From: a virus
DNA length: 54,188 nt
Virus record (IMG/VR): IMGVR_UViG_3300034220_000043
Span: 1 to 54,188 of that record
Direction: 5' to 3' (one strand)
Position 1 is the first letter of the stretch, and each line of letters starts with the position of its first letter. A program made the position numbers and the translations under genes. Of this stretch, positions 1 through 54,188 are shown one piece after another. Under the pieces are notes generated by a model. That model had not been told where the DNA came from and did no database searches. It saw nothing but the letters and a program-made list of their open reading frames with translations.

Positions 1-85
1 AGTCGGCTTCCTGCCGGTCGACGCCGAGACCTGCGCCGATGCGATCCTGCGAGATCCTCGCGTACACCGCTGCGCGCCGCTTCAC
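1..85 (-). pseudogene. Duplicated 5' end of the serine integrase gene (partial)
   Basis: The reverse strand from position 85 reads the GTG start and first 28 codons of the integrase that lies complete at 51139-52512, then stops at the window edge. It is the same sequence as the right-hand copy and need not be a second gene: in a circularised phage it would be the same gene. It marks where attP lies, immediately upstream of int, as is usual for phage serine integrases. Confidence 0.8.
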
Positions 86-127
86 GGCAGTGATGCTAGG
101 TCACGTGTTGGTACACACGAACACGAC
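1..127. repeat. 127-bp exact direct repeat, left copy (attP-type junction)
   Basis: Positions 1-127 are identical base for base to 52428-52554; the copies diverge after the shared cgac, to ggac here and atgc on the right. The repeat holds the first 28 codons of the integrase gene plus its upstream region, so this end joins the integrase side of the phage to its left arm. That is the arrangement of a circular excised phage or tandem copies, not of an attL flanked by host DNA. A length of exactly 127 equals a common maximum k-mer of short-read assemblers, so the window start may be a contig end at a graph branch (inference). Confidence 0.9.
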
Positions 128-150
128 GGACAGCACCTTTAGACGCTCCG
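90..150. other. Candidate attP region
   Basis: The phage-phage junction falls at about 127/128, where the sequence shared with attR ends. Imperfect inverted elements surround it (CGTGTT at 104-109 and AACACG at 120-125). Serine integrase attP sites are about 50 bp and asymmetric; the exact crossover dinucleotide cannot be set because attB and attL are not in the window. Confidence 0.5.
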
Positions 151-179
151 TGATGATGGGCTGGTCAGGATGCAGGTCG

Positions 180-213
180 GCCCCGGCGGTGCACCTGGGG
201 CGCATGCCGGGGC
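180..213 (-). terminator. Hairpin after the left-end operon
   Basis: GCCCCGGC at 180-187 pairs with GCCGGGGC at 206-213 around an 18-base loop. It lies downstream of the antirepressor stop on the minus strand and could stop transcription before it enters attP/int. There is no T-run, so it is a candidate only. Confidence 0.4.
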
Positions 214-240
214 CTGAGTCCTGCGGTCGGGGCCGTCAGC

Positions 241-1050
241 CTACCGTCGCATCACGGCGAGGCCCCGGTAGTTGGCCGTCCGCATCTTCCACGCCGGGTA
301 ACCCAGCTCGGTGAGCGCCATCCCGAACCGGGTCTCGGTCGGCACCTCGTCGGCGTGCGCGCGGGCCCAGGCCGAGAACGCGGTGTAGAGCTTGCGGCTC
401 GACGTGCCCATCGCGTGCGCCCCGCAGCAGCGCTGCACCCACTCCTGCACGAGCGCGGTCTCCGAGCGCGCGGTGGGCGGCGCGGGCAGGGTGTGCGGCA
501 GATGCACACCCCCGGTGGCCTGCGTGGAGGGTTCGCCGAGCGGACGGACACTGGGCGCGACCTGCGGTTGAGCGCCGGAGAGCAGAGCGGCGATCTGCGC
601 GAGCTGCCCCTCGGCCGCGGCGGCCCTGGACACCAGGTCCTGCACGAGCGCCACCGGGTCGACGACCGTCACGGTCTGGGCGGGCTGCTGCGCTACCTCC
701 GCCTCCCGCGTGCGCACCGCGAAGTACGCCTGGGCCGCAGCGATCTCCGGCTTGTTCGGGTCGCCGTTCATCGCGACGAGGTACGCCGCGAAGCGGGTGA
801 GGTCGTAGTCGGTCAGTGGACGGTTGCCGTTGATCTTCTGGGATCGCAGGAAATTGCTGGTCACGTCCATGCCGACGTTCTCCGCGGCGCGCATGGCGCG
901 GTTCAGCGGGACCTCGAAGTTCTCCCAGCGCGCGTAGTTCGTCAGCGTCTGCAGGTCGCGGGCGGACCACGTCTCCACGCCCTGCTCGTTGACGCTGCGG
1001 ATCGAGTCGAACGGCGAGGCGCCGCCGGTGCGGTCGAGGGTGGTGTTCAC
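241..1050 (-). CDS. DinD-like phage antirepressor with a primase-type C-terminal domain
   Basis: 269 residues. The N-terminal part (about 10-125) matches the DNA-damage-inducible protein D / phage antirepressor type: SPFDSIR, WSARDLQTL and YLVAMNGDPNKP are seen. After a variable linker, residues about 216-269 (LYTAFSAW ... ANYRGLAV) resemble the C-terminal winged-helix end of this phage's own primase-helicase. The GTG start at 1050 overlaps the stop of the upstream protease gene (GTGA) and has GAAGGAG just before it, which decides the start over longer in-frame extensions. Proteins of this type interfere with phage repressors or act in the SOS response; the role here is inferred. Two other long minus-strand frames over this region are out of register and lack family features. 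Confidence 0.75.
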   Translation of the reverse strand: MNTTLDRTGGASPFDSIRSVNEQGVETWSARDLQTLTNYARWENFEVPLNRAMRAAENVGMDVTSNFLRSQKINGNRPLTDYDLTRFAAYLVAMNGDPNKPEIAAAQAYFAVRTREAEVAQQPAQTVTVVDPVALVQDLVSRAAAAEGQLAQIAALLSGAQPQVAPSVRPLGEPSTQATGGVHLPHTLPAPPTARSETALVQEWVQRCCGAHAMGTSSRKLYTAFSAWARAHADEVPTETRFGMALTELGYPAWKMRTANYRGLAVMRR

Positions 1051-1409
1051 GTCGTCTCCTTCGGGGTGGTGCGGATGCGGGCTGCGTGCTCGATCTCCAG
1101 GGTGAGGCGCTCGACCTCGACCTCCTCGACCGCGGCGTTCTCCACGCCGGCTGGGCCGCGCAGCAGGTGCAGGAGCTCGTGCACCAGGGTCGGTCGCCAC
1201 TCCTCGTCGGGGAGCCCGGCGTCCAGCTCGATGCTCTGCGTGGCGAACCAGGTGCGGCCCATGAAGCCGACATCGCTGAGGTCGGCCACGCGGATGGTGA
1301 CCTCGCCGCGACGGGCGAGCACCTCGCGCAGCACGAGCGCGATGGGCAGGACGTCGGCGAGGGACGGGGGTTCCGCGGGCACGGCGGAACCAGGGATGAT
1401 GGTGCTCAC
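1047..1409 (-). CDS. ImmA/IrrE-like HExxH metalloprotease (left copy)
   Basis: 120 residues with a zinc-protease signature HELLHL near residue 76, followed by LRGPAG and an acidic EEVEVERL segment. The same layout (HELMHL, KRGP, EEEEVQRE) is present in the protein at 50645-51142, so the two are probably paralogues. ImmA/IrrE-type proteases cleave or inactivate repressors of mobile elements. The GTG start at 1409 is preceded by GGAGG at good spacing. The gene is translationally coupled to the antirepressor behind it, so both probably act together on lysogeny control. It lacks a recognisable DNA-binding domain. Confidence 0.65.
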   Translation of the reverse strand: MSTIIPGSAVPAEPPSLADVLPIALVLREVLARRGEVTIRVADLSDVGFMGRTWFATQSIELDAGLPDEEWRPTLVHELLHLLRGPAGVENAAVEEVEVERLTLEIEHAARIRTTPKETT

Positions 1410-1434
1410 GGTCAGCCTCCACGGGGCTGGTCGA

Positions 1435-1470
1435 GGGCCCGGACTCGGTGTGTCAGCACCGGCCGGGCCC
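1435..1470 (-). terminator. Hairpin between HTH regulator and protease
   Basis: GGGCCCGG at 1435-1442 pairs with CCGGGCCC at 1463-1470. It lies in the 83-bp gap after the HTH gene stop and before the protease start and may attenuate read-through; no T-run follows. Confidence 0.4.
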
Positions 1471-1492
1471 GCTCTGTGTTCGGGGTAGGGAG

Positions 1493-1762
1493 CTACTGCC
1501 CGTCGCGTCGCGGTCGACCCATCGGTCGCGGCGGTTCGACCCAGCGCGATGCGGCGGACTCCGTGACGCCGAGGCGCTCGCCGATGTCGGCGAACAGCCA
1601 GCCGCGCTTCCTCAGCTCCACGACGATCTCGTGCAGCGTCAGCTGACCGCGTCGGCTAGCCGACGCCAGGTCGAGCAGCTGCTCGTCGGTCAGGTCGTCG
1701 TAGTCGAGCTCGCCCTTCATGAGACGGACCAGTGCATTCATCACCTCGGGGGTCAGGTCCGC
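1493..1762 (-). CDS. Small helix-turn-helix regulator
   Basis: 89 residues from a GTG at 1762. The C-terminal half holds a helix-turn-helix (LFADIGERLGVTESAASRWV), preceded by an acidic helix and ending in a basic GRPRRDGQ tail. The reading frame extends upstream to a TTG at 1807, but that lies inside the 35-bp palindrome and would overlap the promoter, so GTG 1762 or ATG 1741 are better starts; no clear ribosome site precedes either. It sits next to a divergent palindromic promoter and is the natural candidate for its autorepressor, comparable in position to KorSA/KorA-type regulators of actinomycete conjugative elements. The family is not firmly recognised. Confidence 0.6.
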   Translation of the reverse strand, partial: ADLTPEVMNALVRLMKGELDYDDLTDEQLLDLASASRRGQLTLHEIVVELRKRGWLFADIGERLGVTESAASRWVEPPRPMGRPRRDGQ

Positions 1763-1792
1763 CACGCGGCGGATCGTAGGGCATCGGGGCCG

Positions 1793-1827
1793 CTTGAAAC
1801 TTAGCAAGCAACTTGCTAGGTTTCAAG
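1793..1827. promoter_or_regulatory. 35-bp near-perfect palindrome with overlapping divergent promoters
   Basis: Arms of 16 bases with one mismatch flank a 3-base centre: the left half reads CTTGAAACTTAGCAAG and the right half mirrors it. On the plus strand TTGAAA (1794-1799), a 17-base spacer and TAGGTT (1817-1822) form a promoter. On the minus strand TTGAAA (1826-1821), 17 bases and TAAGTT (1803-1798) form another. Because of the symmetry each -10 overlaps the other's -35, so a dimer bound at the centre would block both. It should drive the small-gene/transfer module rightward and the HTH regulator leftward. Confidence 0.7.
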
Positions 1828-1851
1828 TACACCAACACCGAGGAGCTCCCG

Positions 1852-1989
1852 ATGCCCAGCAGCACCGACCAGCCCACCGAGACCAGCGCCGAGCAGCCGA
1901 CGCCGGCCCCCGCCCCGCGCTGCGGGGTCTGCGCGACGATCCCCGCCGCGGTCGTCGCCCGGAACACCTGCCCGAACGAGGCCCGCTGA
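1852..1989 (+). CDS. Small CxxC protein, first gene of the rightward module
   Basis: 45 residues beginning ATG with GAGGAG at 1840-1845. The N-terminal half is Pro/Thr/Glu-rich and unstructured; a CGVC pair and a further Cys near the end suggest metal or redox binding. Its stop overlaps the next start (TGATG). Transcription would begin about 20 bases upstream at the palindromic promoter. No family recognised. Confidence 0.5.
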   Translation: MPSSTDQPTETSAEQPTPAPAPRCGVCATIPAAVVARNTCPNEAR

Positions 1990-2147
1990 TGGCCCGCCGC
2001 GACCACCAGCCGGACAGCCGCAGGCGCAGCACCGAGGCCGAGCCGGGACAGCACCCGCCCGGCCGGCCGTCGCTGCCGCCCAGGCCCAGCGACCCCGACC
2101 ACCTCGGCGTCGACCCCCGCGACCACGTGCAGCGAGGTGGCCGCTGA
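1989..2147 (+). CDS. Small basic, disordered protein
   Basis: 52 residues, rich in Arg, Pro, Asp and His, with no predicted fold. It is supported mainly by one-base stop/start overlaps (TGATG) on both sides, the coupling pattern used throughout this module. Function unknown. Confidence 0.4.
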   Translation: MARRDHQPDSRRRSTEAEPGQHPPGRPSLPPRPSDPDHLGVDPRDHVQRGGR

Positions 2148-2275
2148 TGCCCGGCACCGAGCAGCCCGCCGAGACCCGCGCCGAGGCCACGGCCCGCATC
2201 CACGCCGAGCTGAAGGCGGCGGAGGCCCGGCTCGACGAGCAGACGCGCGCCGCGAGCACGAGGGAGCACCGATGA
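2147..2275 (+). CDS. Small charged helical protein
   Basis: 42 residues. The middle (AEATARIHAELKAAEARLDEQ) looks like a single amphipathic helix or short coiled coil. It is coupled by TGATG upstream and ATGA downstream. Function unknown. Confidence 0.45.
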   Translation: MPGTEQPAETRAEATARIHAELKAAEARLDEQTRAASTREHR

Positions 2276-2436
2276 CGAGTCGCCGGTGGGACAAGCAGCC
2301 CGAGACCGAGAAGGACGCCCGGTTCTTCGACCTGCGCGAGTCCGGCTACCGCGGGTGGATCGACCAGGACGGCAACGCCGTCTCCGCCGCCGAGAAGGCG
2401 CGGCTCGACGACGAGGCGCAGAAGGGCGGCCGGTGA
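2272..2436 (+). CDS. Small hypothetical protein (FFDLRESGYRGWIDQDG)
   Basis: 54 residues starting at an ATGA overlap. A compact aromatic centre (FFDLRESGYRGWIDQDGNAV) is followed by an acidic helix, which looks like a folded mini-domain rather than noise. Its stop overlaps the next ATG (TGATG). Not recognised. Confidence 0.5.
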   Translation: MTSRRWDKQPETEKDARFFDLRESGYRGWIDQDGNAVSAAEKARLDDEAQKGGR

Positions 2437-2634
2437 TGGGCTGGCTGCGTGGGCACGACCGGTTCGTCGAGCACCGGGACGACTTCGACGCCGCGTCCGC
2501 CGCGGTGGACCACGCCAGGACCCCTGCCGAGCGGAACGCGGCGCTGGAGCGGAGCCGCGTCGCTGGAGCGGAGCCGCGTCGCACTGGAGGCGATGGAGCA
2601 GCAGCGCGCCGCCAACGGCAGGAGCGGCGGGTGA
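2436..2634 (+). pseudogene. Small gene frame-shifted by a 19-bp tandem duplication
   Basis: ATG 2436 opens a frame reading MGWLRGHDRFVEHRDDF. A perfect 19-bp tandem duplication (2543-2561 and 2562-2580) shifts the phase by +1. Without one copy the gene would end ALEAMEQQRAANGRSGG at TGA 2632-2634, overlapping the GTG start of the next gene (GTGA), the usual arrangement here. As written, the frame runs on into the downstream peptidase, giving a 246-residue fusion (2436-3176). Confidence 0.65.
2543..2580. repeat. 19-bp perfect tandem duplication
   Basis: Two adjacent identical copies of a 19-mer starting GCTGGAGCGGAGCCGC. Because 19 is not a multiple of three it moves the reading frame and joins two otherwise separate genes. 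A recent slippage event or an assembly error are both possible. Confidence 0.9.
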
Positions 2635-3176
2635 AGGCGCTGCTCGCCGCTGCCGCGCTGGGCCTGCTGCTGGCGGTCCAGCGCGGCGCCCTCGACGGGC
2701 TCGGCCCGGCGCTGCTGCTCGTCCTCCTGGCCGCCGTCGCCGTGTGGGCGCTCGGCGGACGCTCCACCGCGGGCCGCTCGGTCGCCGTCCGCGGCCACGC
2801 ACACGGGTCCGGCGCCCTGCAGGAGGTCGCGACCCACGAGGCCGGCCACGCCGTCGCGGCGCGCGCCCTGGGCGGCCGGGTCCGCTCGGCCACCGTGTCG
2901 GCCGACGGCCGGAGCGGGCTCGTGCGGGCGACGCTGCCGACGCAGTCCAGCCAGGCGGCCATCACCTTCTGGGCGGCCGGGCGCATCGCCGCGGGCACCT
3001 CGCGCGGGGCGAGCGCCGACGACGACCTGATCCGCCGCGAGCTGCGCACCGTGCCGTCGGCCGAGCGCGGCCGGATGCGGCGCGCCGCCGAGCGGGACGC
3101 CGCCCGCATCGTCAGCCGGTCCGCCGGCCCCATCCGCCGCGACGCGGCACGACTCATCGAGAGGAGACGGCTGTGA
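2631..3176 (+). CDS. Membrane-anchored HEAGH metallopeptidase-like protein
   Basis: 181 residues from GTG 2631, with an AGGAG at 2620-2624 that supports independent initiation. Two hydrophobic segments (LLAAAALGLLLAVQ and ALLLVLLAAVAVWAL) suggest a membrane anchor or hairpin, followed by VATHEAGHAVAARALG, the zinc-binding helix of M41/FtsH-type peptidases, and a basic C-terminus (AGRIAAG, ADDDLIRREL). Such proteins occur in actinomycete plasmids and prophages; the substrate is unknown. The upstream small gene now reads in frame into it because of the tandem duplication, so the current product may be the fusion. Confidence 0.65.
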   Translation: MKALLAAAALGLLLAVQRGALDGLGPALLLVLLAAVAVWALGGRSTAGRSVAVRGHAHGSGALQEVATHEAGHAVAARALGGRVRSATVSADGRSGLVRATLPTQSSQAAITFWAAGRIAAGTSRGASADDDLIRRELRTVPSAERGRMRRAAERDAARIVSRSAGPIRRDAARLIERRRL

Positions 3177-3328
3177 GGTTCGCCGACCTGGTTTCGATCG
3201 GGGTGATGGCCCTGGTCCTGTTCGTCGTGGTCGTCGCCGCCCTGCTGGCTGCCGAGGCGGCGTCCCGCCGGATCTGGCCCGACCGGCGCGGCCTGGCCAG
3301 CTGGCCGTCCAGGCGAGGACCGTCGTGA
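3173..3328 (+). CDS. Small single-pass membrane protein
   Basis: 51 residues from GTG 3173, with a GAGGAG ribosome site. One hydrophobic helix (VMALVLFVVVVAALLAAEAA) is followed by a basic, aromatic tail. It overlaps the stop upstream and the start downstream by GTGA. Its position before the SpdB-like gene recalls the small Spd membrane proteins of actinomycete conjugative plasmids, but the resemblance is positional only. Confidence 0.55.
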   Translation: MRFADLVSIGVMALVLFVVVVAALLAAEAASRRIWPDRRGLASWPSRRGPS

Positions 3329-3996
3329 AGGCGCTGCTCACTCGGCTCCGCCAGCTCGACGTCGCCGCCGGCGCCGAGCGGCTGGTGCTCGTCGCCGTCC
3401 TGGGCATCGCCGCGCTGGTCTCGTACACCCACCTCCGCGACGTGTGGACCGCGTCCGGGTCGCCGTGGGCCGACGTCGGCCCGCTGCTCGTCGACGGGCT
3501 GTTCGCCGCGGCGTGGCTGCGGATGCGCCGCCGCCGCCGCGAGGGCGTGCCCGTCGGGGGGCTGGCCTGGACCGCGCTCGGGCTGGCGCTGGCGGCGACG
3601 CTGGCGGGCAATCTCGCCGCGCCGTGGGTGCACGGTCGAGAGGACGTGCTGGCGTACGTGGTGGCGGCCTGGCCCGCCGTCGCCTTCGCGTTGGTGTGGG
3701 AGCTGGTGACCGGCCACGGCCGCGCGCCCACCGACGACCCGGCCGAGGAGCCGGACGCTGCCGCGGACGAGCCCGCCCCGCCGCCGCGCCAGCCCGAGGT
3801 GGAGGAGCTGGCGCCCGCGCCGCTGGACGTGGAGAGCTGGGAGGAGAAGCGCGACCGGCTGCTCGACGAGGGCGTCGGCCGGCCGACGCTGAGCCGCGAG
3901 CTGGGCATCAGCGACTACGAGGCCCGCCAGCTCGTCGAGACGCGGAAGCTGCTCGTCACCAGCACCGCCAACGGCCACCAGGTGGCGGGCCCGTGA
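3325..3996 (+). CDS. DUF2637/SpdB-like membrane protein with C-terminal HTH
   Basis: 223 residues from a GTG in a GTGA overlap. Four hydrophobic segments fall in residues about 18-130 (LVLVAVLGIAALVSYTHL, DGLFAAAWL, LALAATLAGNLAAP, AAWPAVAFALVWELV), the DUF2637 pattern found on Streptomyces plasmids and integrative conjugative elements. An acidic, proline-rich linker leads to a C-terminal helix-turn-helix-like segment (RPTLSRELGISDYEARQLV). Spd proteins act in intramycelial plasmid spreading. The gene lies directly before, and is coupled to, the TraB-like translocase, the same neighbourhood as in those elements. Confidence 0.75.
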   Translation: MKALLTRLRQLDVAAGAERLVLVAVLGIAALVSYTHLRDVWTASGSPWADVGPLLVDGLFAAAWLRMRRRRREGVPVGGLAWTALGLALAATLAGNLAAPWVHGREDVLAYVVAAWPAVAFALVWELVTGHGRAPTDDPAEEPDAAADEPAPPPRQPEVEELAPAPLDVESWEEKRDRLLDEGVGRPTLSRELGISDYEARQLVETRKLLVTSTANGHQVAGP

Positions 3997-6170
3997 CGCT
4001 GGAGAAGCGCCCGCAGACCGACCTCGTGCCGGTGCAGCAGCCGGTGCAGGAGCGGGTCCGGCAGCACCTCGTCGCGCGCCGGGTCGCGGTCGTCGCCACC
4101 AGTCGCAGGCGGGCGTGGACGGCGTGGCGGGTGGCGCGCCAGCTCCCCGGCACGGCCTGGTGGCTCCTGGTGTACACCCCCCGCGGGGCCTGGCGGCTGC
4201 TGACGGCGTGGGCCCGCTACCTGCGGGATGTCGAGACCAGCGAGCTGCGCAGCCACCACGTCGGGACGCACGAGACCCCGGAGTACGTCCGCGCGTCGAA
4301 GGAGCGCGCGGCGAACCTACGGGCCCGCGCGCTCGGCTCCGCGCTGCTGGTGGCGCCCGGGCTGGTGCTGCTGCTGGCGTGGCTGGCGCCGCAGGTGCTG
4401 GCCTGGCTGGCCGCTGGCGGGGCGCTGGTGCTCGCCGTGAAGGTGCTCCCGCGGAAGGAGTGGTGGGAGATCCTGCTGCCGCCGGCCGCGGCGTACGGGG
4501 CGTGGTGGGTGACGCCCGACCTGGCGGCCCGGGTGCCGCACCCTCCAGGCTGGCTGGTGACGCTGGGCCTCGCGCTGGCGGTGGTGGTGTGCGGCTGGCA
4601 CGGCCGCCAGCTGGAGCGCCCGCTTGTCACCCTGCCGATGCGCGAGCACACCGAGGGGGACCTCCCGGCGAAGCCGACCGCGACGATGGTGGTCGACGCG
4701 CTGTGCCGCGCCGGGATCCCCGGCATGACCCTGCAGCAGGCCGACCGCGTGCACGACGAGACCCGGGTCATCGCGCCTGGCGTCGCCAGCTCGACGCACG
4801 GCTACATCGTCGAGCTGGAGCTGCCGCCTGGCGTGACCGTCGACATGGTGGTGAAGCAGCGCCCCCCGCTCGCCGCCGCGCTGCGCCGCGACCTGTCGAC
4901 GGTGTGGCCGTCCGGCAACCCCGAGCGGCACCCCGGCTACCTGCGCCTGTTCCTGTCGCACAAGCCGATGAACAGGGCGCGGCAGCCCGAGTGGCCGGTC
5001 GCGGTCGGCAAGCCGCTGTCCTACTTCGACGCCTTCCCGATGTTCACCGACGAGCAGCTGCGCTGGGTCGACCTCGTCCTGGCCGGCACGCACATGGCGA
5101 TGGGCGGAGCGTCCGGCTCGGGCAAGTCGGTCGGGCTCCGCCAGTTCGGCGTCGCGCTGGGGTTCGCGCTGGACACCGACATCATCGTGTTCGACGGCAA
5201 GCGCTCCGGGGACCTCAACCCGATCCGCGAGCTGTGCGTCGGCTTCTTCGAGGGCGCCGAGCCGGAGGACGTGCAGGAGCAGCTCGCCTGCCTGCGCTGG
5301 CTGGTCGCCGAGCGGGAGCGCCGCGCCCGGTTCCTGGCGTCGCTGCCGCGCGAGGAGAACCGCCAGTCGAAGGTGACCCGCGAGCTCGCGGCGAAGTACC
5401 CCGACCAGCTCGCGCCGATCGTCGTGCTGTTCGACGAGGTGCAGGAGTACACGGAGTACGGCATCAAGGGGAACAAGACCGAGAAGAAGATCCGCGACGA
5501 GTTCGTCGCGCTGCTGACCAAGCTGGCCCGCCTCGCCCGCGCGGCCGGCATCAGCCTGGTGTTCGTCTCGCAGAAGCCCGACGCCTCCGTGCTCCCCTCG
5601 GCGATCATGGGCAACTGCGGGATCCGCGTGGCGTTCCGGGTGCTGGAGCAGGTGCACAACGACCAGATCCTCGGCACGAGCGCCAGGAAGAACGGCGTCG
5701 ACGCGACCATGTTCACGCTGCAGGACCGCGGCATCGCCTGGGTCCGAGGCGGCGAGTCGGCCGACACGATGGTCGCGCGCACCTGGTCGCCGATGATCGA
5801 CCTCGACCTCGCCGACGAGCTGGCCGCCAAGGCGTACGCGCTGCGCAAGGCGGCCGGTCGTCTGCCCGCGTCGGACGACGTCGTCGACGCCATCGTGGTG
5901 CTCGACGAGGTGGTCGACTGCACTCGCGTGCTGATCCAGTGGGACCGCGACCGTGCGCACCTCAGCGAGCTGGCCGGGTGGCTCGCCGACGCGAAGCCCG
6001 ACTACGCGGGGCTCGACGCGGCCGAGCTGGGGAAGCGGCTGCGCAACCGCGGCGTCGCCGTCCGGCAGGTCCGTGTTGCCGAGCGCGTGACGGCCGGCGT
6101 CCGGCTGGTCGACCTGCAGGAACGCGGCGCGGACGCGGTGCTCGATCTCGACAACAGCGACGAGGAGTGA
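3993..6170 (+). CDS. TraB/FtsK/SpoIIIE-family DNA translocase
   Basis: 725 residues. Residues about 115-205 carry three to four membrane segments. The motor domain has Walker A GGASGSGKSVGL near 371-380 and Walker B IVVLFDEVQEY near 475-485, then FVSQKPDASVLP and IMGNCGIRVAFRV, typical FtsK/TraB signatures. The last ~100 residues look like a winged-helix gamma-type domain. Actinomycete TraB proteins move double-stranded plasmid DNA between mycelial cells as a hexamer and recognise short repeats; an alternative role is DNA partition or injection control in the phage. The GTG start overlaps the SpdB-like stop. A cluster of 9-mer repeats begins in its 3' end. Confidence 0.85.
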   Translation: MTLEKRPQTDLVPVQQPVQERVRQHLVARRVAVVATSRRRAWTAWRVARQLPGTAWWLLVYTPRGAWRLLTAWARYLRDVETSELRSHHVGTHETPEYVRASKERAANLRARALGSALLVAPGLVLLLAWLAPQVLAWLAAGGALVLAVKVLPRKEWWEILLPPAAAYGAWWVTPDLAARVPHPPGWLVTLGLALAVVVCGWHGRQLERPLVTLPMREHTEGDLPAKPTATMVVDALCRAGIPGMTLQQADRVHDETRVIAPGVASSTHGYIVELELPPGVTVDMVVKQRPPLAAALRRDLSTVWPSGNPERHPGYLRLFLSHKPMNRARQPEWPVAVGKPLSYFDAFPMFTDEQLRWVDLVLAGTHMAMGGASGSGKSVGLRQFGVALGFALDTDIIVFDGKRSGDLNPIRELCVGFFEGAEPEDVQEQLACLRWLVAERERRARFLASLPREENRQSKVTRELAAKYPDQLAPIVVLFDEVQEYTEYGIKGNKTEKKIRDEFVALLTKLARLARAAGISLVFVSQKPDASVLPSAIMGNCGIRVAFRVLEQVHNDQILGTSARKNGVDATMFTLQDRGIAWVRGGESADTMVARTWSPMIDLDLADELAAKAYALRKAAGRLPASDDVVDAIVVLDEVVDCTRVLIQWDRDRAHLSELAGWLADAKPDYAGLDAAELGKRLRNRGVAVRQVRVAERVTAGVRLVDLQERGADAVLDLDNSDEE

Positions 6171-6239
6171 AGCGCATGTGCAGGTCAGGGCGTTGTCGGG
6201 CGTGTTGTCGAGCGACAACGTCCGCGGGGTTCGACAACA
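6148..6239. repeat. Cluster of TCGACAACA / TGTTGTCGA repeats
   Basis: TCGACAACA occurs at 6148-6156 and 6231-6239, and its complement TGTTGTCGA at 6203-6211. Shorter half-sites are GTTGTCG at 6192-6198 and CGACAAC at 6213-6219. The centre (6204-6219) is a perfect GTTGTCG-AG-CGACAAC palindrome. The cluster spans the translocase stop codon. In Streptomyces plasmids the TraB recognition locus (clt) lies next to traB, so this is a candidate clt-like or operator region (inference). Confidence 0.6.
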
Positions 6240-6256
6240 CGGAGGTGGCCCGGTGA
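6176..6256 (+). CDS. Very small Cys-rich ORF after the translocase
   Basis: 26 codons: ATG 6176 with GAGGAG eight bases upstream and a stop overlapping the next GTG (GTGA), the local coupling style. The peptide has four Cys (MCRSGRCRACC). It lies entirely over the repeat cluster, so its conservation may be at DNA level only. Confidence 0.35.
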   Translation: MCRSGRCRACCRATTSAGFDNTEVAR

Positions 6257-6450
6257 TCGAGCCGTGGATGTGGTGGGTCGTGCCGCCCGGGCTGTACCTG
6301 CTGCACGTCGCGATGTGGCCGCTGCGGAAGTGCTGGGCGTGCGGCGGCACCGGCCGGCTCGGCGCCCCGATCGGCCGGGCGTACCGGGACTGCGACGCGT
6401 GCGGCGGCCGCGGCGAGCGCTACCGGTGGGGCCTGTTCCGGCGTCAGTAA
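6253..6450 (+). CDS. Small zinc-finger protein, DnaJ-type Cys repeats
   Basis: 65 residues from GTG 6253, with GGAGGTG just upstream. A hydrophobic N-terminus (WMWWVVPPGLYLLHVAMW) could be a membrane anchor. It is followed by CWACGGTGRLG and CDACGGRGE, two CxxCGGxG zinc motifs like those of DnaJ, then a basic tail. Small proteins of this sort are common in actinomycete plasmids and ICEs near transfer genes. Function unknown. Confidence 0.65.
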   Translation: MIEPWMWWVVPPGLYLLHVAMWPLRKCWACGGTGRLGAPIGRAYRDCDACGGRGERYRWGLFRRQ

Positions 6451-6480
6451 CGCGGCCGAGCGCCGGGCCGACGGTCGGAG

Positions 6481-6792
6481 GTGACCTACTCCGCTCCTCC
6501 GCAGCGCCGTTCCCCGGACACCACCTACGGCGCGCCGCCGGCGCCGCGCAGGCAGCTCGTCGTCGCGCGCGAGTCAGCCTCGATGATGTGGCTCCGCGCC
6601 ACCACCTACGTGCTGTGCTCGCTCGCCGCGCTGACGTTCCTCGTGCTCGTCGTCTACGGGTACCTCCAGCTGCAGGCGCTGGCCGCGGCGTGGGAGCAGC
6701 TCGGGGCCGGGCTCGGGGGCCTCGGGGGTGCGACGCCCCCGCCGTCGTTCGAGCTGCCGCCGTTCCCCGAGGACCCGACCCTCGGCGGGTAG
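6481..6792 (+). CDS. Single-pass membrane protein, last gene of the rightward module
   Basis: Up to 103 residues from GTG 6481; ATG at 6583 is an alternative start just before the membrane segment. A proline-rich N-terminus is followed by a hydrophobic helix (YVLCSLAALTFLVLVVYGYL), a Gly-rich stretch and a Pro-rich C-terminus. It ends 18 bases before the 17-bp-stem terminator, so it closes the module. No family recognised. Confidence 0.5.
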   Translation: MTYSAPPQRRSPDTTYGAPPAPRRQLVVARESASMMWLRATTYVLCSLAALTFLVLVVYGYLQLQALAAAWEQLGAGLGGLGGATPPPSFELPPFPEDPTLGG

Positions 6793-6810
6793 CCCACACC
6801 ACCCCGACAT

Positions 6811-6855
6811 GCAGCAGCCCGGCCCTCTCCGTGGATCTGAGGGCCGGGCTGCTGC
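6811..6855. terminator. Strong bidirectional terminator hairpin
   Basis: GCAGCAGCCCGGCCCTC (6811-6827) pairs perfectly with 6839-6855 across an 11-base loop: a 17-bp stem. It lies between the convergent transfer-like module and the late operon and can serve both strands, although no T-run is present. Confidence 0.8.
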
Positions 6856-6878
6856 CGTTCTGCGGGCGGTTGGCTACC

Positions 6879-7097
6879 TCACGCCCCGTCGTCGAACGTC
6901 AGCGTGTAGCTCTGGCCCGGCTCGAACCGCACGGACCGCTTGACGTTCATCTGCAGCGCGACGGCCGGGGTGTAGCGGGACCACTCGGCGTTCACCTCCG
7001 CTGCCTCGCCGTAGTAATCGGCGCCGAAGTTGACGAGGTCCTGGTCAGCGTCGAGCTGGACGCGGGAGTTGCACTTGACCTTGGCGGTGATCTTCAC
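6879..7097 (-). CDS. Conserved small phage protein at the end of the late operon
   Basis: 72 residues with an all-beta look: KVKCNSRVQLD, EWSRYTPAVALQMNV and a closing SYTLTFDDG. Short proteins of this type follow lysis genes in many actinobacteriophages, but no function is established. It is the last late gene, ending just before the shared terminator. Start ATG 7097. Confidence 0.55.
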   Translation of the reverse strand: MKITAKVKCNSRVQLDADQDLVNFGADYYGEAAEVNAEWSRYTPAVALQMNVKRSVRFEPGQSYTLTFDDGA

Positions 7098-7135
7098 GGG
7101 GTCTCCAGGTGGTCGGGTGGTGGGAGCAGGAAAGG

Positions 7136-7519
7136 TCAGCGGGTGTAGAGCACCTCGCCGTCGACGGTGATGGGGGCGAGGACCTGGGAGCGGACGAACA
7201 GGCCGGTCACCAGCGACAGGGTGGTGAGCAGCGCTGCCTGCTGCGGGGTGTCGAGCGGGACCCCGAAGGTGACCAGCAGCGCGACGCCGGCCTTGAAGGC
7301 GCCGGTGAGCAGCGGCAGCAGCGCGTCGGAGCGCACCTTGACGGCGGTGTAGACCGACGCCGCGGCGAGCAGGAACGCGTTGATGGCGGCCTGCACCGGC
7401 TCGTTCAGGCCGGGCAGCAGAAACAGGTGCGCGACGACGAGCGCCGAGGCGACGACCTCGGCGAGCATCGCGGGCTCCCGCCCCAGGATCAGGGTGCGGG
7501 ACGTGATGGGGGCGGTCAT
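7136..7519 (-). CDS. Putative holin (membrane protein next to endolysin)
   Basis: 127 residues from ATG 7519 with GGAGGT upstream; an in-frame TTG six codons earlier would place the ribosome site inside the gene. Three hydrophobic stretches (EVVASALVVAHLFLLP, AINAFLLAAASVYTAV, LLTGAFKAGVALLVTF) and a short charged tail fit a small holin. Its place just after the endolysin supports the role. Holins permeabilise the membrane to time lysis; this is inferred from topology and context. Confidence 0.6.
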   Translation of the reverse strand: MTAPITSRTLILGREPAMLAEVVASALVVAHLFLLPGLNEPVQAAINAFLLAAASVYTAVKVRSDALLPLLTGAFKAGVALLVTFGVPLDTPQQAALLTTLSLVTGLFVRSQVLAPITVDGEVLYTR

Positions 7520-7570
7520 GGCGTGCGGTACCTCCAAGGTGGGGGAGCGGGCCAGCTGCGCGGCTGGGGG

Positions 7571-8527
7571 TCAGAGGGGTGCGCGGAGCCGGGCGGCCAG
7601 CTCGTCGGCGACCACGGCCGCGAGCGCGCGCGGGTCCGCGCCCGAGGCGACTGCGGCCTGGCGCAGCGCGGCGGCGAGCTCGTCGAGCCGGGCCAGCACC
7701 GTGCCGCCGGCCGCGATGTCGGCGGGCAGCAGCTCGGGCGCGCCGAGGGCGGCGAGGATCTGGTCGCGGGCGTAGCCGACGTCGACGCGACGGGCCAGGG
7801 CGCCCTCGGCGGTGAGAGCGGCGACCTGGTCATGCACGCCGGCGGTCCGGCCCTCGGTGGCGGCGAGGATCTGCACGGCCGCGACCCGCCCGCCCCAGCT
7901 GTTGGTGACCGCGTGGCCCCAGACGGCCTCGGCGATCTCGGCGGCAGTGGGCATGTCGTCGTCCTCCAGGGGTGCGGCGGCCGGCGGCCGGGGGGTCGGG
8001 CTCGGGGTGGGCGCACCGAGGCGGTCGCTCCAGCGCGCGATCTTGCGCACGGCGTCGTCGCCGTAGAGTTGCGCGGGATGGGTCGGTCCGCGGGACAGCC
8101 CGCCGGGGCCGCCGTTGTAGGCGACGAACCCGCCGCGCACGCCGTACCGGGCGATGTGCCCGGCTAGGATCGAGAACCCGACGGTGACGTTGGCCGTCCA
8201 GTCCCAGCAGCCGCCGAGCCGATCGGCCTCGGCCTGGTAGTCGCGGCTCGTGAGCTGCGTGGGGCCGACGCCCTGCTGGCCGGCGCGGCCGGCGAGCAGC
8301 TCGGTGCGGTAGCGCTCGTAGTCGGCGCGGGTCACCTCGGCGCCGGGCCGGTACAGCACGCCCTTGCCGCGCACGGCGTCGGCGCCCCACACGTTGCGGC
8401 CGCCTCCGGACTCCTTCTCCAGCAGGGTCGCGGCGACCGCGAGGGGCAGCCCCGCGGCGGCGGCCAGCTCGACGACCTCGTCGGCGCGGCGGATGCCCCA
8501 GGCGTCGAGGCTGGTCGCGGCGCTCAC
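7571..8527 (-). CDS. Endolysin / transglycosylase-like lytic protein
   Basis: 318 residues from GTG 8527 (GTGA overlap with the upstream gene). Residues about 10-165 form a lysozyme/SLT-like domain: LLEKESGGGRNVWG with the likely catalytic Glu, GVGPTQLT, and FVAYNGGPGG with APTPSPTP after it. A Pro-rich linker leads to a helical C-terminal part (EIAEAVWGHAVTNSWGG) related to cell-wall or structural attachment regions seen in other phage lysins and tail proteins. It cuts peptidoglycan either at lysis or during infection. The neighbouring holin favours lysis. Confidence 0.7.
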   Translation of the reverse strand: MSAATSLDAWGIRRADEVVELAAAAGLPLAVAATLLEKESGGGRNVWGADAVRGKGVLYRPGAEVTRADYERYRTELLAGRAGQQGVGPTQLTSRDYQAEADRLGGCWDWTANVTVGFSILAGHIARYGVRGGFVAYNGGPGGLSRGPTHPAQLYGDDAVRKIARWSDRLGAPTPSPTPRPPAAAPLEDDDMPTAAEIAEAVWGHAVTNSWGGRVAAVQILAATEGRTAGVHDQVAALTAEGALARRVDVGYARDQILAALGAPELLPADIAAGGTVLARLDELAAALRQAAVASGADPRALAAVVADELAARLRAPL

Positions 8528-9036
8528 GCGAGCACCTTCGTGAACCGCAGCCACGACCCGGCTCTGATCGTGGTCGGCGTCCCGCTGCTGGTGTTCTGCG
8601 CGAACTGCAGCTGCACCGCGCCCGCCGTGCCGCCGAGCAGCACGTACCCGCGGGGCAGCGCGACCAGCGCGGACGAGAACGCGGCCGACCCGCCGACCGC
8701 GATGGCCGTGGTGAGCGCGCTGGCCCGCACCGCCGAAGTGTCGCCGATGCTGCCGGTCGTGCCCGTGCCGATCCCGAGCATCGACCAGTGCCCCGACGCG
8801 CCGGCCGGGATGCTGAACGCCGCCCGGAGGTCGCCGGTCTCCCCGGCGTCGTAGGCGAGGTAGCCGTCGATCAGGTACGCGGTGTTCGCCTCCAGCGTCG
8901 CCGCCAGGCCGGTCGCGTTGAGCAGCGTCGTGCTCGAGGTCCGGGACGTGTCGGCCGTGGCGCGGCACAGCACCGGGAACAGGTCGTTGAGGTCGGCGGC
9001 CCGCAGCTTCTGCCCGGCCAGGAACGGCGTCGTCAC
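8524..9036 (-). CDS. Minor structural protein, tandem paralogue A
   Basis: 170 residues, beta-rich. It aligns with the next upstream gene product through YLIDGYLAYDAGETGDLR, SGHWSMLGIG, VQLQFAQNTSSGTPTTI and RAGSWLRFTKVL, so the pair arose by tandem duplication. The N-terminus (GQKLRAADLNDLF) resembles the start of other actinophage minor tail proteins. Likely a tail-tip or fibre-associated protein because of its place between tail tip and lysis genes; the exact role is unknown. Confidence 0.55.
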   Translation of the reverse strand: MTTPFLAGQKLRAADLNDLFPVLCRATADTSRTSSTTLLNATGLAATLEANTAYLIDGYLAYDAGETGDLRAAFSIPAGASGHWSMLGIGTGTTGSIGDTSAVRASALTTAIAVGGSAAFSSALVALPRGYVLLGGTAGAVQLQFAQNTSSGTPTTIRAGSWLRFTKVLA

Positions 9037-9045
9037 GAGGTGCTC

Positions 9046-9552
9046 CTAGGTGATCAGGGTGGCGCGCAGCCAGGACCCGGCGGCGATGGTCAGGGGCGAC
9101 GTGGACGGGACGAGCTGGGCGAACTGGATCTGCAGCGGCCCGCCGAAGGTGGACGTGGCGACGAACGCGTGGATGGGCACCGCGGCCGCGGTGCCGCCAG
9201 CGCAGCCCGCCTGCGACAGGGACCCGCCGACGAGCTCGCGGCGCAGCCACTCGACATCGCCGACCCCGCCGCTGGTGGAGTCGGTGAGCGCCACCCCGGC
9301 CCAGTGCCCGGTCGAGTACAGGGGCACGGACAGGCCGAGGCGCAGGTCGGAGGCTCCGCTCGCCGAGGTGTAGGCGATGTAGCCGTCGATCGCGTAGTTG
9401 CCGAACTCGGCCAGGGGGACGGCCAGCCCGGGGGCGTCGACGACGACGTCGAGGCTGACCACGGACACGTCGGAGCGGACCAGCGTGGTGATAGGCAGCG
9501 CGCGGCGCGCGGTGAACGCGGAGACGGAGAAGCCTGCGGGGAAGCTGGGCAC
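9046..9552 (-). CDS. Minor structural protein, tandem paralogue B
   Basis: 168 residues from GTG 9552. Shared elements with its neighbour are YAIDGYIAYTSASGASDLR, STGHWAGVAL, LQIQFAQLVPSTSPLTI and AAGSWLRATLI; the N-termini differ. The conserved portion looks like one compact beta-sandwich. It lies directly after the large minor tail protein. Probable tail-tip component; function inferred from position only. Confidence 0.55.
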   Translation of the reverse strand: MPSFPAGFSVSAFTARRALPITTLVRSDVSVVSLDVVVDAPGLAVPLAEFGNYAIDGYIAYTSASGASDLRLGLSVPLYSTGHWAGVALTDSTSGGVGDVEWLRRELVGGSLSQAGCAGGTAAAVPIHAFVATSTFGGPLQIQFAQLVPSTSPLTIAAGSWLRATLIT

Positions 9553-9562
9553 CGGATCCCTC

Positions 9563-12500
9563 TCAGATCGACGTCACGTAGAGATCGGTCAGGTTGGGCC
9601 GGTACACGGCGACGACGAGGCCCGTCGTGAGGGCCTTCGGGGTGGCCGCCACGGTGAAGGTCTGCGGGCTCGATGCCCCGGAGCAGGCGGTGACCTGGAC
9701 GACGACGCCCCCGACCTCGACCTGCAGCGGGTAGTCGTCAGCGACGGTGGACCACAGCGGATCCCCGGCCGGGGTGGCGACCGACAGCGAAGTCGCGCCG
9801 GCGGCGGCCGGGCTGGCGATCGTCGACGTGCCGCTGTCCGCGGCCCGGAGCACGAACTCCCCGATGTCGCCGGTCGGTTCGGCGACGATCCCTACCCGCC
9901 ACGGCTCGTACGGGGCGCAGTTCGCGACGACGTCCCAGCGCAGCTGGTCGAGCCGCTCTGTCCAGCCCTCCACGATCTGGGAGACGGTGCCGGCGGGGTG
10001 CTGGGTGCGGACGGTGTCGATGCCGGTGACGTCGATCCGGGAGGCGAGGGTGATCGTCAGCCAGTCGTCGGCGAGGTCGGGGTTGCGGGCGAGGTCCAGC
10101 TGCAGGCGGGGGTGGCGGTAGCCCTCGACAGTGCCGCGGGCGAGCCGGATCCCGGCGATGTTCGACACCCCAGTGGAGTAGAACCCGGACACGTCGAGGC
10201 TGGTGTCGTAGACGCCGATGGCTGCCGTGCCCATGGGCCCGTCGGTGTCCTCGGCGGTGAACTCCCCGCCGCGGCGGCTGGTGGTGGTCACGCGGTTCCG
10301 CACGCCCTGGTCGTCGAGGACCGGCTCCAGCGCGCGGGCGAGCTGGGCCACGTCGAGGGTCAGGGCCGGGGCCTCGGAGGAGCGGGCGATGAACGTGACG
10401 TAGGTGAGCCCGGCCGACAGGCCGTCGTGGATGACGCCGCCGTCGGCGGTGTCGACCTCGCGGATCAGGGGCAGGAGCTGGTCGACGGGCTGCGCGGCCA
10501 TGGGCTGGCCGCCGGTGCCGATGATCTCCAGCTCGATCCCGGCCTCGTCGCACAGCCGCTGGAGGCGGGGGCCGTTGCTCTCCCCGAGGCGGGCGTTGAA
10601 CGCGGGCTGGTCGGTCACCGCGCTGGTGATGGCGTCCTCGACGGTGATGTGCCCGATGACGGTGTCGGTGATCAGCCCGCCGGGGTTGATCGCGACGGCG
10701 GTGGCGCGGCCGATGGTGTCGCTGGCGACGGTCCCCGAGATCAGGCCGCCGCCGCCGGAGAACGCCTCGACGGGGACGACGCGCAGCGTGTAGTCGACGT
10801 CGGCGCCGTCCTGCGAGAGCTGCAGGGAGATCCGGCGGCGGGTGTTGTCGCTGTTGAACGCGCCGTTGGCGGAGAACGCGAGCGCCCCGGCGGTGTCGTA
10901 GGCCTCCAGGTCGAGCGCGCCGCCGACCTGGTAGCGGACGTCCCAGCGGGCGAGGGTGCCCGTCGTGTAGACCGAGAACAGGGTCTCCTCGGTGGTGGCG
11001 GCGCCGGCGGCGGGGATGCCGAGCAGCATCCGGACCTGCACCTGGCCGGTGGCCGCGTGGTCGGGGACGACACCGCGCCACACGGTGCCGTTCACCTCGG
11101 GCAGCGGGCGCGAGCAGAGGAAGTCGTCGCTGTTGGCCGCCCACTTCGGGTACGGGAACTCGGCGTCACCGGTGATGGTCATCGCGCCCACGCCGGGCAG
11201 GCCGGGCGCGATGCTCGTCGACCCGGGCGGGTCCTCGCACGGCCAGTACGCGCGGACCCCGACCCCTGCCGCGGCCGAGGCGAGCACGGAGCGGCGCAGC
11301 GTCGACAGGACGGGCGCGTTGCCCTGCTTCAGCCGGCGCGTCACCCCGGCCGCCTCCAGGGCCACGGTCGCGTCGCGGCCGGTGGAGTCCCACTGCGGGG
11401 TGAACCCGACGGCGTACCCCTGGAAGCGGGTGCTCCAGCTGGTGCCGTTGTCGAGGCTGACGCGGACCCGGACGGGCGTGTTGCGGCGCACGTTGGGCCA
11501 GTTCGGGCTCTGCCCGCCGAGGCTGTAGAGGCCGGCCCGGTTGTCGAGGGTGAGGTTGCAGGTGGCGGGCTGCGGGGCGGCGGCCTCGTCGCTGCGGCCG
11601 ATGGTGATGGTGATCCGGTCGTCGTAGCGGACGTCGGAGGCGATGTCGGTCCACGTCCAGGTGTCGGGGTCAGCGGCGAGGTCGGCGCCCCACGCGATCT
11701 CCACGGACAGCCGGCCCTGCGCGAGGTGGTCGGGCAGCAGCACGACCCCGGTCCCGAGGGGGACCTGCACGGTGGGCTGGCGCGCGAGGCCGGTGCCGGA
11801 CGCGTGGCCGGCGCTCGCCCTGGTCGCGGTGGCGGCGCCGACGGGCTGGTGCGCGATCCCGGTGCCGGACGCGTGCCCGGCCGGGGCAGTGGTGATGGCG
11901 AGGGTGGTGACCGTGGGCTGGTGCGCGGTCCCGGTGCCGGTGGCCTGGCCGGCGACGGGCCGGACGGACGCGGCAGGCGCGCGGGCGGTGCCGGTACCTG
12001 CGGCGTGCCCTGCTGGGGCGGTTGTGGCGCCGGTCGTGGACACGGCGGGCTGGGAGGCGGTGCCGGTGCCCGATGCGTGCCCGGCCGCGGGCCGGACGGC
12101 GGCCGTGGCGGCGGCGGCGGTGCCCGTCCCGGAGGCGTGGCCGGCTGGGGCGGTGGTGGCGCCGGCGGCGGGCGGTACAGCGATCGTCCAGACGACGTGG
12201 TCCTCGGCGGTCGCTGTCCACGCGCCAGGGTCCTCGGTCGCCGCGGTGACAGTGCGCTCCGCGGTCTGCGTGCCCGCGCCCGAAGGGCCGCCCGCGGCCG
12301 TCGTCAGGTTCGCGTACCCGGACGGCGCGGCGGACGCGGACGAGGCGGCCTCGCGCCCGTAGGCGGTGATCCACAGGTAGTCGCGGGACCCGCCGGGCGG
12401 GGTGAGCGATGGCGGGTCGGGGTTCGCCGAGGTCCCGGCCCCGCTGGCCGCGTAGACGTCCTCCGCGGCCGCAGCGGCGTCGACGGCGAGGACGACGTAC

Positions 12501-12772
12501 GTGCCCTCCTCGGCGAACGACAGGTCGACGGTCAGCGCGGTGAGGGTGACGCCGGGGCGCTTGTAGAACAGCGCGCCACCAACCGGGCCGGCACTCGCCT
12601 CCGCGATCTTCGACCAGCCGGCCGAGGCGGTAGACGCAGTCGGCGCGGAGTCCCACGTGGTGACGACCAGGACACCGCGGGCTGTGGTGGCCCCGGCGGG
12701 CATCGTGATGGCGTGCGTGCTCGACGAGGCGAGAGCACTGGACGCGAGCCGGTCGGCGACGGTGGGCGCCAT
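9563..12772 (-). CDS. Large minor tail protein with AGHASGTG repeats
   Basis: 1,069 residues; ATG 12772 overlaps the tape-measure stop (TGATG). Residues about 1-205 form a beta-rich domain. About 205-340 contain six imperfect copies of PAGHASGTGTAxxPxV. The remaining 730 residues (SVEIAWGADL, CNLTLDNRAG, YWPCEDPPGS, SDVRYDDRITI) look like the distal-tail/minor-tail protein of siphoviruses of Gram-positive hosts, which usually follows the tape measure. It should form the tail tip and help host recognition. The repeat block is shared with the head-region protein at 19969-21693, which is odd. Confidence 0.7.
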   Translation of the reverse strand: MAPTVADRLASSALASSSTHAITMPAGATTARGVLVVTTWDSAPTASTASAGWSKIAEASAGPVGGALFYKRPGVTLTALTVDLSFAEEGTYVVLAVDAAAAAEDVYAASGAGTSANPDPPSLTPPGGSRDYLWITAYGREAASSASAAPSGYANLTTAAGGPSGAGTQTAERTVTAATEDPGAWTATAEDHVVWTIAVPPAAGATTAPAGHASGTGTAAAATAAVRPAAGHASGTGTASQPAVSTTGATTAPAGHAAGTGTARAPAASVRPVAGQATGTGTAHQPTVTTLAITTAPAGHASGTGIAHQPVGAATATRASAGHASGTGLARQPTVQVPLGTGVVLLPDHLAQGRLSVEIAWGADLAADPDTWTWTDIASDVRYDDRITITIGRSDEAAAPQPATCNLTLDNRAGLYSLGGQSPNWPNVRRNTPVRVRVSLDNGTSWSTRFQGYAVGFTPQWDSTGRDATVALEAAGVTRRLKQGNAPVLSTLRRSVLASAAAGVGVRAYWPCEDPPGSTSIAPGLPGVGAMTITGDAEFPYPKWAANSDDFLCSRPLPEVNGTVWRGVVPDHAATGQVQVRMLLGIPAAGAATTEETLFSVYTTGTLARWDVRYQVGGALDLEAYDTAGALAFSANGAFNSDNTRRRISLQLSQDGADVDYTLRVVPVEAFSGGGGLISGTVASDTIGRATAVAINPGGLITDTVIGHITVEDAITSAVTDQPAFNARLGESNGPRLQRLCDEAGIELEIIGTGGQPMAAQPVDQLLPLIREVDTADGGVIHDGLSAGLTYVTFIARSSEAPALTLDVAQLARALEPVLDDQGVRNRVTTTSRRGGEFTAEDTDGPMGTAAIGVYDTSLDVSGFYSTGVSNIAGIRLARGTVEGYRHPRLQLDLARNPDLADDWLTITLASRIDVTGIDTVRTQHPAGTVSQIVEGWTERLDQLRWDVVANCAPYEPWRVGIVAEPTGDIGEFVLRAADSGTSTIASPAAAGATSLSVATPAGDPLWSTVADDYPLQVEVGGVVVQVTACSGASSPQTFTVAATPKALTTGLVVAVYRPNLTDLYVTSI
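11765..12165 (-). repeat. Repeat block encoding AGHASGTGTA units (six copies)
   Basis: Six degenerate units of about 20-25 codons, with a recognisable core AGxAxGTGxAxxP. The same unit occurs about twelve times in the gene at 19969-21693. Related blocks in two genes suggest copying between genes by recombination. Confidence 0.7.
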
Positions 12773-14946
12773 CAGGCGCTCGCGACCTGGAGCTGAAGCT
12801 CGCCGGAGCGCTGCATCCGCATGAGGAGGTCGGCGAACGCGCCGGACGCGCCGCCGCCCACGACGAGCTCGACCCGCAGCACGCCGCCGCCCGCGGCGCT
12901 GCTCGCGGGGGGAGCGGCCTGCTGAGGCACACCGGGGCCGCCGGGCAGCGCGACGGCCGGCAGGGACACGCCGAGGGCGACCTGCGCGCCGCCGAGGACG
13001 TCCCGGGCGGCGCCGACCACGTCGGGCAGCCCGGCGCGGATCGCCGCGGCGAAGTCGCCGACCAGGGCCTCGCCGGAGCGGTCGACGTACCCGGACCCGG
13101 AGAACGGCCCCTCCTTCGCCGGGCTGAACGGGAACAGGCGGCGGACCGCGCCGAGGCCGACCTGCACGGCGGCGACGGCGCCGTTGAAGGCGCGCCGGAT
13201 CCCGTCGGCGAAGGAGTCGATCATGCGGCGGCCGGAGTCGGCGAGGATGCCGGGCAGCCCGGCCAGGAAGCCGCGGATCTTCCCCGGCAGGTCGCGGAAG
13301 AACCCAGCGACCCCGTCGAGCTTGTCCCGGATGCTCGTGCGGAAGCCCTCGGTCTTCTCCTTCATGGTGTCGAAGTCGCCGGTCAGCGCGGCCGCGGCCA
13401 GCGACAGGATGTCGATCAAGCCCTGGACGATCGGCGTGCAACCCTCGATCGCCCCCGCCAGGAACTCCAGCACCGGCAGCGCCGCCTCGGCCCCGGCAAC
13501 GAACAGCGGGAACGCGGCCAGCGCGAGTTCGAGGATCTGCGGGATCAGCGGCAGCACGGCCAGCAGGACCCGGGTGATGACGGCGACGAGCCGGTCGAGC
13601 AGGCCGGAGTCGACGAGCTGGGTGATCGCCCCGGTGAGGAACTCCCCGAAGGCCGTGGCGATCTCGACGAGCACGGGGGACAGCGCGATGAGCGCGGTCG
13701 CGAGCGCGCCGCCGACGACGCCGGCCAGCTGGACGAAGGCGTCGAGCAGGCCGGAGTCGACGAGCGCGGTGACCAGGCTGGTGAGCAGGGTCCCGACGGT
13801 GGCGATCAGGCCGGAGTCGACGAGGCTGGCCTGGAAGGCCTCGGCCAGGGCGACGACGACCGGCGCGAGCGCGCTGATCAGGGGGAACACCGCGGTCAGG
13901 GCCGCGATCAGGACCTCACCCATGGCGCCGGACACCGCGCGCATCGCCTCGCCCAGGGCGCCGAGCGCGGCCTGCGCCTCCTCGGTGTTCAGGGCCTCGC
14001 GCAGCGCGGCGGACAGCTCGACCAGGCCGTCGAGGAACACGCTGAAGTCCTCGCCGCCGGCCAGGCCGCGGAACACGGCGGAGAGGATGCCGCCGACGTT
14101 CGCGGCGACCTCGCCGAGCTGGCGCAGCGCGACGAGCGCCCGGTCGATCATCTCCTGGATCGAGCCGTCCTCGACGCCGGAGTCCACCCACTCCCGGAAC
14201 CGCCGCGCGACGTCGCCGATCGCCTCGCCCAGCGCGGGCAGGTAGGTCGAGCCGACGCCGCCGAGCCCGACGAACCCGGACACGAGGTCGGCGACCGAGC
14301 CCTCCATGCCGACGAACGCCCCGCGTGTGTTCTCCAGGATGGCGGTGAGGTCGTCCTGGAAGAACGGGTTGCGCATCGCCTCGACGGCCTGGCGGCCCAT
14401 CTCGCCCATGGCGCCGGCGATCCCGGACAGCCCCGTCTGCAGGATGGGCATGAGCACGGTGCCGGTGCGCTCGATCTGGGTGGCGAACCCGCGGAAGAAC
14501 TCGCCCTGGACCGAGCGCCGCAGGTCGTCGAAGGCCGGCCTCAGGTCGCGCACCGCGGAGGCTGCCTCGACGGCGGCCGGGGCCATGTCCTTCGTGGCCT
14601 CGGCGAACGCGGCCGGGTCGGCCGCCGCGATCGCCTCGCCGAACCCGTCGGTGGCGAGCTTGAAGGTCTGCATCGCGGCGGCCCCGGCGAGCAGCGCCCC
14701 GGGCAGGATCAGCGCGGCGGGCGCCGCCGTGGCGAGCGCGGTGCCCAGCCCGCCGATGGTGCTGACCGCGCCCGACGCGGCGGAGATCCCGGCCAGCCCC
14801 TTCACCACCGAGCCGAGGGGCCCGGCCGCCGACCCGGCCGCCGAGCCCATGCCGCGCGCCCCGGCCGCGATGCCGGACATCGTGCGGGAGGCGAGGTCCC
14901 GCACGATCACGCGGATCTCGACGTCGTTACCGCCCGGTGAGCTCAC
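12772..14946 (-). CDS. Tail tape measure protein
   Basis: 724 residues, mostly helical and Ala/Gly-rich, with long hydrophobic stretches (VGGALATALIALSPVL, LAVLPLIPQILELALAAFPLF) and a start (VEIRVIVRDLASRTMSGI) typical of short tape measures. It directly follows the frameshifted chaperone genes, the standard siphovirus order. At about 1.5 angstrom per residue it would span a tail near 110 nm (inference). GTG start at 14946; the chaperone -1 frame ends inside it at 14927. Confidence 0.85.
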   Translation of the reverse strand: MSSPGGNDVEIRVIVRDLASRTMSGIAAGARGMGSAAGSAAGPLGSVVKGLAGISAASGAVSTIGGLGTALATAAPAALILPGALLAGAAAMQTFKLATDGFGEAIAAADPAAFAEATKDMAPAAVEAASAVRDLRPAFDDLRRSVQGEFFRGFATQIERTGTVLMPILQTGLSGIAGAMGEMGRQAVEAMRNPFFQDDLTAILENTRGAFVGMEGSVADLVSGFVGLGGVGSTYLPALGEAIGDVARRFREWVDSGVEDGSIQEMIDRALVALRQLGEVAANVGGILSAVFRGLAGGEDFSVFLDGLVELSAALREALNTEEAQAALGALGEAMRAVSGAMGEVLIAALTAVFPLISALAPVVVALAEAFQASLVDSGLIATVGTLLTSLVTALVDSGLLDAFVQLAGVVGGALATALIALSPVLVEIATAFGEFLTGAITQLVDSGLLDRLVAVITRVLLAVLPLIPQILELALAAFPLFVAGAEAALPVLEFLAGAIEGCTPIVQGLIDILSLAAAALTGDFDTMKEKTEGFRTSIRDKLDGVAGFFRDLPGKIRGFLAGLPGILADSGRRMIDSFADGIRRAFNGAVAAVQVGLGAVRRLFPFSPAKEGPFSGSGYVDRSGEALVGDFAAAIRAGLPDVVGAARDVLGGAQVALGVSLPAVALPGGPGVPQQAAPPASSAAGGGVLRVELVVGGGASGAFADLLMRMQRSGELQLQVASA

Positions 14947-15507
14947 CCTCGGCCTCCTTCCCCAGCGCCTCGATGTTGATCAGCTGCAGTAGCTCGGCCG
15001 GCTGGTCGAGCACCTCGTGCGGCCACTTGCCGAACCGCTCCGCGATCCGGCACAGCAGCTCGGCGTGTGCTAGGCCGCCGGGCTTGCCGACAGGGGTTCC
15101 ATCGGCAGCGATCCCTCCAGGGACGGCCCTCCACCGCTCGATGGCTCCGGCAAAGGGGCCGGGACGTCGGACACCGCCTTCTGCCAGGCGGTGAGGATCC
15201 GCATGACCTGCCCGGTGTCGACCTGCAGCAGCCCGTCGAGGTTGGCTGGGGTCGGCTCGCCGGGCTTGACCTCCAGGTCCCAGGACAGGAGGACGTCGGC
15301 GAACTTCTCCAGCACCGGCCGCATCTTCGCCATCTGCGCGAGCACCCCGGCCTGGCCGGCGGGGTTGTCGTCGATCGCGGCGGCCAGCTCGCCCATGTCC
15401 AGGACCATCCCGATGGGCGCCGAGCGGGCCCGGACGGTGAGCCCGTCCAGCTCGGCGTCGCCGGTGAAGTCGAGGACGTACACCTTGCCCCGCGGCGTGA
15501 ACCCCAC
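14927..15507 (-). CDS. Tail assembly chaperone, -1 frameshift product (G-T type)
   Basis: After the slippery site at 15157-15151 the -1 frame stays open to TAA 14929-14927, reading AIERWRAVPGG, LAHAELLCRIAERFGKW and LLQLINIEALGKEAEG. This gives the long chaperone form typical of siphovirus tails. The extension overlaps the tape-measure start. That this frame is open, protein-like and in the classical place supports programmed frameshifting, but no expression evidence exists. Confidence 0.65.
15070..15507 (-). CDS. Tail assembly chaperone, short form (G type)
   Basis: 145 residues from GTG 15507, with GGAG in the end of the upstream gene. Begins VGFTPRGKVYVLDFTGDAEL and carries DMGELAAAIDDNP and FADVLLSWDLEVKPGEP, the compact alpha/beta layout of actinophage chaperones, with a disordered Pro/Ser-rich end. 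It binds the tape measure during tail assembly. Located between tail tube and tape measure, as expected. Confidence 0.7.
   Translation of the reverse strand: MGFTPRGKVYVLDFTGDAELDGLTVRARSAPIGMVLDMGELAAAIDDNPAGQAGVLAQMAKMRPVLEKFADVLLSWDLEVKPGEPTPANLDGLLQVDTGQVMRILTAWQKAVSDVPAPLPEPSSGGGPSLEGSLPMEPLSASPAA
15151..15157 (-). other. Slippery heptamer CCCTTTG (programmed -1 frameshift)
   Basis: On the minus strand, zero-frame codons GCC CCT TTG contain C CCT TTG, a perfect X XXY YYZ heptamer. Slipping back one base gives CCC TTT and enters the open frame ending at 14927. It lies 26 codons before the zero-frame stop. Confidence 0.65.
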
Positions 15508-15509
15508 GG

Positions 15510-15917
15510 TCAGCTCCAGGTCGGGACGGTGCCGTCGGCGAGCACGCCGGGGGCCGTCCAGGTCAGGGCGCCGTCGTTGCCGCGCTTCAGCTGGTAGTCG
15601 GTGAACAGGCACTCGTTCACCAGGGTCTGCCCGGACACGCCGAGCGACACCGTGCGGGCGACCTGCGTCGAGGGCACCGTCTTCAGCACCGCGTGCGACG
15701 CACCGGCGGCGTCGTTGAACACCCCGTTCAGCGTGATGCTGAAGTCGGCGAGCAGCAGCAGCCGCTCGTACGCCGACTTGTCCACCCCGGTGACGTCCTG
15801 CACCCCGCGCGGGGTGGCGAACTCGAAGTCGGTCACGTCGTTCTTGATGGCCTGCGGGCTGCCCGACGCGTCGTCGACGGTCAGCGTGGTCCAGCCGAGG
15901 CCGGTCTCCTTCGCCAT
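15510..15917 (-). CDS. Tail tube-like protein (short paralogue)
   Basis: 135 residues. It shares the order VTGVDKSAYERL, a beta core, DYQLKRGNDGALTW and ADGTVPTWS with the protein at 16349-17074 (VTGIDKSGHERL, DYAGKRGNDGAL, ADGYAVEWG). Directly followed by the tail chaperones, so it is probably the major tail (tube) protein. Two tube-like proteins in one phage suggests one forms the tube and the other a specialised part such as the terminator end or a decoration. Confidence 0.65.
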   Translation of the reverse strand: MAKETGLGWTTLTVDDASGSPQAIKNDVTDFEFATPRGVQDVTGVDKSAYERLLLLADFSITLNGVFNDAAGASHAVLKTVPSTQVARTVSLGVSGQTLVNECLFTDYQLKRGNDGALTWTAPGVLADGTVPTWS

Positions 15918-15926
15918 GATCTGGTC

Positions 15927-16349
15927 CTATCCCCGCTGAGCTGCGGTGTTGAGGCGGTCCTGGTTGGTCGCGAAGTCGTCGACCCACGCGTCCGGGGAGG
16001 CGTGCACGACGCGGTGGCGCAGCGGGTTCCCGCGGGCGTCGCCGCCGCGCACGACGTACAGCGGGGCCCGGCCGACCTCGACGCGGTGGGTGGCGGCGGC
16101 GAAGCACGCCTGGCCGGGCTCGAACACCAGCCACGTCTCGCCGGGCGCCAGCTGCTGCTCGACGTAGCGGCGGCCCGAGGTGCGGGCGGCGTGCGCCAGC
16201 TCGGGGGTGAGGCCCTCGACGCGGGTGCGCCAGCCCTGCAGGTGCGCCGGGCAGGCGACCTCGGCGCAGCTCGCCGGGCGCCAGTGCGTGGCGGCCGGGC
16301 GCTGGATGGCGTACGTCAGCATCTGGTCCGGCCGCAGCCGCGGGCGCAT
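15927..16349 (-). CDS. Conserved phage protein between the tail-tube genes
   Basis: 140 residues from ATG 16349 (TGATG overlap). Compact and folded: PAATHWRPASCAEVACPAHL with two Cys, GWRTRVEGL, and FEPGQACFAAATHRVEVGRAPLYVVRGGD, ending in an acidic AWVDDFATNQDRL helix. Proteins with this pattern lie among structural genes of Streptomyces-type phages, but I know of no assigned function. A Cys/His pair may bind metal. Confidence 0.55.
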   Translation of the reverse strand: MRPRLRPDQMLTYAIQRPAATHWRPASCAEVACPAHLQGWRTRVEGLTPELAHAARTSGRRYVEQQLAPGETWLVFEPGQACFAAATHRVEVGRAPLYVVRGGDARGNPLRHRVVHASPDAWVDDFATNQDRLNTAAQRG

Positions 16350-17074
16350 CACGCCGCACCGCGCACGAGCAGGACGTGGAACTGGGCGTTGGTGAAGGTG
16401 CCGGTGGTGACGACCCGCAGGTAGCGGCGCACCGCGGCGTCGCGGGCGGTCGCGATCCGCTGGCTCGTGATGCCGGCGGCCGGGGTGAACGCGGCCCCGG
16501 CGAGCGCGGCCCAGGTGGAGCCGTTCGCGGAGTCCTCGACCGCGACGGTGACGCTGGTCCCGGTCAGCGCGAACACGTGGAGGTAGGCGACCAGCCCGAA
16601 CGCCGTCGCCGCGCCGCCGTCGACGGTGCCGCCAGCCGTGGCGGTCGTGTCGGTGCGGATCCCGGGGGTGGCCTGCTCACCCCACTCGACGGCGTACCCG
16701 TCGGCGACCTGCATGGACACCTCGAACGACAGGGCGCCGTCGTTCCCGCGCTTGCCGGCGTAGTCGACCTGCTTGCCCACGAGCCCGGCGGCCGGCCCGC
16801 CGAGCGCGGTGCCGCGGCAGTAGGTGAGCACCTGGCTGCCGGTCGGCAGGCTGGAGAGCCGGTCGTGCGCGCGGTCGGTGCCGGGGTTGAACCAGGCGCT
16901 GTACTCGAACCGGCCGTCGATGAGGCCGCCGAGGCGCTCGTGCCCGCTCTTGTCGATGCCGGTGACGTCCATGGCGGCGGGGCCGCCGCCGATGTTGCCG
17001 AGGGCGCCGATGTCGCCGGACAGGTCGTAGCCGGCGACGAACAGCCGGTCCCCGAGGCCGCTCTGCTTGGTCAT
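16349..17074 (-). CDS. Tail tube-like protein with C-terminal beta domain
   Basis: 241 residues from ATG 17074. Residues about 1-135 match the tail-tube type (LFVAGYDLSGDIGALGNI, MDVTGIDKSGHERL, DYAGKRGNDGALSFEVSMQ). About 140-241 form an extra beta domain (GLVAYLHVFALTGTSVTVAVEDS, RRYLRVVTTG) of the kind displayed on tail-tube proteins. Paralogous to the protein at 15510-15917. The extra domain may decorate the tail shaft and touch the host surface; this is inferred. Confidence 0.65.
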   Translation of the reverse strand: MTKQSGLGDRLFVAGYDLSGDIGALGNIGGGPAAMDVTGIDKSGHERLGGLIDGRFEYSAWFNPGTDRAHDRLSSLPTGSQVLTYCRGTALGGPAAGLVGKQVDYAGKRGNDGALSFEVSMQVADGYAVEWGEQATPGIRTDTTATAGGTVDGGAATAFGLVAYLHVFALTGTSVTVAVEDSANGSTWAALAGAAFTPAAGITSQRIATARDAAVRRYLRVVTTGTFTNAQFHVLLVRGAA

Positions 17075-17076
17075 GA

Positions 17077-17460
17077 TCAGGAGTCCTCTCGCGGGGGGAC
17101 GAGCGGGGAGGCGCACCGCAGCTCGCCGTAGGCCTGGCGCATGACCTCGAACGTGCGCTGGTACTGCTCCCGGGCCGGGCCCTCGGGCCGGGTGGAGGGG
17201 TCGTAGCCGCCCACCACCAGCGCGAACACGGGACAGAGCGAGCGCTGGGTCAGGCTCTCCAGCGCGTCGGCGGTCTGGCGCTGCTGCCACACGACCCAGC
17301 CGATGAGGCCGACGAGCAGCAGCAGCACCGCGGCGGCGGTCGCGGCGCGGATGGACACCTTCTCGGCGCGGGCGGTGCGCGCGCCGAGCTGCACGACGGC
17401 GAGGCGGAGCTGCTTCACCTCGTCGCGGAGGTCGTCGGCGCTGCGGGCGAGGTCACTCAC
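17077..17460 (-). CDS. Coiled-coil plus membrane-segment protein
   Basis: 127 residues from GTG 17460. An N-terminal helix (SADDLRDEVKQLRLAVVQLG) of heptad character leads to one membrane segment (AAAVLLLLVGLIGWVVW) and a soluble C-terminus with two Cys. It overlaps the next upstream small gene. Membrane proteins placed among head-tail genes occur in actinophages and may be second holins or entry proteins; no function can be assigned. Confidence 0.5.
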   Translation of the reverse strand: MSDLARSADDLRDEVKQLRLAVVQLGARTARAEKVSIRAATAAAVLLLLVGLIGWVVWQQRQTADALESLTQRSLCPVFALVVGGYDPSTRPEGPAREQYQRTFEVMRQAYGELRCASPLVPPREDS

Positions 17461-17617
17461 TGGGGTCGTCCTCCGTGCTGGGTGGGGTGCGGTGCGCGGC
17501 CACCTCGGCGAGCAGCTCCGCGGTGAAGTGGTCCAGGCGGTCGACCACGTCGACGAGCTGCCCTCGGAGGCGCTCGCGGTCGGCGATCACCAGGTCGGTG
17601 GTCTCGCTGCTGCTCAT
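17453..17617 (-). CDS. Small acidic helical protein
   Basis: 54 residues from ATG 17617. The stop of the upstream gene overlaps this start (ATGA), and this gene's end overlaps the GTG at 17460 by eight bases. Sequence features are an amphipathic helix (VIADRERLRGQLVDVVDRLD) and an acidic end. Support comes from tight coupling on both sides; function unknown. Confidence 0.5.
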   Translation of the reverse strand: MSSSETTDLVIADRERLRGQLVDVVDRLDHFTAELLAEVAAHRTPPSTEDDPSE

Positions 17618-17898
17618 CCCGAGCGCCTCTCGTCGCGGATGACGTCCATCGCCGAGGTCATGACCTGCTGGGCGGCGGCCAGGACGGGCAGCACCTTGTC
17701 CTGCAGGTCGGCGTTGGCCTTCCGCAGCTCCTCCTCCAGCCGGTCCGCGCGGGCCTGCTCGCGGGTCGCGTTCGCGTTGAGCTGGGTGAAGAGCACGCGG
17801 ACGGCGAGGACGCCGAGCGCGGCGAGGATCCCGAGCGCGCCGTACTGGATGAGCGCCCCGGTGGGGTCGGCGGCTGCCACGGCCGCGGCCGCGGTCAC
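17614..17898 (-). CDS. Small membrane protein with coiled coil (holin-like topology)
   Basis: 94 residues from GTG 17898, chosen because it overlaps the upstream stop as GTGA. One membrane segment (GALGILAALGVLAVRVLF) precedes a charged coiled coil (ATREQARADRLEEELRKANADLQDKV). This order matches single-pass phage holin/antiholin-like proteins. Together with 17077-17460 it makes a membrane-protein pair in mid-operon, away from the endolysin. Confidence 0.5.
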   Translation of the reverse strand: MTAAAAVAAADPTGALIQYGALGILAALGVLAVRVLFTQLNANATREQARADRLEEELRKANADLQDKVLPVLAAAQQVMTSAMDVIRDERRSG

Positions 17899-18353
17899 GG
17901 CGCCTGCACCCAGACGTCGTTCAGGATGATCGGCAGGGTGATGTCCGCGGTGCGCAGCGCCGACCCGTCCTGCTGGATCCACCCGAGGTCGGCCGCGAGC
18001 GCGGTCCCGCCGCGGCCGAGGAGGTCAACCTGGCAGGCGATCCCGCCGAGGGTGAAGTCGCCGCTGTACGCGGCGACGAGCGCGTCGACGGCGCGGGCGA
18101 GGGTCGTCTCCACCTCGTCGGCCGGTGCGCCCGCCACCGGCTTGTACAGCCGCACGACGAGGGTCACGAGCGCGGAGGTGGCGGCGAGGCCGGAGCCCTG
18201 CGGGAAGGGCCGGATCCGGCGGAGCATCACCGCGCAGGTGACGCCGTGGCCGGGCGGGTTCTTCGGCTCGTGCCCGGACACCCGGTCGAACTCCCCGAGC
18301 GACGAGGCGTGGGACTGGACGGCGGACAGCAGCGCCGCGGTGTCGAGCGCCAT
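17895..18353 (-). CDS. Tail terminator-like protein
   Basis: 152 residues from ATG 18353 (TGATG overlap). Features such as TAALLSAVQSHASSLGEF, VVRLYKPVAGAPADEVETTLARAVDALVAAYSGDF and ITLPIILNDVW agree with the alpha/beta tail-terminator/neck family, which follows the gp10-like connector. It would cap the tail tube and join it to the head. Assignment rests on position, size and fold-like pattern. Confidence 0.55.
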   Translation of the reverse strand: MALDTAALLSAVQSHASSLGEFDRVSGHEPKNPPGHGVTCAVMLRRIRPFPQGSGLAATSALVTLVVRLYKPVAGAPADEVETTLARAVDALVAAYSGDFTLGGIACQVDLLGRGGTALAADLGWIQQDGSALRTADITLPIILNDVWVQAP

Positions 18354-18748
18354 CACCCACCCCCGAGCCGGCGGATCGCGCGCTGGAGCGCGGCCTGGAC
18401 GATCCGCGGCACCTGGCCCTTGACCTCGTCGTAGGCGCGGCCGAACGACCGGTACCCGGGGAACCCAGGCCGGGCCCGGTTGCGCGCGCTGGTGCCCTCC
18501 AGCCACGGCCCGTACACGATGTCGTTGTCGTGGACCCGGCCGCCGCCGTCGCCGTTGCGGTCGATGTCGATCTGCGTCTCGTAGTACGGGGTCGGCTGCT
18601 GGATCGACTCGTTCAGGTTGGTCATCACGTTCGCGTACAGCTGGTTCGTGACGTCCTCGGCGGCCTCGGCGATGAAGGCGTCGACCGCGGCGTTGCGCTG
18701 CAGCGACGAGAACAGGGGGCCGTCCAAGTCGACCTCGACGTCGGGCAT
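18353..18748 (-). CDS. Head-tail connector (HK97 gp10-like)
   Basis: 131 residues from ATG 18748, the codon overlapping the upstream stop. Contains SLQRNAAVDAFIAEAAEDVT, DNDIVYGPWLEGTSARN and GRAYDEVKGQVPRIVQAAL, the pattern of neck/tail-completion proteins. In siphoviruses this protein sits between adaptor and terminator genes, as here. Confidence 0.6.
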   Translation of the reverse strand: MPDVEVDLDGPLFSSLQRNAAVDAFIAEAAEDVTNQLYANVMTNLNESIQQPTPYYETQIDIDRNGDGGGRVHDNDIVYGPWLEGTSARNRARPGFPGYRSFGRAYDEVKGQVPRIVQAALQRAIRRLGGG

Positions 18749-18930
18749 CAGGGCCACACCCCGGCCAGCCAGTACGCCACGACCAGGAGCAGCCCGATCC
18801 CGCCGTAGAACGCGAGGCCGGCCACGAGGGCGGCGGCCAGGCCCTGCCAGACCGTCCAGCGGCGGCCGGCCTGCTCCTGCGCCCAGGCGTCGAGCAGCGC
18901 GTCGAGCAGCTCGGCGTTGTCGCGGTTCAC
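18748..18930 (-). CDS. Small single-pass membrane protein
   Basis: 60 residues from GTG 18930. A short acidic N-terminus (NAELLDALLDAWAQEQAGRR) is followed by a hydrophobic helix filling most of the rest (AALVAGLAFYGGIGLLLVVAYWLAG). It lies between two connector genes. Function unknown. Confidence 0.5.
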   Translation of the reverse strand: MNRDNAELLDALLDAWAQEQAGRRWTVWQGLAAALVAGLAFYGGIGLLLVVAYWLAGVWP

Positions 18931-18931
18931 C

Positions 18932-19972
18932 TCAGACCACCCCCTTGCGGGCCTTGCGCCCGTAGCCGGCGTAGACCTCGGCGCGCAGCCCCTTGATCCC
19001 CGTGGCGCTCGCCTGGCGGGCGGCCTCGCCGGAGCCGATGACCCGGGCGTAGCCGGAGGTCTCCTGCTGCAGGGCCCAGAGCGTCTCGGCGATGGCGAGC
19101 GTCCGGACCGGGCCGGGAGGGGCGTGCACCGCGAGCTCGGCGCCGTCGGCGTGCGCCGCTGCGGTCGTGCCGCACGCGCCGCGCACCACGGTCAGTCCGC
19201 GCGGCGCGTAGATCGTGGCGCCGGCGTTGTGTGCCGCGAGGGTCGAGCCGTCCTGGGCTCGGCGGACGATCAGCCGGTCCGCGGCGATGTCGTCGACGAC
19301 CATGCGCTCGGCGTCGATGAGCAGCTGCTCCCCGATCGTGAACTCCGTGCCGTCGTCGACCTCGACCAGCTGGGCGTTGACCTGGCCGACCAGGTCGACG
19401 CCGAGGAGCTGCCCGGTCGCGAGCTGGGAACGGCCGGTCACGACCATGCGCTCGCCGCCGAGCCGGAGGAGATCGCCCACCCCGACCGCGGCGCCGTCGG
19501 ACACGTCGAGCTCCACCTCGGTGCCGTTCACGGCGGCGGTGAGGTTGCCGCCCAGCAGCTCGTCGGCGGTGTAGCCGAAGGTGCCCGTGATGGCGATGGC
19601 GCGCTGGTAGCTGGCCCCGCCGCCGAAGGTGCCCGCGGCCGCAAGGTCCAGCTCGACCCGGTTGTAGGGCGGACCCGACGCCTGCGGCTCGAGGAAGAAC
19701 TCGGTGAGCTCGGCCCCGCCGGAGGTGATGGCGTCGACGCTGATGACCTCGTCGCGGCCGAGCCACAGCCGCCAGCTGGCGCCCATCTGCTCGTTCGGCC
19801 ACGAGAAGGTGCGGGTGCCGGCCGCCGGGTAGAAGTGCCGGTGGCACAGCCGCTCGATGCTGCGCGAGGCCGCGGCCAGTAGCCGGTCGACCTGGCGGTT
19901 GGCCCGGGCGGTCTCGGCGACGTCGAGCGCCTCCTTGACCTGCTCGCGGGTGGCGTAGCTGGGCAGATTCAC
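18932..19972 (-). CDS. Head-tail adaptor (gp6-like) with central beta insertion
   Basis: 346 residues from GTG 19972 (GTGA overlap); ATG 19984 is an alternative. The N-terminus (ATREQVKEALDVAETARANRQVDRLLAAASRSIERLCHRHFYP) and the C-terminus (TLAIAETLWALQQETSGYARVIGSGEA) are the helical parts of phage adaptor proteins. Between them lies a long beta-rich insertion with repeated ERMVV motifs (GERMVVTGRS, AERMVVDDIA), so part of the insertion is duplicated. It would sit under the portal ring. Confidence 0.65.
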   Translation of the reverse strand: MNLPSYATREQVKEALDVAETARANRQVDRLLAAASRSIERLCHRHFYPAAGTRTFSWPNEQMGASWRLWLGRDEVISVDAITSGGAELTEFFLEPQASGPPYNRVELDLAAAGTFGGGASYQRAIAITGTFGYTADELLGGNLTAAVNGTEVELDVSDGAAVGVGDLLRLGGERMVVTGRSQLATGQLLGVDLVGQVNAQLVEVDDGTEFTIGEQLLIDAERMVVDDIAADRLIVRRAQDGSTLAAHNAGATIYAPRGLTVVRGACGTTAAAHADGAELAVHAPPGPVRTLAIAETLWALQQETSGYARVIGSGEAARQASATGIKGLRAEVYAGYGRKARKGVV

Positions 19973-21693
19973 GACGGCCCCCATCGCGGGTCTTCGTAGC
20001 CGGCGGTGCGCGAGGCCGCGCCCGCGTACTCCCGGCCCTCGTCGAGGACCGCGGCAAGCCCGCCCCAGTCGCCGCCGTTGGTCGGCGGGGCGCCGACGGA
20101 GGTGCCGGGCCGGTAGCCGTCGAACGGGCAGAACAGCTCGCCGCGCGCACCGATCTCGTACGGGGTGCCGTCGTTCGGGCAGGACTGCGGGCGGGGGGCC
20201 GCCTCCGCGTGCACCACGCGCAGGATGGCGAGCAGCCCCCACCAGGAGCCGCGCTCGGGCTGCGGGGTCGAGTCGAGGAACACGGCGGGCTCGTGCGCCT
20301 GCCCGATACCGACGGCCGGGGCTGCCACTGCAGTGCGCTCGGTGCCGCTCGTGGAGACGTCCGGCGCCACGGCGCTGCCGGTGCCGAGCGCGAGCGCGGC
20401 TGCCGTGGCGATGCTGATCCCGGGCGCGTGCGCAGACCCGGTCGCCGTGGCGAGGGTGGCTGCGAGGGACAGGCGGATGTCGGGCTGGTGCGCGGCGGCG
20501 GTGCCCGCGGCGGCTCCTGCCGGTGCGCTGCCCGCGGTGGTGACCGCGCCGGCGTGGGCCTGGCCCGTGCCCACGGCGTGGCCGGCCGGTGCACCGACGC
20601 TGGCGACGGCGGACACCGCGACCTGGTGCGCGCTGCCGGCGCCGCTCGCGTGGGCGGCGGCCGCGATCAGGGAGGTGGTGAGGGCGGGCGGGTGTGCGCT
20701 GCCGCTGCCCGCGGCGTGGCCGGCCGAGGCGCTGCCGTCCGCGACCACCGAGGCCGGGCTCGCGGCCCCACTGCCGGAGGCGCGCCTGGCCGCCGCTGTC
20801 AGCGTCACGGACGTCGTCGCAGCGGCGCCGGCACCTGTAGCGAGGCCCGCCGTGGCGGCGAGGCGCACGGAGGTCTGAGCCGCTGTGCCGGTGCCGGCAG
20901 CGTGTCCGGCTGCGGCGGCCAGCGCGACTGCGGGGGAGGCGGACGTGCCGGTGCCCGACGCGGATCCAGCCACCGCGGTGGTGCCGCCGCCCGTCGTGGC
21001 GACCGCCGGCTGGTGCGCACTGCCCGTCCCAGCCGCGCGAGCTGCGGCCATCGTCGACGGGTCGGTCGTGACGAGCGCCGCGTAGCCGTTGGCGCTGGCG
21101 TCCCCGTAGGTGATCGTCGCAGTACGCGCGGCCGCGGCCGACGCGGTGAACGAGGCGAACGTGACCGACACGACCGGGGCAGTAGCCCCCGACTCCTGAT
21201 GGTCGATCGTCGTGACGGTCTCGCTGCCCGTCGAGGTGATCGAGTTGACCACGGTCGGCGTCGCGGTGGTGCGCTCCACCCCGATGACGGAGACGAGCTG
21301 CCCGGCTGCCGGGGTGAGGGATCCGGTGGTCGACGCGGCGCTGGAGCCGCCGCGGACGGCCGGCGCGACCGAGCTGCCGCGGAAGGTGTAGACGTCCTGG
21401 TAGTAGTGGCCGAGCGCGATCTGCTTGCTGGTCGTGAACGTGACGGTGACGGTGTCGCCTGCGGTGAGGCCGTGGCCGGTGAACACGCTGACGCGGCAGT
21501 TGCCCGCGGCGCGCTCGTCGAGCTTGGCGAACGTCGAGCCACCGGGGCCGGACAGCGCCGAAGCGGTGTCCACCCCGTCGGCGGTGCCGAAGGCGAACAA
21601 GCCGGCCATCACGGGGGTGACCCCGGTGGGGACGGTGAAGGTGTGCACGAGGTTCGCGCCTCGGACCACAAGGGTCCCGATGATCGTGGTCAT
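19969..21693 (-). CDS. Structural protein: beta domain, twelve AGHA-GTG repeats, zinc-ribbon tail
   Basis: 574 residues. Residues about 1-215 are beta-rich. About 215-480 hold some twelve degenerate AGxAxGTGxAHxPxV units, the same unit as in the minor tail protein at 9563-12772. About 485-574 read RGSWWGLLAILRVVHAEA, then a CPNDG ... CPFDGY zinc-ribbon. That last part resembles small stand-alone proteins often found beside capsid genes in Streptomyces-type phages, so it looks like a fusion. Its place between capsid and connector genes suggests a head-surface or neck fibre. Function inferred. Confidence 0.55.
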   Translation of the reverse strand: MTTIIGTLVVRGANLVHTFTVPTGVTPVMAGLFAFGTADGVDTASALSGPGGSTFAKLDERAAGNCRVSVFTGHGLTAGDTVTVTFTTSKQIALGHYYQDVYTFRGSSVAPAVRGGSSAASTTGSLTPAAGQLVSVIGVERTTATPTVVNSITSTGSETVTTIDHQESGATAPVVSVTFASFTASAAAARTATITYGDASANGYAALVTTDPSTMAAARAAGTGSAHQPAVATTGGGTTAVAGSASGTGTSASPAVALAAAAGHAAGTGTAAQTSVRLAATAGLATGAGAAATTSVTLTAAARRASGSGAASPASVVADGSASAGHAAGSGSAHPPALTTSLIAAAAHASGAGSAHQVAVSAVASVGAPAGHAVGTGQAHAGAVTTAGSAPAGAAAGTAAAHQPDIRLSLAATLATATGSAHAPGISIATAAALALGTGSAVAPDVSTSGTERTAVAAPAVGIGQAHEPAVFLDSTPQPERGSWWGLLAILRVVHAEAAPRPQSCPNDGTPYEIGARGELFCPFDGYRPGTSVGAPPTNGGDWGGLAAVLDEGREYAGAASRTAGYEDPRWGPS

Positions 21694-21744
21694 GCTGTTC
21701 TCACCGCCCCTCTCGACGCTGGCTCAGGACTCGGTTGGTGCAGG

Positions 21745-22212
21745 TCAGAGGGTCAGCGAGAGGATCCCGGACGCGTTCCACTGGATGGTGAGCGTCCCGG
21801 CGGTCACCGACTGGGAGCCGCCGAAGTAGTTGAAGCAGAGGCCCTGGTCAGCGACCGGCGTGGTGAGCGTGTCGTCGTAGACGAGGCAGCCGAAGGCGGC
21901 GGTGATCGTGGCCGCGGAGCCGTTGGCGAGGTCGGCGGCGTCGAAGGTGTAGACGTTCGACGCGAACGCCGACGTGACCGACGCCAGCGCGAGGCCACCC
22001 GCGGACCAGCCGCCGTTGGACAGCTCGTTGCCGGTCGTCCACTGGCCGGTGTTGTAGCCGGTCGAGGCGGCCGCGGCGGTCTGGTCGGGGGTGCCGGTGT
22101 TGCCGTAGAGCGCGGCCTTGATCGTGTCGCTGTTGACGTCGAACGCGGCGGTGCCGTTGAGGGCGTCGGTGACGAACGCCGAGAAGATCTTCGATGCGGT
22201 CCCGAAGGCCAT
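21745..22212 (-). CDS. Capsid-associated structural protein (hypothetical)
   Basis: 155 residues from ATG 22212, with AGGAG at 22218-22222. Begins AFGTASKIFSAFVTDALN and contains DTIKAALYGNTGTPDQTAAA, SVTSAFASNVYTFDAADL and CLVYDDTLTTPVADQGL, a beta-rich, Ser/Thr/Ala-rich pattern typical of minor head or decoration proteins. It is separated from the repeat protein by a 51-base gap with no visible signal. Not recognised further. Confidence 0.5.
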   Translation of the reverse strand: MAFGTASKIFSAFVTDALNGTAAFDVNSDTIKAALYGNTGTPDQTAAAASTGYNTGQWTTGNELSNGGWSAGGLALASVTSAFASNVYTFDAADLANGSAATITAAFGCLVYDDTLTTPVADQGLCFNYFGGSQSVTAGTLTIQWNASGILSLTL

Positions 22213-22214
22213 GG

Positions 22215-22523
22215 TCAGCTCCTGTGTGCGGTGGCGGTGGGGGCGAACACGACCGCGTCGGTGCCTTCGTCCCTGGTGACGGTCACGCTCATGACGGGCC
22301 GGCCGTTGTGCAGCTGCACGAGGTCCCCGGCGATGTAGTCCTCCCGCTCCCGTACCTCGACCTTCGACGACGTCCCGGCGGGGACCATCGGCGTGGTGAG
22401 GCCGCCCAGACCGGCGCACGGGTGCATGCGGGTGTGCGCACCGTGCTGGCGGGTGACGTCGGTGAAGGGGCAGCTGGAGCACTCCCAGCGGCGCTCCGGC
22501 GGAGCGAGGAGGACGGCCTTCAT
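22215..22523 (-). CDS. Small zinc-binding phage protein
   Basis: 102 residues from ATG 22523. The N-terminus has RWECSSCPF and a later HTRMHPC, a likely Cys/His metal site. The C-terminal half is a beta barrel-like segment (DYIAGDLVQLHNGRPVMSVTVTRDEG). It overlaps the previous gene by four bases. Function unknown. Confidence 0.5.
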   Translation of the reverse strand: MKAVLLAPPERRWECSSCPFTDVTRQHGAHTRMHPCAGLGGLTTPMVPAGTSSKVEVREREDYIAGDLVQLHNGRPVMSVTVTRDEGTDAVVFAPTATAHRS

Positions 22524-22722
22524 CCCGCCTGCACCGTGACGTTCTCGGTGGGCTCGACGAAGGTGTGGTCGGCGCGGCGGGCCTCGGCGAGCGCGGCCTC
22601 GGCCTGCTCGACACCCTCGCGCGCGCCGTCGAGGTGGGTCTCCAGCTTGTCGACCTTCGCCTTGGCCGCGTCGAGCGCGGCCTCGTGCTGGGTGATGACC
22701 TGGGCGGCGTAGTCCTTGTCGT

Positions 22723-22726
<4 letters not shown>
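22520..22726 (-). CDS. Small coiled-coil protein
   Basis: 68 residues from GTG 22726 with GAAGGAG upstream. Almost entirely helical (QVITQHEAALDAAKAKVDKL, HLDGAREGVEQAEAALAEA). The bases around its start are 27/29 identical to those around the antirepressor start at 1050. Could be a scaffold-like or head-joining helper; not assigned. Confidence 0.5.
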
Positions 22727-22938
<212 letters not shown>

Positions 22939-22991
22939 GCCGTCCTCCTGCTGTCTGAATGGCCCGCTGAGCGGGCGGTAGGGCGAGGGGT

Positions 22992-23039
22992 GCACCGGCG
23001 GGCCCCGAGGGGGCGTGGGCGGTCGAAGCCCGCCGGTGC
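22992..23039 (-). terminator. Hairpin after the capsid-region gene
   Basis: GCACCGGCGGGC (22992-23003) pairs perfectly with 23028-23039 (12 bp). It lies just past the stop of the gene at 23043-23498, in one of the few gaps of the late operon; a smaller hairpin (GCCCGC/GCGGGC) follows at 22962-22976. Probably modulates expression after the abundant head proteins. Confidence 0.6.
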
Positions 23040-23042
23040 GGA

Positions 23043-23498
23043 TCAGGCCGCGACCACGGAGGCGCCGTTGTCGAGCGGCACGTAGGTGATGACCCAGGTG
23101 ATCGCGCCGTCGGAGCCGGCCGAGACCTGCTCGAGCGAGCCCGCGGTCAGCACGATCGGCTGCTTGATCGTCGGCACCGCGCCGGGGCCGGTGAGGATGG
23201 AGTCCCCGACCAGGCCCTGGAAGCCCAGCAGGTTGCCCGCCGGGGTGTCGGTGGTGCCGATGTCGGTCGCGGCGCACAGGTCCCGCGTCGTCCCGACGGT
23301 GGGGTTGTGCTGCAGCTTGTAGCTGTTCGCCACCGTGATCGCCGTGGTGACCTCGCCGACGATGCTGGTGATGGCGACCTTGCCGCCGGCCACGGTGAAC
23401 AGCGCCGAGGTGGCGGCCGACAGGGTGCCGGTGGCCTTCTCCACGCGGGTGCCCAGCGCGAGCGCCCGCACCTGGTCACCCTGGACGAGGGTGCTCAC
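23043..23498 (-). CDS. Head structural protein (hypothetical, beta-rich)
   Basis: 151 residues from GTG 23498 (GTGA overlap). Beta-strand pattern with TSIVGEVTTAITVANSYKL, LCAATDIGTTDTPAGNLLGF and AITWVITYVPLDNGASVV. The two genes after the capsid gene in this phage class often encode head decoration or stabilising proteins; this fits by position and size. A hairpin follows its stop. Confidence 0.5.
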   Translation of the reverse strand: MSTLVQGDQVRALALGTRVEKATGTLSAATSALFTVAGGKVAITSIVGEVTTAITVANSYKLQHNPTVGTTRDLCAATDIGTTDTPAGNLLGFQGLVGDSILTGPGAVPTIKQPIVLTAGSLEQVSAGSDGAITWVITYVPLDNGASVVAA

Positions 23499-23917
23499 GC
23501 GATCACCGAGGCCAGGCTGGCCGGGGTGGCCTGGTACTTGAGGTCGTGGAGGAGCGCCAGGACGGTGCCCGTCGAGGTGCTGGTGCACTTCACGTAGGCG
23601 TGGCCGTCGGGCAGCTGCTCGGCCCGGATGGTGATGGTCGCGACCTTCGAGTCGGCGGTCACGGCGGTCGCCGCCGCGGCCTGCGAGGTCGTCGACCAGG
23701 CGCCGCCCGCGGCCGCGGCGGTGTTGAACTTCGTGACCTTGGTCAGGTTCGCCGCGCCGGTGCCGGCCGCGTCCTGCGCGGAGGCCACGGTGAAGGTGTC
23801 GCCGGCGCCCAGCTGGCCGACGAACGTGACGGCGCCGGCCTCACGCAGCGAGACGTACACGCCGTCGGCGGTGTGCACGAGGTTGAAGAGACGGCCGATC
23901 GGGTCGCCTGCGGACAT
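23495..23917 (-). CDS. Head decoration-like protein (hypothetical)
   Basis: 140 residues. Starts GDPIGRLFNLVHTADGVYVS and continues as Ala/Thr-rich beta segments (VGQLGAGDTFTVASAQDA, KVATITIRAEQLPDGHAYV). It directly follows the major capsid gene after a terminator-like hairpin and is coupled to the next head gene. Candidate decoration protein by position. Confidence 0.5.
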   Translation of the reverse strand: MSAGDPIGRLFNLVHTADGVYVSLREAGAVTFVGQLGAGDTFTVASAQDAAGTGAANLTKVTKFNTAAAAGGAWSTTSQAAAATAVTADSKVATITIRAEQLPDGHAYVKCTSTSTGTVLALLHDLKYQATPASLASVIA

Positions 23918-23970
23918 GTTCTGCTCCGATCTCCCGCCCGGGTTTCACGACGGGCGGGGCGGGGAGGGCA

Positions 23971-24002
23971 GGGCGGGCCGGGTGTTGAGGACCGGCCCGC
24001 CC
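23971..24002 (-). terminator. Hairpin after the major capsid gene
   Basis: GGGCGGGCCGG (23971-23981) pairs with CCGGCCCGCCC (23992-24002) over a 10-base loop: a perfect 11-bp stem in the 97-bp gap after the capsid stop. It may protect or partly terminate the capsid message. Confidence 0.7.
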
Positions 24003-24014
24003 GTGGGGGTTGGG

Positions 24015-25349
24015 TCAGGCCCGGGTCGCGAGCTGCACGAAGGGCGACAGCGTGCCGGCGCCCTTGTTCGGGGTGATCGCGTTCTTGATCCACGGCCGGC
24101 CGTCGACGCGCTCGATGATCCGGTAGGCCGTCGAGTCGACGTTGAACTTGAAGTGCTCGCTGGTCATCGCCGTCATCGACTGCCGGTCACCGATGAGGTA
24201 GTAGCCCAGGTCGACGAAGTTGATGTCGCCCGCGAGGCCGAGGGTCTCGGCCTTCTCGGTGAAGATGACCGGCCGGCCGAGGATGGTCATGGGCGGGCCG
24301 TCGACGCCCGAGCCCAGCCACACCGCGGAGCCGCCGGTGCCGACGCTCAGCGCCATCGTGGCGAGCTCGGGGAAGGTGTCGATGTTGGCGATCCACACCG
24401 CGTTGGCCAGCGCGGACGGCAGCATCCGCGCGTACATCTTGACGATGTTCTCCCAGACGATGGAGCCCGCCGCCTGGCCGGCCTCCTTCGCCACGGCGAC
24501 CCGCGCGGTGTTGCCCGCGTTGAGGAAGCCCAGGGGCTCACCGACGCCCGAGCCGCGCATGAACGCGACGTCCTCGAACCAGGCGAGCGCCTCGGGGAAC
24601 AGCTGGTCGACGAACGCGCTGACGCTGACCGCGGAGTCGGCGAGCAGCTCGTTGGGGATCTCGGCGTAGCCGGTGAGCTTCTGCGCGTCCAGGGTGACCG
24701 ACCCGAACTTCGCCGAGCTGGCGACCAGCGCGGCGGCCTCCTCGGTCCAGTAGCCCACGACGCCGCCGTAGACGCTGGAGGCGTTGGACTGGGCGTCGAT
24801 CATCGGGAACTTGATCCGCGGCGTCGCCATCGGGATGACCCGCGCGCGGGGCCGCACGATCGCGGACTCGAGCGCGACGCGCAGCAGCTCGGCCCGGAAC
24901 TCCTCCGGCACCAGGAAGCCACCCTCGGAGGGGATCGTGGTGCTGTAGTCGTTGCGGATCTGGCCGAGGCGCTCGGCGGCCGGCCGGTCGCCCTTGCGCT
25001 CGTCGAACAGCGCCTTGAGCAGGTCGCCGGTCGACTCGAACTTGCCGTCGAGCTGGGCGCCCGGGGCGTGCCGGTTGTGGTGCTGGCCGCGGTTGCGCGC
25101 GACGGGGGAGTCCGGGCGCAGGTCGGGCCGGTTGGTGACCGGCTGGTCCTTGAGGAACTCGGCGAGGGTGGCCTGCACCTGCTCCTGCACCTGCAGGCCG
25201 AGTGCGGCGTCCTTCTCGGCGACGGCGGTGGCGTAGTTCTTCACGAACTCGCCGAGGTCACCTCCGTCGAAGATCGCCTTGAGCTTGCCGTCGTCGCCGA
25301 GCATCTCCTCGAGCTCGGCGGCGGACGTGGGGATGACCGTGCTCGTCAT
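24015..25349 (-). CDS. Major capsid protein, HK97 fold
   Basis: 444 residues from ATG 25349. The first ~105 residues are helical and charged (SAAELEEMLGDDGKLKAIF, QVQEQVQATLAEFLKDQ), likely the delta scaffold domain removed by the protease. The HK97-type core follows with TTIPSEGGFLVPEEFRAELL, LTGYAEIPNELLADSAV, FEDVAFMRGSGVGEPLGFLN, DTFPELATM and LGRPVIFTEKAE. The gene sits directly after the ClpP-like protease and is coupled to it by ATGA, the canonical order. Confidence 0.92.
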   Translation of the reverse strand: MTSTVIPTSAAELEEMLGDDGKLKAIFDGGDLGEFVKNYATAVAEKDAALGLQVQEQVQATLAEFLKDQPVTNRPDLRPDSPVARNRGQHHNRHAPGAQLDGKFESTGDLLKALFDERKGDRPAAERLGQIRNDYSTTIPSEGGFLVPEEFRAELLRVALESAIVRPRARVIPMATPRIKFPMIDAQSNASSVYGGVVGYWTEEAAALVASSAKFGSVTLDAQKLTGYAEIPNELLADSAVSVSAFVDQLFPEALAWFEDVAFMRGSGVGEPLGFLNAGNTARVAVAKEAGQAAGSIVWENIVKMYARMLPSALANAVWIANIDTFPELATMALSVGTGGSAVWLGSGVDGPPMTILGRPVIFTEKAETLGLAGDINFVDLGYYLIGDRQSMTAMTSEHFKFNVDSTAYRIIERVDGRPWIKNAITPNKGAGTLSPFVQLATRA

Positions 25350-26170
25350 CGTGTCGCCTCTCGGATGGCCGAGCGAAGGAGCTCGGGGTCGAACGGCGCC
25401 GCGGGGAGGGGCGGTGCCGGTGGTGCGGGGAGCGCAGCCGTGGGGAGCGCGGCTGCGGGTGCTGCGTCCTCGACCGGCGGAGCGCCGGCGTCGGGGGTCG
25501 GGGTGGGCTCGGCCGGCTGCTCGACCGGGCCCGGCGCCAGGCGCGCGGCCACGGGCTCGGCCGGGACGCGGGCAGGCAGCTGGGCGACCTCGTCGGCGAG
25601 CCCAGCCGCGACGGCCTGAGCGGCCGTGTACCAGGTTTCCTCGGCGACAGCGGCCCGCCAGGTGGCGACGTCGCCGCCGGCGCGCTGCGCGTACATGGCG
25701 GCAACGTCGTCGTTGGTCTGGTCGAGCATCGCGGCGGTGCGCCGCATGTCGCCGGCGGTGCCCCAGGCGATCGAGCTGGCCTCGTGGATCATCAGCTGCG
25801 ACCCGGCGCCCATGACGATCCGGTCGCCGCCCATCGCGACCACCGACGCGGCGCTGGCAGCGAGGCCGTCGACGCAGATGGTCACGGTGGCCGGATGCCG
25901 GGCGAGCATGCCGGCGATGGCGACGCCCTCGAAGTAGTCCCCGCCCGGGCTGTTGAGCCGCACGGTGATGGCCTGCACGTTGCCGAGCTCGGCCAACGCG
26001 GCGGCGACGTCCTGCGCGGACACGCCCCAGCAGTCGCCCCAGGAGTCGATGACGTCGTAGATGAGGATCTCGCCGGCGCCGGTGGTGGGGGCGAGCGCGC
26101 GGACGCCCTCGCGGACCTGCGCCGGAACGAGGTTCGTCCAGCGGCTGCGCGGGATGCGGGTGTCGGTCAT
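25346..26170 (-). CDS. ClpP-like head maturation protease
   Basis: 274 residues from ATG 26170. The S14 domain (about 35-190) shows AITVRLNSPGGDYFEGVAIAG, the serine nucleophile in VDGLAASAASVVAM and the histidine in MIHEASSIAWG. A Pro/Ala-rich tail of about 80 residues follows. It should cleave the N-terminal delta region of the capsid protein during head assembly. Portal-side and capsid-side neighbours confirm the role. Confidence 0.88.
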   Translation of the reverse strand: MTDTRIPRSRWTNLVPAQVREGVRALAPTTGAGEILIYDVIDSWGDCWGVSAQDVAAALAELGNVQAITVRLNSPGGDYFEGVAIAGMLARHPATVTICVDGLAASAASVVAMGGDRIVMGAGSQLMIHEASSIAWGTAGDMRRTAAMLDQTNDDVAAMYAQRAGGDVATWRAAVAEETWYTAAQAVAAGLADEVAQLPARVPAEPVAARLAPGPVEQPAEPTPTPDAGAPPVEDAAPAAALPTAALPAPPAPPLPAAPFDPELLRSAIREATR

Positions 26171-26532
26171 CAGACCCGCTCCGGCCAGTGCCAGGTGCCG
26201 CCGCGGTGGTGGTCCTCGGTCCAGCCGCAGCCGCAGTAGCGCAGCGGGTCGCCGTGGTCGGACAGGGTCGGGCAGTCCGGCGCGCCCGACGCGCCCTTCC
26301 CCTCGTCGTGCTCGGCCCGCTTGAAGAACAAGCCGGTCGGGTTGAGTACGCACAGCCCCACCACCGGGACGGCGGAGTCGTGCTCGCGCTGCTGCTCGGT
26401 GACGTCCGGGAGCAGGCCCGGCCCGACCTCGGTGATGATCGCGGCTCGGCACTGCGAGGTGTACTCGCCGCCTGGGGTGCCGTAGCTGACGTAGTGCACG
26501 ATGCGGCCGACGCTCGGCACGGGGTTGGTCAC
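26170..26532 (-). CDS. Conserved phage protein with Cys/His-rich C-terminus
   Basis: 120 residues from GTG 26532. The first half (VGRIVHYVSYGTPGGEYTSQCRAAIITEV) looks like a small beta barrel. The end, DPLRYCGCGWTEDHHRGGTWHW, could bind metal. Proteins with this opening are frequent in actinophages. Function unknown; coupled on both sides. Confidence 0.55.
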   Translation of the reverse strand: MTNPVPSVGRIVHYVSYGTPGGEYTSQCRAAIITEVGPGLLPDVTEQQREHDSAVPVVGLCVLNPTGLFFKRAEHDEGKGASGAPDCPTLSDHGDPLRYCGCGWTEDHHRGGTWHWPERV

Positions 26533-26699
26533 TGGCTCTCGCCCTTCTTCACCACGTCGCGGATCCACTTCGGGAGCGCCGCGTACGTGTCGTGGGGTTG
26601 CGCCTCCTCGGCCAGCCGGAACCGGTCGTCCAGGCTCAGGTCGTCGGGGGGCAGCGCGTGCAGGGCGGCCGCGATGCGGTGCGACAGCTCGGGGGTCAT
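26529..26699 (-). CDS. Small helical protein between portal and protease genes
   Basis: 56 residues from ATG 26699, which overlaps the portal-gene stop (ATGA); its own stop overlaps the next GTG. Helical and charged: ELSHRIAAALHALPPDDLSL, then LPKWIRDVVKKGESQ. Support comes from the coupling and normal composition. Function unknown. Confidence 0.5.
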   Translation of the reverse strand: MTPELSHRIAAALHALPPDDLSLDDRFRLAEEAQPHDTYAALPKWIRDVVKKGESQ

Positions 26700-29578
26700 G
26701 GCGCCTCCACCACGAGCGCGCCGCGGTTGAGCACCACGTAGTAGCGCTCGCTCTCACCGGGGTCAGGGGTCATGACCAGAGCGTCGTAGCCCAGCGCGGC
26801 GGCGAGCCGGCCCGGGTCGCCGAACGCCTTGCCGAAGTCGCCGCTCTGTAGCCGCTCGTCGGCCGCGGCGATCTCGCGCAGGTCGGACAGGCTGATGACC
26901 CGGGCGTCGGGGCGCAGCGCCATCCGCATGACGACCCCGTCCTCGTCCGCGCCGCGCCAGCCCCGGCCGGCGGCGTAGCCCTCGGCGGCGCTCTCGTCGG
27001 TCGTCGTGTAGGTGCCGTTGCCGTAGGTGCCGAGCCCGGTGAACAGGCGGCCGGTGCGGAACTCCCGCGCCCACTGCTCGGCCTGGCTGCCCGCGATGCC
27101 GCGGTAGACCTCGACGTGGTCGTCGCTCAACGCGGCGAACGCGGCGGCGCTGAGCACCGTGGGCAGCGCGTCGAAGTCCTGGCTGCTCAGGATGCGGGCG
27201 AGGATGGCGTCGTGGTCGTCGGGCTGGTCGATGTCGGCGAGAGCGGCGACCTCGTCGGCCCAGTCATCGAGGGTGGTGCGCGGGCCGGGCGGCGAGGCGG
27301 GCCGGGCGGGCGCCGGCGGGGTGGTGGTCTCCGGGCGCCACACCCCGGTCACAGTCCCGCGGCAGCGCTCGCGGCCGTCGCAGTCCACGTAGCCGCCGAT
27401 CGCGGTGTAGAGCTTGTCGTAGGGGCCCAGGTCGTCGGTGGTGCACACGAACCGGCCGTCGATGGCGCGGCACCGCGGGCAGGTGTTGCCGTCGAGGGTC
27501 TCGTCGGCGTAGATGGACCCGCTCGGGCCGCTGGCCATCGTGTCGATGCGCGCCCGGTTCTGGGCGCCGGTGAGCACCCCGCCGAGCTTGGTGTCCTCGC
27601 GTGCGGTGCTCGCCTCGGTCAGCGTGGCCTCGACCTGGCCGGCCACCTCGGCCCCGCCGCCGCCGTTGTAGTTCACCCGCATCGCCTCGGTGCCGGCGGT
27701 GAGCGCCTGCGCGGCGGCCATCAGCGCGGCGAGGGTGGCGGCCACGTCGTCGTCCGGCACGGGCGCGGTGGTGGCGCTGACGCGGCCGGGCAGGGCCAGG
27801 CTGACGCCCTGGGCGGCGGCCTCGCGCTTCACCTGGGCGGCGGCGTCCCCGGCGATGGCGCGCATGGCCTCGACAATGCGGGCCTGCGCGGGCGCGGGAT
27901 CGACGGCCAGGGCGGCGAGGGCGGGCAGGTCGTTGTCGTCGATCGCGGCGGCGATCTGGCGGCGCAGGTCGGCGCGCCAGTCGGCGCGGACGTCGGCCAT
28001 GCGGTCGAGCAGCTGCGCGAGGCGGCGCTCGTAGGCGGCCTGCACGGGCGCCAGGTCGACGTCGGGCGCGCCTTCGGCGCGCAGCGGGGCGCGCGGCACG
28101 TCGTGGTGGACGCAGGCGACGCCGTGCCCGCCCGTGCAGTCCCAGCCCTCGGCGTCGGGGTGCCGGTTGGTGGTGCCCGTGCCCGGCTCTCGCCCGCCCG
28201 TCGAGGGGTCGGAGGCAGGTGGCGTGCCGGGCACGGGCGGCTCGGGGGCTGCCGCGGAGGCGGCCGGGGCCGGCAGCGAGACAGCGGCCCAGTCGATGTT
28301 CGGGTAGAGCACCGGCAGGAGCCGGTCACCGAGGGCGGCCGGCGCCGACTGCAGCAGCTGCAGCAGCTCGGTGCGCTGGGGGTCGCTGGCCTCACCGGAT
28401 CCGAAGCGCATCTCGGGCAGGCCGTAGGCGGCGCGCACGTCGTCGGCGTTGAACCCGGCGCGGATCAGCTCGGCGGCCGCCCGGACGACGGAGTCCCGCT
28501 CGGCGTTGGCGGCCTCCTCGTCGCTCGCCACGGGGCTCTCGTAGTCGAACTCGACGCCCTTGCCAGTGGCCCCGAACATGGGCAGGAGGCGCGTGTTGAG
28601 GGCCTGGCGCCAGCGCTCGAGCCGGGGCACCGTCAGCAGCTTGGCGAACTGGGCGTCGGCGGCCTTGGCGGCGGCGAAGTTGACGCCGTCGGTGACGCCG
28701 AGGGTGGCCCGGCTCATGCCGTAGGCCTCCATCAGCACGTCGCGGGAGACGTTGCGGAGCTCGGCGAACTGCATGTCACGCTGCGTGTACTTGCGGTCGA
28801 CCCACTTCGCGCCGTGCTCGATGACCGCGACCCGGTGGGCGTTGGACACGCCGCGATGCTGCTCGGCCCAGCGCCGTGTGAACTGCTCCCACTCGTCGTC
28901 GTCGAGGTTGTTCTCCAGCTCGATGACGCCGCCCGGCTCGGCGCTGTTGCGGAAGAACGCCGCGTTCCACGCCGCCGCCGCGGTGCTGGCCTCCAGCTCG
29001 ACGAGGATGGCCTGCACCGGCCCCATGCCCCGGTACGGGTCCTCCGGGTTGGGCATCTTGATCTGGATGACCTCGTCGGCGGCGAGGGGGATCTTGTCGC
29101 CGTCGGGGGTCTTGTAGGTCCAGCCCAGCAGGAACTCGGTGGGGTGCTTGACCGGCTCCATGCGGTCGGGCCGGACGGGCCAGAGCTCGACGGGGATGTT
29201 GCCCTTGCGCACGACCACCAGCAGCGTCTCGCCGGCGAGGTCGACGTGCTGCTGCCCGATCTCGATGAGGTCGGCCTGGGTCATGAACGGGTTCGGGTTC
29301 TCCCACAGCGTCAGCGCGGCGTGCACGGTGACGCGCTCACGCTCCGTGTCGGAGGTGGCCTTGCCCGGCTTCGCCTTGCGGTAGAGGCCCCAGTCGGGGG
29401 CGGCCGTCGCCGTCGAGGTGCGGTTGACGATGGCGAACAGGGTGCCGACGCGGCCCATCTGCGCGAGCGGCCCGGACCCGCCGCCCGCGCTGCCGCCGAA
29501 CCCGGTGCCGGAGCGGCGCGGGCTGTACGGGACGGGCGCCTCGGCGCGGGGGCGCAGCACGGGGGACAGGAGGCTCAC
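26696..29578 (-). CDS. Portal - MuF - ADP-ribosyltransferase-like fusion protein
   Basis: 960 residues, about twice a normal portal. Residues about 30-430 are portal (HAALTLWENPNPFMTQADL, LWPVRPDRMEPV, EVIQIKMPNPEDPYRGMGPV, AAFFRNSAEPGGVIEL). About 500-755 are MuF-like minor head, with QNRARIDTM and a metal site CPRCRAIDGRF with further Cys. About 815-960 carry VEVYRGIAG, GLGTYGNGTYTTTDES and YYVVLNRGALVV, the R/STS-type layout of ADP-ribosyltransferase-like toxins. MuF proteins with C-terminal toxins are known in temperate phages; such a toxin could be packaged with the head and delivered. Having all three in one chain is unusual. GTG start overlaps the upstream stop. Confidence 0.8.
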   Translation of the reverse strand: MSLLSPVLRPRAEAPVPYSPRRSGTGFGGSAGGGSGPLAQMGRVGTLFAIVNRTSTATAAPDWGLYRKAKPGKATSDTERERVTVHAALTLWENPNPFMTQADLIEIGQQHVDLAGETLLVVVRKGNIPVELWPVRPDRMEPVKHPTEFLLGWTYKTPDGDKIPLAADEVIQIKMPNPEDPYRGMGPVQAILVELEASTAAAAWNAAFFRNSAEPGGVIELENNLDDDEWEQFTRRWAEQHRGVSNAHRVAVIEHGAKWVDRKYTQRDMQFAELRNVSRDVLMEAYGMSRATLGVTDGVNFAAAKAADAQFAKLLTVPRLERWRQALNTRLLPMFGATGKGVEFDYESPVASDEEAANAERDSVVRAAAELIRAGFNADDVRAAYGLPEMRFGSGEASDPQRTELLQLLQSAPAALGDRLLPVLYPNIDWAAVSLPAPAASAAAPEPPVPGTPPASDPSTGGREPGTGTTNRHPDAEGWDCTGGHGVACVHHDVPRAPLRAEGAPDVDLAPVQAAYERRLAQLLDRMADVRADWRADLRRQIAAAIDDNDLPALAALAVDPAPAQARIVEAMRAIAGDAAAQVKREAAAQGVSLALPGRVSATTAPVPDDDVAATLAALMAAAQALTAGTEAMRVNYNGGGGAEVAGQVEATLTEASTAREDTKLGGVLTGAQNRARIDTMASGPSGSIYADETLDGNTCPRCRAIDGRFVCTTDDLGPYDKLYTAIGGYVDCDGRERCRGTVTGVWRPETTTPPAPARPASPPGPRTTLDDWADEVAALADIDQPDDHDAILARILSSQDFDALPTVLSAAAFAALSDDHVEVYRGIAGSQAEQWAREFRTGRLFTGLGTYGNGTYTTTDESAAEGYAAGRGWRGADEDGVVMRMALRPDARVISLSDLREIAAADERLQSGDFGKAFGDPGRLAAALGYDALVMTPDPGESERYYVVLNRGALVVEAP

Positions 29579-29769
29579 CCTCGGTCACCGGCCCTGGCGG
29601 CCAGCACCAGCAGCGCCACCCCGAGGGCAGCCAGGCCGGCGTGCCACAGCCAGGCGGCGGCCACGAGAGCGGCCAGCCCGGCGACGTCGGCCGCGGCGCG
29701 CAGGCCCGGCTCGGTGACGCGGGCGAGCAGCGCGGTGAGGACGGCGCGGTTGGTGCTGCGGTCGCTCAT
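29575..29769 (-). CDS. Small membrane protein
   Basis: 64 residues from ATG 29769 (ATGA overlap). A basic N-terminus (DRSTNRAVLTALLARV) precedes two hydrophobic stretches (AGLAALVAAAWLW, AALGVALLVLAARA), probably a membrane hairpin. It lies between terminase-side small genes and the portal. Function unknown. Confidence 0.5.
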   Translation of the reverse strand: MSDRSTNRAVLTALLARVTEPGLRAAADVAGLAALVAAAWLWHAGLAALGVALLVLAARAGDRG

Positions 29770-29990
29770 CGCTTCCACCGCTCGTCGGACCACATGCCGT
29801 CGGCGAGGTCGGCCTGATCGATCCGATGCAGGACCGGCGGGGTCGCGCCGTCACGCACCAGCCACAGCGGCACGGGCCGGGCGGGCGTGAGGTGCCGGGC
29901 GGCACGGACGAGGGCAGACGCGGCGTCGAGCGCGGCCGTGGCGGCGATCGTGCGCAGGGCCTGGCCGGCGTCGTGCAGCAGCTCGTTCAC
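29766..29990 (-). CDS. Small hypothetical protein
   Basis: 74 residues from GTG 29990 (GTGA overlap). An N-terminal Ala-rich helix (GQALRTIAATAALDAASALV) is followed by a short beta part (PLWLVRDGATPPVLHRID). Coupled on both sides within the late operon. Not recognised. Confidence 0.5.
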   Translation of the reverse strand: MNELLHDAGQALRTIAATAALDAASALVRAARHLTPARPVPLWLVRDGATPPVLHRIDQADLADGMWSDERWKR

Positions 29991-30319
29991 GAGGTCACCC
30001 CCCGCGGCGAGGTGGGGTGCGTCAGCTCGGCGGGCGCGGTCTGGTGGGCGACGAACGCCACGCCGTCGACGTCGGGCTCGCACCACCCGTCACGCAGCGT
30101 CGTGCTGGGGATCCAGCGGGCGGGGAGGAGGCCGCAGCTGGCGGTGATCGGGTGCCGGTCCTGGTGCGGCTGTGTGTCCCACCAGGCCGCGTGCTCGGTG
30201 CAGCTCATGGTCACGCTGTCCACCGCCCACACGTGCACGGTGGCGGGCGCGCCGCAGTAGCGGACGGCGGTGCCAAAGAGGCAGCGCTGCACCACGGCCA
30301 GCTCGTTCGCGACGCTCAT
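29987..30319 (-). CDS. Small Cys/His protein after terminase
   Basis: 110 residues from ATG 30319. CLFGTAVRYCGAPATVHVW and VTMSCTEHAAWWD give a possible zinc site (Cys, Cys, Cys, His). The C-terminal half is a mixed segment (GVAFVAHQTAPAE). Small zinc proteins next to terminase are common in actinophages and may help packaging, but no function is known. Confidence 0.5.
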   Translation of the reverse strand: MSVANELAVVQRCLFGTAVRYCGAPATVHVWAVDSVTMSCTEHAAWWDTQPHQDRHPITASCGLLPARWIPSTTLRDGWCEPDVDGVAFVAHQTAPAELTHPTSPRGVTS

Positions 30320-31917
30320 CCGAGCCACCGCATCCGCGGCCGGGCGTCCCGGTCCAGCCCGCAGGCGTGCACCATCGCGTCGACCCGGTCGGGGCTGTCC
30401 TGGCCGGGCTGCCAAGTGGAGGCCTGGTGCTCGAGCTGGGGGTGCCGGCCGACCATGACGGCGCGGCCGGTCTCGAACAGGGGCGCGGCCCACTGCATCC
30501 GCGTCTCCTTCGACCCCTTCGCCGTGATGGTCCGCAGCCGGGGGCCGCTGGTGCCGATGCCGACGATGGCCTGGGCGTCGGCGGGGGTGAGCTCGGCGAG
30601 CTGGGCGGTGATGAGGGCCCGGCGCTCGGCGGGGTCGTCCGGGCGGCTGAGCCGGTCCAGGGCGCCCGCCGGGCCGCGGCCGTGCACCAGGGCGAGGGCC
30701 TGCTGGTGCAGCTCGGCCCAGGCCTCCCGGATGCGGGCCGGCAGCTGCGACAGCGACTGCTCGTAGGCCAGCGTGGGGGCGTCGCGGCGCACGCAGACGA
30801 GCAGCGCGGTGCGCGCCCAGCGAGCCACGGTCATCGGGGCGGACAGGTCGTCGAGGATGAACACCCGGCCGTCGGGGTGCTGGGCGGCGACGATGATGCC
30901 CGCCTCGTCCCCGGAGCCCTCGTTGTCGGCGGGGTCGACGACCACGACGGGGGGCAGGCAGCCGGCCGGGGCGGCGTCGAGGCGCCAGGTGTCGAACCAG
31001 GCGCCTCGGAACACGCCGCCCTCGACGGGGGCGGGCTGGCCCTGGTACAGCGCGGCGAAGGTGCGCTCGCCGACGGCGGCCCGCTTGCCTTCCCAGTCGG
31101 CGACGGTGCGACCTCGGGCGGAGACCAGCCACTCGCCGGGCCGGCGGCCGAGCGCGTCGGGCTCGATGCCCTTCTCGGCGTTCGGGGCCATGGCCAGGGC
31201 GGGGATATTGAGCACCGGCCAGCCCTCGGCGATGCGGCGGCCGGCGAGGTCGTCCTCGTGCCAGCGGGTCTGGACGACGATGACGGGTGCGCCGGGGGCG
31301 AGGCGGGTCAGCGCGACCGAGCTCCACCAGTCGTGCAGGTTCTCCCGCACGGTGGTCGAGTCGGCGTCCTGCTGGTTGCGGATCGGGTCGTCGATGATCA
31401 GCAGGTCAGCGGGCCGGCCGGTCAGCGCGCCGCCGACGCCGGTGGTGACCATGCCGCCGCTGTGCTCGGCGAGCTCCCAGTCCGACGCGTCGGCGTGGCC
31501 GCGGTCGAGCGCCAGGCCGTACGGGGCGCCGTGGGTGAGCACGAGGGACCGCACGACCCGGCCGGAGGTGCGGGCCAGGGAGGCGGCGTAGGACGCGTAC
31601 ACGACCCGGCGGTCGGGGTCCTCGGCGAGCAGCCACAGCCCGAGCCAGCGCAGCAGGGTGGTCTTCATCTCCTGCGGCGGGACCGAGACGACAAGGCGCC
31701 CGTCACGCTGCGCGACCGTCTCGCGGAGGCGGGCGGCGACGAGGTCGACGGCCTGCGTGCGGACGAACGTCGGGTCGAACCGGGCGGCCAGGTGGGCCGG
31801 GGTCGGGCACTGCTCGATCAGCCGGCTGCGCGCCTGGGCCAGCTCGTCACGCTGGCGGGCGCCGGCGTCGTGGCCGTCGAGGAGGTCGGCGGCACGCTCG
31901 AGGAAGGCGATGCTCAC
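30316..31917 (-). CDS. terL: Terminase large subunit
   Basis: 533 residues from GTG 31917 (GTGA overlap). The ATPase has a Walker A-like VPPQEMKTTLLRW near 80-92 and Walker B DLLIIDDPI near 170, then VIVVQTRWHEDDLAGRRI (coupling motif). The nuclease half shows PPVVVVDPADNEGSGDEAG and DRVDAMVHACG. It docks on the portal, cuts concatemers and pumps DNA into the head. The upstream small-subunit-like gene and downstream portal are in the expected order. Confidence 0.9.
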   Translation of the reverse strand: MSIAFLERAADLLDGHDAGARQRDELAQARSRLIEQCPTPAHLAARFDPTFVRTQAVDLVAARLRETVAQRDGRLVVSVPPQEMKTTLLRWLGLWLLAEDPDRRVVYASYAASLARTSGRVVRSLVLTHGAPYGLALDRGHADASDWELAEHSGGMVTTGVGGALTGRPADLLIIDDPIRNQQDADSTTVRENLHDWWSSVALTRLAPGAPVIVVQTRWHEDDLAGRRIAEGWPVLNIPALAMAPNAEKGIEPDALGRRPGEWLVSARGRTVADWEGKRAAVGERTFAALYQGQPAPVEGGVFRGAWFDTWRLDAAPAGCLPPVVVVDPADNEGSGDEAGIIVAAQHPDGRVFILDDLSAPMTVARWARTALLVCVRRDAPTLAYEQSLSQLPARIREAWAELHQQALALVHGRGPAGALDRLSRPDDPAERRALITAQLAELTPADAQAIVGIGTSGPRLRTITAKGSKETRMQWAAPLFETGRAVMVGRHPQLEHQASTWQPGQDSPDRVDAMVHACGLDRDARPRMRWLG

Positions 31918-32564
31918 GACGCCACCACCCGTAGGTGCCGGGCCACGACGCCGCGCGTCTCGGCGGCGACCTCGGCCGGGATCGGCACCTGGGAGGCGAG
32001 GTGCGCGAGGCCGGCGTCGACGGCCTTGACGACCGCGGCGGCCTGCAGCTCGCTGATGCGGGCCATGCGCTCGTCGATGCCGAGCTTGGCGATCAGGCCC
32101 AGCACCGACGCGCAGCGGTCGAGCGCCCGCTCGAACAGCGCCACCTCGGCGCGCAGCTGCTCGGTGCCGGCGCCGTGGGCCTCGTAGCGCAGCGGCGCGT
32201 CGGCCTCGGCGGGCCCGCACTCGGGGCAGGTGCCGGTGGTCAGCTCGTTGACCTTGACCGCGAGGGCGTCCTTCCACGCGACGACCTGGCCGGCCAGCTT
32301 GGCCAGCTCGCCGAGGGGGTCGTCGATGGGCGCGACGTCGAGGCGGGCGAGGCCGCGGCGCACCTGGGCCTCGGCCTCGCGGCGGGCGGCAGCAGCGCGC
32401 ACCTGGGGGGCGGCGCCGCCGTGGCTGCGGCAGACGGTCGCCCCGCGCACCGGCCACTGCTTGCACGGGCCGCGGGGGGTCGTGCCGGTGCAGCGGCTCC
32501 GGGTCGGGGCCGATGGGTCCGCGGCCGGGGCGAGGGCCGATGGGTCGAGGCGGAGGCCGGTCAC
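31914..32564 (-). CDS. Terminase small subunit-like protein with HGG zinc motif
   Basis: 216 residues from GTG 32564. The N-terminal region has CTGTTPRGPCKQWPV ... CRSHGGAAPQVRAAA, the Cys/His HGGxxPQV motif typical of proteins before terL in actinobacteriophages. A coiled helical body follows (RREAEAQVRRGLARLDV, LGELAKLAGQVVAWKDAL) with CPECGP. It probably recognises packaging sites or bridges DNA and TerL. Assignment by motif and position. Confidence 0.65.
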   Translation of the reverse strand: MTGLRLDPSALAPAADPSAPTRSRCTGTTPRGPCKQWPVRGATVCRSHGGAAPQVRAAAARREAEAQVRRGLARLDVAPIDDPLGELAKLAGQVVAWKDALAVKVNELTTGTCPECGPAEADAPLRYEAHGAGTEQLRAEVALFERALDRCASVLGLIAKLGIDERMARISELQAAAVVKAVDAGLAHLASQVPIPAEVAAETRGVVARHLRVVAS

Positions 32565-32752
32565 CGGGACCGCCGCCGGGTCGCGCGGTTCGGCGCGGTG
32601 AGCGCGAGCGGCGGGTGCAGCTCGGGGACCAGCAGGCGGCCGAGCGCCTCGCGGTCGCGGCGTCGGGCGGTGCCGGCGTCGTTCATGGCGTGGAACAGGC
32701 GATCCCACTTGCGCGTGCCCCACTGCACCTCGAGGTCGGCCAGCTCGCTCAC
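32561..32752 (-). CDS. Small basic protein before the terminase genes
   Basis: 63 residues from GTG 32752 (GTGA overlap). Helical start (SELADLEVQWGTRKWDRLFH) and a strongly basic end (APNRATRRRSR). Could bind DNA; no family recognised. Confidence 0.5.
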   Translation of the reverse strand: MSELADLEVQWGTRKWDRLFHAMNDAGTARRRDREALGRLLVPELHPPLALTAPNRATRRRSR

Positions 32753-33024
32753 AGGCGGGCCTCGGGCACCGGCGGCAACGCGCCGGCCGGAGCGGCGGGC
32801 GGGACGAGGGAGGGCGGCGTGACGGCCGCAGGCGCCGGAGCGAGCAGCAGGGCGGCGGTGACCCCCGCGGCGGCGAGCAGGCCGCCCAACGCGATCAGGG
32901 CCGCGGAACGCCGAACGCCAGCCGGGCCGCTGCCGTGACCAGACAGCGACCCGCCGGCGTTCGCCTTGCCCGCGGTCCCGCGCGGTGAGGCAGTGGTGAT
33001 CCTATCCGCCACCGCACCCACCAC
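32749..33024 (-). CDS. Small membrane or secreted protein, first late gene
   Basis: Up to 91 residues from GTG 33024. A basic N-terminus leads to one hydrophobic segment (ALIALGGLLAAAGVTAALLLA) and a Pro/Ala-rich tail. A TACGAT -10 ends only five bases upstream, so the message may be leaderless; GTG 33012 behind GAGAGG is the alternative start. It would be anchored in the membrane with a disordered outer tail. Function unknown. Confidence 0.5.
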   Translation of the reverse strand: MVGAVADRITTASPRGTAGKANAGGSLSGHGSGPAGVRRSAALIALGGLLAAAGVTAALLLAPAPAAVTPPSLVPPAAPAGALPPVPEARL

Positions 33025-33029
33025 CTCTC

Positions 33030-33049
33030 ATCGTACTGCGTGTACGCAG
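33030..33049 (-). promoter_or_regulatory. Candidate late-operon promoter with palindromic operator
   Basis: On the minus strand TACGAT (33035-33030) is a -10-like hexamer directly ahead of the first late gene. The palindrome CTGCGT-AC-ACGCAG occupies 33049-33036, between -10 and the expected -35 position, so a bound protein would gate late transcription. No good -35 is visible, which would suit an activator-dependent promoter. Confidence 0.5.
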
Positions 33050-33116
33050 GTGTTGCTTGCGCGCAGTGATCGGGCGCAGGGTAGCGGATCGATCACCGCA
33101 CGGGAAGCCGACGGGG

Positions 33117-36100
33117 TCACACCGAGTCCTGCCACGCGTACGAGGGCTCGCTCGGGTCGGCCACGATCGACACCCCGAGCAGCTCGGTCTCCATGCACCG
33201 CACCAGCTCGGCGGTCGCCTCAGCGGCGTCCTCGGCGGGCACGAACACGTCGAGCTCGTCGTGCACGGGCAGCAGCGTGCAGGTTCCCCAGCGGGTGTCG
33301 CGCCAGCGCACGAGGGTGTCGACGAGCAGCTCGCGGGCGGTGCCCTGGATGCAGTAGTTGGGCCCCTTGTGCGGGTACTCGCGCGGCAGGTGGATCACCC
33401 GGCCCGAGTAGCTCGGGTACTGGGTGGCGCCGCGCTTCACGGCCTCGCGGATGGACGCCGACCACGCGGCCAGGCCGGGGGTCAGCCCGTCGAGGGTGTC
33501 GATGACGGCCTGCATGACGTCGTGGCCGACGCCGACCTGGGTGGCGAGGGTGGAGATCCCGCCGCCGTAGATCCGGCCGAACACGCCCCGCTTGGCGATG
33601 TACCGGTTGGCCTTGGTCGCGCCCTCGCCCCAGACCTGGCGGGCGATCTCGCCGTGCAGGTCGCGGCCCTCGGCGAGGAACGCCAGGAGCGTCGGGTCCT
33701 GGCTCAGCGCGGCGGCCACGCGCAACTCGACCCCGGAGAAGTCGGCGCCGATCATGAGCTGGCCGGGGTCGGCGGTGATGCAGGCCCGGACCCCGCCCTC
33801 GCGGGAGAGCTGCTGCAGGTTGGGTCGCACGCAGCTCATGCGGCCGGTGTCGGTGCCGAGGGTGTAGACCGTCGGGCGGGCGCGGCCGTCGCCCCGCTCG
33901 CACAGCAGCCGGTAGGGCTCGAGGAACAGCCCGAGGGCGGTGTCGTGGTGGCGGTGGTCGAGCACGGCGCCGACCAGCTCCCCGAGCGGGCCCTCAGCGC
34001 CCCGCAGCGGCTCGAGGACGCCGGCGGCGACACTCGGGCGCCCGGTGGCCGTGCGCGGCAGCGGCGCGCCGAGCTGGAGGGCGACCTCGGCCACCTGCTG
34101 GTCCGAGCCGGGGTTCTCCACGCCCAGCGCGCGGACCCGCGCGGCGGCGGCGTCGCGGCCGGCGGTGTGGCGCTCGGTCATCTCGCGGACGTGCTCGGCG
34201 TCGATCCGCACGCCGCGGTGCGCGACCCGCGCGGTCATGCGCTGGGCGAGGCGCTCGCGCTCGTAGACCGCGGCGTCGGGCCGGGGCAGCGCGCGGGCGA
34301 GCGCGGCGGTGTCGAGCACGTCGGAGGCGGCGTAGCGCAGCATCGTGGTCGAGCCGGTCGCCACCTGCGCCCAGCCGGAGCGCTCGGGCGGGGTGTCGAC
34401 CTTCGTCGAGGTGAGCCAGCGCCCGGCCTTCCACAGCGCGGCCCGAGCGGCGTCGGCGGCCGGCGCCGTGGAGGCCGCCCCGAGCACCGCCCCGGCGAGC
34501 GCCTTGAGCCCGGGATCCGAGCCGGTGGACTGCGGGTCGGCGAGCTTGGCCGGGATCACGGTGTCGTGCATCCGGTCCCAGCCGCTCTCGGCGTCGATGA
34601 GCCCGGCGTGGGCCAGCGGCACCAGGTCGGCGGTCGCGGAGTGGGCGTGCAGCACCGGCGCGGCGGCGAGCAGCTCGCGCACCAGGCTGGCGTGGTCGAC
34701 CGGGTGCAGCACCGCGGCGGCGATCTCGTCGCCGAGCTGCACCGAGCGCAGCTCGTAGTCGGCGTGGCCGACCGGGTAGCCGGAGGTCTCCACGTCGACG
34801 GTCAGCGCGCCGGAGCGGGCGAGCGCGGCGCGCACCACCTCGCCGGCCTGGGCCGGGGTGACGGGCAGCGTGTTGCCGGCGCGGTCGACCACGGCGGGCA
34901 GGCCGAGCACCTCGCCCTGCGCGGTGGCGATGGCGTCGAGCCGCTTCTCCTCGGCCAGCTGGCGCCGGGCCTCGGCCTTGCTGATCTTCGCCTCGGTGGC
35001 CCGGGCGGCGGCCTCGGTCCTGCTCACGGAGCGTGGCGTAATCGCCTTCTCCGGCGCCGGGGTCGGCGGTGTGGACGGTCGCGGAGGCGGATTCGTACCC
35101 CCCACACCGTCCACCGCGCCCGCTACCTGGGGGTTCTCGCCTTCTTCGCCTCGGGTGTGGAGGGTCGGAGGGTTGGCCCCTACCGCCCTTCTATGAGTGG
35201 TGTTTTTCCACTGTTCTTCTTCTCCATCTACTGTATGACGAGACCTACCCTCCACACCCTCCACAGGAGATACAAAAACAGGGGGTGACATGGTGTTATC
35301 GGTTGTGGAGGGTACTGCGATAGACCCCCCACCAACCCCCCACAGACCCTCCACACGAGGCGCGAACGGCGAGGCCGAGCCGCCGGGAACGGCCGAGGGC
35401 GCGCCGGGGGCGGGCGCCGAGGCGGCGGGCGGCGGGGTCGGTGTGGAGGGTTGCGGGAAGCCCGGGTCGGCCCGCACCACTAACGGTCTGTAGTTGGCGT
35501 CGCGGCGCCTGAGCACGCCGAAGCCGAGCTCGTTGAGCGCCCGGCCCCAGGCCGTCTCGGTGAGGATCGAGGAGTCCCGGATGCCGGCGTCGCGGCACCA
35601 GCCCCGGAACCCGACGTAGAGCTGGTGCGACCTGGTGCCGTGCTCGTCGGGCTGGACCGACTCGGTGAGCCACTGCCCGAGCACGTCCTGGGAGCCGACG
35701 AGCTCGTCCATGACGAACTGGACGGCGAGCGGCGCGGCCGAGGTGAGGGCGCTGTCGGGGTTGGCCAGCCAGCCGGCGGCCTCGCGCATCAGCAGGGCGA
35801 GCACCCCGGGCGCCTCGGCGGCCCAGCGCGCGCCGCTGAGCGCCTGCCTGCGGGCCCGGACCTCGGCCGGGTCGCCGTTGCACGGCAGCAGCCGGATCCG
35901 GCGGCGCACGGCCGCGTCGGACACCGAGGGCGGGGTGTTGGAGGTGAGCACCAGGGTGTGGGTGGGCCGGAAGGTGATGGGGTTCTGGTTCATGGCGTTG
36001 CCGGTGAGCTCGCCGCCGCCGGTGAGCTGCTTGAGCCGCTCGGTGTTGCGGGTGCCCTCGCGCATGGCCTCGTCGATGAACGACAGCCGCCGGCCCTTGA

Positions 36101-38015
36101 GCGCGAAGACGATGCTGGCGTGGCCCTCGCCGCTGCCGAGGAGGCGGTGGTCGGCGGCGTGGGCGTAGGACCCGAGCACCTCCATGATCAGCGTGATGAG
36201 CGAGGTCTTCCCGGTGCCGCCCTCGCCGAACAGGATGGGCAGCGCGGCGTCGGCGTAGCCGGTGGTGGCGATGGACAGCACGCGCAGCGCCCAGGCGCGG
36301 ACCTCGGGGTCGGGCCACACCGCGGCGAGGAAGGCGTCCCACAGCGGCGTCGGGACGGGCGCGGGGCCCACGCCGGCGGCGACGAGGTGCGGGCCGTGCG
36401 GGTCGAGGTGCGTGGCGATGGTGGGCACCTCGGCGCTGGCGCGCAGGTCCCACGGCCAGCCGCCGGCCCACAGCACGTCGGGCTCGCGGTCGAGGTCGGC
36501 GATGCGGACGGTGGCGGGGTGGCGGCCGCCGTCGGTGTGTCGGCGCATCGTGGCGGCGACCGCGGCCGCGGGCCCGCTGGTCATCATCCGCAGGCGGCGC
36601 TTGTAGGCGCGCTGCGCCGGGCTGGCGGGCTCGCCCTTGGCCACGGGGGTGGGGTCGCCGTCGGGCATCAGGGCGGCGCACTCCGACACCACCCGCCCGG
36701 CGAGGTCGCCCTCCATCGACCACTGCTCGGCGCCGCGCAGCAGCCACGCGCTCTTGGTGTCGCTGGCGCGGCGGGCCATGTAGAAGCAGCGGCGCAGCAT
36801 CGCGTCGGCGAGCGGGTGGTCGAGGTCGACGCCGGGGTCGAACGCCTCGGTGCCCACGACCTGGGCCCAGGACGGGTCGACGAGCTTGGGCGGCAGCTGC
36901 AGGTGCAGCGGCTCGAAGGGCTCGGGGTCGTCCTCGCCGGCGCGGCGGTCGTCGACCGGGCGGGGGCGGGCGTCGACGGTGACCCCGGTCAGCCCGGCCC
37001 ACCCGGGGCCGCCGGGCAGGGTGCAGGGGTCGGCGAGGTGCTGGACGCCGCCGAGGACGGTGACGGCCTTGCGGGCGCTGGAGAGCAGCATGCGCTCGAA
37101 CTCGGCGTCGCGGGCCTCCCCGGCGGTGACCGCGGCCCACTGGTCGCGCAGGGCGGGCAGCGCGGCGCCGAGGCCGGCGTGGCCCATGGCCGCGGACTGG
37201 ACGAGGCGGTGCGTGCGGGCGGTCATGGCGTCGTGGCGGGCGCCGACGTCGGGGTCGGCCAGCGCGCGGGCGGTGGCGTCCAGGGCGTCGTACATGACCG
37301 AGCAGGCGGGCCGGTCGTCGGCGCTCAGGGCGGCGAGCAGCGCCTCCCCGCTGGCGTGGCTGGCCGAGGCGGGGGCGGCGTCGGTGGCGCCCTCGCGCAG
37401 CCCGTCGACCCAGGCCGGGGGCAGCTCGGGCAGCTCGCCGGGGGTGGGGAGCCGGGTGGCGGGGGCGCCGTCGGGGGCGTACCAGGTGTAGGCGGTGCCG
37501 ACGTCGCCGTGCGGGGAGGGCCAGACCACGGCGTAGCGGTGGTGGCGCTGGATGATCTCGATGTCGGGGCGCAGCACGGTGGCGTAGCGCCCGGCCGGCA
37601 CGCGGTAGAACCGGATGCGGCTGGGGCCCTGCCCGCGGGCGGTGGAGCTCCACGTGGGCGGCAGCAGCCCCCAGCGCGCTTCGGCGGCGGCGAGGGTCTG
37701 GCCGCCGACCTTCACCTTGCCGCTGGGGGTGGTGTAGTCGTCGACGTCGATGCCGACGATCCCGTCGGGCAGCCGCAGCGCGATGGAGTGCCCGGCGTAG
37801 CCGTTGCCGGCCCAGGCGGCGAGCAGCTCGGCCGAGGTGTCCTGGCCTTCCTCGCCGGTGTAGCCGGTGGGCGGCGGGCTCTTGGTCTCGGCGGGCACGG
37901 GCAGCACGGCGGGCCAGCCGGCGTGGTGGTAGAGCGCGGCCGCGGAGGCGAAGACGGGGGGCGCGGTGGTGGTCACGGGCGGCCGCCGAGCGGGCAGGGG
38001 GACTTCATCGTTCAC
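33117..38015 (-). CDS. Primase-polymerase / SF3 helicase / DNA polymerase I fusion
   Basis: 1,632 residues in one uninterrupted frame from GTG 38015 (GTGA overlap). Residues about 10-240: archaeo-eukaryotic primase-polymerase (IVGIDVDDYT, IEIIQRHHRYAVVW). About 560-780: superfamily 3 helicase with Walker A FGEGGTGKTSL near 597, RLSFIDEAMREG and TLVLTSNTPPS, then a winged-helix end (LYVGFRGW ... DANYRPLVV). About 850-1000: a low-complexity linker. About 1070-1200: 3'-5' exonuclease (LTVDVETSG, HSATADLV). About 1290-1632: family A polymerase with motif A IGADFSGVELRVA, motif B AKRGVFGRIYGGG and motif C PVHDELDVFV. The three activities are normally separate phage proteins. It could prime, unwind and copy phage DNA as one molecule. 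Confidence 0.85.
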   Translation of the reverse strand: MNDEVPLPARRPPVTTTAPPVFASAAALYHHAGWPAVLPVPAETKSPPPTGYTGEEGQDTSAELLAAWAGNGYAGHSIALRLPDGIVGIDVDDYTTPSGKVKVGGQTLAAAEARWGLLPPTWSSTARGQGPSRIRFYRVPAGRYATVLRPDIEIIQRHHRYAVVWPSPHGDVGTAYTWYAPDGAPATRLPTPGELPELPPAWVDGLREGATDAAPASASHASGEALLAALSADDRPACSVMYDALDATARALADPDVGARHDAMTARTHRLVQSAAMGHAGLGAALPALRDQWAAVTAGEARDAEFERMLLSSARKAVTVLGGVQHLADPCTLPGGPGWAGLTGVTVDARPRPVDDRRAGEDDPEPFEPLHLQLPPKLVDPSWAQVVGTEAFDPGVDLDHPLADAMLRRCFYMARRASDTKSAWLLRGAEQWSMEGDLAGRVVSECAALMPDGDPTPVAKGEPASPAQRAYKRRLRMMTSGPAAAVAATMRRHTDGGRHPATVRIADLDREPDVLWAGGWPWDLRASAEVPTIATHLDPHGPHLVAAGVGPAPVPTPLWDAFLAAVWPDPEVRAWALRVLSIATTGYADAALPILFGEGGTGKTSLITLIMEVLGSYAHAADHRLLGSGEGHASIVFALKGRRLSFIDEAMREGTRNTERLKQLTGGGELTGNAMNQNPITFRPTHTLVLTSNTPPSVSDAAVRRRIRLLPCNGDPAEVRARRQALSGARWAAEAPGVLALLMREAAGWLANPDSALTSAAPLAVQFVMDELVGSQDVLGQWLTESVQPDEHGTRSHQLYVGFRGWCRDAGIRDSSILTETAWGRALNELGFGVLRRRDANYRPLVVRADPGFPQPSTPTPPPAASAPAPGAPSAVPGGSASPFAPRVEGLWGVGGGSIAVPSTTDNTMSPPVFVSPVEGVEGRSRHTVDGEEEQWKNTTHRRAVGANPPTLHTRGEEGENPQVAGAVDGVGGTNPPPRPSTPPTPAPEKAITPRSVSRTEAAARATEAKISKAEARRQLAEEKRLDAIATAQGEVLGLPAVVDRAGNTLPVTPAQAGEVVRAALARSGALTVDVETSGYPVGHADYELRSVQLGDEIAAAVLHPVDHASLVRELLAAAPVLHAHSATADLVPLAHAGLIDAESGWDRMHDTVIPAKLADPQSTGSDPGLKALAGAVLGAASTAPAADAARAALWKAGRWLTSTKVDTPPERSGWAQVATGSTTMLRYAASDVLDTAALARALPRPDAAVYERERLAQRMTARVAHRGVRIDAEHVREMTERHTAGRDAAAARVRALGVENPGSDQQVAEVALQLGAPLPRTATGRPSVAAGVLEPLRGAEGPLGELVGAVLDHRHHDTALGLFLEPYRLLCERGDGRARPTVYTLGTDTGRMSCVRPNLQQLSREGGVRACITADPGQLMIGADFSGVELRVAAALSQDPTLLAFLAEGRDLHGEIARQVWGEGATKANRYIAKRGVFGRIYGGGISTLATQVGVGHDVMQAVIDTLDGLTPGLAAWSASIREAVKRGATQYPSYSGRVIHLPREYPHKGPNYCIQGTARELLVDTLVRWRDTRWGTCTLLPVHDELDVFVPAEDAAEATAELVRCMETELLGVSIVADPSEPSYAWQDSV
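35069..35451. repeat. Iteron-like TGTGGAGGGT repeats: candidate replication origin
   Basis: GTGTGGAGGGT or one-base variants occur on the plus strand at 35069-35079 (GGACGGT variant), 35155-35165, 35304-35313 and 35441-35451, and on the minus strand at 35104-35114 (variant), 35247-35257, 35256-35266 and 35346-35356. Copies are read in different frames (PST, VEG, TLH), so the conservation is at DNA level. Between about 35190 and 35310 lies an unusually A+T-rich stretch. Position inside the replication gene recalls the lambda ori in gene O. Confidence 0.65.
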
Positions 38016-39856
38016 GCACCTGTCGGGGAGCAGGGTTCGGTCAGAGCGGGGCCGGCCTGGTCGGGGAGGTTCAGGCCGAGCCGGTGGGCGATGAGGGGCA
38101 GGTAGGTGGGGTCGCGCTCGATGCCGAAGGCCCAGAAGCCCTCGTCGCGGGCGGCCTGCAGGGTGGTGCCGGAGCCGGCGAACGGGTCGAGTACCACCCC
38201 GCCGGGCGGGGTGACCAGCCGGACGAGCCACCGCATGAGCGCGAGCGGCTTCACGGTGGGGTGCGCGACACCGTCGACCTTCGGGCGTTCGGAGGTGGGG
38301 GCCTTCGCGCAGTAGAAGAACCGCGACGCCCCGCCGGAGTCCGCGCCCCGGGCGGGGACGCACTCGGTCTGCCCGGCGAACGCGCCGTACGCGTCGCGGA
38401 ACTTGTCGCTGCCGCGGCGGGTGGGGTTGGCTCCGCTGGTGAGCGCGCCGGTCTGCGCGTCGAGCTCGGCGGCTGCGTCCTCGTCCAGCACCACGTTCGC
38501 CGGCCACCGGCCCTGCTGAACATGGCCTGCCGTACACTTAGGGCATGCCGTGGATCGATCAGCAGGGGTACGTCCGGATGATCCATCAGGGTCGGGAGAC
38601 GCGAAAGCATCGAGTCGTCGCGGAGCAGATGCTCGGGCGCCCTCTCCTGTCGACGGAGCACGTTCACCATCGGAACGGGACGAAGTCGGACAACCGTCCG
38701 GAGAACCTGGAGATCGTGGATAACCGGTCTCACCTGCGCGAGCACTGGCAGGAAGGGCACTACGACCCGCGGGTGAAGCGTCAGACGAAGCCGGAAGCGA
38801 CGTGCTCAGGCTGCGGTCACTTCGGCCGTCTGCGGGCGAAGGGCATGTGCAGCTCGTGTTACTTCCAGGACTACTACCAGCGGCACCCGGAGAAGTGGGC
38901 GGCGTACCAGGCTCGACGCCGACGCGCGTAGCGTCGATGTTCAGCGCGCCCGTCCCGTGCGCCAGCACCGTCGCCGCCACCGTCCCGCCGCACGGCTTGC
39001 GCGCGACGACGATCGGCTCGTGGCCCGGCTTGAGCGCGGTTCCCCAGCCCTGCCAGCGGACAGCGTCCGGCGTCGATTCGCCGACCCGTTCAAGCCTGTT
39101 TTTCGTGGCGTTCCAACCGTCCCGTCCGTCAGCGCGCATGAATCCGACCCCCTCAGCGGGTCGGGTGGCGAACTCGACGCCCGGGGTGCCCTTGCGCCCG
39201 TTGAGGCGCCACACCTCGACGTCGAGCTCCGGGCCTACGCCTAGAAACTCCCGCAGCCAAGGCCACTTATCCAACGGGGGAACTTGCGAGTTTCGGTCAG
39301 GACTGAACCAATATTGAGACACATTGGCAGTGCCAAAGTGTTCGTCGATTTCACGGCGGCTGCGCCCAGACTGGGCGAGGGCGGCGCGAAGGGCTCGGCA
39401 GACAGTCGCCCTAGGATCGACGTCCTCGGTCCGCAGCTTGTCGATCGCCTTGCCCACATCGAGCGACTTCGGGAAGCCGGAGCCGTACAGCCAGGAGATC
39501 GAGTCGCGGATCTCGAACCCGGCCAGCCGCACCGACAGGCCCATGAGGTCGACGGTGCGGGACCCGGCGAACGCGAGCAGGTGCCCGCCTGGCTTGAGCA
39601 CCCGCAGACACTCGTCCCACACCGCCGGCGGCGGCACGAACCCGTCCCACGCCGCCGACATGAACCCGCGCCCGTCCGGGACGTGCTCCCGGTTGCCGGA
39701 GCACCAGGCGGTGACGGCCTGCGCGATGGCGGCCGGGCGGTGCTCGGCGAGGCCGTAGGGCGGGTCGCACACGATGGCGTCGAACTGCTCGTCGGCGAAG
39801 GTCCGCAGCACGTCGAGGCAGTCGCCGTCGAGCAGCACGGGCAGCGGCGCGGTCAT
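38012..39856 (-). CDS. DNA N4/N6 (adenine/cytosine) methyltransferase with antisense HNH insertion
   Basis: 614 residues from ATG 39856 (ATGA overlap). Motif IV DAIVCDPPYGLAEH lies near residue 28 and motif I VVLDPFAGSGTTLQAA near the C-terminus, the beta-class order. VLKPGGHLLAFAGSRT and HPTVKPLALMRWLV are also seen. Between NIDATRV and GRWPANVV, where relatives usually have a short variable stretch, there are about 140 Ser/Pro/Gly-rich residues antisense to a complete HNH gene; the frame stays open. A second A+T-richer patch (about 39235-39350) encodes a further inserted segment (TVCRALRAALAQSGRSRREI). It may protect phage DNA from restriction. Confidence 0.8.
   Translation of the reverse strand: MTAPLPVLLDGDCLDVLRTFADEQFDAIVCDPPYGLAEHRPAAIAQAVTAWCSGNREHVPDGRGFMSAAWDGFVPPPAVWDECLRVLKPGGHLLAFAGSRTVDLMGLSVRLAGFEIRDSISWLYGSGFPKSLDVGKAIDKLRTEDVDPRATVCRALRAALAQSGRSRREIDEHFGTANVSQYWFSPDRNSQVPPLDKWPWLREFLGVGPELDVEVWRLNGRKGTPGVEFATRPAEGVGFMRADGRDGWNATKNRLERVGESTPDAVRWQGWGTALKPGHEPIVVARKPCGGTVAATVLAHGTGALNIDATRVGVEPGTPPTSPGAAGSSPGSNTSCTCPSPADGRSDRSLSTSLPASSDASPAGRSALPASARAGETGYPRSPGSPDGCPTSSRSDGERAPSTGEGARASAPRRLDAFASPDPDGSSGRTPADRSTACPKCTAGHVQQGRWPANVVLDEDAAAELDAQTGALTSGANPTRRGSDKFRDAYGAFAGQTECVPARGADSGGASRFFYCAKAPTSERPKVDGVAHPTVKPLALMRWLVRLVTPPGGVVLDPFAGSGTTLQAARDEGFWAFGIERDPTYLPLIAHRLGLNLPDQAGPALTEPCSPTGA
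38545..38931 (+). CDS. HNH homing endonuclease, antisense inside the methyltransferase gene
   Basis: 128 residues. The HNH motif is clear: HRVVAEQMLGRPL, EHVHHRNGTKSDNRPENLEI, then a C-terminal zinc finger (CSGCGHFGRLRAKGMCSSCY). Composition is visibly less G+C-rich than the flanks. TACACT at 38533-38538 lies six bases before the ATG, suggesting its own leaderless promoter. It is encoded on the plus strand, opposite to every other early gene, entirely within the methyltransferase frame. Such genes spread by cutting uninserted alleles. Confidence 0.85.
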   Translation: MPWIDQQGYVRMIHQGRETRKHRVVAEQMLGRPLLSTEHVHHRNGTKSDNRPENLEIVDNRSHLREHWQEGHYDPRVKRQTKPEATCSGCGHFGRLRAKGMCSSCYFQDYYQRHPEKWAAYQARRRRA

Positions 39857-40320
39857 CGCGTACCGGCCCGGCGGCTCAGCGGGTCGGGGAGCCCGCAGTC
39901 GGAGGCGGCCGCGAACAGGCTGTGACGCCCGGCGTCGGCGGCGTGCGGCATGCCCTTGACGAGCAGCCCGGCCGCGATGAGGCGGCGGTCGGTCGCCCAC
40001 GGCTTCACCTCGGACGCGGACCGCAGCACGACGCGCATGCCCCGGTCGCCGGCCCAGGCCTGCAGCGCGCCGATGAGGTCGCGGGCGGTGCGGCCGCCGG
40101 CGGGGGTGGAGGAGCGCCCGGCGCGGGGCCCGACGACGAACGCCTCGACGGCCAGCAGCACCTCGGCGGGGTCCTGGGCGCCGAGCAGCATCTCGACGGT
40201 GTCGAGCACCAGCTCGGGGGTGACCTGCGCCAGGGCCGCGGGGCGCCAGGCGTCGAGGTCGATGCGGGCCAGGCCGGTGGTCGAGCCCGGGTCGACGCCG
40301 ATCACGGTGCGGATCTTCAT
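39853..40320 (-). CDS. RuvC-like Holliday junction resolvase
   Basis: 155 residues from ATG 40320. VIGVDPGSTTGLARID at the start holds the first catalytic Asp of the RNase H fold; VLLAVEAFVVG supplies the Glu; AADAGRHSLFAAA gives the terminal Asp. Phage RuvC-like enzymes resolve branched DNA before packaging. The gene is coupled to both methyltransferase genes. Confidence 0.75.
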   Translation of the reverse strand: MKIRTVIGVDPGSTTGLARIDLDAWRPAALAQVTPELVLDTVEMLLGAQDPAEVLLAVEAFVVGPRAGRSSTPAGGRTARDLIGALQAWAGDRGMRVVLRSASEVKPWATDRRLIAAGLLVKGMPHAADAGRHSLFAAASDCGLPDPLSRRAGTR

Positions 40321-41642
40321 GCCGCCACCGCCAGGCGCTGCGCGAGGTGGCCCAGCAGGTAGCGGAACGCGGCCGCGCCCTGCTGCGGCACGACGCCGTC
40401 GCCGAGCAGCGACAGGGCAGCGTTGCGGTGGCCGTTGGCGCGGGCCGCGAGGTCGGGGACGTCGCACACCCAGCCCTGGGGCAGGCCCATCATCCACTCG
40501 ACGAACGGCGGCGCGAGCTGGAAGCCGCCGCGGGGGCCGAGCTGGGTGGGGGCCGGGGCCTCGCGGTCGAACATGCAGCCCCAGCGGGCGACGGCCTCCG
40601 CGTAGACGCCCCAGTCGGCCGGCGGCGCGGCGGCGACCGCGATCTCGCGGGACCAGTCGCGGAGTCCCTCGCCGGTCAGCCAGCCCCGATCGCCGCCGGC
40701 ATCCGCCTCGCGCGGGGTGGGGATCAGGGTCACGGCAACGTCGCGCAGCCGCGGTCCGTGGTCGTTCCCGCCGTGGGTGCGCCGCTCGGGAACCGCGCGC
40801 ACGCCGCCCTGACCGTCCGTTCGGATCGGCGTAGGCAGTAGCGTCACCGCGGTCTGCAGGTTCAGCCCGCCGTCGCGGCCCGAGGTCCCGGCCCCGGTGG
40901 TCATGGACTGCGTCGGCGTCGGGAGCAGGGTGACGGCCTCGCGCAGCGACATGGGCACGACGGGCTGGGCCCGTACGCCGGCGCGGCTGTCCTGGTGGGT
41001 CGGCGTGGGCAGCAGGGTCAGGTGACCGCGCCCAGCAGGGTGGGGTTGCCCCGGCCGTACGTCATCGATGAGCGCTCGGCGTCGGAGCAGGCCGGCGTCG
41101 GCAGCAGCATCGATGGCGACGACGAAGCACCGGGCCCGCTGGTGGCAGCCCCAGACTCCGGGGTCGGAAGCGCGCTGCACCCGCCAGGACCCCACGTACC
41201 CGAGGGCGGCAAGGCCTCGGACAACTCGGCGAAGCTCACCGTTGCTGGTGATGCGGGCAACGTTCTCGCCGAAGAAGATCCGCGGCCGCGTCTCGGCGAT
41301 GGCGCGGGCGACGTTGGGCCAGAGGGCACGGGGGTCCGCCTCTCCCAGCCGCTTGCCGGCTGAGCTGTGCGGCTGGCACGGCCAGGAGGCGGCCAGCACG
41401 TCGATGGGCTCGAGGCCGGCGGCCTCGGCGGTGACGGGCCCGATCACCGGGAAGGCGCGGGCCATGTTCCCGAGGTTGGGCACGTCGGGGTGGCGGTGGC
41501 GCAGCAGCGCGACGGAGGCGGGCTTGATGTCGGAGTGCCAGGCGAAGCGCACCGACAGGTCGAAGTCGGCGAGCGCCCGGGCGACGGCCATGTCGAGCCC
41601 GCCGGCGCCGGTGAACAGGGACCCGCCGGTCAGCTCGGTCAC
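40317..41642 (-). CDS. DNA cytosine-5 methyltransferase
   Basis: 441 residues from GTG 41642. Motif I SLFTGAGGLDMAV, motif IV with catalytic Cys in LAASWPCQPHSSAGKR and motif VI IFFGENVARI are present. A middle target-recognition region contains four spaced LLPTP-type elements (LTLLPTPTHQD, VTLLPTPTQSM, VTLLPTPIRTD, VTLIPTPREAD). The end has HRNAALSLLGDGVVPQQG, motif X-like. It probably masks phage DNA from host restriction. Coupled to the gene upstream by GTGA. Confidence 0.85.
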   Translation of the reverse strand: MTELTGGSLFTGAGGLDMAVARALADFDLSVRFAWHSDIKPASVALLRHRHPDVPNLGNMARAFPVIGPVTAEAAGLEPIDVLAASWPCQPHSSAGKRLGEADPRALWPNVARAIAETRPRIFFGENVARITSNGELRRVVRGLAALGYVGSWRVQRASDPGVWGCHQRARCFVVAIDAAADAGLLRRRALIDDVRPGQPHPAGRGHLTLLPTPTHQDSRAGVRAQPVVPMSLREAVTLLPTPTQSMTTGAGTSGRDGGLNLQTAVTLLPTPIRTDGQGGVRAVPERRTHGGNDHGPRLRDVAVTLIPTPREADAGGDRGWLTGEGLRDWSREIAVAAAPPADWGVYAEAVARWGCMFDREAPAPTQLGPRGGFQLAPPFVEWMMGLPQGWVCDVPDLAARANGHRNAALSLLGDGVVPQQGAAAFRYLLGHLAQRLAVAA

Positions 41643-41935
41643 GACGCCGCTCCGTCCTGCTGCGCGGCGACGAGCGCGCGCCGGTAGGGCATGGCCCGCC
41701 GCGCCAGCCGGCTGTGCGCCCAGGTGCCCAGCTCGGCCCACGCGCGGCCGTCCCCGTCCTGGGCCCAGACCAGCTCGGCGAGCTGGTGGTCGTGCGCGGT
41801 GGGCCGGTCGGCTGCGGCCCAGGCGGCGAGGCGGGCCAGCAGCGAGGGTCGGGCTGGCCGGTCGTCCCGGCGGGCGCGGGCGGTGAGCTCCTCGGCCTGG
41901 TGCTGCACGAAGGTCCACGGGTCGGTGGTGGTCAT
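41639..41935 (-). CDS. Small helical protein between helicase and methyltransferase
   Basis: 98 residues from ATG 41935. Helical, Ala/Arg-rich with several Trp (VQHQAEELTARARRD, LLARLAAWAAADRPT, LAELVWAQDGDGRAW). Ends overlap both neighbours. Not recognised; possibly a partner of the SNF2 helicase or the methyltransferase. Confidence 0.5.
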   Translation of the reverse strand: MTTTDPWTFVQHQAEELTARARRDDRPARPSLLARLAAWAAADRPTAHDHQLAELVWAQDGDGRAWAELGTWAHSRLARRAMPYRRALVAAQQDGAAS

Positions 41936-43725
41936 GCCGCTGTCTTCTTCCGTCGTCGGAGGTCCCGCACGCCCGCGCCACCGAGCAGTTCGGCGACGAC
42001 GCGGGGGTCCTGGACGAGGTCGGAGAGCTGGCCGGCGCGCTCGACGAGGACCGACCGCACTCGCGACTCGATGGTGTTGACGGCGACGACGTCGACGATC
42101 TCGACGCTGTCGTGGATCTCGGAGCCGATGCGGTGCTGGCGGTCCTCGGCCTGCAGGGCTTCGACGAGCGACCAGGGCCGCTGCAGGAACACCGCGGTGG
42201 ACGCGGCGGTGAGGGTGATGCCGACGCCGCCGGCGCCGGTGGTGACGCAGATGAGGTCGAGCTCGCCGCGCTGGAAGGCGTCGACGTGGGCGGTGCGCTC
42301 CTTGGCGCTCTGCCCGCCGACGACGTACCCGACGCGGTAGCCGGCGGCGGTGGCGGCCTGGCCGGCCAGCATCATGAGCTGCCGCGACGGGGCGTAGGCG
42401 GCGACTTGGGTGCCGGGGCGTTCGGCCATCACCTCGAGCAGCTCGTCGACCTTCCAGGACGGGGCGCGAAGGGTGACGTGCTGGTGCTGGCGCTCGACGG
42501 GCATCCCGGTGTGCGGGTCGGTGACGATCTCGGTGGTGGTCTCGACGTCGGCGGCCGCGGAGGCGAGCTGGGCGAGGCGGGTCATCTGGGCGAGCACACC
42601 CATGACGGACAGCTCCCCGCCGTCGGGCAGCTCGGCGAGCATGTCGGCCTCGAGGGCGTCGTAGGCCTTGCGGTACTCGGTGGGGAGCTCGACCTGCCGG
42701 ACGCTGTAGACCTTCGGCGGGAGCTCGGTGAGCACGTCGGCCTTGCTGACGCGGCGGTACTGGCCGAGCAGGGTCTGCCGGAACTCGGGCTCGGCGTGCG
42801 GGTTGAGGCCGAGCACGGTGCTGGCGTAGTCGCCCTGGACGGTGTCGCAGTAGCGACCGATCCAGCGCTCCCGCGATGGGTGCGCCGCGGGGCACATCGC
42901 GTACAGGGCGGGCCACAAGTCGCCGGGGTGGTGGGTGATGGGGGTGCCGGACAGCCCGACGAACGCCGAGGCGCGGGCCGCGAGGCGGCGCACGGCGCGG
43001 CTCTGCTCGGTGGCCTGGCCCTTCAGCTTGTGCACCTCGTCGGCGACCACGAACCGGGCGCCGAGCGCGATCAGCGGGTTGTGCCTTGGGTCGGTGTCGG
43101 AGGCGTCCATGCGGGCGGTGCCGTAGCTGGCGACGTAGACGTCGGCGAGGCCGATGAGCTTGCGTCGCCGGGCCGGGGTGCCGCGCCACGCGAGGGCGCG
43201 CCAGCTCGGGGCCCACCGGCGGACGTGCTCGATCCAGGAGTCCGCGACGGCGGGCGGGCAGATGACGAGGACGGGCAGCACCGGGTGCCCGGCGGCGTGC
43301 CGCTCGACGAGGCCGAGGATGGTGGACACGGTCTTGCCTGTGCCCTGCTCGTCGAACAGGAGCGCCGACCCGACGGCGCCGATCATGCAGGCGCCGGCGA
43401 CCTGGTAGCTGCGGGGCGTGAGCCCCGGCGGCGGGGTGACGGCGAGCTCGGTGGGTGGGGCGGTGCGGGCGCGCACCTGGTCGGCGAGCCAGGCGGTGAG
43501 CGCGGGCCCGGCCACCCACGAGGCGCCGAAGGTGCGGGCCAGCTGGATGGCGGCGGGCCAGCTCGCCGGGCACTGCATCGCGCCGGCGGGGGTGGTGGGC
43601 TTGAGCAGCGGGGTGAGGGTCTGCAGCTTCTGGGCGGCCTGCGCGACCTCGGCGTCCTCCCCGGCGGCGATGAGGATGATGCGCTCGCGGTCGGCGGTGA
43701 GCTCGCCGACGATGGTGACGGTCAC
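41932..43725 (-). CDS. SNF2-family DNA helicase/ATPase
   Basis: 597 residues from GTG 43725. Walker A LLFDEQGTGKTVSTILGL near residue 128, DEAH-type box FVVADEVHKLKG, motif III FVGLSGTPI, and helicase C-terminal motifs VCVTTGAGGVGITLTAA and QAEDRQHRIGS. An N-terminal region of about 90 residues precedes the motor. Phages use such SNF2 proteins in replication or against host DNA-bound defences; the exact task is unknown. It lies in a row of DNA-modifying genes. Confidence 0.85.
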   Translation of the reverse strand: MTVTIVGELTADRERIILIAAGEDAEVAQAAQKLQTLTPLLKPTTPAGAMQCPASWPAAIQLARTFGASWVAGPALTAWLADQVRARTAPPTELAVTPPPGLTPRSYQVAGACMIGAVGSALLFDEQGTGKTVSTILGLVERHAAGHPVLPVLVICPPAVADSWIEHVRRWAPSWRALAWRGTPARRRKLIGLADVYVASYGTARMDASDTDPRHNPLIALGARFVVADEVHKLKGQATEQSRAVRRLAARASAFVGLSGTPITHHPGDLWPALYAMCPAAHPSRERWIGRYCDTVQGDYASTVLGLNPHAEPEFRQTLLGQYRRVSKADVLTELPPKVYSVRQVELPTEYRKAYDALEADMLAELPDGGELSVMGVLAQMTRLAQLASAAADVETTTEIVTDPHTGMPVERQHQHVTLRAPSWKVDELLEVMAERPGTQVAAYAPSRQLMMLAGQAATAAGYRVGYVVGGQSAKERTAHVDAFQRGELDLICVTTGAGGVGITLTAASTAVFLQRPWSLVEALQAEDRQHRIGSEIHDSVEIVDVVAVNTIESRVRSVLVERAGQLSDLVQDPRVVAELLGGAGVRDLRRRKKTAA

Positions 43726-44069
43726 GGCGCCTCGCTCGCCGGATCCAGGAGCGTCAACGTCAGCCGCACCTTGCGGCCCCCCTCGAATCGGTGGTCCCGC
43801 AAGACGCGGCTGATCCAGTCGGACGGGCTGGCCGCGAGGGGTCCGCGGGGGCCGGCGACCTCGAAGGGCAGGGCGACCCCGTAGGCGAACACGTGCGCGC
43901 GCGGTCGGCAGCACAGGCACTGCCGCTGCGGGTCTTCTTCGGCTGCGGACTGCTGACTGCGGAGGACTCCGTCGATCTCGAACGTGACGCGCTCGCCTAC
44001 GGGGGGCTCGACGTCGGCGCCGATGCCCTCGGTGTTCGGCCGGAACGGGTCCAGCTGGGGTTCGGTCAC
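43722..44069 (-). CDS. Hypothetical early protein with CLCC motif
   Basis: 115 residues from GTG 44069, chosen because GGAG lies seven bases upstream; a longer in-frame start lacks one. Beta-rich with GERVTFEIDGVL, QRQCLCCRPRAHVFAYGV and WISRVLRDHRFEGGRKVRLTL. First gene after a terminator-like hairpin. Function unknown. Confidence 0.5.
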   Translation of the reverse strand: MTEPQLDPFRPNTEGIGADVEPPVGERVTFEIDGVLRSQQSAAEEDPQRQCLCCRPRAHVFAYGVALPFEVAGPRGPLAASPSDWISRVLRDHRFEGGRKVRLTLTLLDPASEAP

Positions 44070-44096
44070 GGTGTTGCTCCTGGTCACGAGGTGGGA

Positions 44097-44138
44097 AGCG
44101 CGGCCCGCCGGTCGGGACGGCATCCGGCGGGCCGCGCT
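44097..44138 (-). terminator. Perfect 15-bp-stem hairpin within the early operon
   Basis: AGCGCGGCCCGCCGG (44097-44111) pairs perfectly with 44124-44138 over a 12-base loop. It lies after the stop of the small gene at 44150-44335 and splits the early operon in two; the helicase part may need read-through or its own promoter. Confidence 0.7.
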
Positions 44139-44149
44139 GCTGGGGTGGG

Positions 44150-44335
44150 TCAGCCCGCGGTGCGGGCGCGGCGGATCTCGGCGGCGTACGCGGGGACGTC
44201 GCGTAGCCCCTTGCCGAGCTCGCGCGCGAACAGCCGGGCCGCGTAGCGCCTGCTCCACTCGCGACGGGCCGACAGGTAGGTGAAGCGCCACTCGGTCCGC
44301 AGCGTGCGGATCAGGGCCTCACGGAGGGCGGTCAC
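44150..44335 (-). CDS. Small basic helical protein
   Basis: 61 residues from GTG 44335 (GTGA overlap). Arg-rich helices (TALREALIRTLRTEWRFTYL, ARREWSRRYAARLFARELG) suggest nucleic-acid binding. Last gene before the strong hairpin. Not recognised. Confidence 0.5.
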   Translation of the reverse strand: MTALREALIRTLRTEWRFTYLSARREWSRRYAARLFARELGKGLRDVPAYAAEIRRARTAG

Positions 44336-45309
44336 GATCCGGCGACGGGCGCGGGCGGGAGCTGCTGCCCGACGAGCCCGGCGAGGAGCTGCTGCTGCGC
44401 GGGGTCCAGCCCCGGCAGCCCGGCCGGGACCTGCGGCACCCCCGCGGGCGGGCCGGCCGGCGGCTGGGCGGGCGCCTGCTGCTGCTGCTGCGGGACCGGC
44501 GGGGCCAGGGGCTGCGGCATCGGCGGCGCGGGCGGCATGGCCTGCTGCGGGGCCTGCTGGGGCGGGGCCGGGGGCTGGTACTGCTGCACCTGCTGGGGCG
44601 GGGCCGGCGGCTGGTACTGCGGCGCCGGGGCCTGGGCCGCGGGGGCCTGCGGCTGCTCCTGCGCGGGGGCCGGGGGTGCGCCTTGGGGCCGCTGGTAGAC
44701 GACCTGGTAGGTCTTCGCCGGGTTCATGCCGACGCCCGCGGGCCGGGTGCCGGTGCAGGTGATCTGGATGACCGCGCCCGCTTCGGGCGGTCCGTCCGGC
44801 GCTCCGGCCGCGCGCATGGCCCGGCCGAGCTCGTCGCGCGCACCCGGCCCGACGTACCACTGGGCGAGCCCGTCGGGCCGGTCCGCGGTGGGCTGCGTCT
44901 GCAGCGGCACCTTGAGGATCATCTTCGGGCGGCCGTCCTTGAAGAACGAGGGCTGGCCGTTCTGCGGGTTGGTCTGCTGCTGCACGTCGGAGTGGGTGAC
45001 CTCGCGGGTCACGATCCCGACGTGGGTGGTGCCCACCTCGAACTTCAGCGCGGCGCCGCCCCCGACGCTGGGCTGGCTGTAGAAGGCGTCGAGGGTGCCG
45101 GCCGCCAGCTCGGGCGCCGGGGGCTGGCCGTAGCCCTGCGGGGCGCCGTACTGCTGCGGCGGGGCCGGGTAGCCGGGCTGGGCCTGCGGGTACTGCGGCG
45201 CCGGGTAGCCCATCGGCGGAGGCTGGTAGCCCATCGGCTGCTGAGGCACGGGCGCGTACTGCGGGGTGCTGGGGAACTGCGGGGGCTGCGTGTACTGAGG
45301 CTGCGTCAT
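44332..45309 (-). CDS. SSB-like protein with Pro/Gln-rich disordered arms
   Basis: 325 residues from ATG 45309. A central segment (about 75-185: ALKFEVGTTHVGIVTREVTH, GRPKMILKVPLQTQP, GAVIQITCTGTRPAG) looks like an OB fold that could bind single-stranded DNA. About 70 residues before and 140 after it consist almost only of Pro, Gln, Tyr, Ala and Gly (QPMGYQPPPMGYPAPQYPQ). Such arms favour phase separation or multivalent binding. It lies among replication and recombination genes. Confidence 0.55.
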   Translation of the reverse strand: MTQPQYTQPPQFPSTPQYAPVPQQPMGYQPPPMGYPAPQYPQAQPGYPAPPQQYGAPQGYGQPPAPELAAGTLDAFYSQPSVGGGAALKFEVGTTHVGIVTREVTHSDVQQQTNPQNGQPSFFKDGRPKMILKVPLQTQPTADRPDGLAQWYVGPGARDELGRAMRAAGAPDGPPEAGAVIQITCTGTRPAGVGMNPAKTYQVVYQRPQGAPPAPAQEQPQAPAAQAPAPQYQPPAPPQQVQQYQPPAPPQQAPQQAMPPAPPMPQPLAPPVPQQQQQAPAQPPAGPPAGVPQVPAGLPGLDPAQQQLLAGLVGQQLPPAPVAGS

Positions 45310-45815
45310 GGTGTGGTGATCTCCGGTTCCAGAATCGAATTCGTTGTCAGGATGTTGAGGAGTGCGAACTCTCCCCACGCTTCGATCGCTGCTGCGTTGT
45401 ATGCAACTGCTGCATCGACTGCGTCGATATACCGCCCCAGCTTGATCTGGCGGTTGTTAATGGTGATGTTGGCTTGCCACTTGCGATTAGTGCGGTCCCA
45501 AGAGACGCCCTTAAAACCCGACGTGTTGTTTCGGGGAATACGACGGTTCGCTTGATTCTGCGAGCGCGTGCTGATGCGCAAGTTGCTGCGCCGGTTGTCG
45601 AGGCCATCGTGGTTGCGGTGATCAACCTGCTGGTCCGGGCCAACTGCGACGAGAAGCTGGTGCAGATAGAGGCTGCGGGGCCGGCTGTAACGAACCGCGT
45701 AGACGCACTTGCGCTTCGTCACGGGGTGCCAGGTAGAGCTGTCGGCCAAGTCCCTATCCGCCGCATCGACGAGCAGTCGGAATCCCCCCGGCAAGTGCTT
45801 CTCGTAGACCTCCAT
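45306..45815 (-). CDS. HNH homing endonuclease with AP2 DNA-binding domain
   Basis: 169 residues from ATG 45815 (TGATG overlap). The HNH core is LYLHQLLVAVGPDQQVDHRN, then HDGLDNRRSNLRISTRSQN; an AP2 domain follows (SGFKGVSWDRTNRKWQANI, KLGRYIDAVDAAVAYN). Base composition and codon use are clearly less G+C-rich than neighbours, which marks recent arrival. It is inserted between the nuclease and SSB-like genes yet keeps stop/start coupling to both (TGATG and ATGA). Confidence 0.88.
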   Translation of the reverse strand: MEVYEKHLPGGFRLLVDAADRDLADSSTWHPVTKRKCVYAVRYSRPRSLYLHQLLVAVGPDQQVDHRNHDGLDNRRSNLRISTRSQNQANRRIPRNNTSGFKGVSWDRTNRKWQANITINNRQIKLGRYIDAVDAAVAYNAAAIEAWGEFALLNILTTNSILEPEITTP

Positions 45816-46627
45816 CAGGCCCGCCCTGCGGAGTGGCCGGGGCAGCCGGAGCCGCCGACGCGCGCGGCCTCCGGGCGGAAGAAGGGACAGAACGCGCACG
45901 CCGAGGTGTCAGCGGGCACGTCCATCAGCTGGGCGAGCCCGGCGCTGATGGCCGCCGCCCACTGCTTGCGGTAGGTCAGCTCGGGCACGACGACCTGGTC
46001 GAGCAGCTCGTCGTCGGCGGGGGTGTAGGGGCGCTCCCACACGTAGAGCCCGTCGAGGCTGGCGGCGGTGCGGGGGTAGGCGAGCAGCGCGACCCGCTGC
46101 ACGGGCAGGCCGAGGCGCCGGTAGCCGCGGGCGTAGAGCAGCATCTGCACGACGTAGTGCCGGGGCGGGCCGGCGGCGGAGCGCACCTTCGCCATCGACG
46201 ACTCGCCGAGGATCTTGTGGTCGCCGAGGGTCTGCTCGGCGGCGTCGTACAGGTCGGCGGTGCCGTCGTGCCCGTCGATGGGGGTGACGCGCTGCTCGGG
46301 CACCCAGCGCAGGTGGCCGAGCCGGTCGTTCTCGGCGCGGAACGCCTCCTCCAGCCAGGCGTGCCCGGCGGTGCCGAGGATGGAGGGCCACGGGTCGATG
46401 ACGTGGTTGGTGCGCGGCAGCCCGGCCAGCTTGCCGGCGACCTGGCGGTGGCAGGTGTGCCCGATCTCGGACGGGCCGAGGTGCACCTGCAGCGATCGGG
46501 GCGCGCGCTCGGCGTGGGCGTGGACGACGCGCCGGATCTCGCCGGCGTACCGCGCGGCCCAGGGGGTGTTGCCGTTGAGCTGCACCGCCTTGGCCCCGGC
46601 CATGAAGTCGGCGGGGGACAGGCTCAC
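45815..46627 (-). CDS. Cas4/RecB-like PD-(D/E)XK exonuclease
   Basis: 270 residues from GTG 46627 (GTGA overlap). Nuclease motifs are HDGTADLYDAAEQTLGDHKI (the D ... DxK pair) and HYVVQMLLYARGYR (QxxxY). Four cysteines (IGHTCHRQ near 55; ACAFCPFF and GSGCPG at the end) match the Fe-S cluster of Cas4-type enzymes. Likely acts in phage recombination or replication with the adjacent SSB-like protein. Its frame is open without a stop far upstream into a zinc-ribbon gene, so the start rests on coupling and the family boundary. Confidence 0.75.
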   Translation of the reverse strand: MSLSPADFMAGAKAVQLNGNTPWAARYAGEIRRVVHAHAERAPRSLQVHLGPSEIGHTCHRQVAGKLAGLPRTNHVIDPWPSILGTAGHAWLEEAFRAENDRLGHLRWVPEQRVTPIDGHDGTADLYDAAEQTLGDHKILGESSMAKVRSAAGPPRHYVVQMLLYARGYRRLGLPVQRVALLAYPRTAASLDGLYVWERPYTPADDELLDQVVVPELTYRKQWAAAISAGLAQLMDVPADTSACAFCPFFRPEAARVGGSGCPGHSAGRA

Positions 46628-46965
46628 GGGAGTAGTGCCGGGTTCAGCACCGAGCGCCACAGCTTCGGCGCCAGCGGCGGTGCGTTGCGCGCCTCCTGCC
46701 GGAGCTGCTGTGATGCCGGCGTCGGTGCGGACAGCAGGTCCGTCCGCGGCGGGCAGTACGGCTCCCAGATCACCCGCTCGCCGTACGGGTCCGTCGGATC
46801 CGGGCGCGACACCAGCACCTCGTGCAGGTACGGCCGCTTCTTCGACGGGAACTTCACCGCCCGCGACGACCCGTCGAACAGCAGGACCCACACCGACTCC
46901 GCCACCGGACCCGGGCTCCACACCTCGCCCGTCAACGTCTCGCCGCTCGCCGCTCGGAACTCCAC
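46624..46965 (-). CDS. Hypothetical early protein
   Basis: 113 residues from GTG 46965. An N-terminal beta segment (GEVWSPGPVAESVWVLLFDG) and RAVKFPSKKRPYLHEVLV are followed by a Pro-rich part (YCPPRTDLLSAPTPASQQ). Its stop overlaps the nuclease start. Only three bases separate it from the upstream gene. No family recognised. Confidence 0.5.
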   Translation of the reverse strand: MEFRAASGETLTGEVWSPGPVAESVWVLLFDGSSRAVKFPSKKRPYLHEVLVSRPDPTDPYGERVIWEPYCPPRTDLLSAPTPASQQLRQEARNAPPLAPKLWRSVLNPALLP

Positions 46966-46968
46966 CGC

Positions 46969-47346
46969 TCAGCCCGCCAGCGCCCGGAGCGTCCAGCTGG
47001 TCGACTGCCGGGCGAACGCCGCGTAGATCGCCGGGTGCTCCGCCTTGCACCTCTTCGAGTCGAACCCCCACTTCGACACCGCCTGCAGCTGCAGCGGCTC
47101 CGTCAGGTGAGGGCTGTTCAGCAGCACCGTCGTGGCCTCCGGGTGCAGGCGCGCTAGCTCCGCCTTGATCCCGTCCTTGATCTCCGTCAGCTCCGCCTCG
47201 GCCTCCGTGGCCTTCGCCTTCGCCGGGCCGTACCGCGCGGTCAGCTGCTCCAGCCGGCTCTCCGGCTCCGGGCGCACCGTCGGGGCCGGGCTCGGCGGCG
47301 GGGGTGCGCTTGCGGCGGGTGCGCTTGGGCTTGACGGGCTGCTCAT
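46969..47346 (-). CDS. Conserved coiled-coil early protein
   Basis: 125 residues from ATG 47346. A low-complexity Ser/Pro/Ala start precedes a helical body (ESRLEQLTARYGPAKAKATE, ELTEIKDGIKAELARLHPEA) and a folded end (LQAVSKWGFDSKRCKAEHPA, RQSTSWTLRA) typical of small proteins next to Cas4-like nucleases in actinophages. The basic motif expected before it (KPKRTRRKRTPAAEPG) lies in another frame of the same bases, so a frameshift may separate the two parts. Confidence 0.6.
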   Translation of the reverse strand: MSSPSSPSAPAASAPPPPSPAPTVRPEPESRLEQLTARYGPAKAKATEAEAELTEIKDGIKAELARLHPEATTVLLNSPHLTEPLQLQAVSKWGFDSKRCKAEHPAIYAAFARQSTSWTLRALAG

Positions 47347-47785
47347 CGGGGCTGGCCTCCTGGGTGGTCATGGCGTCGATCTGCTGGTGCTCGGTGGGTG
47401 CGGGCTCGCCGGCCTCCCACGCGGCCTGGTCGAGGTCGGCGAGCTCGGCGGTGGACAGGTGCGCGGGCAGCCCGCACCCGGCGTGCACCCAGCGCGGCGC
47501 GGCCGGCGTGCCGGCGTTGGTGAACCCGTCGCCGCGGCGGTCGCCACAGCCGCACAGGGCGGGCGGGCCGGGCTTCTCGATGACCTCGACGCCGTCACTG
47601 GCGTCGGCGACGCGGTCGCAGCACGGCGAGCAGTACGGGTGCGGCACCCCGGCCTCGTCGGCGAAGCCGCTGACGTAGCCGCAGCGCGCCCCGGCCCGCA
47701 CCCCGACGCAGTCCCACGGGGAGCCGCAGACCTGGTCGCGGGAGGCGGTGAAGCGGATGACCCGGACCGTGGTGCTGGTCGTCAT
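47300..47785 (-). CDS. Cys-rich zinc-ribbon protein with uncertain 3' end
   Basis: Starts at ATG 47785 (ATGA overlap). Many Cys/His pairs are seen: QVCGSPWDCVGV, HPYCSPCCDRVA, PPALCGCGDRRGDGF and HAGCGL, giving two or more zinc sites; a basic tail KPKRTRRKRTP follows. This frame has no stop until 45815, so literally it would give a 656-residue protein fused to the Cas4-like nuclease and overlapping two genes in another frame. The true end is probably near 47300, with a lost stop or an indel. The end given here is an estimate. Confidence 0.5.
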
Positions 47786-48354
47786 GCCGCACCGCCCGGG
47801 CGTCCCGGGGCCCAGAGGATGCCGAGCTGGTAGCCGCGGGCGACGGCGTGCGCACGGTCGCGGGCGCCGAGCTTGCGGAACAGCCGTCGGTTGTGGGTCT
47901 TGACGGTGTCCTCGCCGAGGTACAGGCCGCGGGCGATGTCGGCGTTGGTGCGGCCGTTGGCCATGCCGTCGAGCACCTGGCGCTCCCGCGCCGACAGGGC
48001 GATGTCGCCGGCCCCCTCTGCGGTCTCGGGTCGCCACGCGGCGGGCTGGGTGAGGTAGGGGCTGACCACCTGCAGCACGGCGAGCAGCAGGCCGTACCGG
48101 TCGGCGTAGTGCCCGAGCTGGCGCTGCAGCTGCGCGACCAGCGCGACGTCGACGAACGTGGAGGCCGTCCGCCTGTCGTCGGGCGTGGGGTCGAGGTGGC
48201 CGTGCAGGACGGTGAGCAGCGGGGGCAGCAGGTGCTCGGCGTGCTGGGGACGCAGCACGTCGGCGAGCTGGCGGATCAGGTCGGCGTTGACGGTGTAGGT
48301 CGCGTCGAGCGGCGCGCCGGCGGTCCTGGTGGGCGGGTCGAGGGTGGCGGTCAC
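47782..48354 (-). CDS. LuxR-type HTH transcriptional regulator
   Basis: 190 residues from GTG 48354. The C-terminal HTH is typical: LSARERQVLDGMANGRTNADIARGLYLGEDTVKTHNRRLFRKL. The helical N-terminal 110 residues match no receiver domain. A mid-operon early regulator of this kind could activate the late promoter near 33030; that link is an inference. Confidence 0.75.
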   Translation of the reverse strand: MTATLDPPTRTAGAPLDATYTVNADLIRQLADVLRPQHAEHLLPPLLTVLHGHLDPTPDDRRTASTFVDVALVAQLQRQLGHYADRYGLLLAVLQVVSPYLTQPAAWRPETAEGAGDIALSARERQVLDGMANGRTNADIARGLYLGEDTVKTHNRRLFRKLGARDRAHAVARGYQLGILWAPGRPGGAA

Positions 48355-48366
48355 GGTGGTCTCCGA

Positions 48367-48720
48367 TCAGAGGGGGCCGAGGACGGCGCGCGGGTCGCCG
48401 TCGCGGCGGGCGCGGAAGATGTGGGCGTCGAGGGCCTCGACACCGATGCCGATGCGGCGGGCGGCCTCGCGGCGGCCGACGCCGACGCGGCGCAGCAGCT
48501 GGTAGTCGTCGAGCACCTCGTCGCGGGTGCGGGACGGACGCTCGTACTCGTCGAGCTGCTCGGTCGCCCGGGTGACGCGGTGGCAGTGCTGGCAGAGGCC
48601 GCGCCCGCAGTGACGGCGCTGGCCACGCCCGGCCTTCTGGTTGCGCCGACACATGGGCCAGCCGCACTTCCGGCAGGTCGAGGCGGCGGCCACCTCGCGG
48701 GCCAGCGTCGGCGCGCTCAC
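48367..48720 (-). CDS. Zinc-ribbon plus HTH regulator
   Basis: 117 residues from GTG 48720 (GTGA overlap). CRKCGWPMC ... HCGRGLCQHC provides zinc ligands; the second half (RTRDEVLDDYQLLRRVGVGRREAARRIGIGVEALDAHIFRA) is a helix-turn-helix. It is likely to bind DNA and regulate phage or host genes. Twelve bases separate it from the LuxR-type gene. Confidence 0.65.
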   Translation of the reverse strand: MSAPTLAREVAAASTCRKCGWPMCRRNQKAGRGQRRHCGRGLCQHCHRVTRATEQLDEYERPSRTRDEVLDDYQLLRRVGVGRREAARRIGIGVEALDAHIFRARRDGDPRAVLGPL

Positions 48721-49172
48721 GACGCTGCCGCCCGGTCGTGGCCCGCGGCGATGCGCAGCCCGGCGGCGCAGGTGCGCAGCTCCCGGACGACCACGGAGTC
48801 GTTGGCGTTGTCGGACCAGTCCATGACCGCGACCTGATCGTCGAGCCGCAGGTGCTGGGCCAGCGCGGTGACCGCGGGGTGCGGGACCTCCCACACGTTG
48901 GTGCCGGTGTCGAGGTCGTAGTGAGGCATCCCGAGCATGACGCCCTCGACGTCGACGACGTCCCGGTAGCCAGCGGCTACGCCGAGCGCGCCGACGGTGC
49001 AGCAGCTACGCCCCTCGGTCCAGGTGGTCGCGAACAGCGAGCAGGTCCAGACCTCGCCCTGCTCCAGGCCGTTGACCTCGATGAGCTGAGCCGCCCGGTC
49101 GAGGATGTCGGCGATGGCGCGGGCGTCGAGCTGGTCGTCGGGGATCGGGACGACGGGCAGGCTGAGGGTCAC
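48717..49172 (-). CDS. Conserved hypothetical protein (DUF6197-like)
   Basis: 151 residues from GTG 49172 (GTGA overlap). The pattern ADILDRAAQLIEVNGLEQG, SCCTVGALGVAAGY, ALAQHLRLDD and WSDNANDSVVVRELRTCAAG agrees with a family widespread in actinobacteria and their phages (DUF6197, from memory). A conserved Cys pair and a helical body are visible. Function unknown. Confidence 0.6.
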   Translation of the reverse strand: MTLSLPVVPIPDDQLDARAIADILDRAAQLIEVNGLEQGEVWTCSLFATTWTEGRSCCTVGALGVAAGYRDVVDVEGVMLGMPHYDLDTGTNVWEVPHPAVTALAQHLRLDDQVAVMDWSDNANDSVVVRELRTCAAGLRIAAGHDRAAAS

Positions 49173-49387
49173 ACGACACCCCCGAACGCGAGGGTCAGCA
49201 CCTGGGCCGCGGCGACGGCCCCGATGAGGGCGGCGGCGAGGACGCGGTGCACGTCGACGAGGCGGGCGGGGCGGGGCGCGCGGTGGCGGCCGCCGGTGGT
49301 GTGCGGGCCGGGCCATGAGGCTGCGGGCCGGCGGGTCGGAGCAGCGGCGGGGTGCTCGCCGGTGACGGTGGCGTTGGTGCTGGTCAC
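49169..49387 (-). CDS. Small membrane protein of the early operon
   Basis: 72 residues from GTG 49387. A disordered Pro/Arg-rich N-terminus of about 45 residues precedes one membrane helix (RVLAAALIGAVAAAQVLTLAF). Coupled to the next gene by overlap. Early phage membrane proteins may block superinfection, but nothing here proves that. Confidence 0.5.
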   Translation of the reverse strand: MTSTNATVTGEHPAAAPTRRPAASWPGPHTTGGRHRAPRPARLVDVHRVLAAALIGAVAAAQVLTLAFGGVV

Positions 49388-49443
49388 GGGGTTCTCCTGG
49401 AAGCTGGCCGTCCGGGACGACGGCGAGGTGAAGGTGCGGCGGG

Positions 49444-49614
49444 TCAGGACGCGCGCGGCGTGGCGAGCTGCGCGGCGGGGACCTCGGCCGGCGCCATCAG
49501 CAGCGCGGTGACGACGGCGTGCTGCTCGGCCGTGATCGGGGGGAAGGTCTTGAGCAGCTGCTGCACGTAGGCGTCGCGCGCCTCGTTGACGCCGGCAGGC
49601 TGCGGCCTGCTCAC
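49444..49614 (-). CDS. Small early protein
   Basis: 56 residues from GTG 49614 (GTGA overlap with the Cro-like gene). Helical with NEARDAYVQQLLKTFPPITA and EQHAVVTALLMAP. Compact and plausible, but not recognised. A 56-base gap with only a weak GCCGTC/GACGGC hairpin (49407-49424) follows. Confidence 0.5.
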   Translation of the reverse strand: MSRPQPAGVNEARDAYVQQLLKTFPPITAEQHAVVTALLMAPAEVPAAQLATPRAS

Positions 49615-49868
49615 GACGCGAGGCCCGCGCCGACGGGCGCCGGGGTGTCGACGGTGAACAGGTCGCCGATGGTGAGCTCGGGGAAGGCGCCGAGCAGCGC
49701 CTCGATGAAGTTGACGGTCAGCGCGGTCTCGCCGCCGAGGGTGCGGCGAACGGTGTCGACGGACACGCCCATGCGCCCGGCGAGCGCGGTGGTGGTGGCG
49801 CACTTGGTCAGCGCGCGGAACTTGTCGAGCTGGTCGGTGCGGATGCGGATCTCGGGACGTCTGGACAT
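49611..49868 (-). CDS. Cro-like HTH protein, first gene of the early operon
   Basis: 85 residues from ATG 49868. The helix-turn-helix is TTALAGRMGVSVDTVRRTL, followed by NFIEALLGAFPELTIGDLF, the XRE/Cro layout. It faces away from the repressor gene across a 222-bp control region with three operator-like palindromes, so it is the likely lytic-side regulator. Its promoter is covered by two of the three sites. Confidence 0.75.
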   Translation of the reverse strand: MSRRPEIRIRTDQLDKFRALTKCATTTALAGRMGVSVDTVRRTLGGETALTVNFIEALLGAFPELTIGDLFTVDTPAPVGAGLAS

Positions 49869-49899
49869 CTCGGGCGCCCTTCGCTGTTCGTTACCAGCG

Positions 49900-49915
49900 G
49901 CTGCTGGCGTGCAGC
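49900..49915. promoter_or_regulatory. Operator O1 (16-bp imperfect palindrome)
   Basis: GCTGCTGGCGTGCAGC matches the reverse complement of the O3 sequence at 14 of 16 positions. It lies immediately downstream of the -10 of the early leftward promoter. Confidence 0.6.
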
Positions 49916-49916
49916 A

Positions 49917-49945
49917 AAAGTAGCGGGTTCGCTGCACGCATGCAA
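49917..49945 (-). promoter_or_regulatory. Early leftward promoter
   Basis: On the minus strand TTGCAT (49945-49940), a 17-base spacer and TACTTT (49922-49917). The -35 lies inside operator O2 and O1 lies just past the -10, so repressor binding would block it. It should drive the Cro-like gene and the whole early operon. Confidence 0.65.
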
Positions 49946-49946
49946 C
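49931..49946. promoter_or_regulatory. Operator O2
   Basis: GCTGCACGCATGCAAC, one base different from the O3 site GCTGCACGCATGCAGC. It overlaps the -35 of the early leftward promoter. Confidence 0.7.
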
Positions 49947-49963
49947 CCCTGGGCCCGAACAGC

Positions 49964-50010
49964 GGCACAGGTGCGGCTATGCGCGTCGGTACGTGGCACT
50001 TGTGCGGCTA
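49964..50010. promoter_or_regulatory. Pair of GGCACnnGTGCGGCTA direct repeats
   Basis: GGCACAGGTGCGGCTA at 49964-49979 and GGCACTTGTGCGGCTA at 49995-50010 match at 14 of 16 bases, 31 bp apart (about three helical turns). Each contains the small palindrome GCAC-nn-GTGC, different from the O1-O3 consensus. A second regulator, for example the Cro-like protein or host factor, may bind here. Confidence 0.6.
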
Positions 50011-50060
50011 GTAGTTGCGCCGTCTACCAGCGCATCTGTCACACGTACAGCGGGCCGCTC

Positions 50061-50082
50061 GCTGCACGCATGCAGCTACCAT
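50061..50082 (+). promoter_or_regulatory. Operator O3 and repressor promoter -10
   Basis: O3 is GCTGCACGCATGCAGC (50061-50076), directly followed by TACCAT (50077-50082), a -10-like hexamer eight bases before the repressor GTG, so the message may be leaderless. O3 fills the spacer where RNA polymerase binds, which suits autoregulation by the repressor. No good -35 is visible. Confidence 0.6.
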
Positions 50083-50090
50083 GTGCGTCC

Positions 50091-50591
50091 GTGGCGGATG
50101 GTGACGGCTGGAGCCGGTGGCTGGACTCGCACCTGCGGCGGCTGAAGTGGGACAACGTCGACCTCGTCCGGGCGGCGGATGGAGCGTTCGGCACCGACGC
50201 GGTGTCGCGCTGGCGCACCGGGAAGATGACCCCCAAGGTGCCCGCCATCCGAGAGGTGTGCCGTGCCCTCGGTCTGCCCGCCGTCGAGGGCATGATCGCC
50301 GCCGGCCTGATCACCGCAGACGACGTGGGCGCGACGCTGGTCACCCCGCCCCCGGCCCGCGCCTCGGCCCTGACGAGCGACGAGCTGCTCGCCGAGATCG
50401 GCCGCCGACTCTCACGTGCAGATACAGCTCTCAAACGTGATGCTCGTCACATTGACGAAGGTCCTGAAGCGGACATCCAGATCACCCCGCCTACACCCTT
50501 GCGCCCTGTACCTGCACGAACACAGTCAGACAGCGAACAGCTGGGTGAGGACTACGCCGCGCGCACCAAGCGGGGTGATCGCCCGACGTAA
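50091..50591 (+). CDS. Phage immunity repressor (XRE-type HTH)
   Basis: 166 residues from GTG 50091; a longer in-frame start would run through the operator region. The N-terminal domain (WSRWLDSHLRRLKWDNVDLV, FGTDAVSRWRTGKMTPKVPA) is an XRE-type helix-turn-helix, followed by IREVCRALGLPAVEGMIAAGL. The C-terminal half is polar and probably flexible. It stands between divergent promoters at the right end, next to an ImmA/IrrE-like protease that could cleave it. No LexA-type self-cleavage motif is visible. Confidence 0.75.
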   Translation: MADGDGWSRWLDSHLRRLKWDNVDLVRAADGAFGTDAVSRWRTGKMTPKVPAIREVCRALGLPAVEGMIAAGLITADDVGATLVTPPPARASALTSDELLAEIGRRLSRADTALKRDARHIDEGPEADIQITPPTPLRPVPARTQSDSEQLGEDYAARTKRGDRPT

Positions 50592-50638
50592 CCGTATACG
50601 GCTCGTGCAGTAACGGCGGCGTGATCGAAAAGTAAATA
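50592..50638 (+). promoter_or_regulatory. Palindrome and -10 before the protease gene
   Basis: CCGTATACGG (50592-50601) is a perfect 10-bp palindrome. TAAATA (50633-50638) is a -10-like hexamer six bases before the GTG at 50645, again consistent with a leaderless message. The protease may thus be transcribed separately from the repressor. Confidence 0.45.
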
Positions 50639-50644
50639 CCCTCC

Positions 50645-51142
50645 GTGGCTCCCCGATGCGTGATCAGCGACGACGCGGTCTGCCTCCTCGACATGCTCCA
50701 GGAGATCCTGGAACGTGACGGCGAGCTGCACCTGCGGCACGTCGACCTCCCTCCCGGCAGGCTCGGCCTCGCCCACTTCCGACAGCGGCTGGTGACCCTC
50801 GCCCGCGGCTTGGACCGCGGCGAGTGGCGCGGCACCCTCGGCCACGAGCTGATGCACCTCAAGCGCGGCCCGGTCGCGAGAGAACACGCCGAGGCGGAGG
50901 AGGAGGAGGTCCAGCGCGAGACCGCCGCGATGCTGGTACCCCCGGGCCCGGCGCTGGCCCAGCTCGGCAGGGAGTGGAGCGACGGGGAGATCCAGGAGTT
51001 CGCGTCGCGGTTCGTCGTGGACCGCGACACCATCGAGACCGCACTCGACCAGGCCGGGGTTCCCGAGACGCCGGCGCGGGGCAGCGTCCCGGTCCCGCGG
51101 CTGCCGGTGTTCATCGAGCTGGGCTCGGCGTCGCGACGCTAG
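50645..51142 (+). CDS. ImmA/IrrE-like HExxH metalloprotease (right copy)
   Basis: 165 residues from GTG 50645. The zinc-protease motif GHELMHLKRGP lies near residue 65, followed by an acidic EAEAEEEEVQRETAAMLV segment and a C-terminal helical domain (WSDGEIQEFASRFVVDRDTI). ImmA/IrrE enzymes inactivate the repressor of their element on a signal. Directly downstream of the repressor, it is the likely induction switch. The left-end protein (1047-1409) is a shorter relative. Its last four bases overlap the integrase stop, convergently. Confidence 0.75.
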   Translation: MAPRCVISDDAVCLLDMLQEILERDGELHLRHVDLPPGRLGLAHFRQRLVTLARGLDRGEWRGTLGHELMHLKRGPVAREHAEAEEEEVQRETAAMLVPPGPALAQLGREWSDGEIQEFASRFVVDRDTIETALDQAGVPETPARGSVPVPRLPVFIELGSASRR

Positions 51143-52512
51143 AGGTGTGCGCGCGCCCGGATCTGCACGGTCCCCTCGACGAAGTACGCGCCGCCCGGCC
51201 GGCGCCCGGCCTGCTGGCGCAGCAGCGTCACCTCGACCAGAGCGCCGACGACGCGGCGCTGCCGGTCCACGTCGAGCGCCCGGAACGCCGCCCGTGGGTC
51301 GCGCGCGTCGGCGACACCGGCCAGCGGGGTGGAGCCGGCGTGGCGCATCAGCTCGTCCTGCGTGGCGGCAATCTCCGCCTGCAGGGGCTGGTTGGCTACC
51401 CGGAACTGCGCCGGTGTCATGCCCCCGTCCAGGTCGCCGAGCGTCGCGGCCAGCATGTCGGAGCGGGCGCGCAGGACTGCGAGGCGGTGGCGCAGAAGCG
51501 TCAGGTCGACGGCCGGTGCCAGCAGCGCGACGTTGTCACGGGCCAGCAGCTCGGCGACGACGTGCAGGACGAGCTCGTCGACGGGCGGCGCGACCCGGCT
51601 CATGTGGTTGGCGGCGCAGGCGTAGCGCGGCTGGCCGTCGGAGCGGGTGCCGCCGGAGCGGACCAGCTCGCCGCACTCGCAGCGGTACAGGAACGAGCCC
51701 AGCAGCTTGAGGCTGGTGCCGCGGTGGGTGAGCCGGGCCGGGTCGGACAGCAGCGTGACCAGCGCCTCCCAGGTGTCGCGCTCGACGATCGCCGGCCAGC
51801 GGGCCGGGCCGAGGATGCGGCCCTTGTTGCCGGCGAGCCCGGCGTTGCGGGGGCGCAGCAGCATCTGCCGCAGGTTGGACGGGTCCCAAGCCCGGCCCGA
51901 GGTGGTGCTCACCCCGGCGGCATTCCAGCTCCGGGCGATCGAGCGCGACGAGTGCCCGGCCAGCAGGTCGGCCGCGGCCGCGGCGACTAGCTCGGCCTCG
52001 GCACGCCGCACCGTGACCCCGTCGCGCTCGAAGCCGAACGGGCGCCGCCCCCCGAGCCAGCGTCCCTCGGCGAGCGCCTGAGCCTTCTGTCGGGCGACGC
52101 GCTCGCCCTTCTGCTCGGACTCGTGGCGGGCGACGGCGCCGACGATGCGCGCGGTCATCCGGCCGGACGCCGTCGACAGGTCCAGCTCTCCGGCGCGCAC
52201 GGTGTGGGTGGGCGCGCCGCGGGTCAGGTCGATGTAGCGCTCGAGCTCGACGGGGGAGCGGTGCAGGCGGTCGGCGTGCCAGGCCAGCACAGCGTCCACG
52301 TGGCCCGCCTCGATGTCGTTGAGCAGGCGCTCGTAGCCCGGCCGGGGCTTGCCGGAGTAGGCGCTCGTGTCGTTGTCGACGTAGACCTCGGCGACGTCCC
52401 AGCCGAGCTGGGCGGCCAGCGCGCGGCAGTCGGCTTCCTGCCGGTCGACGCCGAGACCTGCGCCGATGCGATCCTGCGAGATCCTCGCGTACACCGCTGC
52501 GCGCCGCTTCAC
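51139..52512 (-). CDS. int: Serine integrase
   Basis: 457 residues from GTG 52512. The resolvase domain opens AAVYARISQDRIGAGLGVDRQ with Ser12 as the likely nucleophile, followed by EVYVDNDTSAYSGKPRPGY and LDLSTASGRM. The recombinase domain (about 155-250) has LGGRRPFGFER and RPRNAGLAGNKGRI; a zinc ribbon follows (YRCECGELV ... YACAANH), then a coiled coil and ALVEVTLL. It recombines attP with host attB; excision normally needs a directionality factor, not identified here. Its 5' end is repeated at the window start. Confidence 0.93.
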   Translation of the reverse strand: MKRRAAVYARISQDRIGAGLGVDRQEADCRALAAQLGWDVAEVYVDNDTSAYSGKPRPGYERLLNDIEAGHVDAVLAWHADRLHRSPVELERYIDLTRGAPTHTVRAGELDLSTASGRMTARIVGAVARHESEQKGERVARQKAQALAEGRWLGGRRPFGFERDGVTVRRAEAELVAAAAADLLAGHSSRSIARSWNAAGVSTTSGRAWDPSNLRQMLLRPRNAGLAGNKGRILGPARWPAIVERDTWEALVTLLSDPARLTHRGTSLKLLGSFLYRCECGELVRSGGTRSDGQPRYACAANHMSRVAPPVDELVLHVVAELLARDNVALLAPAVDLTLLRHRLAVLRARSDMLAATLGDLDGGMTPAQFRVANQPLQAEIAATQDELMRHAGSTPLAGVADARDPRAAFRALDVDRQRRVVGALVEVTLLRQQAGRRPGGAYFVEGTVQIRARAHL

Positions 52513-52554
52513 GGCAGTGATGCTAGGTCACGTGTTGGTACACACGAACACGAC
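52428..52554. repeat. 127-bp exact direct repeat, right copy (attR)
   Basis: Identical to 1-127. After 52554 the sequence becomes host DNA leading into the CobC-like gene, so this copy is attR. It includes the int promoter and the first 28 int codons. Confidence 0.9.
52520..52548 (-). promoter_or_regulatory. Integrase promoter inside the attachment region
   Basis: On the minus strand TTCGTG (52548-52543), 17 bases, TAGCAT (52525-52520), then the GTG at 52512: a possible leaderless transcript. The -35 lies within six bases of the phage/host junction, so integration or excision could change int expression by swapping the upstream flank. Confidence 0.5.
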
Positions 52555-52584
52555 ATGCACGGCGATCACCGTAGGGTGCCCGGT

Positions 52585-53634
52585 GTGCACGAGGACCTGC
52601 GCCATCACGGCGACGCCGAGGCCGGGCCGGGGCTGCTGGACTTCGCGGTGAACGTGCAGGGCGCGCGACCCCCCGCGTGGCTGCGCGACCGCCTCGCCGC
52701 CACCCTCGACGACCTGGGCCGCTACCCCGCCGCCGCCCACGACCGGCGCGCCCGCGAGGCCGTCGCCGCCCGGCACGGCCGACGTCCCGACGAGGTCCTG
52801 GTGCTGGCCGGGAGCGCGGAGGGGTTCGCCCTGCTCCCGGCCCTGCGCCCGCGGCTGGCGGCGGTGCTGCACCCCGGGTTCACCGAGCCGGAGGCGGCGC
52901 TGCGCGACGCGGGGGTGCCCGTCGTCCGGGTGCTCACCGACGCCGCCGACGGCCACCGGCTGCACCCCGGCGCGGTGCCGGCGGAGGCCGATCTGGTCGT
53001 CGTGGGCAACCCGACGAACCCGACGGGGGTCCTGCACCCGGCCGCGGACGTCCGCGCGCTGGCCGCGTCGGGCCGGATCGTGCTGGTGGACGAGGCGTTC
53101 GCCGACGCCGTGCCGGGCGAGCCAGAGTCGCTGGCGGCGGAGCGGGTACCGGGGGTCGTGGTGTTCCGCAGCCTGACCAAGACCTGGGCGCTCGCCGGCC
53201 TGCGCGCCGGGTACGCGCTCGGTGAGCCCGCCGTGCTCGCCCGGCTGGCCGCGCCGCGCCCACCCTGGCCGGTGTCGACGCCGGCGCTGGAGGCCGTGGT
53301 CGCCTGCAGCGAGCCGGCCGCGGTCGCGCAGGCCCAGCGGGCGGCCGCGCGACTGGCCGAGCTGCGCGCGGCCCAGGCCGTCGCCCTCGCCGCCGTCCCG
53401 GGCGTGACGGTGCTGTCCGGCCGGGCCCCCTACCTGCTGCTCCACCTGCCCGACGGCCGCGGCCCCGCGGTCCGGGAGGCGCTGCGCGACGCCGGGATCG
53501 CCGTCCGCCGCGGCGACACGTTCCCGGGCCTCGGGCCCGACCACGTGCGGGTCGCGGTCCGTCCGCCCGACGCCGTCGCCCGCCTTGTGGACGCCCTCCG
53601 CACCGCGCTCGCCCCCGTCGGGACGAGCCGGTGA
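52585..53634 (+). CDS. cobC: CobC-like PLP-dependent aminotransferase (host)
   Basis: 349 residues from GTG 52585, which gives [23 protein letters not shown]; an in-frame ATG at 52555 sits exactly on the phage junction. Class I/II aminotransferase features include [35 protein letters not shown] and the PLP lysine in [17 protein letters not shown]. It resembles the L-threonine-phosphate decarboxylase/histidinol-phosphate aminotransferase group (CobC/CobD) of cobalamin synthesis; mycobacteria have the same gene next to a Nif3 gene. The prophage is inserted just upstream and has separated it from its former upstream neighbour. Confidence 0.8.
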
Positions 53635-54188
53635 CCGCCCGCCTCGCCGACGCCGTCGCCGCCCTGGAGGCGGCCTACCCGCCCGCCCTCGCCGCGGACT
53701 GGGACGCCGTCGGGCTGGTCTGCGGCGACCCCGACGAGCCCGTCGGGTCGATCGTGGTGGCCGTCGACCCCGGGCCGGAGACCGTCGCCGAGACCCTCGA
53801 CGCCGGGGCCCAGCTCCTCGTCACCCACCACCCGCTGCTGCTGCGCGGAGTGCACGGCGTGGGAGCCGACACGCCGAAGGGTGCGCTGGTGCACCGGCTC
53901 GTCCGCGGCGGGGCGGCGCTGTTCACCGCCCACACCAACGCCGACTCCGCCGACCCCGGGGTGTCCGACGCCCTGGCCGCCGCGCTGGGCCTGGCGGTCG
54001 AGGGGCCCCTGGTGCCGGCCAACGACCCGCCGCTGGACAAGATCGTCACGTTCGTGCCGGTCGGACCGGCGATCACCGCCGTGCACGAGGCGCTGTCCGG
54101 CGCCGGAGCGGGGGCGATCGGCGACTACAGCCACTGCTCCTTCGCGACCGCGGGCACCGGCCAGTTCCGCCCGCTGGAGGGCGCGAAC
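53631..54188 (+). CDS. Nif3/YbgI-family (DUF34) metal-binding protein, cut by the window end
   Basis: 186 codons from GTG 53631 (GTGA overlap with the CobC-like gene) to the window edge with no stop. The start [40 protein letters not shown] and the metal-binding [11 protein letters not shown] and [10 protein letters not shown] are characteristic. Nif3-like proteins bind two metal ions; proposals include GTP cyclohydrolase-like activity, unproven. The CobC-Nif3 pairing supports an actinobacterial host. Confidence 0.88.

Follow-up and report, generated by a model that had tools for sequence, protein, structure and literature searches.

Through computational analysis of a 54,188-nt stretch of viral DNA (IMG/VR record IMGVR_UViG_3300034220_000043, referred to below as the window), a gene has been identified that probably specifies a single-polypeptide phage replicase, with the DNA of its helicase–polymerase linker doubling as the phage replication origin. 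Profile and structure-model comparisons confirm that the encoded protein combines an AEP primase, a pRN1-like helix bundle, a D5/P4-type SF3 helicase with a winged helix, a 3'-5' exonuclease and a family A polymerase. The original prediction had read this gene as a one-polypeptide replisome, and that reading stands; the iteron array in the linker was overlooked by it.

The gene is located on the minus strand at 33117–38015 and forms one uninterrupted open reading frame of 1,632 codons, exactly as predicted, from a GTG at 38015 (an alternative GTG lies at 37977) to a stop at 33117. In the sequence GTGA, this start codon and the stop codon of the methyltransferase gene upstream overlap. Domains were assigned with Pfam and NCBIfam profiles and with AF2 models built from family alignments, and both agree with the domain set that had been proposed, to which the models add a helix bundle: (i) the AEP primase-polymerase domain (37401–37958, residues ~20–205) matches the Prim-Pol profile PF09250 at residues 28–190 (1.3e-17), and its model aligns with pRN1 ORF904 (1rni; Z 10.8, 166 residues aligned); (ii) the helix-bundle domain, the candidate iteron reader (37041–37325, residues ~231–325), is recognised in the joint primase and helix-bundle model compared with 9aam (40–370; Z 10.4, 266 residues), the model of residues ~18–323 resembling the pRN1 primase including its helix bundle; (iii) the D5-type N domain and SF3 AAA+ helicase (35736–36818, residues ~400–760, Walker A at 597–604) match TIGR01613, the P4-type primase C-terminal profile, at residues 555–812 (115.4 bits against a cut-off of 108.7) and DUF5906 at residues 595–705; (iv) the helicase C-terminal winged-helix region (35466–35738, residues ~760–850) is placed by the AF2 model, secondary structure and alignment; (v) the 3'-5' exonuclease domain (34287–34841, residues 1059–1243) matches DNA_pol_A_exo1 (PF01612) with a score over the cut-off; and (vi) the family A polymerase core (33183–34154, residues 1288–1611) matches DNA_pol_A (PF00476, 3e-43) and has Phe at the 762 position. 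The best folds for the model of residues 395–868 are D5-type hexameric helicases, namely AsfvPrimPol (8iqi, E 4e-19) and MPXV E5/VACV D5. Sequence matches of the polymerase in the PDB include Taq, Klenow and PREX (7sxl, 5dku); the same search with the AEP part alone returned nothing relevant.

Active sites had been described as intact in every domain, which holds for the exonuclease and polymerase and only in part for the AEP domain. By eye, motifs Exo I–III (D1074/E1076, D1130, Y1228/D1232) and polymerase motifs A, B and C (D1425; R1471/K1475/F1479; H1585-D1586) are all present. Among 25 homologues, D90 and D92 of AEP motif I are invariant and the acidic E153 of motif III is nearly so. The motif II histidine (sxH) is missing in the window's lineage, which has GPSRIRFYRVP instead of SGGxH; the variant N-terminus of the L049–L069 type possesses it (TPSGGxH). 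Because of this absence, full catalytic competence of the AEP domain is rated lower, while its fold and kinship stand. Judged from these motifs and folds, the replicase would be able to prime, unwind and copy DNA.

The linker carries an iteron array, considered here as a candidate replication origin in coding DNA. At most one mismatch from the core ACCCTCCA, 12 copies lie on both strands at 35072–35451 (35072–35079, 35097–35104, 35106–35113, 35158–35165, 35166–35173, 35247–35254, 35256–35263, 35306–35313, 35324–35331, 35335–35342, 35346–35353 and 35444–35451). The AT-richest stretch, a candidate unwinding element at 35204–35243 (40% GC against ~74% in the genome), adjoins the central tandem iteron pair. 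With the form ACCCTCCACA, nine copies at no more than one mismatch, six of them exact, were found in the 633-nt linker, compared with three, none exact, in the remaining 53.6 kb of the window. Since the copies occupy all three reading phases and both strands, selection on the DNA is indicated. The idea that they merely mirror a repeated peptide was rejected on the same grounds, and also because permutations of synonymous codons mostly lose the geometry, scoring 1–4 in most cases with the spacing template described below; first-order shuffles of the window linker score 2/6 at most.

Comparable linker arrays in relatives consist of 8–12 copies of a ~9-bp iteron flanking an AT-rich gap, and at least 11 iteron types occur among the viruses, spacing and orientation being kept while the sequence changes. 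Two array types are represented by ACCCTCCAC and ACCCGTCAC; the sequences in relatives include ACCCTGCAC, ACCCGTCAC, ACCCGTCAT, ACCCGTCAG, ACTGGTCAC, ACCCTTCAC, CCCCTGCAC, ACTGTCCG, ACCCGACAC and ACCCGCCTG, among others. The conserved geometry, in the gene sense, is <(11)<(11)<(19)>(48-49)<(8-9)< gap >(n)>. A sequence-blind template of this spacing scores 5 or 6 out of 6 in 38 linkers plus that of L087, and elsewhere in 1.4 Mb, on both strands, it has zero matches at ≥5/6; because some of the same loci supplied the template, its true-hit count lacks independence, whereas the zero elsewhere is independent. Orientation follows the gap, '<' being found in 180 of the 222 copies to its left and '>' in 63 of the 64 to its right. 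GC content of the gap is 0.53, against 0.72 in helicase coding DNA, and the 60-nt gap is lower in all 33 loci (33/33). About a quarter of the fusions have no clear linker array, for example L030, L032, L050, L058, L063, L065 and L076.

Clustered, spaced repeats adjoining an AT-rich region are thus present, as in iteron origins, and inverted iterons around an AT-rich gap within a replication gene give the locus an origin-like look, by analogy with lambda (PMC3985674). In the split relatives L074 and L072, own iterons (TGACCCA and AGCACACC, respectively) lie in similar order in the short intergenic gap between the primase-helicase and polymerase genes, and the fused frame would thus seem to run across an origin that is intergenic in these relatives. 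For a linker origin, this comparison is the strongest evidence. Since the geometry is kept, the template is unique to linkers and split relatives share the layout, the array very probably serves as the replication origin while being translated in frame. GC skew runs monotonically across the window, with no sign of an origin, and the gene junction of cultured two-gene phages holds no array above shuffles. At L033 10118–10265, the gene of a related primase carries iterons of its own (TGAGTCCCGG) within its 3' end.

In the proposed mechanism, the replicase would bind the iteron array, the SF3 ring would assemble at the AT-rich gap, melt it and prime, and the tethered PolA would extend the primer with proofreading. 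More speculatively, the iterons may also act as priming sites. The commonest iteron types read GTGG or GTGA, and GTG is missing from some types. In pRN1 and NrS-1, the helix bundle reads GTG/GTGA/GTGG in the template and places the first nucleotides of the primer (PMC8076596, PMC8718748). In the arrays, GTGG/GTGA would be on the template strand for synthesis leading outward from the AT gap, leftward for the left array and rightward for the right one; with the iterons so oriented, priming that starts 5' of GTG would proceed outward on both sides. The fullest version of the model is a single-gene replicon in which initiator, primase, helicase and proofreading replicase share one frame and the origin is made of the linker codons; the iteron code would change with the reading domain (AEP/helix bundle) at fixed geometry, and priming from the arrays would diverge from the AT-rich centre. 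This version is put forward tentatively, at slightly below an even chance.

The domain that reads the iterons is suggested, weakly, by two natural recombinant pairs and by weak family-wide statistics to be the helix bundle rather than the winged helix. L015 and L013 are ~93% alike in SF3, exonuclease and polymerase and differ in their iterons; their differences concentrate at residues 181–330 (29 of 60 at 271–330), the SF3 core being free of them or nearly so. L019 and L008 have an identical iteron; they diverge strongly over residues 331–860, winged helix included, and differ by only 3 residues per 30 in 241–330. Across the family, the AEP segment is associated with iteron type (partial Mantel, p 0.006), with local peaks at residues 20–64 and 260–334. 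The AUC for separating iteron types is highest for the AEP domain plus helix bundle (0.71), compared with 0.61 for SF3 (8-nt types); polymerase distance also separates the types somewhat (0.64–0.67). An origin in the linker could instead be read by the SF3 winged helix or by a separate phage protein, which has an appreciable, though less than even, chance of being right. The protein does possess a D5/P4-like winged helix, the distance of which separates the 8-nt types weakly (AUC 0.63). The SF3 winged helix has this role in P4 alpha, and origin binding by such C-terminal domains is a textbook case. However, L008 and L019 share their iteron though their winged helices differ at 56% of positions, and the iterons of L013 and L015 were switched with little change in the helicase.

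The fusion is widespread. Search of IMG/VR and GTDB genomes, isolate genomes among them, yielded 45 dereplicated loci with all domains in a single open reading frame, the window included; for 29 of these, the four window-type probes all match. According to the genome records, the hosts are Actinomycetota: Micromonospora, Nocardioides, Labedaea, Haloactinopolyspora and Jatrophihabitans; a search of sampled Actinomycetes found the helicase in one of 197 genomes, the already-known Labedaea one. In the prophage of Labedaea rhizosphaerae DSM 45361 both the fused gene and the array are intact. The predicted lack of a stop at the helicase–polymerase junction extends to the family, with zero in-frame stops in 43 linkers, whereas the other five frames have 4.1–5.9 per linker each. 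Likewise, none of the 35 relatives compared share a conserved internal start with a ribosome site at the junction, and 23 of 35 proteins have no Met within residues 1000–1071. The stop-free linkers and the lack of a conserved internal start indicate that selection maintains the fused frame. Split close relatives with a conserved polymerase start would have spoken against the original prediction; the close relatives are fused and have no such start. Separate genes were seen only in more distant relatives, namely cultured phages and L072–L075 and L077. By tblastn, 3,834 of 50,697 phage records were matched, and in none of these cultured-phage records is 80% of the replicase covered in one place; the best matches have two separate adjacent genes (six annotated regions inspected). 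No plasmid record covers 80% of the replicase either.

One mRNA and one frame might still give rise to two working proteins, through proteolysis in the linker or internal initiation. The linker is long, proline-rich and poorly conserved, and Plasmodium PREX is processed. The junction data just given, with most of the proteins lacking a Met in this region, count against such a division, as does the survival of the fused frame through exchange of either half, and we regard it as unlikely. Evidence for this exchange comes from the polymerase tree, in which loci with the variant N-terminus are interspersed with window-type ones; the polymerase nearest to that of the window belongs to L058, which carries the other N-terminus. 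The halves thus recombine in or near the linker yet remain fused. In the tree, the true split relatives L072–L075 and L077 neighbour L016, L017 and L023; fission and repeated fusion are accordingly both possible. L023 and L070 were rejected as split relatives, since in both the frame shifts within the exonuclease region or at its end.

Further variants occur within the family. In L025 and L087 the same primase-helicase half is joined to a distant PolA (29–32%) in one open reading frame, and L087 retains the iteron array. L060 (5349–9803) is a PolA fusion in which a DUF3854 N-terminus replaces Prim-Pol. Intein-like insertions are located in the polymerase of the fused replicase of L029 (4971–10535; Hint/HNH) and in the helicase of that of L065 (5259–10973; LAGLIDADG); the L017 polymerase also contains a large insertion.

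Spaced inverted and direct repeats also suit operators and centromeres, and the linker array of a genuine fusion could accordingly be an operator or partition site bound by a regulator. This is improbable, given that the array adjoins replisome domains, an AT-rich gap separates its diverging halves, a similar array stands between the same two genes in split relatives, and no further arrays of the same geometry occur in the loci. The joining of two genes by an assembly or frameshift artefact is refuted by 45 single-ORF members, isolate genomes included; frameshifts do exist in relatives L023 and L070, and none in the window.

One of the closest known systems is the GP55 protein of lactococcal phage 1706, described in 2025 as an unprecedented four-in-one protein; it unites an SF3 helicase, an AEP-type primase, a 3'-5' exonuclease and a polymerase in one chain of 1,317 aa, and primes, unwinds and copies in vitro (PMC12205980). 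It differs from the window protein, in which AEP is N-terminal and PolA C-terminal: GP55 has a family B polymerase and the order helicase–primase–polymerase, and its gene is not reported to hold an origin (PMC12205980). With neither a family B polymerase nor an N-terminal helicase, the window protein is not of the GP55 type. The Plasmodium apicoplast PREX is likewise translated as a single chain with primase, helicase and exonuclease-PolA. PREX is a processed protein of a eukaryotic organelle, with a DnaG/TOPRIM primase and an SF4 helicase; in their place, the window protein has AEP and SF3 domains alongside PolA. The NrS-1 primase-polymerase and pRN1 ORF904 share the arrangement of AEP and helix bundle followed by a helicase, but their chains lack exonuclease and PolA. 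Phages of Microbacterium, Arthrobacter, Curtobacterium and Streptomyces encode a related SF3 helicase, exonuclease and polymerase, adjacent and in the same order, but in two genes, at 27–31% identity and with no iteron array found at the junction. In lambda the origin lies in the middle of gene O, its iterons being inside the coding sequence of the initiator, as in the window (PMC3985674). The role of lambda O ends with initiation and recruitment of the host replisome, whereas the window gene specifies a helicase, a primase and a polymerase as well; unlike lambda ori, the iteron sequence of the present family switches among relatives at fixed spacing. A literature search returned no description of the PolA-fused architecture; an earlier mention is possible, likeliest in the Kazlauskas 2011/2016 surveys of viral replicases.

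Other features of the window include a Bro-N/Ant-like protein (241–1056, minus strand; phrog_63, phrog_8036), whose C-terminal ~100 residues resemble the replicase winged helix (35% over residues 777–875), so that this regulator may bear the same DNA-binding module. At 1–85 (minus strand), the start of an apparent large serine integrase (VKRRAAVYARISQDRIGAGLGVDRQEAD, by eye) is cut by the contig end; the putative integrase suggests a temperate phage. The N6/N4 methyltransferase gene (38012–40000, minus strand) has a long insertion with an antisense HNH_3 endonuclease gene (38545–38931, plus strand), and its frame is open throughout this insertion. A second DNA methyltransferase, of C5 type (40317–41981, minus strand), adjoins it just upstream of the replicase.

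If true, a four-in-one phage replicase would have arisen independently for a second time, in this family with PolA in place of PolB, and the fused gene would hold a naturally occurring origin that has to serve as a protein linker too. The ~11 natural pairings of iteron and protein at constant geometry would form a ready data set on changes of initiator specificity, and a self-contained one-gene unit could be of practical use in DNA amplification. For a phage of soil-type actinobacteria, one gene may thus be a complete DNA-copying kit.

Follow-up and report, generated by a model that had tools for sequence, protein, structure and literature searches.

An HNH homing-type endonuclease gene nested antisense within an unbroken DNA methyltransferase frame at the same loop of four phage methyltransferases

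The window, that is, the whole stretch of DNA analyzed here, is an IMG/VR virus contig of 54,188 bases with 74% GC. Its minus strand carries a methyltransferase ORF that runs unbroken from an ATG at 39856 to a stop at 38012, and within this frame, on the opposite strand, lies a complete HNH endonuclease gene. The features of the locus are the following.

38012..39856, minus strand: beta-class N6/N4 DNA methyltransferase, the host gene, 614 aa including read-through of the insert (Pfam, PHROG, structure match, motifs)
38489..38512, minus strand: host motif GRWPANVV, one border of the insert (comparison of loci)
38513..38930, unstranded: inserted element, approximate extent from the GRWP side to the NIDA side (comparison with MKC-IRE-02, PopTart, Girafales, Shauna1, L119, and L041)
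38515..38534, plus strand: homing-site-like sequence GCTGAACATGGCCTGCCGTA upstream of the HNH gene, like the uninserted NIDACR codons minus 3 nt and inverted relative to the host
38533..38538, plus strand: -10-like element TACACT, 6 nt before the HNH ATG, with TANNNT kept in three of four copies
38545..38931, plus strand: HNH_3 homing-type endonuclease gene, nested antisense, 128 aa, ATG start (Pfam, AlphaFold, structure match)
38921..38944, minus strand: host motif LNIDATRV, the other border, whose A-T codons, read on the opposite strand, give the HNH stop TAG

The initial annotation had placed a complete HNH gene antisense within the methyltransferase frame, and its coordinates need no change, the ORF spanning exactly 38545-38931 on the plus strand. 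The 128-aa product matches Pfam HNH_3 (E = 1.5e-11; 44.2 bits against a curated cutoff of 24.8), and the core residues H41, H42, N50, and N54 are invariant in 19 sequences. The zinc finger ascribed to it was found as a zinc-finger-like C..C...C..C motif (C87, C90, C102, and C105), which is common to all three of the HNH copies aligned. The AlphaFold model of the protein (pLDDT 86.8) has as its best PDB match I-HmuI (1u3e; E = 7.3e-3, probability 1.0, TM 0.44), and a profile comparison also recovers I-HmuI (E = 0.008); the protein thus shows, as a partial match, the I-HmuI-like fold of HNH_3 homing-type endonucleases. Codon usage and divergence identify the HNH frame as the primary frame of the insert, with the host merely reading through: the HNH frame has a GC3 of 0.83 (methyltransferase core, 0.89) and the insert read in the host frame one of 0.44, 59 of the 102 DNA differences from the copy in Mycobacterium phage MKC-IRE-02 fall at HNH codon position 3, and the amino acid identity of the insert between these two is 75% in the HNH frame versus 40% in the host frame. 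The Pfam match, the homologues, GC3, and the codon-position pattern rule out a chance antisense ORF. A search of bacterial genomes with the HNH protein returned only three distant Firmicutes matches. The window also holds a further HNH_3 gene (45306-45899, minus strand), which has a weak match to the AP2 domain and is probably a homing endonuclease of the free-standing type.

The host protein matches Pfam N6_N4_Mtase (E = 1.5e-23) and PHROG 67, “DNA methyltransferase” (E = 4.5e-65), and the top PDB matches of its core are CcrM, M.BceJIV, and M.RsrI. It has the Rossmann core and motif order of the beta class (DPPY N-terminal, FxGxG C-terminal), with both window motifs intact: DPPY at residues 31-34, near the N terminus, and DPFAGSGTT at 557, near the C terminus. 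As first described, the frame is open through the insert, contributing about 140 Ser/Pro/Gly-rich residues between NIDATRV and GRWPANVV. In the AlphaFold model, insert residues 316-446 have a pLDDT below 50 and the core mostly exceeds 90, predicting a disordered segment within a well-folded enzyme. Comparison with uninserted relatives, which had been suggested as the way to define the ends, places the whole insert at about 38513-38930; these ends are approximate, since the native loop is itself variable. The HNH gene fills 387 of these ~418 bp, starting about 30 bp from the GRWP codons, and its stop TAG (38929-38931) falls within the NIDATR codons. The host NIDA codons and the HNH flank also share an inverted repeat of 8 to 9 bases (GCTGAACAT in the window), too short to interpret. 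A very long ORF (33117-38537, minus strand) combines DUF5906 (helicase-like), 3'-5' exonuclease, and family A DNA polymerase regions and is possibly a fused replication protein.

The arrangement recurs. A tblastn search of phage records with the HNH protein found a 75%-identical copy in MKC-IRE-02 (L002), on the strand opposite to a gene annotated only as “methyltransferase,” and scans of IMG/VR added two further records, L041 and L119, each with an HNH gene antisense in a methyltransferase. All four copies, the window included, share the same site, strand, and antisense register, the insertion lying between NID[AN][TC]R (or the variant NINGCR) and GR[WY]P. The HNH gene thus sits in a variable loop behind NIDxxR, in agreement with the proposal that a variable loop had been the target. 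In a set of 84 distinct methyltransferases that contain both motifs, the median loop length is ~41 aa, and 80 loops do not exceed 56 aa; the four longer loops (132, 135, 140, and 164 aa) are exactly the four with an antisense HNH gene. We looked in these 84 loops for a long loop lacking an HNH gene, which would have spoken against the insertion, and found none. Short loops are present in close relatives of the hosts, namely, L057 and L096 for the window, L112 for L119, and StAnnes and PopTart for MKC-IRE-02. The C-terminal methyltransferase motifs are kept in all four hosts; L119 has DPPA in place of DPPY, as does L250, a relative with a nested sense-strand HNH gene.

We then considered whether the open host frame might be a by-product of high GC content and codon bias, with the HNH gene inserted at random and the methyltransferase dead or dispensable. 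Stops are few in high-GC DNA, and when synonymous codons were permuted within each HNH gene, the window copy alone came out open in the host register with a probability of 0.18 (0.08, 0.02, and 0.06 for the other copies). These probabilities are not independent, because the four HNH genes are homologous, and they cannot be naively multiplied. Close relatives of phage ShiLan, moreover, do without this methylase, which is hence not essential (PMC11855218). Against this, the host register is open in all four copies across HNH divergence down to 51% identity, including L041 at 55% GC, with 0 stops observed versus 7.7 expected, while the remaining four alternative registers gave only 2 open results in 16 tests; the three copies outside the window had been found by HNH or methyltransferase similarity, not by the openness of the host frame. 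As controls, 85 HNH relatives taken as free-standing had 479 stops in the same register versus 542 expected. Only two of these had an open register, and they turned out to be nested genes themselves: that of L216 lies antisense in a terminase intein, and that of L209 on the sense strand of another methyltransferase-like ORF. No clearly free-standing control is therefore open. Eleven further nested HNH genes (those of Filuzino, Cr-LKS3, L040, the second site of L041, L060, L186, L250, L251, and L260, all sense and in the same family, plus L209 and L216) have 0 stops versus 35.4 expected, a total biased by selection, since openness was the criterion for L209 and L216 and most others were recognized through one ORF spanning the HNH gene. 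Together with the retained C-terminal motifs, these counts make a mere by-product unlikely; judged from the sequences, the open frame in the four phages exceeds chance. Methyltransferases split by an HNH gene were not seen among the loci examined, which were gathered by a search not aimed at split genes.

Next, we examined whether the HNH gene has moved independently of its hosts. On a quick tree of 87 methyltransferases, built with the loop left out, the antisense-HNH hosts are scattered and have uninserted sisters, and the antisense label requires four changes, all four forced by starred branches. Scattered presence at one site in related hosts, as is characteristic of homing-type endonucleases, is therefore found here. 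Relative to the window, the HNH protein and the host core are 75% and 57% identical in MKC-IRE-02, 71% and 50% in L119, and 51% and 51% in L041, and between MKC-IRE-02 and L119 the values are 67% and 53%; in all pairs with L041 the two are about equal. The scattering of the hosts, and the fact that the three closest HNH proteins are more alike (67-75%) than their hosts (50-57%), argue that the gene moves; given the equal identities of the window and L041, this conclusion rests on the tree and the other three copies. Base for base, MKC-IRE-02 is identical to the uninserted PopTart allele as far as GACGC, in the NIDA codons, beyond which its sequence becomes abruptly different. Read from tree and sequences, the pattern is one of four separate acquisitions of the gene at a single conserved site.

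The 5' flank of the HNH gene bears on its expression. The -10-like element initially assigned to it is present as TACACT at 38533-38538, and at the same distance, exactly six bases ahead of the ATG, are TACACT in MKC-IRE-02, TATCCT in L119, and TATCAC in L041. In Mycobacterium tuberculosis, TANNNT serves as the -10 motif at 73% of the primary start sites and at 76% of the antisense ones (PMC3898074). At this spacing the mRNA would start at the ATG, so that the HNH protein is probably made from a separate, leaderless antisense mRNA with a TANNNT promoter. Just upstream, the flank reads CTSAACAT-n-SCCTGCCGTA; this is similar to the uninserted target CTSAACATCGACGCCTGCCGC with three bases removed and covers sequence from either side of the insertion point. 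In three copies, 0 to 2 of 2,000 shuffles reach its score against the best-fitting target; the comparison with other segments of the same sequence is weaker, 1 to 4 of them reaching the score, and in L041 the likeness is not significant. In view of these mixed statistics we keep the homing-site mimic as a lead rather than a result. A search of IMG/VR with the mimic pattern TSAACATNNCCTGCCGTA found no nested case beyond L119, recovered again as L172.

Such a flank, with what looks like a binding site near the gene's own promoter, and the retention of both frames by the host would also suit a gene that is not mobile, either domesticated as a regulator or kept as a domain of use to the methyltransferase. 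We regard this as quite improbable, given the scattered distribution with uninserted sisters and the lack of conservation of the insert's host-frame sequence.

The statement that no intron or intein is needed held up, as neither is detectable and the host frame is open without any removal. Nuclear group I introns with antisense endonuclease genes do exist (PMC9548176), and the insert could in principle be a self-splicing intron, of group I or another kind, that is removed as RNA. However, the window has no Rfam family at the gathering threshold and the insert no relevant match at E values up to 5, and with 387 of ~418 bp taken up by the HNH gene there is no room for a ribozyme core outside its ORF; removal as RNA, named at the outset as a finding that would refute the proposal, is thus very hard to credit. 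Least credible of all is an unusual intein removed from the protein: inteins do occur in this methyltransferase family (L178; ShiLan gp65 [PMC11855218]), but Pfam finds no intein domain in the 614-aa protein at E values up to 0.1, and the insert is of low complexity and predicted to be disordered.

We therefore favor, at a probability of roughly 80%, an HNH homing-type gene that inserted antisense in the methyltransferase loop, requires no splicing, and homes into NIDACR alleles. A stand-alone HNH gene would have inserted, together with its own short 5' flank, in the loop behind the conserved NIDxxR, and its sequence would be held stop-free in the host register, making splicing unnecessary; the methyltransferase would consequently be produced with a disordered loop of ~130 residues. 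The HNH protein would be expressed from the antisense mRNA, probably through the TANNNT promoter that lies 6 nt ahead of its start codon. In alleles without the insert, it would cut the conserved DNA encoding NIDACR, and recombination repair would copy the insert in, which would explain its arrival at one site in divergent methyltransferases. In this scheme we infer cleavage, homing, promoter use, the enzyme's tolerance of the insert, and methyltransferase activity.

The locus had been called an unusual mobile-gene strategy, and this stands only in part: the antisense orientation appears to be new, but the general strategy has a precedent in the same family. Arsenault, Gosselin, and Gogarten (2025) described the “ShiLan domain,” a sense-strand, out-of-frame HNH in the same methylases with an open host frame and no splicing found (PMC11855218), and a further methylase with an out-of-frame HNH was announced in the same year (PMC12613952). 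Both systems hide the HNH gene in an alternative frame of the same methylase family, keep the host frame open, show no splicing signal, and are scattered in distribution, and leaderless translation has been proposed in both. The ShiLan HNH, however, is a sense-strand gene inserted at ALK/PAFEPVVVARKP, has ~170-195 aa, and carries flanking zinc fingers; here, all four genes are antisense, have inserted behind NIDxxR (in the NIDACR/GRWP loop) rather than at ALK/P-EPVVVARKP, and, in the window, encode 128 aa with a promoter-like antisense site of their own. The antisense arrangement goes unmentioned in PMC11855218, as do antisense and HNH in its 2023 precursor (PMC9957025), and the antisense form is apparently undescribed in the literature compared, which did not cover a preprint on actinobacteriophage inteins with “non-canonical architecture.” Given the ShiLan precedent, we regard the antisense HNH gene as a variant of an arrangement first reported in 2025, from which it differs in strand, in site, and probably in having a promoter of its own. 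Because an antisense gene can carry its own promoter, it bears on how such hidden genes are expressed, a question left open by the sense version.

Several known homing systems share single traits with this one. I-HmuI, a phage HNH homing endonuclease, has the same HNH_3-type core but is encoded in a self-splicing group I intron, whereas the nested HNH gene has no intron. I-DsqI, from nuclear group I intron genes, is likewise expressed antisense to its host gene, yet there the host is spared by RNA splicing and here by an open frame (PMC9548176). The I-TevI gene of T4 is also preceded by a homing-site-like sequence overlapping or adjoining the promoter, and I-TevI represses its own promoter through this homing-site copy (PMC2988022). 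It is, however, a GIY-YIG enzyme in an intron with an autorepressor operator, while operator binding here is suggested by the resemblance.

Homing endonucleases are thought to spare their hosts through introns, inteins, or an intergenic position. The mobile gene described here appears to spare the coding sequence by opposite-strand overprinting, and an annotation as one methyltransferase ORF can conceal a second gene. One of the four copies belongs to an isolated M. smegmatis phage, which opens overprinting and the gene's own promoter to test in a single system.

A bolder extension, which we consider rather doubtful, is that phage homing endonucleases generally live by overprinting, without splicing, on either strand, in several frames and sites, and even in the terminase intein of L216, under selection that maintains both reading frames; the antisense form would be self-driven from a leaderless promoter, and its 5' flank would be an uncleavable homing-site copy acting as an operator.

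Further nested or interrupted genes came to light during the survey. In L216 (IMGVR_UViG_3300006917_002417), the HNH gene (2360-2833, plus strand) is antisense in an ORF (609-3308, minus strand) for a terminase large subunit (Terminase_6N) with an intein (Pfam Intein_splicing, E = 1.1e-5, below its cutoff); it lies mid-intein, where the endonuclease domain is expected, and the host frame has 0 stops versus 4.2 expected. In L041 (IMGVR_UViG_3300018476_000251), a single methyltransferase (765-3107) holds the antisense HNH gene and a second nested ORF, in sense orientation at an RFFY motif site, with zinc-ribbon-like Cys pairs and an HH motif; Pfam assigns this second ORF to no family. Sense out-of-frame HNH genes, so far known mainly from mycobacteriophages, are found in the methyltransferases of L040, L060, L186, L250, L251, L260, and L209, at several sites and in frames +1 and +2, with open host frames. 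In the sense inserts of L003, L004, L008, L040, L041 (second site), and L250, the first ~10 codons resemble, by eye, the host sequence after the insert (e.g., ETVKPWPDQ and ATVKPLDLM in L040), a likeness noted previously for ShiLan only (PMC11855218). A methyltransferase relative on a Streptomyces plasmid (L178; NZ_CP134606.1, 827-3400) has an intein-like stretch inside its GSGFPKS motif, and in Mycobacterium phage Ksquared (L146, 980-2582) a methyltransferase homologue is annotated as gp56 plus gp58, with a small gene between them.
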